Positions 1 to 39,307 of a stretch of 39,307 nucleotides of DNA are shown in pieces. The position numbers were made by a program, and so were the translations under genes. The notes below the pieces were generated by a model that saw only the letters and a program-made list of their open reading frames with translations, searched no databases and had not been told where the DNA came from. Numbering within the stretch: position 1 is the stretch's first letter; the number at the start of each line of letters is the position of its first letter. This stretch comes from an uncultured Bacteroidales bacterium (GTDB taxonomy: Bacteria; Bacteroidota; Bacteroidia; Bacteroidales; Paludibacteraceae): positions 1 to 39,307 of the forward strand of contig ONTT01000017.1 in assembly GCA_900320865.1 (NCBI GenBank), read 5' to 3'.

Positions 1-672
1 ATCCCGACCAAGAAGACCGAGACCTTCACCACTGCGGTCGATAACCAGCCGTCCGTAGAGATCAAAGTCCTCCAAGGCGAGCGTCCGATGGCGGCTCAGA
101 ACAAGCAAATCGGTATCTTCCACCTCGATGGAATCATGCCTGCCCGTCGTGGCGAACCGCAGATCGAAGTAACCTTCGATATCGACGCCAACGGTATCTT
201 GAACGTCACCGCTAAGGACAAAGCTACCGGTAAGGAGCAGAAGATCCGTATCGAAGCATCGTCCGGTCTGTCTGACGAAGAGATCAAGCGAATGAAAGCA
301 GAGGCTGAAGCCAATGCTGAGGCCGATAAGAAGGCCAAAGAGCAGGCTGACAAACTCAACAAAGCCGATGCTACAATCTTCCAGACCGAGAAACAACTCG
401 CTGAGTTCGGCGACAAGATCCCGGCTGACAAGAAGGCTCCGATCGAGAAAGCCCTCGCTGACCTCAAGGCTGCGTACGAGAAGAAGGACGCAGACGCTTG
501 CGAAGCAGCTAACAACGCCCTCATGACCGCCTTCCAGGCTGCCAGCGCAGAGATGTATGCTGCGCAACAGCAAGCACAAGCCGGCCCGCAAGCAGGCCCG
601 ACTGACAACAACGGCTCCAACAACTCCAACGGCCCTACCGCTGAAGACGTCGACTTCGAAGAAGTTAAATAA
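1..672 (+). CDS. dnaK: Chaperone protein DnaK (Hsp70), C-terminal part
   Basis: The reading frame is open from base 1, so the 5' part lies outside the window; 223 codons remain. They cover the end of the substrate-binding beta domain (LQGERPMA, then [17 protein letters not shown], a DnaK signature) and the helical lid. A low-complexity Q/A/G/P/N tail ends in EDVDFEEVK, the acidic C-terminus typical of bacterial DnaK. DnaK is the ATP-dependent cytosolic Hsp70 that works with DnaJ and GrpE. The usual LDGIPPAPRG segment reads [10 protein letters not shown] here, a mild deviation. A GC hairpin (749-769) and a better terminator (829-858) follow. The identification is very secure. Confidence 0.97.
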
Positions 673-748
673 ACGTTGCTTGCAACGATAAACATCGCGA
701 AGCGCCCGAAGACTTCCCAGTCCGAGGAAAAAGCGCGAGCATAGAACG

Positions 749-858
749 GCGCGACCCTTGCGGTCGCGCTGCTTGTTTAGAAGCAATAGGGTAGCGGCGT
801 ACAGGGTAGCCGCGACCGCCTCTCTCTCTCCCCCCGTAGAGTGGGGGATTTTTCTTTT
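749..858 (+). terminator. dnaK downstream hairpin and rho-independent terminator
   Basis: A perfect 8-bp GC stem (GCGCGACC/GGTCGCGC, 749-769) lies 77 nt after the dnaK stop. A second hairpin at 829-848 (TCCCCC/GGGGGA) is followed by a T-rich run to 858. The second has the normal shape of an intrinsic terminator and probably ends the dnaK transcript. Confidence 0.6.
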
Positions 859-869
859 TGTCCTTTGTC

Positions 870-1647
870 CCGTCTGAGAGACGGTCGTCCCCTTTGGCGA
901 TATTCTTATCGCCATGATTTTCTTCGTCCCCTGCGCGGAACAAACGTACCGCGAAAGATTCTTCCTTTTCGCCGTCTATTAGACGGTGTGTAATCTTCTC
1001 GGCTATTACCTGCGGTGCTGTTACTTTTCGTCCGTTAGTCCGGAATCTTATTCCGGTCTCTATGTCCATCATCCGGCATGTCATGCCGGTCGTCTCATTT
1101 GATGGTATTCTTACCGCCATTAGCTGCCTCGCCTTCCCTCCATTATCCGCATGGTTTCCCACCTGCCCACCTTTGTCCGTTTCCAGAGATTCTATCCTGG
1201 TCCCCTTTCTTTCGAGTAGCTTCTCTGCGCGCACATCCATGTGCGCTCATTTCTTTAGTCCGTTTCCTGCTTCGCGTGATAGCGCGAAGTCTCTCTTTCT
1301 TCTATTGTAGGGCAATCTGATTGCCCACTCTTGTCCGGGGCTCGCGGTGTAGGCGGTGATCACTTATCGCGCTTCGCCGCCCGTTCTCTACGACCGGGCA
1401 AGTTCGCCCTCGCGTCCGTAACGTCGTCTATTGTCCCGAATGTCATTCGGGCCTATCCGCCGCGCCGCCCCGCCCGCTCGGCCTCAATGCGGACGTAGCC
1501 CATGGCTCTGTCCCGGTGTAATTGGGGCTATTACCTGCGGTGCTGTTACTTTTCGTCCGTTAGCCCGGAATCTTATTCCGGCCTCTATGTCTGTTGTTCG
1601 GCATGTCATGCCGCCTTGTATGTTCATTAGGTCGGATTCTATCCGAC
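870..1647. repeat. Array of short perfect hairpins with 6-8 bp stems and mostly 3-nt loops
   Basis: Hairpins seen at 870-884, 896-913, 972-986, 1040-1056, 1073-1089, 1229-1246, 1270-1289, 1310-1326, 1435-1451, 1565-1581, 1599-1613 and 1631-1647. Most have a 6-7 bp stem and a 3-nt loop (GAG, ATT, CTT, GTC, CTG, TCT); a few loops are 4-6 nt. Apart from the pair inside the duplicated block, the stems differ in sequence. Many are preceded by GTCC, TCGTCC or CTATGTC. Structure rather than sequence is repeated. This is not a CRISPR: there is no constant repeat and no regular spacer. Function unknown. Confidence 0.7.
1001..1613. repeat. Pair of near-identical 66-bp direct repeats, 525 bp apart
   Basis: Bases 1001-1066 and 1526-1591 match at 64 of 66 positions. 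After seven unrelated bases both copies continue into the same CGGCAT-GTC-ATGCCG hairpin (1074-1088 and 1599-1613). Both differences flank the hairpin stem and leave it intact, so the fold is kept. The repeat lies inside the hairpin array. Confidence 0.8.
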
Positions 1648-1674
1648 GATTTTTACAAAAAATCACTCTCCCTC

Positions 1675-1706
1675 TTGCATATATAAGAAAAATGTTGTAC
1701 CTTTGC
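1675..1706 (+). promoter_or_regulatory. Bacteroidota-type promoter for the 1874 gene
   Basis: TTG at 1675-1677, a 20-nt spacer and TACCTTTGC at 1698-1706 match the -33/-7 consensus of the Bacteroidota primary sigma factor. A start near 1712 would give a leader of about 160 nt that contains the 11-bp tandem repeats. Confidence 0.75.
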
Positions 1707-1725
1707 ACCCGCTTTACCATATCGG

Positions 1726-1769
1726 AACGACAGTCGAACGACAGTCAAACGACGGTCAAGCGACAGTCA
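1726..1769 (+). repeat. Four 11-bp tandem repeats in the 5' leader
   Basis: Four consecutive 11-bp units (AACGACAGTCG and close variants) run from 1726 to 1769 and differ at one or two positions each. They sit just downstream of the promoter, in the untranslated leader. The period is close to one helical turn, so they could be protein-binding sites, but they may simply be unstable tandem sequence. Confidence 0.7.
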
Positions 1770-1873
1770 AGGCTTACGTTACGCCCCTGTCGCCCCGGAA
1801 AAGCACCCCAAATTTACGTGTGATATACTATATTATATATTTATATATAATATACTTTTTAAACCCATTTTTT

Positions 1874-2221
1874 ATGTCAAAAGTTAAAACATCCTCAGGC
1901 ATCGACGAGATTCGCGGCAAAACCAACGGCCGTGACAGTGGCTATTTTTACATGCGAAACGGCAAGCAATTCTACCGTTCCCGTGAAGAAAACTACCAGC
2001 AAAACCAATCTCCCCGCCAAAAGTGGAACTCAGCCGCCTTCAAGTACGCCAACTCCCAACTAAAACTCCTGACCTCCCCGGAAGCCAAAGCGCAACTCGA
2101 GACCGAATTTGAAGCGGCGAAACATATCGCTTCTAATGGAAAATCGTACTCCACTTCACGTGCCTGGAAATTTAACTCGCTTATACACGATTATAAATTA
2201 GCGCATCCTTTTCAACAATAA
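1874..2221 (+). CDS. Conserved small protein of unknown function (115 aa)
   Basis: ATG at 1874 was chosen over longer in-frame starts because those would translate the tandem-repeat leader. The product is basic and hydrophilic, rich in K, R, N, Q and S, with no signal peptide or membrane segment. The N-terminal half carries [20 protein letters not shown] and a [19 protein letters not shown] stretch; the C-terminal half looks helical. It resembles a Bacteroidales hypothetical family I recall without a function; basic character suggests nucleic-acid binding, which is only inference. It has its own promoter, and pfkA has a separate one. A 15-bp direct repeat (1847-1861 and 2218-2232) flanks it. 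Confidence 0.75.
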
Positions 2222-2243
2222 TATACTTTTTAGTGTCAAACAC

Positions 2244-2275
2244 TTGCATATATCAAATAAAAGTCGTAAATTTGC
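2244..2275 (+). promoter_or_regulatory. Promoter of pfkA
   Basis: TTG at 2244-2246, 20-nt spacer, TAAATTTGC at 2267-2275. It lies just after the upstream stop and 27 nt before the pfkA ATG at 2302, so pfkA has its own start of transcription with a short leader. Confidence 0.75.
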
Positions 2276-2301
2276 ATCAGATTTTATTAAACAATAACAT
2301 T

Positions 2302-3285
2302 ATGGAATATAAAATTAAAACTATCGGAGTGCTGACCTCAGGCGGCGATGCTCCGGGAATGAATGCAGCAGTGCGCGCCGTCACCCGCGCTGCTATCGCT
2401 AACAACATCCGCGTCAAAGCTATTTTCCGCGGCTACAAAGGCCTCATGGACGACGAAGTACAGGAGTTTACTACCCAGGATGTGAGCGGAATCATCCAGC
2501 GCGGAGGTACGATTCTCAAAACCGCTCGCAGCGAGGAGTTCAAGACTCCCGAAGGGCGTCAGCGTGCCTACGAAACACTTCAAAAAGAGCAGATTGATGC
2601 CCTGATCGTCATCGGTGGAGATGGCACTTTCACCGGCGCACGACTCCTCGCCCAGGAGTACAACATCCCCATCATCGGCGTCCCGGGTACGATCGACAAT
2701 GACCTCTGGGGAACAGACTCCACCATCGGCTACGATACTGCGCTCAACACTATTATGGAGTGTGTGGACAAACTCCGTGACACCGGTACAAGCCACGAAC
2801 GCCTTTTCTTGGTCGAAGTCATGGGACGTGACGCCGGCTTCCTCACTCTCAACGCCGCTATAGCCGCAGGAGCAGAAGCTGCCATCATCCCAGAACGGGC
2901 TACCCTCGAGGAACAGCTGGAGGCAGCAATAGGGCAGGGAAGACGCAAACACAAGAATAGCGGTATAGTCCTCGTTCAAGAGCACGCTATCCCTGGCGGA
3001 GCACAAGCAGTCGCTAAAATCATCGAAGAGGCTCATCCTGAGTATGATACGCGCGTCACTATTCTTGGTCACCTCCAGCGCGGTGGATCGCCTTCTGCTT
3101 TCGACCGTATCCTCGCTTCGCGATTCGGTTGCGCCGCAGTACAAGCCCTCCTCGACGAACAGCGCTCAATCATGGTCGGACTCCAAAACGGTGAAGTCAT
3201 TTACGTCCCTCTGACCAAAGCAATCAAGGAGAAAAAAGATATCAAAGATGACAAGTGGCAGGCTCTACAGGTCCTCAGCCTCTAA
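2302..3285 (+). CDS. pfkA: ATP-dependent 6-phosphofructokinase
   Basis: A 327-residue protein, close to the usual bacterial PfkA length of about 320. It phosphorylates fructose 6-phosphate to fructose 1,6-bisphosphate, the committing step of glycolysis, in the cytosol. Visible motifs are [18 protein letters not shown] near the N-terminus, GGDGTFTGA and PGTIDND with the catalytic aspartate, and the substrate region [15 protein letters not shown]. Gly in GGDG and in PGTIDND point to ATP as phosphoryl donor; pyrophosphate-dependent enzymes typically have GGDD and PKTIDND. ATG 2302 was chosen because a longer in-frame GTG start at 2233 would include the promoter. The SprT-like gene follows directly. 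Confidence 0.95.
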
Positions 3286-3757
3286 TTCTCCAATCTCCAA
3301 TATCCAATCTCAAATCTCTTTGATTCCCACGATTGATTACATACAGGCCTGTTTTGACGAGTATAACGTCCGTTATTTCAACGGATCGTTGCCGCCGATA
3401 CCTATCAAGCTCTCCAATGCCCGTACTTTCCTTGGAAAGGTGACGTTTATCAAGCATCGGACATGGCTCTTTGGCGAATGGCGGTACTCGAACTTCAAAC
3501 TGCGTATCAACACACGTTATGACCTGCCGGAAGAGCTGCTGCATGACACGATTCTCCATGAGATGATTCATTATTACATCGCCGTGAACCACTTACGTGA
3601 CACCTCCACGCACGGCCAACTCTTCCGCCGTGAGATGAAGCGGATCAACGAACAAGGAAACCGGCATATTACTATTTCCTACCGGCTTACGAAATTACTT
3701 CAGCTAAAGGAACTGTCACAAAATCCCGCTCCTGCCAAAGTGGATGCGGCAAGATGA
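3248..3757 (+). CDS. SprT-like zinc metalloprotease domain protein
   Basis: The frame encodes up to 169 residues and contains [12 protein letters not shown], an HExxH zinc-protease motif in a SprT-like setting; the preceding region ([34 protein letters not shown], positions approximate) is the normal start of this family. SprT-like proteins resemble SPRTN proteases, but bacterial roles are poorly known. The first ATG (3248) lies inside pfkA, and the next ~25 codons come from an AT-rich linker, so TTG at 3320 (145 residues, starting just before IPTIDYIQ) may be the true start. The 3' end overlaps convergent folK by 71 bp. Probably transcribed with pfkA. Confidence 0.8.
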
Positions 3758-4109
3758 GTAGCGGATCGCTGCTCATTTTTATTTCATGGCCTTCGTCGTC
3801 AAAGGCTTGTATGAGGTCGATGTCCATTGTACGGTCGGAATATTGACCGTTTTGAGACTTATGAACGCGCCCTAACTCGCGTTCGATGGCCTGGGTGGAG
3901 TGGAGTACTTCCAAGGGCTGCAAAGTCGTTTCTACGCGGCAACAGATATTGCAAAACCCGTTCTCACTCTCGAATCCCCATGGCTCAGAATAATAAAAAG
4001 AAGAGCATTTTGTTACCCTTCCTATCGTTTGCTCGATGCGTTCTACCGCCGCACGAATCGTCGCTTCGCGATTACCCAAGTTCGCTCCGAGAGAAAGAAA
4101 GTATAGCAT
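3687..4109 (-). CDS. folK: 2-amino-4-hydroxy-6-hydroxymethyldihydropteridine pyrophosphokinase
   Basis: HPPK transfers pyrophosphate from ATP to 6-hydroxymethyl-dihydropterin in folate synthesis. The 140-residue product shows the family motifs: LSLGANLGNRE at the start, YYSEPWGF, the signature around DRTMDIDLI with the magnesium-binding aspartates, and [19 protein letters not shown] at the end. ATG 4109 places the first residues (MLYFLSLGANLG) where the family begins; upstream in-frame codons are a shadow of cvpA. The start lies 38 nt inside the end of cvpA, so translation is probably coupled. The last 71 bp overlap the convergent SprT-like gene. Last gene of the minus-strand series. Confidence 0.93.
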   Translation of the reverse strand: MLYFLSLGANLGNREATIRAAVERIEQTIGRVTKCSSFYYSEPWGFESENGFCNICCRVETTLQPLEVLHSTQAIERELGRVHKSQNGQYSDRTMDIDLIQAFDDEGHEIKMSSDPLLILPHPLWQERDFVTVPLAEVIS

Positions 4110-4563
4110 CGGTGATCTTGACAAACTTAGGATAGAAGAACGATGTCTGCACGACCTCCGCATCATCCAGGTAATGGAAAGTGTCATTCGTTCGATCCAT
4201 CACAAACACGACTACGAGCACGATAAGTCCGTATTTGAGCACTCCGACCAGCGCTCCGGCGATGCGGTTTGCCCATCCGAGATGAATGGCTTTGAGAAAT
4301 TTATTGAGCAGTTTGGCTGCGATGGCCAAGCCGATAGCGATGAGCAGAAAAACGAGTGTATAAGCCACTACGTCGCAAACGGGTTCCGGCCAGTCAAAGA
4401 GCGCTAACAGCCCCGCAGAGAAGGGCGGAGCAATTATTCGTGCGCCGAGCACTCCGAGAATCACTACCACGAAGGCAATGATCTCGGAGATAAACCCGCG
4501 CATCAGGCCTCGCACGAGGCCGACTAAGAGAGGCAGGACGATAAGTACGTCAAGCCAGTTCAT
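4072..4563 (-). CDS. CvpA family membrane protein
   Basis: A 163-residue inner-membrane protein with about four hydrophobic helices and the CvpA-family start MNWLDVLIVLPLLVGLVRGLMRG. In E. coli CvpA is needed for colicin V production, and homologues affect envelope integrity; the molecular role is unclear. The C-terminus (after about residue 125) is soluble. Its ATG overlaps the stop of the upstream DUF5689 gene in a TAATG arrangement, and its 3' end overlaps folK, so all three are translated from one message. Confidence 0.88.
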   Translation of the reverse strand: MNWLDVLIVLPLLVGLVRGLMRGFISEIIAFVVVILGVLGARIIAPPFSAGLLALFDWPEPVCDVVAYTLVFLLIAIGLAIAAKLLNKFLKAIHLGWANRIAGALVGVLKYGLIVLVVVFVMDRTNDTFHYLDDAEVVQTSFFYPKFVKITDAILSFSRSELG

Positions 4564-5840
4564 TATTCATTTGATCCGGAACTGATATAATCCTCGGGGT
4601 TGAACTCTTTCGGAACCCAGACTTCTTCGTGCAAGTCATTATACATATAGATGTCAGGAATTCCCATATAACGAGAGCCATCGGCCCCTGTAGCCGGAAT
4701 ACCACGAGGAGTGACAGACCACTCGTAGCCGTCCAGTTTGTTGCTTGCCATGTCGCTTGCCTTATCCAGATACCAGCCGAGGATACCGGTTACAGAGCCT
4801 TCCCATTGTTCGCAGTTCGCTACGCCATGACGGTCTGCGCCCGGCAGATAGAAATAAGCGAACTTCGCATATTCCGAGCAGGAGCACATCATCTTATAGC
4901 TACCTCCGTCGGAGATAACACGACCTTGCGGATAGCCGATGTTATTGGTCGTCGGTGCGAATACGTTGGCATTCGAAGACGAATCCGGATGCAGCGTGTC
5001 GCATTTAGCCAAGGTACCGTTGTTGTCGAACTCACCCGTGAAGTGTACGTTTTTGATCTTCACCAGACGACCGTCTGCTTTACGTACCTGATCCATTCCG
5101 GTTGCATCAATTGACGGCTTGAACGGATATTTCGTGAACAGGTCGTTCAGACTCATCTCATCGTAAACCAGTTTGGATTTATCCGGCTGGCCGATCATAC
5201 GGGTAGCTCTGCGGAATACCGAACCCTGAATACGTCCCGGGCACCAACCTACCTTCTGCGATGCGTTCATCGCATAGATATTATCGTTATAGGACGGGAT
5301 ACAGAGTTGCGGCTGGTTCGCATAACGACCTACCGCTAAACCGTTACAACGAATGAGGATCTCTTGGCCGGTTTGGTACATACCGCCGCTGGAACCCAGA
5401 TCGACAGAGATACGGAGGTTCTGCTGGTCAATCGTAGCACCGGTAGCCCAATCCGTAGTCTGCTGGATTACCATCGCTTTATAGAAGTTGCCGGCATAGT
5501 CATCCGTAGATACGCGACCGCGGATATAAATACCAGGACCTCCGGAAGGCAGTGTATCGATCGAATAGAGATACAAATTATGCGTGGCATCATAGGAACG
5601 CTCACGATACGGAGTCGTATCATTATGATACGTACCCTCCTCGGTCATAAACGTATCGAGGAAATCATTGAGGTTATAGATCGTATATCCCTCCGGGTTC
5701 TCCTCTGCGAGTATCTCGTCGAGCGACGCAGGATCCAGGAATACATCATCCTGCGTTAATGCTTTCGGCTCGCATGAAGTCATAACCGACAGTACAAAGG
5801 TACTAAGTACCATGTACGATAAATATTTGATTGTCTTCAT
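4563..5840 (-). CDS. DUF5689-type surface lipoprotein partnered with the TonB receptor
   Basis: The 425-residue protein begins with a lipoprotein signal peptide (MKTIKYLSYMVLSTFVLSVMTSC), the cysteine at about residue 23 being the lipidation site; the following EPKALTQDD matches the acidic sorting context of Bacteroidota surface lipoproteins. The body (YIRGRVSTDDYAGNFYKAMVIQQ) resembles DUF5689, an OB-like domain found in proteins paired with TonB-dependent receptors. It starts 5 nt after the receptor gene, so the two probably form an outer-membrane uptake pair, analogous to SusC/SusD but not SusD itself. The substrate is unknown; no enzyme gene lies nearby to indicate one. Confidence 0.8.
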   Translation of the reverse strand: MKTIKYLSYMVLSTFVLSVMTSCEPKALTQDDVFLDPASLDEILAEENPEGYTIYNLNDFLDTFMTEEGTYHNDTTPYRERSYDATHNLYLYSIDTLPSGGPGIYIRGRVSTDDYAGNFYKAMVIQQTTDWATGATIDQQNLRISVDLGSSGGMYQTGQEILIRCNGLAVGRYANQPQLCIPSYNDNIYAMNASQKVGWCPGRIQGSVFRRATRMIGQPDKSKLVYDEMSLNDLFTKYPFKPSIDATGMDQVRKADGRLVKIKNVHFTGEFDNNGTLAKCDTLHPDSSSNANVFAPTTNNIGYPQGRVISDGGSYKMMCSCSEYAKFAYFYLPGADRHGVANCEQWEGSVTGILGWYLDKASDMASNKLDGYEWSVTPRGIPATGADGSRYMGIPDIYMYNDLHEEVWVPKEFNPEDYISSGSNE

Positions 5841-5845
5841 AGTGC

Positions 5846-8800
5846 TTAGAATTTATAAGTTACTGTTAAGAAGAAGTTAGCACCCCAAGCATAGTAGTAC
5901 TTGGACGGATATTTCCAGGCGTTAGCGGTAATAACCGAGTTCTGGTAGTCTTTCTCGCCCTGACGTACGGCACGCGGGAGACGGGCTTGTTGATAACCGC
6001 CGGTCTTGAAATGCGTGTTGTTCGTAAGGTTCGTTACGCTCAGGTTGATCGATACGGACTGACGGTTCGGCAAGTAAATCAGTTTACCAACAGAGCAGTC
6101 AATCAAGAAGCGGTTCAACGGATTGGTAGCAGCCAGGCTCTCTTGCATCGTCATGATGTTATACGGATACTTCAGTACCGGTACTCCGTTAGCGTCAAGA
6201 ACTGCGTTCTCATATACGGCATTTCCGTCAGCATCGATATTGACGCGAACCAACTGACCATCGGTGGTCTCGATAGCGTTTGCATTCTCATCGCCGAACC
6301 AGCCGTTCACAGCCGTTCCATCCAGACGTGTTCCGGTGTACAGACCTTGCATACGACGACTCGGAGCTACGCTCAGGAAGTTCCAGTCATGGTAGCTGAC
6401 GGTAATGTCAGCAAACCACATCTTCGGGTGGAAGAACGAGAGTTTCAAGCTTGCGTTCACTTGCGGACCGGTCGAGAGGCGTAAGCCCTTCAACAGCACT
6501 TTATCTACCGTCTCGAAAACGAGAGACTTCGTTGAGAGGTCTTGCGTCATAGGCATACCGTTCTCAGCCGATTGTACAGCCAAAGCGTCGCTTGTATAGC
6601 GATAGTCGCCAACCGAAGCCACACCGGTCAAGGTCAGGTAATTACCCATCTTAACAGCGGCAGCAGCCTCGATACCCATGTAACGTTTGTCAATACCGGT
6701 CATAGCCTGGTTAACGAACGTACGAGCCTCGTCGTCATAGTAACCGTTCAACTCGGTGCCGTTCCAACTCTGAGTGAAGAATCCGGTGATACGACCGCGA
6801 ACGATCGGGTAGTTGAATTCATACGTCAAGTCAGCCGAAGCTACTTTCTCACTGGCTGCATAGAAGTCCTTCAGGTTCTTCGCCTGATCGTGCGTGTAGA
6901 TATTGCTTACTACACCGTCGTGTACACGCTGTGAGATATATGCATCGCGTGCGTACGGGGCACGGGTCTCTGCCAAAGCGTTGAGTTTCAGGCGATTACG
7001 ACCGTTGATCTTATAGGTGGCGCCTAACTTAAAGGACGGATCCAAGAAGTGGTGAGCATCGCCGACATAGCGAGTACCTGACTTCAGCGTTCCTGCTGCT
7101 TCGGCAGCCTTGATCTGGTTGTATGCGTTATGGCCGTAGTAAACCCAGCTGTCTGCACCGGTCTTCTCGTCTGCAATCTTGGTCAGATACCAAGCACGAC
7201 CGTTCAACATGTCCGTCGTACGTTGCATCATCGAGTAATTGAGTTGCAATGCATAGTATACATCTACTTCATTGAAGGACCATTCGTTCTGGAACCAAGC
7301 CTTCATATTACCCATGTTGATGCGGTAGTTGTAGCCGAAGCGACGACCGTCCGCTTTGGTGATCGGGTCATAGTCTTCAGCGATCTCGTTCTTACGAACG
7401 TTGATGATATCCTCTTGAGTGAAACCGCCGTTGGTAGCCAACTCCTTGATATCACGGTCTGCGAAGGCATCGATATCGATCCATTGGTTTGCACCAAGCA
7501 GGTCGTCGATGGTCTTGTAGTGGATACCTTGCGAGAACTTACCCTCTACGCCCAACGTCATCTTGAGGTGGTTATACTTCGTGTTGACATAGTTAAACGA
7601 AGCATTCGCCTCCTGGATGTCATTGTGACGACGCTCCAACATATAACGTGCAGAAGCGGTCGGGTCATTGGCATTATTGGCGTAGTTAGCCGCATAGATG
7701 TTATCCCAGTCAATCTGCGTGGTCTTGTTATCACGTGTCTGCCACAAGTGAACCAGGTTGTTATATTGGTCTTGATCTACAGACGGACCTACCTGATTAC
7801 CGTCGTCGCCGACGAAACCGGAACCTAAGTTAACACCCTTCATGTCTTCTCCGATGAACAAGCCCCACGGATAGTGGTTTCCGTTGTCGTCGAAGAGCTG
7901 AGCAGCCGAAGTCTCGTTGTTCGGGTTAGCAATCTGACCATCCCAATAGAAGGAAGGCAAGTTACGATAGTAGTCCGGACGAGGATCCGGAGCGTTGAAG
8001 AAGTTCAGTGCAGAGTTGGAATACCAAGAGTAGTGGTAACCGGCAGCCGCTTTGAGTTTCTGCTGATCGTCGATCTTGTACTCATAAGCCACAATAACCG
8101 TCGGATCATACGACTTCACGATACGGCTGTTACGAACCTTACCGTTCTGGTAGCCCCAATACGGGTTGTAGTTGTTCGTTCCGGTCAAGTCATAAACCTC
8201 TTGGGTAACCGCTGCGTTCTGGCCACGCTCGGTAGGAGCACCAAAGGTGATCAGTTTCAGACGGGCGTTGTCCCAGATCTTCTCTGCCGTTAGGAAGTAA
8301 CCCAACGAATAGTACTTGATACCTTCGCCGATGATACCCTTGTTGTCCACATACGGGGAGAAACGATAGGCCAACTGTGCGGTAACTGCCCAGCCGCTTG
8401 CCATCACGCCACTCGAATAGGTAGCGTTCACACGCGCTTTGTAGTTACGGTTGGTACCTGCTGCACCTACTTTCCAGCCCTGTGCATAACGGCTGGCTCC
8501 CATCAGGTAGTTGGTCGATTGACCAAGTCCACCAAAGGTGAAGTTGGTAGCCTCCATCGGGTTCAGCACCTCTTTGTAACGGCTTGCGTCATTCAAACCA
8601 CCCATAGCCGAGTAGTTGAACTGACCGCGCTCCTGAGAACTGAAGTTCAGACCCTCGATGTAGTAGTTCTCACGATTCGACTGATAACCACGGTTGCGAT
8701 AACGCGCTGTGGACCAGGCAAAGGAGGTGTTGGAGTTGAATACATCGGTAGATGCGGAGGCTGTCGAAGCCTGCGATTGTGAACGACCTTCGTCATCCGT

Positions 8801-9163
8801 CATCTCTTCTTCCGTCAGGTTCAGCAAGATCTCATCCTGTGCCTGGGTGACGATGTCCGGTTGCAGAAGAATGTCGTTCAGTTGATTCACCTCATTCGGT
8901 TTGAGATTGATCAACTCGAGCGCAGCTACGTAATCGTCTGCCTCTACCACCATTTCTTCGTCCATCGCCTCGAGGTAGAGTAGAGAGAACTCACCCGCCG
9001 AGTTGGTGGTAGTCGAAATGTTTTGATTCGCGAGTGTTACACGAGCACCAACGACAGGTTGACCTGTGTTGTCGTCAACAACTCGACCCTTGAGTGATGT
9101 CTGTGCCATCATGGCTACGGAGAGCGTCAGCACAAACATCAATGAAAAGAGTTTTTGTCTCAT
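5846..9163 (-). CDS. TonB-dependent outer-membrane receptor with carboxypeptidase-like N-terminal domain
   Basis: A 1105-residue protein with a Sec signal peptide (about residues 1-20, ending MMAQ). A carboxypeptidase-regulatory-like beta-sandwich follows (TSLKGRVVDDNTGQPVVGARVTL, about 21-105), as in SusC-type receptors, then a plug and a long barrel rich in aromatic strands ending in FFLTVTYKF with the terminal Phe of barrel proteins. These receptors import ligands using TonB-ExbBD energy. The linker at about 110-140 (acidic, then Q/A/S-rich) may hold the TonB box. A 72-nt gap separates it from asnS upstream without a clear promoter; the DUF5689 lipoprotein follows after 5 nt. Confidence 0.93.
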   Translation of the reverse strand: MRQKLFSLMFVLTLSVAMMAQTSLKGRVVDDNTGQPVVGARVTLANQNISTTTNSAGEFSLLYLEAMDEEMVVEADDYVAALELINLKPNEVNQLNDILLQPDIVTQAQDEILLNLTEEEMTDDEGRSQSQASTASASTDVFNSNTSFAWSTARYRNRGYQSNRENYYIEGLNFSSQERGQFNYSAMGGLNDASRYKEVLNPMEATNFTFGGLGQSTNYLMGASRYAQGWKVGAAGTNRNYKARVNATYSSGVMASGWAVTAQLAYRFSPYVDNKGIIGEGIKYYSLGYFLTAEKIWDNARLKLITFGAPTERGQNAAVTQEVYDLTGTNNYNPYWGYQNGKVRNSRIVKSYDPTVIVAYEYKIDDQQKLKAAAGYHYSWYSNSALNFFNAPDPRPDYYRNLPSFYWDGQIANPNNETSAAQLFDDNGNHYPWGLFIGEDMKGVNLGSGFVGDDGNQVGPSVDQDQYNNLVHLWQTRDNKTTQIDWDNIYAANYANNANDPTASARYMLERRHNDIQEANASFNYVNTKYNHLKMTLGVEGKFSQGIHYKTIDDLLGANQWIDIDAFADRDIKELATNGGFTQEDIINVRKNEIAEDYDPITKADGRRFGYNYRINMGNMKAWFQNEWSFNEVDVYYALQLNYSMMQRTTDMLNGRAWYLTKIADEKTGADSWVYYGHNAYNQIKAAEAAGTLKSGTRYVGDAHHFLDPSFKLGATYKINGRNRLKLNALAETRAPYARDAYISQRVHDGVVSNIYTHDQAKNLKDFYAASEKVASADLTYEFNYPIVRGRITGFFTQSWNGTELNGYYDDEARTFVNQAMTGIDKRYMGIEAAAAVKMGNYLTLTGVASVGDYRYTSDALAVQSAENGMPMTQDLSTKSLVFETVDKVLLKGLRLSTGPQVNASLKLSFFHPKMWFADITVSYHDWNFLSVAPSRRMQGLYTGTRLDGTAVNGWFGDENANAIETTDGQLVRVNIDADGNAVYENAVLDANGVPVLKYPYNIMTMQESLAATNPLNRFLIDCSVGKLIYLPNRQSVSINLSVTNLTNNTHFKTGGYQQARLPRAVRQGEKDYQNSVITANAWKYPSKYYYAWGANFFLTVTYKF

Positions 9164-9235
9164 AACGATTGTTTGTTAGTGTTTTTAATGGTTAATATTA
9201 TAGTTTATTTATTGCTTGATATATAAGGCTATTCC

Positions 9236-10633
9236 TTAGAACTCAGCCGTCTTCGGCGTCCTCGGGAACGGAATGACATCGCGGATATTCTGCATACCGG
9301 TTACAAAGAGCATCAGTCGCTCAAAGCCCAGACCAAAGCCTGCATGCGGAGCACTACCGAAACGACGGGTATCGAGGTACCACCACATGTCCTTCATCGG
9401 GATGTGACGACGCTCGATCTCTGCGTTCAGCAGGTCCAGACTCTCTTCACGTACACTACCGCCGATGATCTCACCAATCTGCGGGAAGAGTACATCGGTA
9501 CCTTGTACGGTTTTACCATCCTCGTTGATCTTCATGTAGAACGCCTTGATATCTTTCGGATAGTCGGTCATGATAACCGGTTTCTTGAAGTGTTCCTCTA
9601 CGAGGAAACGCTCGTGCTCCGAACTCAAGTCATCGCCCCATTGGCAAGGGAACTCAAATTTCTTACCGTTCTTAATCGCCTCCTGCAAGATGTTGATACC
9701 TTCGGTATATGGCAGACGAACAAACTCCGTATCTACCACACTCTTCAGGCGCTCAATCAGACCTTTATCTACAAACTGATTCAGGAACTCCAGATCGTCC
9801 ATACAATGCTCCAGCGCCCAACGTACGCAGTATTTGATAAAGTCCTCTTCGAGGTCCATCAGTTCCTCTTTCTGGATAAATGCCACTTCCGGCTCAATCA
9901 TCCAGAACTCCGCCAAGTGACGCGGGGTATTGCTGTTCTCCGCGCGGAAAGTAGGACCGAAGGTATAGATCTTACCCAAAGCCATCGCACCTAACTCTCC
10001 TTCCAACTGACCGCTTACGGTCAACGCAGTCTGTTTGCCGAAGAAATCATCGCTGTAGTCAATCTGACCGTTCTCGTCTTTCTTGAGGTTATAGAGGTTT
10101 TTCGTCGTCACTTGGAACATCTGGCCGGCTCCTTCGCAGTCACTCGCCGTGATCAGCGGTGTATGGAAATAGAAATAGCCGTGCTCGTGAAAATAGGTGT
10201 GAATCGCCATCGCCATGTTATGGCGAATACGGAATACCGCACCAAAGGTGTTGGTACGCGGACGGAGGTGTGCGATCGTGCGCAGGAACTCCATACTCAG
10301 ACCTTTTTTCTGCAGCGGATATTTCTCCGGATCAGCGGTGCCATAAACTTCGAGGTCCGTTAACTGGATCTCCACAGCCTGACCTGCACCCTGGCTCTCT
10401 ACCAAGATACCTGTAGCCGAGATACATGCACCCGTTGTCACGGGTTTCAGGCGCTCCTCATCGAATTTCTCCAGGTCCACGACAATCTGGATATTCTTAA
10501 TGGTTGAACCGTCATTGAGCGCAATAAACGATACCTGCTTATTGCCACGACGGCTGCGCACCCATCCTCTGACGTTGATCTGCGCACCAAAATCCGTGCG
10601 TTTTAATGCTTCTTTAACTTCTGTTCTTTGCAT
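9236..10633 (-). CDS. asnS: Asparagine--tRNA ligase
   Basis: A 465-residue class II aminoacyl-tRNA synthetase of normal AsnRS length, charging tRNA-Asn in the cytosol. The N-terminal OB-fold (about 1-105) begins with [23 protein letters not shown]. The catalytic domain shows motif 2 ([21 protein letters not shown]) and motif 3 ([29 protein letters not shown]). [10 protein letters not shown] with Asn/Thr after AE is typical of AsnRS; AspRS usually reads DEDLRADRQ. The ATG at 10633 fits the conserved start. An AT-rich 37-nt linker separates it from dnaB upstream. Confidence 0.96.
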
Positions 10634-10670
10634 ATATTAAATCTAAAATCTCAAATCAAAAATCTAAAAT

Positions 10671-12248
10671 TTAAAAAGCCGGCGCTATGTTCTCGCCAAG
10701 ACTGTTTATACTCGCTCCGTCCGGATTCAGCTGCTGCCCGAAGGAGACTGCGCCTAATGGACTGTTCATACTCGACGATATCGTTACCGCACCGCTGTCC
10801 GGTAGCATCGGTCCGTCCAATTCGTTCGCATCAAACGCATCGTCCTCGTTCTGGAACTTCGCATACTTGCCGCGGAAACGCAGCCATATACTGTCCGTCG
10901 CACCGTTACGATGCTTCGCTACGATGATTTGCGCCAAACCGCGTAAGTCTTTGCCGGACTTCTCGTCGTTGAAGATACGGTAGTATTCCGGACGGTGAAT
11001 GAAGCAAACCATATCGGCATCCTGCTCGATGGCTCCGGACTCACGTAAGTCACTCAACTGCGGTGTCTTACCTTCGATACCCGTACGCGCTTCTACTCCG
11101 CGGTTCAACTGCGAGAGGGCAATAATGGGAATATCCAACTCTTTGGCCAAACCCTTCAAACCGCGCGAGATAATACTTACCTCTTGCTCACGGCTACCGA
11201 AACTTGAACCTTGTGCGTTCATTAGCTGCAGATAGTCGATGATGATCAGTTTTACGCCATGCTCGTTCACTAACTTACGTGCCTTCGAGCGCAGCTCGTA
11301 TATCGAGAGGGAAGGGGTATCGTCCATATAGAGCGGTTTACCCTTCATGATGTTGATCTTCGTATTCAGACGCAGTTTGTCTTCCTTACTCATCTTACCG
11401 GTCTTGATCTTATCGCCTTCCAGTTCACAGACGTTCATGATCAGACGGTTCACCAACTGGACATTACTCATCTCAAGCGAGAAGATAGCAGTCGGAATAC
11501 CTCGATCTACGGCGATGTTCTTTGCCATCGAGAGCACGAAAGCCGTCTTACCCATTGCCGGACGAGCCGCGATGATGATCAGGTCCGGAGTCTGCCACCC
11601 CGAGGTGATCTTATCCAAAGCATGGAATCCCGAGGGAATACCGGAGATGTTACCGGTGTTTTTCGCCGCTTTCTCCATGCGCGCGAAGGCTTCTTCGATG
11701 ACGCTGTCCACTTGGGTGACACTACGTTTCTGCGAACGTTGGGTGATCTCAAAGATACCAGCTTCGGCCTCTTGCATCAGGTCATCGATGTCCTGCGTCT
11801 CGTCGAACGCTTTCTCTTCGATCTGTGCGGCCATCGAAATCAGGTCACGCGCTGTCGCTTTCTTAGCGATTATCTCCGCATGATAGTGCAAGTGTGCGGT
11901 AGAAGCAACACGGCGAGTGAGATCCGCCAAATAAACAGCACCTCCGGCTTTCTCCAACGTGCCCTTGCTCTTCAGTTTCTCTCCTACCGATAAGATATCT
12001 ATGGGCTGGTCATTGACGGCTAACTCACGAATAGCCTCAAAGACCAGACGGTTCTGATCCTTATAGAAAACCTCCGGACGTAACAAATCCGCGACCGTTC
12101 CAAACGCCTCTTTCTCGATCATCAAGGCGCCCAAAACCGAGTCTTCCAATTCCTGTGCCTGAGGGGGTAACTTACCCATCTCGTTGGCACCCACTTTGAT
12201 AATCGTGGTTTGCGGACTTCGTTTACTATTCTTATTTGATACTGCCAT
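10671..12248 (-). CDS. dnaB: Replicative DNA helicase DnaB
   Basis: A 525-residue hexameric replication-fork helicase. The N-terminal helical domain begins PPQAQELEDSVLGALMIE. The RecA-like domain holds the Walker A ARPAMGKTAF, ETP-site LEMSN, Walker B IIIDYLQLM and the SQLNRGVE arginine region. The first 25 residues are polar and the last 60 (after FQNEDDAFD) are low-complexity and lie beyond the helicase core, a common Bacteroidota extension. Its start overlaps the end of meaB by 17 nt, which suggests translational coupling. No intein or truncation is seen. Confidence 0.96.
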   Translation of the reverse strand: MAVSNKNSKRSPQTTIIKVGANEMGKLPPQAQELEDSVLGALMIEKEAFGTVADLLRPEVFYKDQNRLVFEAIRELAVNDQPIDILSVGEKLKSKGTLEKAGGAVYLADLTRRVASTAHLHYHAEIIAKKATARDLISMAAQIEEKAFDETQDIDDLMQEAEAGIFEITQRSQKRSVTQVDSVIEEAFARMEKAAKNTGNISGIPSGFHALDKITSGWQTPDLIIIAARPAMGKTAFVLSMAKNIAVDRGIPTAIFSLEMSNVQLVNRLIMNVCELEGDKIKTGKMSKEDKLRLNTKINIMKGKPLYMDDTPSLSIYELRSKARKLVNEHGVKLIIIDYLQLMNAQGSSFGSREQEVSIISRGLKGLAKELDIPIIALSQLNRGVEARTGIEGKTPQLSDLRESGAIEQDADMVCFIHRPEYYRIFNDEKSGKDLRGLAQIIVAKHRNGATDSIWLRFRGKYAKFQNEDDAFDANELDGPMLPDSGAVTISSSMNSPLGAVSFGQQLNPDGASINSLGENIAPAF

Positions 12249-13329
12249 AGGCGGTAAGTAAATTATGCGCAGCTATAAAACTGCTTATCTCATTGTTTAG
12301 CACCTGACGTTCAGCTACTTCAATCTGGTGCTCCATCAGTTCATTTTTATAAAATCCGTCCAGTAATGCCTGGTTAATCGTCTCGTACATCCAGTACTTG
12401 GCTTGCTCCGTACGGTGCGCATCAAAGAATCCGTTTTGCTTCACAAACGCAATATATTCTTCGATATTCTGCCAAACCTCCATCACGCCGCTATGGTCAA
12501 TAGACGAGCAACAGATCGCTTCGGGTTTCCATCCGGACTCTGAAGGCGGGAAGAGAGCTAAAGCATTCTTGAAGCTCACGCGCGCGGCGCGTGCACGTTC
12601 AATATTATTACCATCACATTTATTAATGGCAATGCCGTCGGCCATCTCCATGATACCTCGTTTGATACCCTGCAGTTCGTCGCCCGTACCCGTTACTTGC
12701 AGCAACAGGAAATAATCCACCATTGAGTGAGCGGCCGTCTCGGACTGACCGACACCTACCGTCTCTAACAGGATCGTATCGAAACCAGCTGCTTCGCAGA
12801 GCACAATCGTCTCGCGTGTCTTACGTGCTACGCCGCCCAATGAACCCGCACTCGGGCTGGGGCGGATGAACGCATTCGACTTCACGGACAGTTCGTTCAT
12901 ACGCGTCTTATCGCCTAAGATAGAACCCTTACTCCGTTCGCTGGACGGGTCAATAGCCAACACTGCTAAGTGTTTGCCTTGGTCGCAAAGTTCACTTCCC
13001 AAAGCCTCGATGAACGTGGACTTACCTGCTCCCGGCACACCCGTGATACCTACGCGGATCGAGTTACCGGCATGGGGTAGGCAAAGCTCAATCACCTTTT
13101 GCGCAATAGCCTGATCCGCCAGCAGATTACTCTCTACCAGCGTCACTGCCTGACTCAGTATTGTCATATCTCCACGGCGAATGCCCTCGAAGTATTCTTC
13201 GGGACTCAACACCGTCTTCTTACGACGAAACGTAGCATAGGGATTGACGGAAGGCAGGTTCTCTACACCCGCATTCACCGTCAATCCTTTATACTCTGCG
13301 CTATTTTCAGGATGATCCATCAAGGTCAT
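12232..13329 (-). CDS. meaB: MeaB-type G3E GTPase (methylmalonyl-CoA mutase chaperone)
   Basis: A 365-residue P-loop GTPase with Walker A GVPGAGKST, the SSERSKGSILGDKTRM region, DTILLETVGVGQSE and the base-specificity motif NKCDG. This matches MeaB/ArgK, which protects and loads adenosylcobalamin in methylmalonyl-CoA mutase. The mutase genes are not in this window. ATG 13329 is used; ATG 13320 three codons later is equally possible. The 3' end overlaps dnaB by 17 nt and DUF1573 lies 26 nt upstream, within the same minus-strand series. Confidence 0.93.
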   Translation of the reverse strand: MTLMDHPENSAEYKGLTVNAGVENLPSVNPYATFRRKKTVLSPEEYFEGIRRGDMTILSQAVTLVESNLLADQAIAQKVIELCLPHAGNSIRVGITGVPGAGKSTFIEALGSELCDQGKHLAVLAIDPSSERSKGSILGDKTRMNELSVKSNAFIRPSPSAGSLGGVARKTRETIVLCEAAGFDTILLETVGVGQSETAAHSMVDYFLLLQVTGTGDELQGIKRGIMEMADGIAINKCDGNNIERARAARVSFKNALALFPPSESGWKPEAICCSSIDHSGVMEVWQNIEEYIAFVKQNGFFDAHRTEQAKYWMYETINQALLDGFYKNELMEHQIEVAERQVLNNEISSFIAAHNLLTAYGSIK

Positions 13330-13355
13330 TAACGATTTTTACAATGGACGTTAAT

Positions 13356-14438
13356 TTATTCTACGGTGAAGTTAATCTTCACTTTCTGAATCGAGTTCTT
13401 ATAGTCGTTCGAGATGATCGTGATCTCGCGTACATACGTACCGGCTTCCATACCGGTCGTGTTGATATCCAGTACGATCGAACCCTTCTTGCCGGACTTC
13501 ACGCTCTTGCACGGTTTGACATTAATCGCGTTGTCGGTGCAGTATACGCGACGGATCTCGAGCGGGTTAGCACCGCTGTTCTTAACTGGGAAGACATATT
13601 TCAGACGCTTACCTGATGCGATCGTACCTGCGTTGTGCTCTTTGAGCAACTCAATGATCGGAGCCTGCTGTTTCTCCTCCGTGGTGAGCGCAGAGAAGTC
13701 CTCTACGATATTGGCTTTGATCGTCAGTTTGTATGCATCTTCCACGATGGTCTTGTCATCTACAGCTACATACGCATATACCTCTACCGGACCGTACAGT
13801 CTCGTGGCACGGGTATCGAGCGAGAAGATGAATTTACCTACTTCTTTCGACTTGATAGTCGGCAAGGTCACTTGGCTGCCGAGGAATACCTCATCCTGTG
13901 CGTTCATGCGCAGACGTGCAGTATGATCTATGTTCGTGAGGTTGGAGTACTCCAGCTCACCGATCTTAGCCTCACCTTTGTTGATGGTACCCAGATCGAG
14001 GGTTTTAGTCTTCATACTCAGGTCACCTACCGGTACTGTGTACGGATTAACCGGTTTAGCCTGCTTCGGGATAACCTCACCTTTGATATACACACGCTTC
14101 GTGGCCTCGGTGGCATTCGACGTGATGGTGACAGTCTTCTGGAAACGACCCGGACGACCGTTCGGGTTATAGGTTACAGTGATACTACCTGTCTGACCCG
14201 GCTCTACCGGTTCTTTGGTCCATGTAGGAGTGGTACAACCGCAGCTGGCGCGTACATTACTGAGCACGAGCGGAGCCATACCTTCGTTCTTAAATGTAAA
14301 TACGACAGAGACACGACCGTCCTCTTCGTGAATTTTACCAAAGTCGTGTTCGGTTTTCTCGAATGTGATTACGGGATTTTGACCCATCATGGCTACTGCT
14401 ACGAGAGCCATGCAGAGCGTACTAAAAATCTTTTTCAT
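13356..14438 (-). CDS. DUF1573 domain exported protein
   Basis: A 360-residue protein with a signal peptide (MKKIFSTLCMALVAVAMMGQ). The DUF1573 domain (about 21-120) shows FEKTEHDFGKIHEEDG, then FTFKNEGMAPLVLSNVRASCGCTTP with the CGC motif, followed by a repeated immunoglobulin-like beta-sandwich and a second related module near the C-terminus (FPVKNSGANPLEIRRVYC). DUF1573 proteins are abundant in Bacteroidota periplasm; their function is not established. It lies 26 nt after relA/spoT and 26 nt before meaB. Confidence 0.9.
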   Translation of the reverse strand: MKKIFSTLCMALVAVAMMGQNPVITFEKTEHDFGKIHEEDGRVSVVFTFKNEGMAPLVLSNVRASCGCTTPTWTKEPVEPGQTGSITVTYNPNGRPGRFQKTVTITSNATEATKRVYIKGEVIPKQAKPVNPYTVPVGDLSMKTKTLDLGTINKGEAKIGELEYSNLTNIDHTARLRMNAQDEVFLGSQVTLPTIKSKEVGKFIFSLDTRATRLYGPVEVYAYVAVDDKTIVEDAYKLTIKANIVEDFSALTTEEKQQAPIIELLKEHNAGTIASGKRLKYVFPVKNSGANPLEIRRVYCTDNAINVKPCKSVKSGKKGSIVLDINTTGMEAGTYVREITIISNDYKNSIQKVKINFTVE

Positions 14439-14464
14439 TTCCTTTAAATATTAACAGTAATAAA

Positions 14465-16714
14465 TTAGTCTTCATCCGGATCGACGCGTTTCACGTCTTG
14501 TATATCTTCTATCTTACGCAGCGCCTTGAGCAGTTCATCCATTTCAGAACGGTCATATACATAGATATCCATTCTTCCCCGGAAGATACCGTCTTCGCTG
14601 GATATATTGATGGTTCGGATGTTGATATGAAAATCCGTGGTAATGGATTGCAGCACGCGGATGAACACACCGAACTTATCAATACCTGTTATCTCTATTG
14701 TCTCTACGAACGACTGCACACGATGCGTATTCCAAGTAGCCGCATAGATTCGTTTGCCGTAACTGCTCTTGAGCACTTGTGCTTCTTCGCAGTCTATCTT
14801 ATGAATGTGCATCTTGCCCGTTTCGTCCAGGTAACCCAGTACTTCGTCCCCGGGTATCGGATGACAACACGGACTGAGCAGATATTCCTTACCCAAGTTC
14901 TCATCCGTCAGCACGATATCTTTCGACCCTTTCTTCGGCTTCACGATCTCTTTCTTCACCGGGTCCAGCGTAGGCGTCTCGATATTCTGCTCCTTCTTTC
15001 CGATGAACGGGATATAGGACCGCCAGCCTCGTTTGGGGAAGACGATTTCATGGACGTTATCCAAGCGAATCGCTCCCTGGCCTACCTCTAAATAGAACTC
15101 GTTGGGCGTCGTTATGTGGTAGTTATTCAATAATCGTGCCAAAGCCTGATCGTGGTTAGCCGCCAGGTCTTTATCCATACTGATCGCATCCTCTACCAGC
15201 AACTCACCGTGCTTCATATATTTGCGCTCCTCGCGACGGAAATATTGGTTCAATCCGTTCTGCGCTTTGGCTGTCACAGCAAAATCCAACCATTCCTTTT
15301 GCGGATGTTGACTGTTGGAGGTAAGGATCTCTACCTGGTCGCCTCCCTTCAGCCGATACGATACGGGCACCAACACATGGTTTACTTTCGCGCCGATACA
15401 ATGCTCTCCCAACTCCGAGTGAAGCATGAAAGCGAAGTCGATTACCGAGGAACCTTGCGGCATGGTCTTCAGTTCACCGGCTGGCGTGAAGACAAATACC
15501 TCTTGCGCGAACAGGTTTAACTTGAAGTTGCCCAAGAATTCCATTGCGTCTTTATCGGGGTGCGCCAAGATATCCTTGATCTCCTGCAACCATTTATCGA
15601 GCTCCGATTCGTCTTTTTCGCCCGTCTTGTATTTCCAATGAGCGGCGTATCCATGTTCGGCTATCTCGTGCATGCGCGTTGTACGAATCTGCACTTCTAT
15701 CCATTCGCCGTACGAACCCATCACCGTCACATGCAAGGCTTCATATCCGTTCGCCTTCGGCGTAGAGATCCAGTCGCGGATACGCTCCGGGTGGGGACGA
15801 TAGATTTCGGTGATTGCCGAGTAGATCATCCAGCACTGGTCTTTCTCGCTCATGTTATCGTGCGGGTTGAAGATAATACGCACGGCCATCAGGTCATACA
15901 CGTCTTCAAACGAACACTGCTTGCTAACCATTTTCTTCCAAATCGAATAAACGGTCTTGATACGCGCTTTGAGCGTAAAGGTATAGCCCATGTTCGTCAG
16001 ACGCTCACGAATAGGTTTCGCAAAGGACTCAAAACTCTCGAACTGCTTCTCCTTAATCGCCTCTAACTTCTCATGGATTTCATTCCAGGTCTCAGGATGC
16101 TCGTATTTGAAACTGAGGTCCTCCAACTCTGTTTTGATGGGGAATAAGCCCAGACGATGGGCCAGCGGGGCATAGATATATTGGGTTTCGCCCGCGATCT
16201 TATACTGCTTGTTTTTCGGCTGCGCACCTAACGTACGCATGTTATGCAAGCGATCGGCAATCTTAATCAACACTACCCGGATATCATCGCTGATGGTCAA
16301 CAGCAGTTTGCGGAAGTTCTCCGCCTGCTCACTGGCCTGATCACCAAACACACCTCCGCTGATTTTCGTCAGTCCGCCTACAATCTGGGCGATCTTATCG
16401 CCAAACAGACCCGCTATGTCCTCTACCGTGTAATCGGTGTCCTCCACTACGTCGTGCAGCAGCGCGGAACAGATACTCGTGCTACCCAAACCAATCTCCT
16501 TAACGCATATACGCGCGACAGCAAGAGGATGCATGATATACGGCTCGCCGCTCAAACGACGAACCCCATAATGCGCCTTGTGCGCGAAATTAAAAGCATG
16601 GGTAATAAGCTCCACCTTCTGGCGGTGCGGAGTATGTGCATAGTCGTCTAATAACGCCTCAAACTCGCGGCGTATCATCTCTTCTTCGGCCTGTGTGAAT
16701 TCACTTCCTTGCAT
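14465..16714 (-). CDS. RelA/SpoT bifunctional (p)ppGpp synthetase/hydrolase
   Basis: A 749-residue long Rel protein. Domains in order: HD hydrolase (HKAHYGVRRLSGEPYIMHPLAVA and LLHDVVEDT), synthetase (RIKTVYSIWKKM, YDLMAVRI, EVQIRTTRMHEIAEHGYAAHWKY), TGS (FVFTPAGELKTMPQGSSVIDFAF) and a C-terminal ACT domain (about the last 75 residues). The intact HDxxED motif suggests active hydrolysis, as in a bifunctional Rel/SpoT rather than E. coli RelA. ATG 16714 was preferred over TTG 16726, which falls almost on the predicted transcription start. First gene of the minus-strand series. Confidence 0.95.
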   Translation of the reverse strand: MQGSEFTQAEEEMIRREFEALLDDYAHTPHRQKVELITHAFNFAHKAHYGVRRLSGEPYIMHPLAVARICVKEIGLGSTSICSALLHDVVEDTDYTVEDIAGLFGDKIAQIVGGLTKISGGVFGDQASEQAENFRKLLLTISDDIRVVLIKIADRLHNMRTLGAQPKNKQYKIAGETQYIYAPLAHRLGLFPIKTELEDLSFKYEHPETWNEIHEKLEAIKEKQFESFESFAKPIRERLTNMGYTFTLKARIKTVYSIWKKMVSKQCSFEDVYDLMAVRIIFNPHDNMSEKDQCWMIYSAITEIYRPHPERIRDWISTPKANGYEALHVTVMGSYGEWIEVQIRTTRMHEIAEHGYAAHWKYKTGEKDESELDKWLQEIKDILAHPDKDAMEFLGNFKLNLFAQEVFVFTPAGELKTMPQGSSVIDFAFMLHSELGEHCIGAKVNHVLVPVSYRLKGGDQVEILTSNSQHPQKEWLDFAVTAKAQNGLNQYFRREERKYMKHGELLVEDAISMDKDLAANHDQALARLLNNYHITTPNEFYLEVGQGAIRLDNVHEIVFPKRGWRSYIPFIGKKEQNIETPTLDPVKKEIVKPKKGSKDIVLTDENLGKEYLLSPCCHPIPGDEVLGYLDETGKMHIHKIDCEEAQVLKSSYGKRIYAATWNTHRVQSFVETIEITGIDKFGVFIRVLQSITTDFHINIRTINISSEDGIFRGRMDIYVYDRSEMDELLKALRKIEDIQDVKRVDPDED

Positions 16715-16733
16715 AAACGTACTCAAACGACGC

Positions 16734-16765
16734 GCAAAATTACAAAAAATATTTTATATACGCAA
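16734..16765 (-). promoter_or_regulatory. Promoter of the relA/spoT-led operon
   Basis: On the minus strand TTG (16765-16763), 20-nt spacer and TAATTTTGC (16742-16734). Transcription would begin about 15 nt before the ATG at 16714. No other equally good minus-strand promoter is seen down to folK, so it may serve several of the genes below it. Confidence 0.72.
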
Positions 16766-16888
16766 GTGCGCACGCATAAAAAATAAAAAAAAACACGCAA
16801 AATGGCATATTTTTTGTTTTCCGAAGGGTGGAAACTTTCCGCTTTCAACTTTTTGTTGTAATTTTGCAAACGATTAAATTGGCTTATT

Positions 16889-17977
16889 ATGCAAAAGTAC
16901 CTATATTTACTTCTTTTGCTGCTTTGCATGCCATTGATGGCAGCGGAGCATACCTATACCTTAGTGCTGGATGCCGGTCACGGAGGAAAAGACCCCGGAG
17001 CGGTAGGACGTTTCTCTAAAGAGAAAGACCTGAACTTGAAACTGGCGCTGAAGGTCGGCGAACTGATTAGTGCCCAATATCCCGATGTCAAGGTGGTTTA
17101 CACTCGTTCGACGGATGTTTTTATTCCCTTGCAAGAACGCGCGGATATTGCCAATAAGAATAATGCCGACCTCTTCATCTCGATTCATACCAACTCGTCC
17201 GAGTCGAAGAAACCCTGCGGTGTGGAGACCTTCATCTTGGGTACCGACCGACTGGAGGCAAACTTGGAAGTGGCGATGCGAGAGAACGCTGTGATGAAGC
17301 TGGAGGATGACTATCAAACCACGTACCAAGGTTTTGACCCGAATTCCATTGATTCGTATATCATGTTCGAACTGATGCAGAATAGTTATATGGATCAGTC
17401 GCTCCAGATGGCGGAGCAAGTACAACGCCGTTTTGTAGGACATCTCAACCGCGAGGACAGAGGTGTACGTCAGGCCGCTTTCTGGGTGTTGCTGAAGACC
17501 GCTTGTCCGTCTATCCTCTTTGAGATGGGTTTCATCTCCAATCCGGAGGAAGAGAAATACCTGAACCAGAATGCCTCTATCGCTCAGATGGCGAATGCCA
17601 TCGTGAACGCGTTCGGGGCATATTCGCGCAAGCAGAAAAAAGAGGTGAGCGAGACGCCGAATGTGCAGGATATCATTCAGCAGGCTGAGCAAGCCAAGGA
17701 AGAGAAAGCCAAGGCAGCAGAGCAACCTGTGGCTCCCGTGCAACCAGAGCCGAAGAAAGAGTTGACTACCTATTATGCTATTCAGATATGTGCCGCCAAG
17801 AACCCCATGGAGCCTTCCGATCCCAGACTCAAAGGTGTGGAATGCGATACGATCATGGTGCGCGAATGGGTTAAGTACTATACGGCGAAGAATACCGACC
17901 GCGATAAAGTGGCGGAGAAACTGCCGGAATACAAAAAATATTTCCCCGATTGTTGGATTATTAAATTTGAACGATAA
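16889..17977 (+). CDS. N-acetylmuramoyl-L-alanine amidase (Amidase_3)
   Basis: A 362-residue exported zinc amidase that cleaves the lactyl-peptide bond of peptidoglycan. A signal peptide ends at about residue 19 (LLLLCMPLMAAE). The Amidase_3 domain (about 22-240) has LDAGHGGKDPGAVG and SIHTNS with the zinc histidines, and ILFEMGFISNPEEEKYL with the catalytic glutamate. A charged K/E/A/P linker follows, then a ~70-residue C-terminal module (YYAIQICAAKNP...WIIKFER) resembling a SPOR/peptidoglycan-binding domain. A TAATTTTGC -7 box lies at 16859-16867, though its -33 is poor. Its stop overlaps the next ATG (TAATG). Confidence 0.92.
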   Translation: MQKYLYLLLLLLCMPLMAAEHTYTLVLDAGHGGKDPGAVGRFSKEKDLNLKLALKVGELISAQYPDVKVVYTRSTDVFIPLQERADIANKNNADLFISIHTNSSESKKPCGVETFILGTDRLEANLEVAMRENAVMKLEDDYQTTYQGFDPNSIDSYIMFELMQNSYMDQSLQMAEQVQRRFVGHLNREDRGVRQAAFWVLLKTACPSILFEMGFISNPEEEKYLNQNASIAQMANAIVNAFGAYSRKQKKEVSETPNVQDIIQQAEQAKEEKAKAAEQPVAPVQPEPKKELTTYYAIQICAAKNPMEPSDPRLKGVECDTIMVREWVKYYTAKNTDRDKVAEKLPEYKKYFPDCWIIKFER

Positions 17978-18885
17978 TGAAATATGCGAGAGAAATAAAG
18001 GTCGGCGTACTGGCAGCTGTTTGCTTGTTCCTCCTTTTCTTCGGTTTTAATTTCCTTAAGGGTAAGAATATCTTTTCCCCTACCAATTCGTATCATGGCA
18101 TTTATGCCCATTTACATGGCTTGGAAGAGCAGGCTGCCGTGTATGTGTGCGGACATAAAGTGGGTCAGGTGAATGCCATTCACTACGACTTCACGCGCGA
18201 CAGCGCCTTTATTGTAGATATCTCCATTAACAAAGATATTGCTTTACCGCAAGGCACGACTATGGCGCTTATCCCGGATGGACTCTTGGGCGGTGTGGCT
18301 GTGGAACTGCAATTACCTCAATCTACACCCTCTAATGACCAAGCACCTATAGAGAAAGGCTCCTACCTCTCTACCACCTATGTGCCGAGCCTGATGGAGA
18401 GTTTGCAGAGCGAATTGTTGGCGAAGGTGTCAGCGGCGGTAGAAGATGTGGATTCGCTTGTGGCGGAACTGAAGACGCAGGTGGAAGGCGATCATATCAA
18501 ACAATCGCTGGCGAACGTACATCGTATCTCCAATGATCTGACGAATGTTTCTTCCGGTCTGCGCTCCATGATGGCGCATCAAGTACCGGCAATCTTGAAT
18601 AATGCCGATACCGCCGTAGCGGACCTTAAGACCGTGGTAGCTGATGTGAAAAGAGCCGATATCCACGCCACTATCGCGCGCGTAGATACAGCTATCGATG
18701 GTGTGAATGCCGTCATCGCAGATGTGCGCTCTCAAGAGGGTACGCTCGGTAAACTCATGTATGATAAATCGCTCTATAATCACATCGATGCAGCCGTTAT
18801 TTCGGCCGACTCTCTGCTCGTTGACCTGAAGGCGCACCCAAAGCGATATGTCCATTTCTCCGTTTTCGGGAAAAAAGATAAATAA
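17977..18885 (+). CDS. MlaD/MCE family lipid-transport protein
   Basis: The 302-residue product has one N-terminal membrane anchor (VGVLAAVCLFLLFFGFNFLKG) followed by a single MCE domain (about 35-120: VYVCGHKVGQVNAIHYD ... IPDGLLGGVAVELQL) and a long helical tail. This is the pattern of MlaD, the periplasmic substrate-binding subunit of an ABC phospholipid transporter. The ATPase and permease genes are not adjacent here. Start and amidase stop share TAATG, so the two are co-translated. A strong terminator follows at 18959. Confidence 0.9.
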   Translation: MKYAREIKVGVLAAVCLFLLFFGFNFLKGKNIFSPTNSYHGIYAHLHGLEEQAAVYVCGHKVGQVNAIHYDFTRDSAFIVDISINKDIALPQGTTMALIPDGLLGGVAVELQLPQSTPSNDQAPIEKGSYLSTTYVPSLMESLQSELLAKVSAAVEDVDSLVAELKTQVEGDHIKQSLANVHRISNDLTNVSSGLRSMMAHQVPAILNNADTAVADLKTVVADVKRADIHATIARVDTAIDGVNAVIADVRSQEGTLGKLMYDKSLYNHIDAAVISADSLLVDLKAHPKRYVHFSVFGKKDK

Positions 18886-18958
18886 AATGCTCAAAATAGG
18901 CGTGAAACACGTGTTCCGCTGTTTGTATATTTTCTAAATAGCAAAAAAATAATTCTAT

Positions 18959-18998
18959 GCGTAATGCCTTGTGTTTTCGGGGCATTACGCTATTTTTT
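18959..18998 (+). terminator. Rho-independent terminator after the MCE gene
   Basis: A perfect 10-bp stem (GCGTAATGCC/GGCATTACGC, 18959-18968 and 18981-18990) with a 12-nt loop, followed by TATTTTTT. It ends the amidase-MCE transcript 70 nt after the stop. Confidence 0.85.
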
Positions 18999-19162
18999 AT
19001 CAAAAAAATGCTACTAACTATTGCAAATACGGAAAGTGCTGTAAATCAGTTAGTTACATGTTGATAACTTTCGTAAGTTGCTGAATTTCAGTTATTTACA
19101 CCTAACTTATTGAAAATACGCGAGTTACGTGTATGGGCAAAAACAGGTGATTTTTAAAAATT
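18999..19162. other. AT-rich region upstream of dnaA with DnaA-box-like sites
   Basis: Between the MCE terminator and the dnaA promoter lies about 160 bp with no gene. It contains TGTTGATAA (around 19058-19066), one mismatch from the DnaA box TGTGGATAA, and a weaker TTATTTACA (around 19094). These could mediate DnaA autoregulation or belong to an origin; two weak boxes do not establish an origin. Confidence 0.35.
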
Positions 19163-19194
19163 TGCTCATGTCAAAAAAAAGCAGTACCTTTGCA
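19163..19194 (+). promoter_or_regulatory. Promoter of dnaA
   Basis: TTG at 19163-19165, 20-nt spacer, TACCTTTGC at 19186-19194. The spacer and flanks (TCATGTC, eight A, GCAG, TAC) are almost identical to those of the tRNA-Glu promoter at 25101-25132. Transcription would start close before the dnaA ATG at 19213, leaving a very short leader. Confidence 0.8.
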
Positions 19195-19212
19195 CTCGAT
19201 TTCGACTAAAAA

Positions 19213-20571
19213 ATGCAACAAACACTCTTACAACAATGGGCTCAATGTCAGACCATTTTGGCTGACAACATGACAAGCAGCGCTTACCAGACATGGTTCG
19301 CGCCGATTGTGCCTTTGCAGTTCGCGGAGGGAGTGTTGGTGCTGCAGGTGAAATCGCAATTTGTAGCGGAGTATATCGAAGAGAATTATATTCCTTTATT
19401 ATCGTCCGCGATCTACCGCGTGTTTGGTCAAGGCACCCGTCTGGAGTACCGTGTGTTGATTGATTCGGCTTCCGGTGCTACTACGAATCTGCCTTCTAAC
19501 GGTTCGACGGTTCAGAACAACGCTAATCGCAATGCTAAGCAGGATTTCGAATCGCAGTTGAATGGTTTATATACTTTCGATACCTTCATTGCCGGTCTTC
19601 CTAATAAATTAGCGCGCACGGCGGGTCTGGCTATTGCTAAACAACCGGGCTATACGGCTTTCAACCCCTTGTTCATCTACGGTGGTAGTGGGGTAGGTAA
19701 GACTCACTTGGCAAACGCGATCGGTCATCAAGTACAGGCGCTTTTCCCGCAGGCGCGCGTGCTATACGTGAGCGCAAATACCTTTAAATTACAATATCAG
19801 GATGCTACGAAATGCAATCGCATTCCCGATTTCCTGAATTTCTATCAGTCGGTAGACGTTCTGATTGTAGATGATATCCAGTATTTTGCTGGTTTGAAGG
19901 GTACGCAAGACACCTTCTTCCATATCTTCAATTACTTGCAGCAGAGCCGCAAGCAGTTGATTCTTACCTCCGATAGACCACCGGTAGAGTTGAAGGATAT
20001 CGAGGAGCGTCTGCTTACCCGTTTTAAATGGGGTTTGGCGGCGGAGATTCAGAAACCCGATTACCAGTTGCGTCGTGATATCTTAGTATCGAAGATGCGT
20101 CGCGATGGCATCACCTTGAGTGAGGATGTAGTGGATTTTATTGCACAGAACGTGCGCGAGTCCGTGCGTGACTTGGAAGGTGTGCTCGCTTCCCTCTTAG
20201 CGCACTCCACGCTGACAGACAAAGAAATCGACTTGGCTTTGGCGGAGAAAGTAGTGAGTCATATCGTGCTTATCCAACCGCGTATGGTGACCGTAGAGGA
20301 CGTGATAAGCAAGGTAACCAAGCACTACAGCTTGCCGGAGAAAGCCTTGTCGGCGCAGAACCGCTCGCGCGAGGTTTCGCAAGCGCGTCATATTGCTATT
20401 TATTTATGCAAGCAGTTGACCAACTGTTCACTCAATGAGATTGGACAGAAGATGGGCCATCGTTCTCATGCTACCGTGCTTCACTCGGTATCGCTCATTA
20501 AAGAGCAAATAGAGTTTGATGCCGTGCTTCGTCAGCAGGTAAGCCAATTGGAAAAATCGCTGATTAGTTAA
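19213..20571 (+). CDS. dnaA: Chromosomal replication initiator protein DnaA
   Basis: A 452-residue protein with all four DnaA domains: N-terminal DnaB-interacting domain (WAQCQTILADNMTSSAYQTWFAPI), a flexible N/S-rich linker (about 90-112), the AAA+ domain with Walker A GGSGVGKTHL, Walker B VLIVDDIQ and sensor DRPP, and the C-terminal helix-turn-helix with NRSREVSQARHIAIYLCKQL and GHRSHATVLHS that binds DnaA boxes. It initiates replication at oriC. Single-gene transcript, with its own promoter and a shared terminator at 20603 facing groEL. Confidence 0.97.
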   Translation: MQQTLLQQWAQCQTILADNMTSSAYQTWFAPIVPLQFAEGVLVLQVKSQFVAEYIEENYIPLLSSAIYRVFGQGTRLEYRVLIDSASGATTNLPSNGSTVQNNANRNAKQDFESQLNGLYTFDTFIAGLPNKLARTAGLAIAKQPGYTAFNPLFIYGGSGVGKTHLANAIGHQVQALFPQARVLYVSANTFKLQYQDATKCNRIPDFLNFYQSVDVLIVDDIQYFAGLKGTQDTFFHIFNYLQQSRKQLILTSDRPPVELKDIEERLLTRFKWGLAAEIQKPDYQLRRDILVSKMRRDGITLSEDVVDFIAQNVRESVRDLEGVLASLLAHSTLTDKEIDLALAEKVVSHIVLIQPRMVTVEDVISKVTKHYSLPEKALSAQNRSREVSQARHIAIYLCKQLTNCSLNEIGQKMGHRSHATVLHSVSLIKEQIEFDAVLRQQVSQLEKSLIS

Positions 20572-20602
20572 AATCAGAGATAGTAAATCAAAAAAAGCAA
20601 AG

Positions 20603-20631
20603 AAAAAAGGCACCGCTTGGTGCCTTTTTTT
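20603..20631. terminator. Bidirectional terminator between dnaA and groEL
   Basis: AAAAAAGGCACC-GCTT-GGTGCCTTTTTTT: a 12-bp stem counting the A/T pairs, with a T run on both strands. It sits between the convergent dnaA and groEL genes and can serve both. Confidence 0.85.
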
Positions 20632-20632
20632 A

Positions 20633-22279
<1,647 letters not shown>

Positions 22280-22305
22280 TTAAATCTTAAATTTTAAATC
22301 TTAAA

Positions 22306-22581
22306 TTATTTGATTATGGCAAGAACGTCGTTCTGCCTCATAATCAAATATTTCTCGCCTTCGAGTTCGAGTTCCGTGCCGGCATATTTACCGTACAGCA
22401 CTTGGTCTCCGGCTTTGAGAACCATTGCCTCGTCTTTTGTGCCTTCGCCTACGGCGAGAACCTCACCGCGTGACGGTTTTTCTTTCGCACTATCCGGAAT
22501 GATGATACCTCCGACAGTCTTCTCTTCTGCAGCTGCGGGCTTGATCAGCACGCGGTCTGCTAATGGTTGAATCTTACTCAT
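22306..22581 (-). CDS. groES: 10-kDa co-chaperonin GroES
   Basis: A 91-residue lid protein for GroEL. The start [15 protein letters not shown] and the mobile-loop region ([27 protein letters not shown]) are typical. ATG 22581 gives the normal length; a longer frame to 22632 would add 17 atypical residues. Upstream, at 22638-22670, are two adjacent hairpins. No CIRCE element (TTAGCACTC/GAGTGCTAA) and no standard -33/-7 promoter were found, so heat-shock control must use another signal. Confidence 0.96.
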
Positions 22582-22637
22582 AGTATTTTGTTGTTTTAAA
22601 TTTGAATCAATTTTCACTTCAATACGCTTCAACTTCT

Positions 22638-22670
22638 ATGCCAAAGGCATTCTGTCTGCCAAAATGGCAG
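22638..22670 (-). promoter_or_regulatory. Two adjacent hairpins upstream of groES
   Basis: ATGCC-AAA-GGCAT at 22638-22650 and CTGCCA-AAA-TGGCAG at 22656-22670, both with 3-nt loops, about 60-90 nt upstream of the groES start. They could be an operator or a 5' leader structure for heat-shock control; geometry also resembles the hairpins at 870-1647. Confidence 0.4.
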
Positions 22671-22739
22671 ATTTGCCTGTGGAGATACGGTAAAAACGGC
22701 CAATTATGCATTATTATGACGATTATTTTTATTAAATTT

Positions 22740-22771
22740 TTGCAAATATGCAAAAAATGTTGTACTTTTGC
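22740..22771 (+). promoter_or_regulatory. Promoter of menG
   Basis: TTG at 22740-22742, 20-nt spacer, TACTTTTGC at 22763-22771. The ATG at 22780 follows within about 9 nt, so the transcript is leaderless or nearly so. Confidence 0.75.
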
Positions 22772-22779
22772 GGTCTCTT

Positions 22780-23487
22780 ATGGAAGAAAAACAACAAATA
22801 GGTCAACTCTTTGACCGAATTGCCGGTACATATGATGGCTTGAATCATGGTCTGTCGATGAATACCGACCGTCGATGGCGTCGGAAGACAGTGAAGTGCA
22901 TGCCTGAAGCAGAGCACGTGTTAGATGTAGCTATCGGGACGGCAGATTTGACGATTGAGATGTTGCGAAAAGGGAAAGCTCTGCATGTAACTGGTATTGA
23001 TTTATCGGATAACATGATGGCGATAGGAAAGTCGAAAGTAGAAAGTAGAAAGTGGAAAGATCGGGTAGAATTTGTGCATGGCAATGCGCAATCCATGCCG
23101 TTTGAAGAGACGTCGTTTGATGGTGTGACTTGTGCGTTCGGTTGTCGGAATTTCCAGAACTTGGATGAAGGGTTGCAGGAGATGTATCGGGTACTCAAAC
23201 CCGGTGGACAAGTGACGATCTTGGAGTTCTCTTATCCTTCTAACCGACTCGTGCGAGCGATGTATGACCTCTATTTCTCACATATTTTGCCTACGATAGG
23301 TCGTATCGTCAGTCGCGATAAGACGGCTTATACGTATCTCAACAAGAGCGTGAAGCATTTCTGCTGGGGAGATGAGTTTGTCAAGCATCTATTAGATGCC
23401 GGATTTGCCGAAACTTCGTATAAAAACCTCTCTTTCGGCATAGCCATGATCTATACAGCAAAAAAAATCATAAATCAAGAATCATAA
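22780..23487 (+). CDS. menG: Demethylmenaquinone/ubiquinone C-methyltransferase (MenG/UbiE)
   Basis: A 235-residue SAM-dependent methyltransferase catalysing the last step of menaquinone synthesis; Bacteroidota use menaquinone. UbiE/MenG motifs: FDRIAGTYDGLNHGLSMNTDRRWRR at the start, SAM motif VLDVAIGTADLTIEML, FEETSFDGVTCAFGCRNFQNLDEGLQEMYRVLKPGG and the C-terminal YTYLNKSVKHFCWGDEF. The usual DVATGTGD reads DVAIGTAD, a small deviation in the SAM loop. ATG 22780 follows the -7 box; the GTG-like longer start is unlikely. The Dabb gene follows after 14 nt of AT-rich linker. Confidence 0.93.
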   Translation: MEEKQQIGQLFDRIAGTYDGLNHGLSMNTDRRWRRKTVKCMPEAEHVLDVAIGTADLTIEMLRKGKALHVTGIDLSDNMMAIGKSKVESRKWKDRVEFVHGNAQSMPFEETSFDGVTCAFGCRNFQNLDEGLQEMYRVLKPGGQVTILEFSYPSNRLVRAMYDLYFSHILPTIGRIVSRDKTAYTYLNKSVKHFCWGDEFVKHLLDAGFAETSYKNLSFGIAMIYTAKKIINQES

Positions 23488-23501
23488 ATCAAAAATCAAA
23501 T

Positions 23502-23810
23502 ATGGTAAAGCACATTATTCTTTGGAAACTTCGTTCGGAGTTAAGCGCTGCAGAAAAGCGCGAGAAATCAATCGCAATCAAGGCCGGTTTGGAAGGACTG
23601 AAAGGTCAAGTGCCCGGTTTGTTGGATATCCACGTTCAGATTGACGGAGTCTTGGAGACCAGTAATGCCGATCTCATGTTGGATTCTACCCTGGATAGCT
23701 TTGAGAGCCTCAAGGGATACGCCGTGCACCCCGCACATGTGGCGGTTGCGAATGGGGTTGTAAGACCGAATACGGAAATCAGAACGTGCCTCGATTTTCA
23801 GATCGATTAA
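23502..23810 (+). CDS. Dabb family protein (stress-response A/B barrel)
   Basis: A 102-residue dimeric alpha/beta-barrel protein. The motifs MVKHIILWKL, then the helix with EGLKGQVPGLLDIHVQID and LKGYAVHPAHVAVANGVVRP are typical of the Dabb family; exact functions vary and are mostly unknown. It follows menG by 14 nt and probably shares its promoter. Its last 4 nt overlap the convergent outer-membrane gene. Confidence 0.88.
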   Translation: MVKHIILWKLRSELSAAEKREKSIAIKAGLEGLKGQVPGLLDIHVQIDGVLETSNADLMLDSTLDSFESLKGYAVHPAHVAVANGVVRPNTEIRTCLDFQID

Positions 23811-24748
23811 CGTCTGCGAGGATTATAATAGTTATTCAGGATACGGCAATGGTCGCAATTAGACCAGCGGTATGAGATACTGATACCGAACTCGAACCAT
23901 CCATCGTTCCAGTGGATGTGCTCGTCGCCGTAACGATCCGTCCATTTACCGAAACTGTTACCCAAGGCCACTCCGTCGCTGTTCTGCGAAGGAGCCAATG
24001 GCCATGCATCCAGGTTCATATAATGGGTATCGATAAGGCCTTCCTGCAACATTGCATGGATACTCAGCATCCACGAGTCGGTCAAACGCCAACTCCAACC
24101 CAGACCTAACTGAACCATCGGCAGTAAACCGTATGTGCTACCGCGAAGCGGCGTGCGTACTTTCTGTCCATCCACACGAGCGTAGTAGTAGAACTCATAC
24201 TCCGTGATGATACTGGCCGTTAATGCAATACCGCCGTAAAGGAAGAATCCGGCACGGTTGAACGGATAGTACTCGACGCCTACCGCAGGTTGAACCAAGA
24301 TCGATTTGAACTTACGATAGTCATCGCGCGGCTCTGCCAGACTCTTGAACTTCAACTCGTTGTTACCATGCAACGTACCGCCCATTAAGGAGAAACGCAT
24401 GTTACAATGGTTACCGGCCGGCAGAGTATAAGCAAACGAGACACCGCCACCCAGACTGAAGTTGTTCATGTTCCAACCTCCATTGAATGCGATACCCTCG
24501 TTATCTACGTCTCCGAAGAAATATAAAGCAGAAACATTAAGCGTCACACCATGCGATACGAAATAATTTCGCATCGAATACAAACCTGTATTACGGTTTT
24601 GCTTCGCCCCCCAAACAATACGAGGCTTGCTATACCGATTCGTATTGTATTTGTTACTATTCGTGCGCGCAGAAAGCGGCAACGAAGCCGCTAAGAAAAG
24701 TCCTACAAAAAATAGTGCAATATGCGTGCGTAATTTCATGGTGCTCAT
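23807..24748 (-). CDS. Outer-membrane beta-barrel protein (DUF6089-like)
   Basis: A 313-residue protein with a signal peptide (HIALFFVGLFLAASLPLSA) and alternating hydrophobic/aromatic strands with Gly turns (LYFFGDVDNEG, NFSLGGGVSFAYTLP, GVEYYPF, MVQLGLGWSWRL). The closing part, FEFGISISYRWSNCDHC, is a terminal strand followed by a short basic tail. This fits a small outer-membrane barrel resembling Bacteroidota DUF6089 proteins. Role unknown. ATG 24748 or 24739 (MKLRTH) are both possible. It has its own promoter at 24769-24800. Confidence 0.75.
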   Translation of the reverse strand: MSTMKLRTHIALFFVGLFLAASLPLSARTNSNKYNTNRYSKPRIVWGAKQNRNTGLYSMRNYFVSHGVTLNVSALYFFGDVDNEGIAFNGGWNMNNFSLGGGVSFAYTLPAGNHCNMRFSLMGGTLHGNNELKFKSLAEPRDDYRKFKSILVQPAVGVEYYPFNRAGFFLYGGIALTASIITEYEFYYYARVDGQKVRTPLRGSTYGLLPMVQLGLGWSWRLTDSWMLSIHAMLQEGLIDTHYMNLDAWPLAPSQNSDGVALGNSFGKWTDRYGDEHIHWNDGWFEFGISISYRWSNCDHCRILNNYYNPRRR

Positions 24749-24768
24749 CTAACCCATCCAAACCGAGT

Positions 24769-24800
24769 GCAAAGGTACTAAAAATTTTTCATTCACGCAA
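24769..24800 (-). promoter_or_regulatory. Promoter of the outer-membrane barrel gene
   Basis: Minus strand: TTG (24800-24798), 20-nt spacer, TACCTTTGC (24777-24769), about 20 nt before the start codon. Confidence 0.75.
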
Positions 24801-24849
24801 ATATTTATTCATTTTTTTACAAAAAAATGTAAAATTAACAAAAAAACAC

Positions 24850-24876
24850 AAAAAAACCTGCGAATTGCAGGCTTTT
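24850..24876 (-). terminator. Terminator after the tRNA-like element
   Basis: Minus strand AAAAAGCCTGC-AATTC-GCAGGTTTTTTT: a stable stem and a T run, just downstream of the tRNA-like element at 24883-24973. Confidence 0.7.
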
Positions 24877-24882
24877 TCTGTA

Positions 24883-24973
24883 GTGCTACCCGGACTCGAA
24901 AAATCAGCTTGCTGATTAATCGTGCCCCTGTTTGGGGCTAAGAACCCCCGGTTACGAGTCCGTATATGTAGCA
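24883..24973 (-). other. tRNA-like structured element with a copy of the tRNA-Glu 3' end
   Basis: About 20 bp at 24881-24900 repeat the 3' end of the neighbouring tRNA-Glu (25002-25021). On the minus strand the element can close with TGCTA/TAGCA (24973-24969 and 24887-24883) and CGGACTCG/CGAGTCCG (24962-24955 and 24897-24890). Inside are three hairpins: AACC-GGG-GGTT, GCCCC-AAACA-GGGGC and AATCAGC-AA-GCTGATT. This is cloverleaf-like, but no anticodon arm or normal spacing makes it a real tRNA. It lies between two terminators. Function unknown. Confidence 0.5.
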
Positions 24974-24999
24974 AAAAGGAACCCGCAAGGTTCCTTTTT
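24973..24999 (-). terminator. Terminator of tRNA-Glu
   Basis: AAAAAGGAACC-CGCAA (loop read on the plus strand)-GGTTCCTTTTT, a perfect 11-bp stem just after the tRNA 3' end. Being symmetrical it could work in both directions. Confidence 0.85.
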
Positions 25000-25001
25000 A
25001 G

Positions 25002-25074
25002 TAGTGCTACCCGGACTCGAACCGGGGTTTACGGCGTGAGAGGCCGTTGTCCTAGGCCACTAGACGATAGCACC
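25002..25074 (-). tRNA. tRNA-Glu, anticodon CTC
   Basis: Read on the minus strand this is a complete 73-nt cloverleaf. Acceptor GGTGCTA pairs with TAGCACT (one G-T). The D arm is GTCT...GGAC, with the TCGTCTAGTGGCC context typical of tRNA-Glu. The anticodon stem ACGGC/GCCGT encloses loop CTCTCAC, giving anticodon CTC, which reads GAG. The T arm is CCCGG-TTCGAGT-CCGGG. The discriminator is A and CCA is not encoded. The gene has its own promoter (25101-25132) and terminator (24973-24999). Confidence 0.93.
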
Positions 25075-25100
25075 CTATTGCTCTTCGAACGAAAGCGGGT

Positions 25101-25132
25101 GCAAAAGTACTGCTTTTTTTTGACATGACCAA
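25101..25132 (-). promoter_or_regulatory. Promoter of tRNA-Glu
   Basis: Minus strand: TTG (25132-25130), 20-nt spacer with TCATGTC, eight A and GCAG, then TACTTTTGC (25109-25101). The spacer is nearly identical to that of the dnaA promoter. Confidence 0.8.
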
Positions 25133-25197
25133 ATTTTTTACAAAAAAAATGCACTTTGACATGCATTTTTTTTGATTATTGGTGCTAAAAATGGGTT

Positions 25198-25992
25198 TTA
25201 GAACCATCCAAAACGTCGAATTAGTCGTAACAAGCCGGTTGGGATGCACTGGATGACGGTGGTCAGGCAATGCCAGAAAACGGCCGGTATCGTCACTTTC
25301 GCCCTTCCTCTAAACAATGCCCGTAACGCACGGCGTACCAGTGTCTGCGGACTGACGATGATACCAAAGGCCTTGCCGAGCTTGGTGTAGGCCGGTTTGA
25401 TATTGTATAATCCCGTATCGACCGCACCGGGACTGACGTTCGTCACGTGTACGCCGTATTTGCGTAACTCGATATGCAGCGCGCGAGTGAAATGCGCTAA
25501 GAACGCTTTTGTACCTCCGTAGGTGCCTAAGCGCTGCGCGGCCATCTTCGAGGTCACGGAGCACACATTGAGGATATAACCCTTACCACGTGCTTTCATG
25601 TCCTGACCGAAGAGGTAACACAGCATCGCAGGCGTGTACATATGCAGGTTCATGATCAGACTCGTGAAGCCTTCGCTGTCATCCAATATATCTTTGTCGT
25701 GATAGACTCCGGCGTTATTGATCAGCACCTCCACCTCTATCTCGTGCGCGTGCGTATATTCGTATAGTTCGCGCGCGGAGGACTGCTGGCCCAAATCCAT
25801 GACGAGCGGAATTACCTCTAATCCGTTAACCCTCTCATCCCCTAATCCTTTCTTGATCTCTTCTGCCGCTTCGTTAATCTCCGGAACATTGCTGACAATA
25901 AGGAGGTTGTAGCCTCGTTTGGCCAGTTGTTTGGCGAACTCCAGACCGATTCCCGACGATGCGCCGGTGACTAATGCAAAGTGAGTATTCAT
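25198..25992 (-). CDS. Short-chain dehydrogenase/reductase (SDR)
   Basis: A 264-residue NAD(P)-dependent oxidoreductase with the classical SDR motifs: cofactor loop TGASSGIG at about residue 9, NNAG, catalytic Ser in NVCSVTSK, and YGGTK (YxxxK). PGAVDTGLY follows. The C-terminus is hydrophobic and basic (FWHCLTTVIQCIPTGLLRLIRR), suggesting membrane contact. The substrate cannot be read from sequence. ATG 25992 gives the classical start MNTHFALVTGASSGIG. An AT-rich linker precedes it and the tRNA gene follows downstream. Confidence 0.9.
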   Translation of the reverse strand: MNTHFALVTGASSGIGLEFAKQLAKRGYNLLIVSNVPEINEAAEEIKKGLGDERVNGLEVIPLVMDLGQQSSARELYEYTHAHEIEVEVLINNAGVYHDKDILDDSEGFTSLIMNLHMYTPAMLCYLFGQDMKARGKGYILNVCSVTSKMAAQRLGTYGGTKAFLAHFTRALHIELRKYGVHVTNVSPGAVDTGLYNIKPAYTKLGKAFGIIVSPQTLVRRALRALFRGRAKVTIPAVFWHCLTTVIQCIPTGLLRLIRRFGWF

Positions 25993-26541
25993 ATTCAATC
26001 TCAAATTTCAAATCTCATTTTTAACTTTCTACAACCGTTCAACCAAAGTAAGTCCGTTTTTGCGTCCCATATAATAGCCTTCGAACATACTCTCAAAAAT
26101 TTGTGCAAAATTATAAAAATATTTGCACATACACAAATTTTTTTTATTTTTCCAATGTCAATGAGTATATAATAGTTCACATCGGGTCCCATTCGTCCGC
26201 TTAGTTCGCAAGAATTAGGTGTTGAGCACCTCACCGATTATGAGTTGTTGTTCGCGACCACAATCGCTTGCCGAGTAATACTTCTTCCATCTCCATCTAA
26301 ACATTTAACACCCTTCATTCGTTAATTCATTAATTCTATAATTCTTTAATTCTTTAATTCGTTTATTCGTTCACCCGTTAAATTGGGGCTAATTAGGGCG
26401 TAAAGGGTCAAACCTTTGCGCCTTTTGAATTTGTAGTATTCCAACCCCTATTATTTGGCATGATTTATTATGTTGGATTGACGATTTTGTGCAATAAATT
26501 CATCGTACTGCATAAAAAAGTATATTTTTTGTGCAATAAAC
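25993..26541. other. Gene-free left edge of the accessory island
   Basis: About 550 bp with no convincing gene. It contains AT-rich linker words next to the SDR start, a small hairpin AGGTG-TTGAG-CACCT near 26218-26231, a run of ATTCnTTA-type words (26316-26377) and the first copy of the 34-bp repeat (26387-26420). Confidence 0.6.
26387..26420. repeat. 34-bp direct repeat, left copy
   Basis: Identical over 34 bp to 34472-34505, in the same orientation. It starts GGCTAATTAGGGCG and ends AACCTTTGCG. Inside is a hairpin GCGTAAAGG/CCTTTGCGC with one G-T pair. The two copies bracket the 8-kb accessory segment. Confidence 0.85.
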
Positions 26542-26573
26542 TTGCATAATTGAATAAAAAGTAGTACCTTTGC
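26542..26573 (+). promoter_or_regulatory. Promoter of the AAA/DUF4143 ATPase
   Basis: TTG at 26542-26544, 20-nt spacer, TACCTTTGC at 26565-26573, about 19 nt before the ATG at 26592. Confidence 0.78.
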
Positions 26574-26591
26574 CGCAAAATTTGGAAAAAG

Positions 26592-27842
26592 ATGAAAACA
26601 ATACTCCTTTCACAACGCAAAGAGCGTGATGATTTATTGGCGCAAAGCTATATCAGTCGTCATACAATGCTCAATACGGATGAACTGCTTAATAGCCACC
26701 TCATCAAGTTAATAACAGGTCCACGGCGTGTGGGTAAGTCCACACAAGCATTGCTTATGCTTCGTAATAAGAACTTTGCATATCTTAATTTTGATAAGCA
26801 GGAATTGCTGGACAACTGGAATGCCGATCTGGTAATGCGTTTATTGGACGAAGTATATCCTAACTACGACTATTTGCTGCTGGACGAGGTGCAAAATCTG
26901 CCGCATTGGGATGTTTGGGTGACCGAGCTTTTCCGTCAGGGGAAGAACATGATTATTACCGGCAGTAATGCCAACATGCTTTCAAGTGAGATGGCAACCG
27001 TGCTTACCGGTAAGTATCTGCCGATAGAGATGTTGCCTTTCAGTTTGGCGGAGTTCTTTGAATGGCATCATCTGGACCGGAAAGCTATCTTGCCGGAGCA
27101 GCGCACTGAAGCCGCTGTTTTGGAAGATGATTATCTGCGTTTAGGTGGTTATCCGGAGACAGTTGCTGCTCGTTCTTTGGCGACAAGCTACCTCAGCACA
27201 CTCTTTGATTCAATCATTTGGAAAGATGTAGTAAAACGTCATAAAATCCGCAAGACAGAGGATATCAATAACATGGCGTTATATCTGCTGACAAATTTCT
27301 GCAATCAATTAAGCGCGAACGATATAGCCGATGCGCTGAATATTAAAAGTGTGAATACTACACAGAAGTTCATGGGCTATCTCCATGAGCCTTTCCTCTT
27401 TTATTATTTGCCGCGCTATAACAACAAACTCAAACTGATGACCAAAGCGCCGCGTAAGATATATGTAGTTGACAATGGTTTTGTAGCCGCGAAGGCATTC
27501 TCCACAAGCGATAACTTAGGACGGTTATTGGAGAACCAAGTCTTTGTTAACCTTTTGCGCAAAGGTTATGACCCGGAAAAAACAATGTTCTACTACCGCA
27601 CGCGTAACGACAAAGAGATTGATTTCGTCCTGCGTGAGAATAACCGCGTGAAGCAATTGATTCAAGTCAGTTACGAGATGACGTCAGAGAAGACCATACG
27701 CCGCGAATGTAGTGCTCTGGTTGAAGCCGCTCAAGAATTGCGTTGCAACGATTTGTATGTGCTGACATATAATGAAAAACGAACTTTGGACTGGGAAGGT
27801 TGTACAATACATGTATTACCTGTTATGGAATGGTTTAAATAA
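26592..27842 (+). CDS. AAA family ATPase with C-terminal DUF4143
   Basis: A 416-residue protein. The N-terminal AAA_14 domain has Walker A GPRRVGKSTQ (about 43-52), Walker B YLLLDEVQN and ITGSNANMLSSE. The C-terminal DUF4143 part shows YLRLGGYPETV, LFDSIIWKDVVKRHKIRKTED, a winged-helix-like LSANDIADALNIKSVNT and FYYRTRNDKEIDFVL, which recalls a PD-(D/E)xK nuclease-like fold (D-x11-ExDF pattern). This family is common in Bacteroidota and archaea and its function is not established. It is transcribed alone, away from the minus-strand genes of the island. Confidence 0.9.
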   Translation: MKTILLSQRKERDDLLAQSYISRHTMLNTDELLNSHLIKLITGPRRVGKSTQALLMLRNKNFAYLNFDKQELLDNWNADLVMRLLDEVYPNYDYLLLDEVQNLPHWDVWVTELFRQGKNMIITGSNANMLSSEMATVLTGKYLPIEMLPFSLAEFFEWHHLDRKAILPEQRTEAAVLEDDYLRLGGYPETVAARSLATSYLSTLFDSIIWKDVVKRHKIRKTEDINNMALYLLTNFCNQLSANDIADALNIKSVNTTQKFMGYLHEPFLFYYLPRYNNKLKLMTKAPRKIYVVDNGFVAAKAFSTSDNLGRLLENQVFVNLLRKGYDPEKTMFYYRTRNDKEIDFVLRENNRVKQLIQVSYEMTSEKTIRRECSALVEAAQELRCNDLYVLTYNEKRTLDWEGCTIHVLPVMEWFK

Positions 27843-28063
27843 TAAAATTCCATCCAAAGGTTACTTTTGACAATAATCTTCCTCATTTCTAACCTCACTG
27901 ACAGCGAAAAATTTTGATTGTTTATAAATGTTAGTTAATTAGTGCCAAACTTGGCTCGTGTACTGCGTGCTATCCCTCAAGGGGTTTTTGCACTCCAACT
28001 CGCGCACCCAAGTCGGTTTGCAAGCGGCAAAGGAGAGCGTGATGAGTAATATAGGAAATAGGC
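27843..28063. other. Gap between convergent island genes
   Basis: About 220 bp with no supported gene. A weak CCC-TCAA-GGG hairpin followed by TTTTT lies near 27973-27988 and could be a terminator for the ATPase gene. Confidence 0.4.
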
Positions 28064-28888
28064 TCATCTATAGTCCTCCATCCATTTATGAGCGGCACTA
28101 TATTGCTCTTGGAACTTATATAGGTCAATAGGGATAGCAGTGACATACTGTTTATAGATGTCATTCTCTATAGTTTTGTAATCTGGAGCGTCATCACGTA
28201 CGTAGCAAACATTCATCTGCTGATATTCCAACATATCGCGTAGGAAGTTCTTTCCTGACATCAGAATATGCGTACTGGAAGAATCAGCGAAGACTTGAAT
28301 ATTATTGTTTGCCAAGACATACGAATCAGAACTATATTCCTTGCCCTTCTCATCCCATTCTGAGAAGAGAACAAGCGGGTTCTCTGTTGCAATAGGAAGG
28401 ACGATGATCATTACCGGTTCAACTTCCGAATTAAAGTTCTCACTGAAGGTGAAACTAACTCGGGTGTCGTTCCCGTTCGTGTCGTAGGGAGCGGCGTAAG
28501 ACAAGATAATAAACGGAGTGCTGTCGGTAGAATCAACCAACTGCTGGACATACCATGTATAGAGAATATCTCTCTGTCGTTTGTCGTAGATATTCATGAT
28601 GCTATCCCACTTATACTCCGGTTCGGAAATACAAATTTCACGGAGCATATCAGCTGGTAACTGACGAGCGAAAAAGCGCAGTTCCGCATCTGGGTGATTG
28701 AGCACTACATCCTCGATAGAGTCAAGAATCTCTTCGAAGACAGGTTGGTATTCTTCAAAGGTAAGCGCTGAGTCAGCAATGTTCTCGATAAGCAGATTAA
28801 CTGTTTCGTCCAAAGGTCTTGGACTCTCAGTTGACTTGGATCCACAAGCGCATAGCATCGCGAAGAGAAGATAAAAAATCCTTTTCAT
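28064..28888 (-). CDS. Putative lipoprotein of unknown function
   Basis: ATG 28888 gives 274 residues starting MKRIFYLLFAMLCACGSKSTES, a lipoprotein signal with the cysteine of LCAC or CACG as lipidation site; a longer frame start would spoil the signal. The mature part is acidic and mixed alpha/beta with no motif I recognise (residues 40-110 helical, later strands such as RVSFTFSENFNSEVEPVMIIVLP). It starts 14 nt after the WG-repeat gene and is probably in the same operon. I cannot assign a function. Confidence 0.7.
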   Translation of the reverse strand: MKRIFYLLFAMLCACGSKSTESPRPLDETVNLLIENIADSALTFEEYQPVFEEILDSIEDVVLNHPDAELRFFARQLPADMLREICISEPEYKWDSIMNIYDKRQRDILYTWYVQQLVDSTDSTPFIILSYAAPYDTNGNDTRVSFTFSENFNSEVEPVMIIVLPIATENPLVLFSEWDEKGKEYSSDSYVLANNNIQVFADSSSTHILMSGKNFLRDMLEYQQMNVCYVRDDAPDYKTIENDIYKQYVTAIPIDLYKFQEQYSAAHKWMEDYR

Positions 28889-28902
28889 AGTTGTATAGTT
28901 AT

Positions 28903-29436
28903 TTAGTCTATATTCCAATACGCTTCTGGCTCTCCATCAAAGATGGTATCAATGTCCTCATCTGAAAAGCCCGCCACATCGTGAGCATAAGTACCTGCAT
29001 ACTCATCTTCACAATCACTGCCGCTATACGGATACGGATCATAGTGCCTATCGCGAGGAAAGTAGCGCGGTTTTTCCCAATATGGTTCCGGAGCTTCGTC
29101 GCTATATTCGCAAAGTCTTATTTCTTCTATTTTGCCATTTATTTCTACATTTGTAGTAGCACGATGCTTCCCCTCAAATTTCCAAATGGCATCGTACTGA
29201 ATAGGAAGAACCACCTTTCCATCCTTGTTAATTAATCCCCATTTAGATCCTTTTCTTATCCTAGCAAGCCCGTATTCAAAATCACTCACATAAGAATATC
29301 CATATCTGACTTCTAAACTATCTAATTTATTTATTATGTCAGCACTTTCCTCGATTTTTTTGAGTTGTTCCTCTTGTGCACTCTCCGCAGCGTCTGCTAC
29401 AGCAACTCCAATTTGTATTTTTTCTTCGAAGGTCAT
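28903..29436 (-). CDS. WG-repeat protein
   Basis: A 177-residue protein starting MTFEEKIQIGVAVADAAESAQEEQLKK, a helical N-terminus, followed by one WG repeat (FEYGLARIRKGSKWGLINKD, then GKVVLPIQYDAIWKFEG) and an acidic, Tyr- and Pro-rich C-terminus. WG repeats are beta-propeller-like units of unclear, probably binding, function. AGAAGAG just before ATG 29436 is a good ribosome-binding site; the longer frame would run into the promoter. No signal peptide is evident. The lipoprotein gene follows after 14 nt. Confidence 0.78.
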   Translation of the reverse strand: MTFEEKIQIGVAVADAAESAQEEQLKKIEESADIINKLDSLEVRYGYSYVSDFEYGLARIRKGSKWGLINKDGKVVLPIQYDAIWKFEGKHRATTNVEINGKIEEIRLCEYSDEAPEPYWEKPRYFPRDRHYDPYPYSGSDCEDEYAGTYAHDVAGFSDEDIDTIFDGEPEAYWNID

Positions 29437-29459
29437 TTTCTCTTCTTTTTTTGTTTGAC

Positions 29460-29497
29460 GGTGCAAAGGTACTGCTTTGGAGTGCAAAGATGTTGCA
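29460..29497 (-). promoter_or_regulatory. Promoter module of the WG/lipoprotein operon
   Basis: Minus strand: TGCAACATC, then TTTGCAC, a 14-nt spacer with AAAGCAGTAC, then a second TTTGCAC overlapping the -7 box TACCTTTGC. 34 of 38 positions equal the retron promoter at 32893-32930. The usual TTG -33 is replaced by AAC in both, suggesting activator-dependent control. Confidence 0.65.
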
Positions 29498-29505
29498 TTC
29501 GAAAA

Positions 29506-30444
29506 TTAAAGATTCATAATTATTTCTGTTCGATGCAAATGTAAAGGATCTTCAGAAGTTGTTGGATAGCATTTGGAACATGGTTTAAATCCAAGAGATT
29601 CAAGCACATTGACAGCAACATCCGTATCTGCATTATACTTTATCATATAATACTTTTTTAACAGATCAATCATGGGTACTTTAAAGTTATGTTGTGCCTC
29701 ATAAAGACAATCTCTAATTTCTTCTGCCGTAAAACGAGACTTATTTCTACTGTTTATAGTATCAAAATGTTCAGTGTTTTTGTAGGATGAATCTCCTAAA
29801 TATGCACATTTACCATTATAAGCAATATTAAAGAAACTATATTGGCGCAAATCAGATGTTTTCTTATCGGGTTCGTCCAATAGCCATTTCTTAAAATCCT
29901 TTGTCAATTCAACTATTTGATTGCATATATCTTCCAATGAATAATTATCAAAAGTATATGAGCCTGAATTCTTTTTATTCAGAATACCAATATCATCAAG
30001 ACGAATTCCATATTTTGCAAAAAGATGTAAGCCAAAGATATCACTTTTATCTTCTTCTAGGAAATGCAGATTGTCTTTATACCATTGTCTGAATTCCTCT
30101 ATTTTTTCATCCCCCTGTTCCTTGATTTTATCAGGTAATAGAATACCATTAAAATCTTGATTGAGTTTATCACAATTAATATCACAATGATATGCAGCAA
30201 CACTCTCAAAGACATAAGTCTTTGTGTCAACTTTGCGGAGCTTATGGTATTCCGGATTTAATATTATTTCCGGATGGAGGACGAATTCTTTAAATGCTTG
30301 TAATGCTTGTCTTTCACTTTTGTTGAAATACTCAAAGTGGATCTGAGGAATTTCCTCGCACACAATAGCTTGCTCTCCATCGTATTGTTTCTCATTAAGA
30401 TGGAAACTGATACGTTTAAAATTTGCCCGCGTTATATATGCCAT
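29506..30444 (-). CDS. Unknown protein, third gene of the retron operon
   Basis: A 312-residue cytosolic protein without signal or membrane segment. I do not recognise the family. Visible features are a mixed N-terminal half with YHCDINCD (about 84-91), a helical middle (EDICNQIVELTKDFKKWLLDEPDKK), SRFTAEEIRDCLYEAQHNF, and a C-terminal PCSKC followed by HLHR, which could bind zinc. It starts 12 nt after the HEPN-like gene and is probably co-transcribed with it and the RT. A role as retron accessory or effector is inferred from position only. Confidence 0.75.
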   Translation of the reverse strand: MAYITRANFKRISFHLNEKQYDGEQAIVCEEIPQIHFEYFNKSERQALQAFKEFVLHPEIILNPEYHKLRKVDTKTYVFESVAAYHCDINCDKLNQDFNGILLPDKIKEQGDEKIEEFRQWYKDNLHFLEEDKSDIFGLHLFAKYGIRLDDIGILNKKNSGSYTFDNYSLEDICNQIVELTKDFKKWLLDEPDKKTSDLRQYSFFNIAYNGKCAYLGDSSYKNTEHFDTINSRNKSRFTAEEIRDCLYEAQHNFKVPMIDLLKKYYMIKYNADTDVAVNVLESLGFKPCSKCYPTTSEDPLHLHRTEIIMNL

Positions 30445-30456
30445 AATTCAATTGTT

Positions 30457-31173
30457 TTATAATGCAATTATGCTGTTTCTTATTTGTTTGATCACTGCTT
30501 CAATGTATGCCATCTGCATTCCGTCTTCCTGATCTTGCCAGTACTTTAGTGCCTGTTTTTGCGATGCTGAATTAGCATGATTAACTTCATTTCTCACAGA
30601 AACAATAGCATTAAAATACGTTTTGAACTTTTCTAAGATTTCCTCTTGCTCGGTATCAACTGCCCAATACAGCAATTTAGCCCAAAGTGAATTGATGCGA
30701 GACGGATTAACCGGACTATTACCTTTGTTCTTATCGAAAGCATAAGAATAAACATCTATAGAAATTGCATACTTTGGTGTGATTTCCAACTTCTTACAAT
30801 ACCGAGTAGGAGTTGCAGCTACTTTATCGTGAAAAACGGTATGTGCCAAGTAGTAATTCAGCATGTTTTCTACTTGATAGTTGACATGAACAAAGTATTG
30901 ACCAACCTCAAAAATAGATTTGTACCAAAGCATCTTTGCATGGTCATTTATCAAGTTCTGTCGAAGTTGATCGTCTGCTATCTTTTCATAATATGCACGT
31001 GCTTTCTTTCTGCAACGCTGATGCTGGAGGCGCATGGCAGACGAGAAACCAGAGTCGGCATTGGGCTCGGTTGGAGCGACACTAAGACTCTCTTTAAGAG
31101 CCGTCGCAAACTCCACATTCTGTTCACAAAGTTGTTCTACCTTATGGAGAACCTGTAATAGCTTATCATCCAT
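30457..31173 (-). CDS. HEPN-like protein, probable retron effector or partner
   Basis: A 238-residue, almost fully helical protein. Near the C-terminus RNEVNH (R194, N195, H199) matches the RNxxxH motif of HEPN ribonucleases, within a helix (FNAIVSVRNEVNHANS) that looks like other HEPN domains; GQYFVHVNYQVENMLNYYL (about 91-109) could be the partner helix. HEPN proteins often act as RNases in abortive-infection and toxin systems. ATG 31173 overlaps the RT stop by 8 nt, indicating translational coupling; an upstream ATG at 31191 would overlap by 26. No membrane segment. The motif is seen; the activity is inferred. Confidence 0.75.
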   Translation of the reverse strand: MDDKLLQVLHKVEQLCEQNVEFATALKESLSVAPTEPNADSGFSSAMRLQHQRCRKKARAYYEKIADDQLRQNLINDHAKMLWYKSIFEVGQYFVHVNYQVENMLNYYLAHTVFHDKVAATPTRYCKKLEITPKYAISIDVYSYAFDKNKGNSPVNPSRINSLWAKLLYWAVDTEQEEILEKFKTYFNAIVSVRNEVNHANSASQKQALKYWQDQEDGMQMAYIEAVIKQIRNSIIAL

Positions 31174-32620
31174 TCTCAAGTAGAGCGTCAAGCTCCGAAT
31201 TTAATTCGTCAATATTGACCTTATCCTTAAAGTACTTCGAAATATAAGGCTCGTGCACCAACCAGAACGGCTCTGCACCGTTTGAGGGCTCGCAGAATGA
31301 AATGCACAAGCGGTCTTTGGGTAATGAGATATCTGCTGTTAACTTGACAGTAACACCAGTCACTGATCCATCTACAGAAAATTCAGCCCACGTCCATAAA
31401 CTACCAGCGCTCTTGCGCATAGTTTCGTAATTATGCTGCTCACGCTTGAAGATGACTTCCGTTTTCATCTTCTTTTCAAACTCTGCTACTGTATATGTCT
31501 CAAGATACTTTAGATTAGTATGAAGAGGTTGGTTCTTACCACAGCGCTTCGTAAGTTTCTCAAACCTCCTGAGTAACGCCAAATAAGTTGAGTCCTTTTC
31601 ACCTTTAACCATCTTCAGGAAAGCGAGTTTACCATCAACAACACAAGACAAAGACATGCCTTTCTGATGAAGCCAGTTCTTATGCTTGTAGTTCTGATGG
31701 GTCTCTAAGCGCTTTTGCGCTTCGGCATAGCCATATTTCTCCCATATATGAATGAGCCCGCGCAAATCCTTAACATACTTGCGAGCAACATTTACTTTAT
31801 CTTGGCTCACAGTCAACCCCGTAACCTCTTGACGGAAGCCAAGTATGTTCAACCTCGTCTTTTTGGGGTTAATAGTAAACCCCTGGCCTGTTATTATACG
31901 CTCCAATTCCTTCCTAAATTCACTTCCGTCCTGGTACACATTGTGCATAGAACTAAAAGTGATATCATCCGCATAGCGCGTGTAACGAAGACCAAACCTT
32001 TTAGCCAAGCCTGCAAGCAAGTAATCTAATTTATCGCACATTAGATTTGTCAAGACTGGAGAAGCCGGAGAGCCTTGCGGAAGAACATAACGGAATTTCT
32101 TTTCCTCCGGAGTAGTGCCTTCCTGCGTAACTCGCATAGAGCAAAGAGCAGCAATTGATTTTGCTACTTTCCACGTAAAGCAAAAAGGTTTTACCTGAAG
32201 ACGTGCTGCAATACGATGAGCCTCAATGCTAGGGAAGAAATCCTTAAGGTCGATATTAAACATATAGTTCATGCCCATGTGTGCCCTTGCATTATCTACG
32301 ATGCTCCTTCCGGGAGTGAAGCCCATAGTATGAGCAGAAGGCTCGTAGATAGACTGCAAAATCATAGCGACATAACGCAGCAAGTGCATATAGCTCTGGG
32401 AGTAAGGAGCTGAAATCTTCCTTTTTCCACCAGACTTCTTGGGAATCTCGAAATTGCGGTAACGATGGAAAACATGATCCGGGTTTCCGAACCATAGCAA
32501 TTGCTTTTTAGTGTAGGGCTTAAACTTCTCTCCAAGTTCATCCTTCTTTATTGCATTGATGAGTTTAAGCAAATCACCTGCACCCTGCATCTCGTGCGCA
32601 ATATCTTTAATGTTTTCCAT
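31166..32620 (-). CDS. Retron reverse transcriptase with C-terminal extension
   Basis: A 484-residue RT. Palm motifs are FNIDLKDFFPSI (catalytic Asp), LPQGSPASP and RYADDITFSS with the YADD active site. Retron hallmarks are present: NAxxH as NARAH (about 111-115) and VTG as VTGLTVS (about 267-273). NPKKTR and GKLAFLKMVKGEKD follow. About 150 residues after the thumb form an extension without a motif I recognise. It would make branched msDNA from the RNA encoded just upstream (32635-32890). Either ATG 32623 or 32620 may be used. The HEPN-like gene overlaps its stop. Confidence 0.93.
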   Translation of the reverse strand: MENIKDIAHEMQGAGDLLKLINAIKKDELGEKFKPYTKKQLLWFGNPDHVFHRYRNFEIPKKSGGKRKISAPYSQSYMHLLRYVAMILQSIYEPSAHTMGFTPGRSIVDNARAHMGMNYMFNIDLKDFFPSIEAHRIAARLQVKPFCFTWKVAKSIAALCSMRVTQEGTTPEEKKFRYVLPQGSPASPVLTNLMCDKLDYLLAGLAKRFGLRYTRYADDITFSSMHNVYQDGSEFRKELERIITGQGFTINPKKTRLNILGFRQEVTGLTVSQDKVNVARKYVKDLRGLIHIWEKYGYAEAQKRLETHQNYKHKNWLHQKGMSLSCVVDGKLAFLKMVKGEKDSTYLALLRRFEKLTKRCGKNQPLHTNLKYLETYTVAEFEKKMKTEVIFKREQHNYETMRKSAGSLWTWAEFSVDGSVTGVTVKLTADISLPKDRLCISFCEPSNGAEPFWLVHEPYISKYFKDKVNIDELNSELDALLENG

Positions 32621-32634
32621 CATCGTCTAAAAAA

Positions 32635-32890
32635 ATCTCTGGCATACTGATTCCACTTCCTTTTCTTTTCATAAATAATCAGAATAATTCAATATATTCA
32701 TAATTTAATAATATATTAAATTCTGGTTCGCAAAGTTGCACGAGGTTGTGCTGCTTTGCGGGAAAGGATGCATCCGAAACATCCCAAACATTGCTTCTGA
32801 TGTCCGACGAATACATCGGACTACCCACCTTGCGGTGAGCGTTCAAAATTTCATAGAATCAGTATGCCAAAGACCACTTGTTTTTGAAAT
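32635..32890 (-). ncRNA. Retron msr-msd non-coding RNA
   Basis: On the minus strand a1 (GGCATACTGATTC, 32868-32856) and a2 (GAATCAGTATGCC, 32653-32641) are perfect 13-bp inverted repeats, extending to about 18 bp with G-U pairs. Between them in order are two msr hairpins, CTCACC-GCAA-GGTGGG (32839-32824, GNRA-type loop) and GTCCGA/TCGGAC (32821-32802), then msd hairpins CGCAAAG/CTTTGCG with an inner GCAC/GTGC (32760-32729) and a long AT-rich stem (32725-32680). The a2 end lies about 20 nt before the RT start. Ends are estimated from the promoter; the branching G is not determined. Confidence 0.88.
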
Positions 32891-32892
32891 CT

Positions 32893-32930
32893 GGTGCAAA
32901 AGTACTGCCTTTGTGTGCAAAGATGTTGCA
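32893..32930 (-). promoter_or_regulatory. Promoter module of the retron operon
   Basis: Minus strand: TGCAACATC, TTTGCAC, spacer with GGCAGTAC, second TTTGCAC overlapping -7 box TACTTTTGC (32904-32896). 34 of 38 positions match 29460-29497. The two TTTGCAC copies are 21 bp apart, two helical turns, suggesting a binding site. Transcription would start near 32890, just before a1. Confidence 0.68.
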
Positions 32931-32938
32931 CAGGTTTC

Positions 32939-32965
32939 AAAAAAACGCACTTTTACTTGTAAAAG
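32939..32965 (-). terminator. Terminator overlapping the end of the WYL gene
   Basis: Minus strand CTTTTAC-AA-GTAAAAG followed by TGCG and seven T. The stem includes the last codons and stop of the WYL gene, so it ends that transcript before the retron promoter. Confidence 0.6.
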
Positions 32966-33957
32966 CGATTCATCGTGCGCGCGTGCTCTTTCATCATATC
33001 GCGCACGGATTGCGGCTCCAATACCTCCAATTGACTCCCAAACGAGAGAAGAAGCGTAATAAGTTCGTTATTTGGAATAACGTCTATACTTATGCGCATT
33101 TCTTTATCGTAATTATGCTGCGAAGGATGGAGTGGCTTGTTCTTTATATATGGATATCTATCAGGCGCGACACGCATAACAACGTGCTCAATCTTCCTGC
33201 CCTGCGGAAAAGTCACACCTACGATATCATCAAAGTACTCTTCAAAGTTGAGAGAACTAGGCTTCTCAATATATTCCGCAAACATCGGTGAAACCTCCTC
33301 GATTCGGTCCAGGGCAAAGTTCGTAATCTGTCCGAAGCCAGCATTGAAGCCAAACAAAAACCACCGGTTATTGTACTGTTTGAGGAAATAAGGATGCACC
33401 TCGCATGTAATAGGCTTGTTGGCTTTGAAAGATTTATACCGTATATTGAGCACCTGTTTATTTACGATAGCCTCAAAAAGAGGTGTGATATTCTCTAAAC
33501 CCTTCAGATCAAGGTTTTGTTCAAAACCTATTACGCTATCCATGCAACCTTTCAAATGGAAAGTATCTTCTAATTTACTTAGAAGTTCCTCCATCCACTC
33601 AAAGTGTGGCATCCCCTTGAAACGGTTAAGCATCAGGATAGTCTCCCTCAGCTGCTCCAATTCATCATCTGTGATGGGTGACTTCTCAATAGAGAAATTA
33701 GGATCAGCATAACGATAATACACCTTTTTACCATCTCTATAGTGCTCAATGTCGGCGCGGTAGCCAGCATTGGACTCCATATGATTCAAGTCCAGATATA
33801 TTTGACGACGGCTAACCGAAAAGCGTTCTGAAAATGCGTCATAAAGTGCGTCAGCGCATGCACGCTGAAGTTCCTCTATGCCATAACGCCCATGTTTTGC
33901 CCTTAGGCAACGGTCGATTGCGCGGTAGCGCACTATTGCACCTTTGTTCTGAGCCAT
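32953..33957 (-). CDS. WYL-domain transcriptional regulator
   Basis: A 334-residue regulator. An N-terminal winged helix (RYRAIDRCLRAKHGRYGIEELQRACADAL, then VSRRQIYLDLNHMES) is followed by a WYL domain (about 150-260: INKQVLNIRYKSFKANKP region, HPYFLKQYNNRWFLFGFN) and a WCX-like C-terminal domain ending SVRDMMKEHARTMNRFYK. WYL proteins sense ligands, often nucleic acids or nucleotides, and commonly control defence operons. ATG 33957 follows its promoter; the longer frame covers the -7 box. It lies directly upstream of the retron, same strand, separated by a terminator, and is the natural candidate regulator of the twin promoters. Confidence 0.88.
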   Translation of the reverse strand: MAQNKGAIVRYRAIDRCLRAKHGRYGIEELQRACADALYDAFSERFSVSRRQIYLDLNHMESNAGYRADIEHYRDGKKVYYRYADPNFSIEKSPITDDELEQLRETILMLNRFKGMPHFEWMEELLSKLEDTFHLKGCMDSVIGFEQNLDLKGLENITPLFEAIVNKQVLNIRYKSFKANKPITCEVHPYFLKQYNNRWFLFGFNAGFGQITNFALDRIEEVSPMFAEYIEKPSSLNFEEYFDDIVGVTFPQGRKIEHVVMRVAPDRYPYIKNKPLHPSQHNYDKEMRISIDVIPNNELITLLLSFGSQLEVLEPQSVRDMMKEHARTMNRFYK

Positions 33958-33988
33958 ACCTCTTTGAATTTTGCCGTCAATTATGGCT

Positions 33989-34020
33989 GCAAAATTACTA
34001 AAAAAAAATGATATGAGCAA
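33989..34020 (-). promoter_or_regulatory. Promoter of the WYL regulator
   Basis: Minus strand: TTG (34020-34018), 20-nt spacer, TAATTTTGC (33997-33989), about 31 nt before the ATG at 33957. It does not share the TTTGCAC module of the other two island operons. Confidence 0.75.
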
Positions 34021-34130
34021 GTTTTTTTTTCCAAATTAGTCCATATTTCTGCATTTTGAAACAAAAATCCCGCGTTAGGGACGAACTATTTCTTATTCCG
34101 GTTTCCTCCTTATCATAAAAATTTGCACGG

Positions 34131-34233
34131 TCAGTTTTGTCAGTTTTGTCAGTTTCCATTGTATTTTGTTCAATCTGTTTAATTGGTGGACTGATCAATG
34201 AACCTCTAAACTGACAAAACTGACAAAACTGAC
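34131..34233. repeat. 26-bp perfect inverted repeat built of 9-bp units
   Basis: 34131-34156 and 34208-34233 are exact inverted copies, each made of three GTCAGTTTT-type 9-bp units, around a 51-bp centre. The centre itself can pair GTTCA/TGAAC. No T run follows, so it is not a typical terminator. It could be a small MITE-like element or a protein-binding cruciform. Confidence 0.8.
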
Positions 34234-34471
34234 ATATTATTATTTTTTCTTTGCTATCCTTTTGCTAATTCATTTTTTTTCGAACGCTATGTTCAAAAAT
34301 TGAGCGTTAGTTGTTCTTATATATTCTTAGTCGTCGTTAACCATTCTCGGACCTATTACGGACCCGGAATGGGAGCGGAAGCCGATTCATACGGATATCA
34401 TAAATTATTCAAAACGTACGTACACGTCCGTAGTGGTAACGAGATGGTAACGTAAATGGAGGCTAAATAGA

Positions 34472-34505
34472 GGCTAATTAGGGCGTAAAGGGTCAAACCT
34501 TTGCG
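34472..34505. repeat. 34-bp direct repeat, right copy
   Basis: Exact copy of 26387-26420, in the same orientation. It lies about 110 bp upstream of the DUF1295 promoter. Left and right copies are about 8.1 kb apart. Confidence 0.85.
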
Positions 34506-34614
34506 TCCTAATTATATTTAGTATCTATGTGGTTATTTTTACACTATAGAACAAGGACCGTGTATGCCTTATGCGCAAAAAATATTGCGTTCATGCAAAA
34601 AGTAACAAATTATT

Positions 34615-34646
34615 TTGCATATATGCAAATTTTGATGTATCTTTGC
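34615..34646 (+). promoter_or_regulatory. Promoter of the DUF1295 gene
   Basis: TTG at 34615-34617, 20-nt spacer, TATCTTTGC at 34638-34646. The ATG at 34695 follows after a leader of about 40 nt. Confidence 0.78.
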
Positions 34647-34694
34647 GGCATATTTCGGAAAAAATATTGTTTTTACTTAATAAATAAAACTCTT

Positions 34695-35606
34695 ATGCGT
34701 CGCTCTTACTCCAAATGGTCGAGCATTGCACTCATAGCTGCCATTTATCTCTTTGCTACAGTAGTAGGTATCGTGGTCTATTTTGCGGTCAATCGCGTAC
34801 CAATTCTGGACTTTACAGCCTCTTCTCAGCCAATCATTGCCTTGCTGATAGCGGATGTGGTAGCAACGATTGTGGTATGGGCATTCGGGCTTTTGTACGA
34901 AAACGTGTCCGTCTATGACCCTTATTGGTCGGTCTTTCCACCGATTGCTTTTCTGCTTTGGGCGTTTTACACGGGAGTCTGGTCGTTGCCGGTGATCCTG
35001 CTGCTTGTTGCTACATGGTATTGGGGATGGCGTCTCACGCGTAATTGGGCCATTACGTTCAAGGGTATCGGACATGAAGATTGGCGTTATACCAAGTATA
35101 GAAGTCTGCATCCGGCTCTTTTTCATCTCATCAATTTCTTCGGCCTAAACATGGTACCGACGCTTGTCGTCTTTGCCGCCATGCTCCCCGGACTGAAACT
35201 GTTTGAACCCGGAAACTTGGTCTATACTCTGTCAGCCGAAAGCGGTCTGTACTCTGTCAGCGGAGCGGTCTTAATACTTGGCTTCCTTGTCTGCCTTTCT
35301 TCCGCGACGATCCAGCTCATCGCCGATAAGCAGAGCCATGATTTTCGTGCGGCTCATCCGGGGGAGGTCTGCAATGTGGGACTTTGGAAACACGGTCGCC
35401 ATCCGAACTATTTCGGCGAGATTCAGTTCTGGTGGGGGATTTGGATTATGTATGCGGCATTGAACGGTTTTGACTGGTTTATCCTCGGTCCGATAGCTAT
35501 GACGGCCTTGTTCCTCGGTATCTCCATCCCTCTCATGGAGCAGCGCCAGCTCGCTAACAAACCCGGCTATGCCGCCTATCGCAAGCAAACGAGAATACTG
35601 ATCTAA
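34695..35606 (+). CDS. DUF1295 membrane protein (steroid 5-alpha-reductase-like)
   Basis: A 303-residue integral membrane protein with about eight hydrophobic segments. DUF1295 features are SVYDPYWSVFPP, WYWGWRLTRNWA, GHEDWRYTKYR and the C-terminal cofactor region LWKHGRHPNYFGEIQFWWGIW, then MEQRQLANKPGYAAYRKQT. The family is related to NADPH-dependent 5-alpha-reductases and isoprenylcysteine methyltransferases; the substrate is unknown. ATG 34695 was chosen because an upstream start would include the promoter. A bidirectional terminator follows. Confidence 0.88.
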   Translation: MRRSYSKWSSIALIAAIYLFATVVGIVVYFAVNRVPILDFTASSQPIIALLIADVVATIVVWAFGLLYENVSVYDPYWSVFPPIAFLLWAFYTGVWSLPVILLLVATWYWGWRLTRNWAITFKGIGHEDWRYTKYRSLHPALFHLINFFGLNMVPTLVVFAAMLPGLKLFEPGNLVYTLSAESGLYSVSGAVLILGFLVCLSSATIQLIADKQSHDFRAAHPGEVCNVGLWKHGRHPNYFGEIQFWWGIWIMYAALNGFDWFILGPIAMTALFLGISIPLMEQRQLANKPGYAAYRKQTRILI

Positions 35607-35608
35607 TA

Positions 35609-35637
35609 AAAAATCCGCCAGCTCGGCGGTTTTTTTT
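35609..35637. terminator. Bidirectional terminator
   Basis: AAAAATCCGCC-AGCTC-GGCGGTTTTTTT between the convergent DUF1295 gene and the permease gene, with T runs on both strands. Confidence 0.85.
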
Positions 35638-35638
35638 A

Positions 35639-36949
35639 TTACAGGCTCTTTTGTATATATCGAATGATGAAAATTGCGAACAGAACCCACATCGTGGGAG
35701 TGATTTGGCGGAGGCTCTCCTTGCCTTTGCAGGATTTCATCAGCACATACATGATGGTTCCTAACATGATACCGTCACTGATGCTGTAGCTCAACGGCAT
35801 CATAAGCATCGTGATGAAGGCAGGAATAGCCTCGGAATAATCTTCCCATTCCACCGCGGTGGTGTTGGATACCATCATTACGCCCACAATGACGAGTACC
35901 GGACCCGTTGCGGCTGCAGGGATAGCAAGGAACAGCGGAGCAAAGAACAGCGATAGCAGGAAGCATATTGCCACTATAAATGCCGTCAGGCCGGTACGAC
36001 CGCCTACGGCCACACCGGCGATGCTCTCCACATACGTGGTGGTGGTCGAAGTACCAAAACAAGCGCCTACGGTAGTAGCCAAGGCGTCTGCCATCAACAT
36101 ACGACCCACGCCCGGAACCTTACCGTCTTTATCGATCGTCTTTGCCTTCAATGAAACGCCGATCACGGTTCCGATCGTGTCGAAGAAATCGACAAAGAGG
36201 AATGTGAATGTAACAATCAGCATGTCCCATGTGAATATCTGGCTCCACTCAAACTTCAGAAAAATAGGAGCTATGGAGGGTGGGGTGGAGACGAGTTTAT
36301 CCCAATGAGTCACTCCCATCGGAATGCCTATGGCTGCTGTGATCAGAATACCCCACAGGAGTCCTCCGGGAATCTTCCGAACCACCATAAATCCGCAGAT
36401 AACGATACCGATGAGCGCCAGAAGAACCGAAGGAGTGTTAAAATTAGCAAGGGCGACCTGTGTGCTCTCATTAGCAATAATGATGCCGCTATTTTGCAAA
36501 CCAATAAAGGCAACAAACAGACCGATTCCGCCCCCAATCGCCGCTTTTATTCCGGATGGAATGGCGTTTGCAATCTTTTCTCGGATCTTAAAGAGCGAGA
36601 GGATGATAAACAGAATACCCTCGATGAAGACTGCCGTTAGCGCAAACTGCCAGCTATGTCCCATGCCCAGACAAACACCAAAAACAAAAAAAGCGTTGAT
36701 GCCCATTCCCGGCGCCAGACCGAATGGCTTCTTGGCATAGAAAGCCATCGCCAGTGTGCCGAAAGCCGCTGCCAGAATGGTGGCGGTGAATACCGCACTC
36801 GTGGGCATCCCTTGCGACTCAAGAGCACTAAAAATTCCCGGGTTCACTGCTAGGATATAGGCCATGGTCAAAAAGGTAGTGATACCGGCAAAAATCTCTG
36901 TACGCACCTTATGTTGCGTAGGATCAAACCCAAATAACTTCTGTAGCAT
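35639..36949 (-). CDS. NCS2 family purine permease (AzgA/GhxP-like)
   Basis: A 436-residue inner-membrane transporter with 12-14 hydrophobic segments. MLQKLFGFDPTQHKVRTEIFAGITTFLTMAYILAVNP is the standard start of the AzgA-like branch; GLAPGMGINAFF, FVDFFDTIGTVIGVS and GTSTTTTYVESIAGVAVGGRTG are conserved substrate-site regions. This branch imports adenine, guanine or hypoxanthine with protons. ATG 36949 was preferred because earlier candidates lie within about 10 nt of the predicted transcription start. Divergent from the flavodiiron gene. Confidence 0.92.
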   Translation of the reverse strand: MLQKLFGFDPTQHKVRTEIFAGITTFLTMAYILAVNPGIFSALESQGMPTSAVFTATILAAAFGTLAMAFYAKKPFGLAPGMGINAFFVFGVCLGMGHSWQFALTAVFIEGILFIILSLFKIREKIANAIPSGIKAAIGGGIGLFVAFIGLQNSGIIIANESTQVALANFNTPSVLLALIGIVICGFMVVRKIPGGLLWGILITAAIGIPMGVTHWDKLVSTPPSIAPIFLKFEWSQIFTWDMLIVTFTFLFVDFFDTIGTVIGVSLKAKTIDKDGKVPGVGRMLMADALATTVGACFGTSTTTTYVESIAGVAVGGRTGLTAFIVAICFLLSLFFAPLFLAIPAAATGPVLVIVGVMMVSNTTAVEWEDYSEAIPAFITMLMMPLSYSISDGIMLGTIMYVLMKSCKGKESLRQITPTMWVLFAIFIIRYIQKSL

Positions 36950-36987
36950 ATTTGTCTTCAAGTAATTGTATTTCACCATCTTGCCCG

Positions 36988-37019
36988 GCAAAATTACTAC
37001 AAAAATTGCACATATGCAA
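36988..37019 (-). promoter_or_regulatory. Promoter of the purine permease
   Basis: Minus strand: TTG (37019-37017), 20-nt spacer, TAATTTTGC (36996-36988). No purine riboswitch fold was recognised in the short leader. Confidence 0.75.
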
Positions 37020-37046
37020 GTTTCTCAAACAATTTTTGCAATTTAT

Positions 37047-37078
37047 TTGCATAATTGAGAAAAATACTGTATCTTTGC
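37047..37078 (+). promoter_or_regulatory. Promoter of the flavodiiron gene
   Basis: TTG at 37047-37049, 20-nt spacer, TATCTTTGC at 37070-37078; the ATG at 37097 follows after about 19 nt. Confidence 0.78.
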
Positions 37079-37096
37079 CGAATATTTTTAAAGCTT

Positions 37097-38245
37097 ATGA
37101 AAAATATCAAATATGTTGGCTGCGATGACGCAGACTTGGATTTGTTTGAGAGCCAGTACGCTTTGCCGGATGGTATGTGCTACAACAGTTATGTAGTCCT
37201 TGGCGAGAAGCAGGTGGCGGTAATGGATGCGGTAGATGCGCGTTGCGCGCACGAGTGGTTAAATAAGGTGTCGGAGGCTTTGGATGGTCGCACGCCGGAT
37301 TACCTGGTCTGCCAGCATATGGAGCCCGACCACAGTGGTTCGATGGCGGCTTTCTTGGCTAAGTATCCGCAGGCTACGGTCCTTTGTTCCAAACAAGCCG
37401 TGACGCTCATGAAGCAGTTTCGTATCGAGGCGCCGAACGTACAGATCGTGGCAGAAGGAGAATGCATCGACCTGGGTGGTTTGAGCTTGCAGTTCCTTGC
37501 TGCGCCGATGATCCACTGGCCTGAAGTCATCATGACCTATTGCCCCGAGGAGCAAGTGCTCTTCAGTGCAGACGCGTTTGGTAAGTTCGGTGTCTATCAT
37601 GCCGATGAGGATGATTGGGCCTGCGAGGCACGACGTTACTATTTCAATATCGTAGGCAAATACGGTGTGGCGGTAACGAGTCTGCTCAAGAAACTGACGG
37701 ACAAACCCATTGTTACCATTGCGCCGCTGCATGGACCGATGCTGGAGGGCGAGAAGAAAGACGAAGCGCTGCGTCTGTATGGTATCTGGAGTGCGTATGG
37801 CGTGGAGACTGAAGGCGTGCTGGTGGCTTATGCCTCGATACATGGCAATACTGCCAAAGTAGCGCACCGAATCGCCGATATCCTCAAATCCAAGAATGCC
37901 GGTAAGGTAGCCATCACCGACCTTAGTCGCGACGACATGGCGGAAGCCATCGAAGATGCATTCCGCATGAACCGTCTGGTCCTCTGCTGTGCAACCTACG
38001 ACGGAGATATCTTCCCTGCTATGCACCTCTTCCTGCATAAACTGCGTCTGAAAGCCTATCAGAACAGACGGGTCGCCCTTGTGGAGAACGGTTCCTGGGC
38101 ACCGCAGGCAGTGCGTGTGATGAAAGAGATGCTTGCCGGATGTAAGAACGTGGAGATCGTTGAACCTACTGTCACCATCCGCGGCGCCCTGAAACCCGAG
38201 CAAACCGCTGAACTCGAAGAACTGGTTGAGGCATTATTGAAATAA
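37097..38245 (+). CDS. A-type flavodiiron protein (oxygen/NO reductase)
   Basis: A 382-residue two-domain protein. The N-terminal metallo-beta-lactamase-like domain carries the di-iron ligands HMEPDH (H74, E76, D78, H79), H140 in APMIHWPE, D159 in FSADAFG and the His of APLHGPM. The C-terminal flavodoxin domain (from about residue 243) has the FMN phosphate loop YASIHGNTAKVA. Such proteins reduce O2 to water or NO to N2O and protect anaerobes. There is no C-terminal rubredoxin, so an external electron donor is required. ATG 37097 fits both the family and the promoter. A strong terminator follows. Confidence 0.94.
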   Translation: MKNIKYVGCDDADLDLFESQYALPDGMCYNSYVVLGEKQVAVMDAVDARCAHEWLNKVSEALDGRTPDYLVCQHMEPDHSGSMAAFLAKYPQATVLCSKQAVTLMKQFRIEAPNVQIVAEGECIDLGGLSLQFLAAPMIHWPEVIMTYCPEEQVLFSADAFGKFGVYHADEDDWACEARRYYFNIVGKYGVAVTSLLKKLTDKPIVTIAPLHGPMLEGEKKDEALRLYGIWSAYGVETEGVLVAYASIHGNTAKVAHRIADILKSKNAGKVAITDLSRDDMAEAIEDAFRMNRLVLCCATYDGDIFPAMHLFLHKLRLKAYQNRRVALVENGSWAPQAVRVMKEMLAGCKNVEIVEPTVTIRGALKPEQTAELEELVEALLK

Positions 38246-38372
38246 AAAATAGGACGGATTCAAAATCACGGGATATATACGTAGTATATATAGGGTAGTG
38301 CGGGATACGATATGCCTCCTACTTGCCTCCGATAAGACTCCTACTTGCGACCAATCCGATTCTAAATAAACA

Positions 38373-38406
38373 AAAAATAGCGTACCTTCGCGGGTACGCT
38401 ATTTTT
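38373..38406 (+). terminator. Terminator after the flavodiiron gene
   Basis: AAAAATAGCGTACC/GGTACGCTATTTTT, a 14-bp stem with a 6-nt loop and T run. It lies 128 nt after the stop; the gap before it holds an ATATATAC-GTA-GTATATAT hairpin and two CTCCTACTTGC copies. Confidence 0.85.
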
Positions 38407-38424
38407 GTAAATTATTCAATAAGG

Positions 38425-38516
38425 TTGTTCTATGCGTCAAAAGTGGGTACTTTTGCCACTCGCGTCCGCGCACTTACTCCGCTAAACGTCCATCGGACGT
38501 TCAGCGGTGCGCTTTT
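38425..38516 (+). ncRNA. Predicted small RNA: canonical promoter followed by a compact hairpin
   Basis: TTG at 38425-38427, exactly 20 nt, TACTTTTGC at 38448-38456 form a plus-strand promoter, but no plus-strand gene follows. Transcription from about 38461 would run into a long stem: GCGCA/TGCGC outside, CCGCT/AGCGG (38479-38483 and 38503-38507) and AACGTCC-ATC-GGACGTT inside (38485-38501), then TTTT. This gives an RNA of about 55 nt, ending at the 3' end of ppdK on the opposite strand. It is a prediction only. Confidence 0.5.
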
Positions 38517-39307
38517 CACGCTTCATCCTCTACAGCAGCTTGTGCTGCAGCGAGGCGAGCGATAGGTACGCGGAACGGTGAGCAGGAAGCGTAGTTCATG
38601 CCTACACGTGCGCAGAACTTAACGGACGAAGGTTCACCACCGTGCTCGCCGCAGATACCGGTACGCAATCCCGGACGAACGGCACGACCTTTCTCGACTG
38701 CCATCTTGATCAGCTGGCCAACACCATTCTGGTCAAGTACCTGGAACGGATCCACTTTGAGGATCTTCTTCTCAAGGTAAACCGGCAGGAACGAAGCGAT
38801 GTCGTCACGGCTGTAACCGAAGGTCATCTGGGTCAAGTCGTTGGTACCGAAGGAGAAGTACTGAGCTTCCGTAGCGATGCGGTCTGCAGTCAGAGCTGCA
38901 CGCGGGATCTCGATCATTGTACCGATCTCGAACTCTACCTCAACGCCATACTCGGCAAATACCTCTTTCGCTACGCGCTGGATGATCTCTTTCTGCTGCT
39001 TGAGCTCATAGAGAATACCGATCAGCGGCACCATGATCTCCGGCATCGGGTTCTTGCCCTCTTTCTTGAGTTCGCAAGCGGCGCTGAGGATAGCGCGGGT
39101 CTGCATAGCGGTGATCTCCGGGAAGGTGATACCCAGACGGCAACCACGGTGACCGAGCATCGGGTTGTTCTCTGCCAACTGAGCAACACGTGTCTGGATC
39201 TCCTCAACGGAAACGCCCATCTCTTTCGCCATCTGCTCTTGTCCCTTCAGATCATGCGGAACGAACTCGTGCAAAGGCGGGTCGAGCAGACGGATGTTCA
39301 CAGGCAG
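38516..39307 (-). CDS. ppdK: Pyruvate, phosphate dikinase, C-terminal part
   Basis: The frame runs off the right edge; 263 codons remain, from the C-terminal PEP/pyruvate-binding barrel. Visible are [11 protein letters not shown]-type sequence at the edge, [55 protein letters not shown] and the catalytic Cys in [14 protein letters not shown] interconverts PEP and pyruvate using AMP and pyrophosphate. The nucleotide-binding and phosphohistidine domains lie outside. The stop overlaps the T run of the predicted small RNA. Confidence 0.96.

Follow-up and report, generated by a model that had tools for sequence, protein, structure and literature searches.

The window analysed here is a 39,307-nt stretch of DNA from an uncultured Bacteroidales bacterium (Paludibacteraceae; contig ONTT01000017.1, assembly GCA_900320865.1), numbered along the forward strand. 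On its minus strand lies a structured noncoding RNA (ncRNA) followed by a retron reverse transcriptase (RT) gene and a HEPN-family gene. Retrons are bacterial antiviral elements that produce a small hybrid of RNA and DNA. These features and their neighbours are listed below in the direction of transcription, with the basis for each assignment.

32953..33957, minus strand: WYL-domain regulator, the upstream neighbour (PF13280, 3.4e-15); outside the stretch common to genome G032
32897..32904, minus strand: half promoter TACTTTTG; fits the Bacteroides -7 box TAnnTTTG
32634..32890, minus strand: retron ncRNA (msr-msd), 5′ end inferred; fold and structured RNAs 5′ of related RTs
32853..32879, minus strand: a1 arm, perfect core at 32856-32868; complementarity, fold, and relatives
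32843..32846, minus strand: UUGA just inside a1, candidate priming site; kept in relatives
32823..32840, minus strand: msr hairpin 1 with a GCAA loop, its sequence unlike that in G032; fold
32802..32821, minus strand: msr hairpin 2, GTCCGATG..CGTCGGAC; fold and covariation in relatives
32678..32801, minus strand: msd, a closing helix enclosing three hairpins; fold
32630..32656, minus strand: a2 arm, perfect core at 32641-32653; complementarity, fold, and relatives
31166..32623, minus strand: retron RT, 485 aa, with NARAH, YADD, and VTG; PADLOC, Pfam, solved RTs, and alignment
30457..31173, minus strand: putative HEPN-family effector, 238 aa from ATG; profile, motifs, and linkage
29506..30444, minus strand: accessory protein u312, without known family; optional neighbour of the HEPN effector

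The effector and RT genes overlap by 8 nt. As listed, the effector reading frame starts at TTG 31191, and the 238-aa length is counted from ATG. The extent of the unit can be read from genome G032, which matches the window at 96.6% identity over 32920-32133 and at 93.7% over 31794-30476, a contig break in the RT gene separating the two. Beyond that stretch, only short, displaced matches were found, the longest being 145 nt. The G032 flanks hold a WYL protein 43% identical to that of the window and an 875-aa gene after the effector. Because G032 shares this stretch but not the flanks, we take the unit to be the ncRNA, RT, and HEPN genes. WYL homologues occur near many related RTs; the WYL gene was rejected as part of the unit for lying outside the common stretch. 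Genome G033 keeps a piece of the RT (residues 278-485) at 99.5% identity to the window and the effector at 96.3%. The contig ends of G032 and G033 (L003:3-626 and L002:3-626) both break at RT codon 278, perhaps because of strain mixture in the metagenomes.

Downstream, u312 is an optional module. It was found in 4 of 358 family genomes (G000, G033, G135, and G187), always immediately following the HEPN gene, which amounts to three independent cases because G000 and G033 are near copies. It was found neither in G032 nor in viral contigs. We rejected it as the core effector since, of the 12 family genomes that carry the HEPN gene, 8 yielded no u312. A three-way alignment of u312 shows conserved C-terminal cysteines (PCSxC). 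Further on, at 28903-29487, lies a WG-repeat protein; several other loci carry its ~35-residue C-terminal tail with 72-75% identity.

Bacteroides promoters combine the -7 box TAnnTTTG with a TTTG at the usual -33 spacing. No such TTTG was seen at that spacing before the TACTTTTG box, and a full promoter 5′ of the ncRNA was rejected because the -7 box alone fits. By eye, TACTTTTG or TACCTTTG also precedes a1 in L004, L034, L038, L051, L052, and L056.

The structured RNA and its reverse transcriptase

The initial annotation placed a structured retron RNA between the WYL and RT genes, and the fold bears this out. The minus strand of 32624-32890 reached a minimum free energy of -97.3 kcal/mol, compared with a mean of -55.5 (sd 4.1) for 200 dinucleotide-preserving shuffles, none of which was as low (z -10.1). 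The perfect 13-bp arms that had been pointed out at 32641-32653 and 32856-32868 are present and extend to an 18-nt pair with 94% complementarity (32636-32653 with 32856-32873), within the 8-30 bases of 5′/3′ end complementarity expected of retrons. The outer helix in the fold spans 23 bp (32853-32875 with 32634-32656). Inside it, we recovered both predicted msr hairpins, one GNRA-capped (the GCAA loop) and one containing GTCCGA. The msd region stood as described, but its two claimed hairpins became three in the fold (32765-32785, 32729-32760, and 32686-32722), enclosed by a closing helix that pairs 32795-32801 with 32678-32684. The element order a1, msr, msd, a2, RT holds. No Rfam family matched the ncRNA, either at the gathering score on the window or at E ≤ 1 on 32400-33100.

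The retron reading had been made to depend on covariation of the a1/a2 pairing among homologues. We compared the pairing of each locus's own a1 and a2 regions with cross-locus pairings, using the DNA 5′ of related RTs at 29 loci. Near-copies (L004, L035, L055, L058, and L167) were removed from this set, L043 was omitted for having no upstream sequence, and the RT start of L040 was shifted 159 nt upstream relative to a 27-locus run. Own pairings scored a mean of 31.9 vs. a cross-locus mean of 20.4 (sd 3.3), and 0 of 20,000 random re-pairings reached the own-pair mean, so the covariation is present. The own pair beat every cross pair in its row and column at 18 of the 29 loci, while L036, L046, L042, L086, L166, and L169 were not above the 95th percentile of cross pairs. 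In the 27-locus run, which kept near-copies, 25 own scores exceeded the cross mean; L040, with its misplaced start, and L042 fell below it. For msr hairpin 2, 92.7% of cells in eight aligned sequences were paired, and three of seven pairs had changed on both sides. Its covariation score of 0.495 was reached by none of 500 shuffles (0.272 ± 0.051), which is modest evidence because the hairpin was drawn from the same eight sequences.

Parts of a 2019 review (PMC6868368) describe UAGC as the priming context of most retrons and CAGA as that of Retron-Eco2, whereas the window's group has UUGA. Using the 26 of 28 loci with a clear a1 (L042 and L046 were dropped), we found TTGA in 25 within a 40-nt span that starts 4 nt before the inner end of a1 and stops 36 nt beyond it; across 2000 mononucleotide shuffles the count averaged 6.1 and never exceeded 14. 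The motif straddles the span edge in L053 and is missing in L036. AGC, the usual context, was not enriched (7 of 26 loci vs. 8.5 in shuffles) and is not conserved in the group. In 15 of 26 loci (shuffle mean 1.3), AAAGAA occurs within, or at the border of, the 45 nt that precede a2. Since the shuffles were mononucleotide and the loci are related, the TTGA and AAAGAA counts speak for conservation, not independence.

In the fold of the window's ncRNA, the UUUU that precedes GA is paired with the AAAA that precedes a2, which puts G 32844 at the helix end. We infer that this G of UUGA probably primes DNA synthesis in place of the usual UAGC context. ACGC directly follows UUGA, and its guanosine is an alternative priming base; an ACGC context is reported for Retron-Vch2 in the same review (PMC6868368, in part).

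The RT hallmarks noted earlier, NARAH (32279-32293) and VTG, are present, as is YADD. Across 15 aligned RTs, YADD occurs in all 15, VTG in 14 (ATG in one), and NAxxH in 10, with GAxxH in the other five (L051, L052, L054, L056, and L058). NAxxH in region X and VTG in region Y are retron RT features in the sections of PMC6868368 that treat them. With fold, covariation, and RT motifs in agreement, and the AGC priming context as the one usual retron feature that the group does not conserve, the suggestion of an intact retron is upheld, and the stretch is very probably a real one.

The HEPN-family gene beside the reverse transcriptase

The gene after the RT resembles that of an RNA-cutting toxin whose family is unlisted in the catalogues we searched. 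The HEPN ribonuclease superfamily is characterized, in parts of PMC3710099, by an Rx4-6H motif with a polar residue after R at the end of helix 3 and by a conserved acidic residue upstream in helix 2. All 18 family members carry Q-x-E-x3-N together with R-N..H or R-N...H, spaced as Rx4H in 11 and Rx3H in 7. The window's RNEVNH (30577-30594) is an Rx4H and falls within the superfamily range. The invariant E of QxExxxN corresponds to the upstream acidic residue, with superfamily helix numbers not matched one to one. An AlphaFold model of the L034 homologue (mean pLDDT 85) places R219-N220 at the end of helix 199-221 and H223 in the next loop, as described for HEPN. In a second look with VIA, AbiA, Csm6, or Roquin made up 11 of the first 12 rows; their scores (7.4, 6.5, and 6.2, respectively) lead, yet lie below the caution level for helical models.

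Sequence catalogues gave little. No model in Pfam, NCBIfam, PADLOC, or PHROGs claimed the effector, with nothing HEPN-like in NCBIfam for 18 members and nothing in PHROGs for the two members scanned. HEPN_Apea matched 3 of 13 members below threshold (best 0.012). Foldseek returned nothing at E ≤ 0.001 for both effector models. Against PDB sequences, a 13-row profile found nothing up to E 1, and an 18-row profile found five chance-like helical matches from E 0.052. With the rows of the window, G032, and G033 left out, the profile still found the window effector at 7e-16.

The effector occurs in 12 of 358 family genomes and in 6 of 386 order-search genomes, which makes 17 genomes because the window genome is in both. 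In 15 of these 17, a retron RT immediately precedes it on the same contig; this count includes G032 and G033, where what precedes it is the C-terminal piece of an RT at a contig edge, and G092, whose effector is itself broken. In G160, the two genes sit on different contigs, each at a contig end. G704 has a single 570-aa frame that encodes both the RT, with NAKPH, YADD, and VTG, and the HEPN domain. Upstream of this fusion (L085:2935-4593) is a 12-bp a1/a2 pair. Because this HEPN-family gene, which the initial annotation left unnamed, pairs with a retron RT in 17 of 17 genomes, the locus is more than a routine retron. Seen from the RT, the association is looser. Among family genomes whose RT match reached E ≤ 1e-60, 12 of 17 carry the effector (those without are G137, G168, G206, G307, and G316), and among order-search genomes with an RT at E ≤ 1e-70, the effector is present in 5 of 12 and absent in 7.

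Viral contigs added two cases. A single RT protein as query found four loci in genome contigs and none in viral contigs. An RT alignment search of viral contigs yielded 142 relatives, of which the best 80 were kept; a profile search of their frames found the effector in two of these 80, L086 and L087, which are also the two best viral-contig RT matches by E-value. In both (IMG/VR sequences outside the profile), the effector directly follows the RT, at E 1e-25 and 5e-80. At E ≤ 1e-5, a plasmid search with the L034 effector protein and a phage search with the window effector protein gave no match.

From these sequence patterns, we consider it probable that the locus is a ~2.4-kb retron defence unit in which an msr-msd ncRNA and its RT would restrain a HEPN RNase as an RT-msDNA complex until phage infection. 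The transcript would fold with a1 paired to a2, and the RT would recognise the msr hairpins, start DNA synthesis from the 2′-OH of a guanosine just inside a1, and copy the msd, giving branched msDNA. Together, RT and msDNA would then bind the HEPN protein and keep it inactive. A phage protein or activity could alter the msDNA or the RT and so release the HEPN protein, which may cut host RNA, perhaps tRNA, so that growth stops before phage are made.

The main competing explanation, which we think unlikely though not negligible, is that the locus is a retron whose downstream protein is a helical adaptor or DNA-binding partner, with the toxin elsewhere, in u312 or in the RT extension. The sub-threshold HEPN_Apea matches and the silence of NCBIfam and PHROGs would fit this, as would the constant position of u312 after the HEPN gene in its four genomes. 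RT residues 378-485 (window 31166-31492), an extension beyond most of the PADLOC match, likewise had no Pfam match. Yet R-N...H with Q-x-E-x3-N in 18 of 18 members and a helical model led by AbiA, Csm6, and Roquin (at the sub-caution scores given above) argue for an RNase. As a toxin, u312 is hard to reconcile with the 8 of 12 family genomes where it was not found beside a HEPN gene. The RT extension is also found in L034, L035, L036, and partly L005, but L038, L043, L052, and others lack it or have a short form while retaining the HEPN gene. This extension occurs in relatives both with and without the HEPN effector.

Decay is far less probable as an account of the window. It does happen in the group, since the G092 effector is broken into two frames (L058:6087-6812) beside an intact RT, but in the window the RT, effector, and a1/a2 arms are all intact, and G033 keeps its RT piece and effector at the high identities given above (99.5% and 96.3%).

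Relation to catalogued retron types

Retrons are sorted by RT and effector. The nearest RT profiles in PADLOC-DB 2.0.0 were those of types XI and XII (RT-Protease_XI, 3e-93; RT-TIR_XII, 2e-88), in which RT and effector form one protein. G704 shows the same arrangement with HEPN, and its fusion also matches RT-Protease_XI, over the RT part. Type XI and XII RTs carry a protease or TIR, whereas the window has no protease or TIR match and a separate HEPN-family protein. That the window is a type XI or XII retron beside an unrelated gene is the least probable reading of all, despite these best PADLOC models, because the match ends at residue 341 of the 510-residue XI profile or 360 of the 478-residue XII profile, Pfam finds RVT_1 alone, and the linkage in 17 genomes shows that the next gene is no random neighbour. 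Type XI/XII membership was rejected on the same partial match and Pfam result. The RT is also homologous to the solved retron RTs Ec86 (6e-35) and Ec67 (8e-34), and Retron-Eco1 (Ec86) and Retron-Eco2 (Ec67) share the a1-msr-msd-a2-RT order with the window. Their effectors, nucleoside deoxyribosyltransferase-like in Retron-Eco1 and Toprim in Retron-Eco2, differ from the window's HEPN-family protein.

Also close is the type IX Retron-Kva2, for which a preprint (PMC13405049) describes a toxic HEPN effector held in an RT-msDNA complex, a winged-helix gene, and a HEPN protein with H64/R122 in place of the canonical motif. Both systems have a HEPN-family effector, but the window has the motif R-N...H and an RT distant from type IX. 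The effector profile retrieved no Kva2 chain from PDB up to E 10, and no winged-helix match came from the scan of window genes near the RT. We rejected type IX membership for want of the winged helix and on RT scores (RT_IX 159 bits vs. XI 311 bits in PADLOC). Because Kva2 differs in partner, motif, and RT, we call the combination of a HEPN effector with a type XI/XII-like RT new. AbiA, an abortive-infection RT with a C-terminal HEPN, is reported in parts of PMC3710099 and PMC8934634 to synthesize DNA without a template. It differs in this from the window RT, a retron RT that would copy an msr-msd RNA.

Our literature search, whose scope left Mestre 2020, the Khan census, and the FEMS review outside, returned a single source, the type IX preprint (PMC13405049), in which HEPN is studied as a retron effector; none of the papers covered joined "retron" and "RT-HEPN". 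The 2019 review (PMC6868368) lists Bacteroidetes, in one of its sections, among groups without an experimentally validated retron, and parts of a 2022 review (PMC8867640) include Bacteroides among characterised retrons. As the two reviews differ, Bacteroidetes retrons are at best thinly studied.

Proposed effector exchange among related reverse transcriptases

The effectors of related retron RTs differ while the ncRNA is kept, the chief other effector being a HisKin-conflict protein (PF22561). The HEPN label, carried by 17 rows (among them L055, labelled from the split contigs of G160), needs nine changes on a 37-row RT tree, compared with a shuffle mean of 12.6 (13 of 500 as low). L043, which has the HEPN effector, and L041 are sisters with support of 97/95, and L041 is one frame combining RVT_1 with PF22561 (2e-84). 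PF22561 was found in all seven loci tested where it was expected (L005, L040, L041, L045, L046, L049, and L166). It is fused to the RT in L040 (1439-4117), L041 (4860-7037), and L049 (4602-6926). The L039 RT has RVT_1 alone. Related retron RTs thus appear to exchange effectors, as judged from an RT tree with uneven support.

A broader proposal, to which we give about even credence, is that the window represents a Bacteroidales retron type outside the catalogue we searched, in which synthesis would be primed from the UUGA guanosine and msDNA would guard a HEPN RNase, with a type XI/XII-like RT adjacent or fused. The RT-msDNA would act as a general sensor with swappable effectors, among them the HisKin-conflict protein, with or without fusion and with a response-regulator partner, and u312 would be an added module. 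If true, retrons of an RT lineage far removed from type IX would use a HEPN RNase as effector, and a UUGA context would broaden the recognition of retron RNAs. The natural RT-HEPN fusion would then support the guard model, and close RT pairs with unlike effectors make the independence of sensor and killer testable.

The HisKin-conflict loci show such a partner: a response-regulator protein lies two genes on in L005 (5950-10907) and in plasmid L166 (4854-9562). PADLOC gave no match for the two L166 cassette proteins scanned. A second Chryseobacterium plasmid, L167, has the same annotated order as L166, and the L166 HisKin-conflict cassette adjoins a restriction-type gene.
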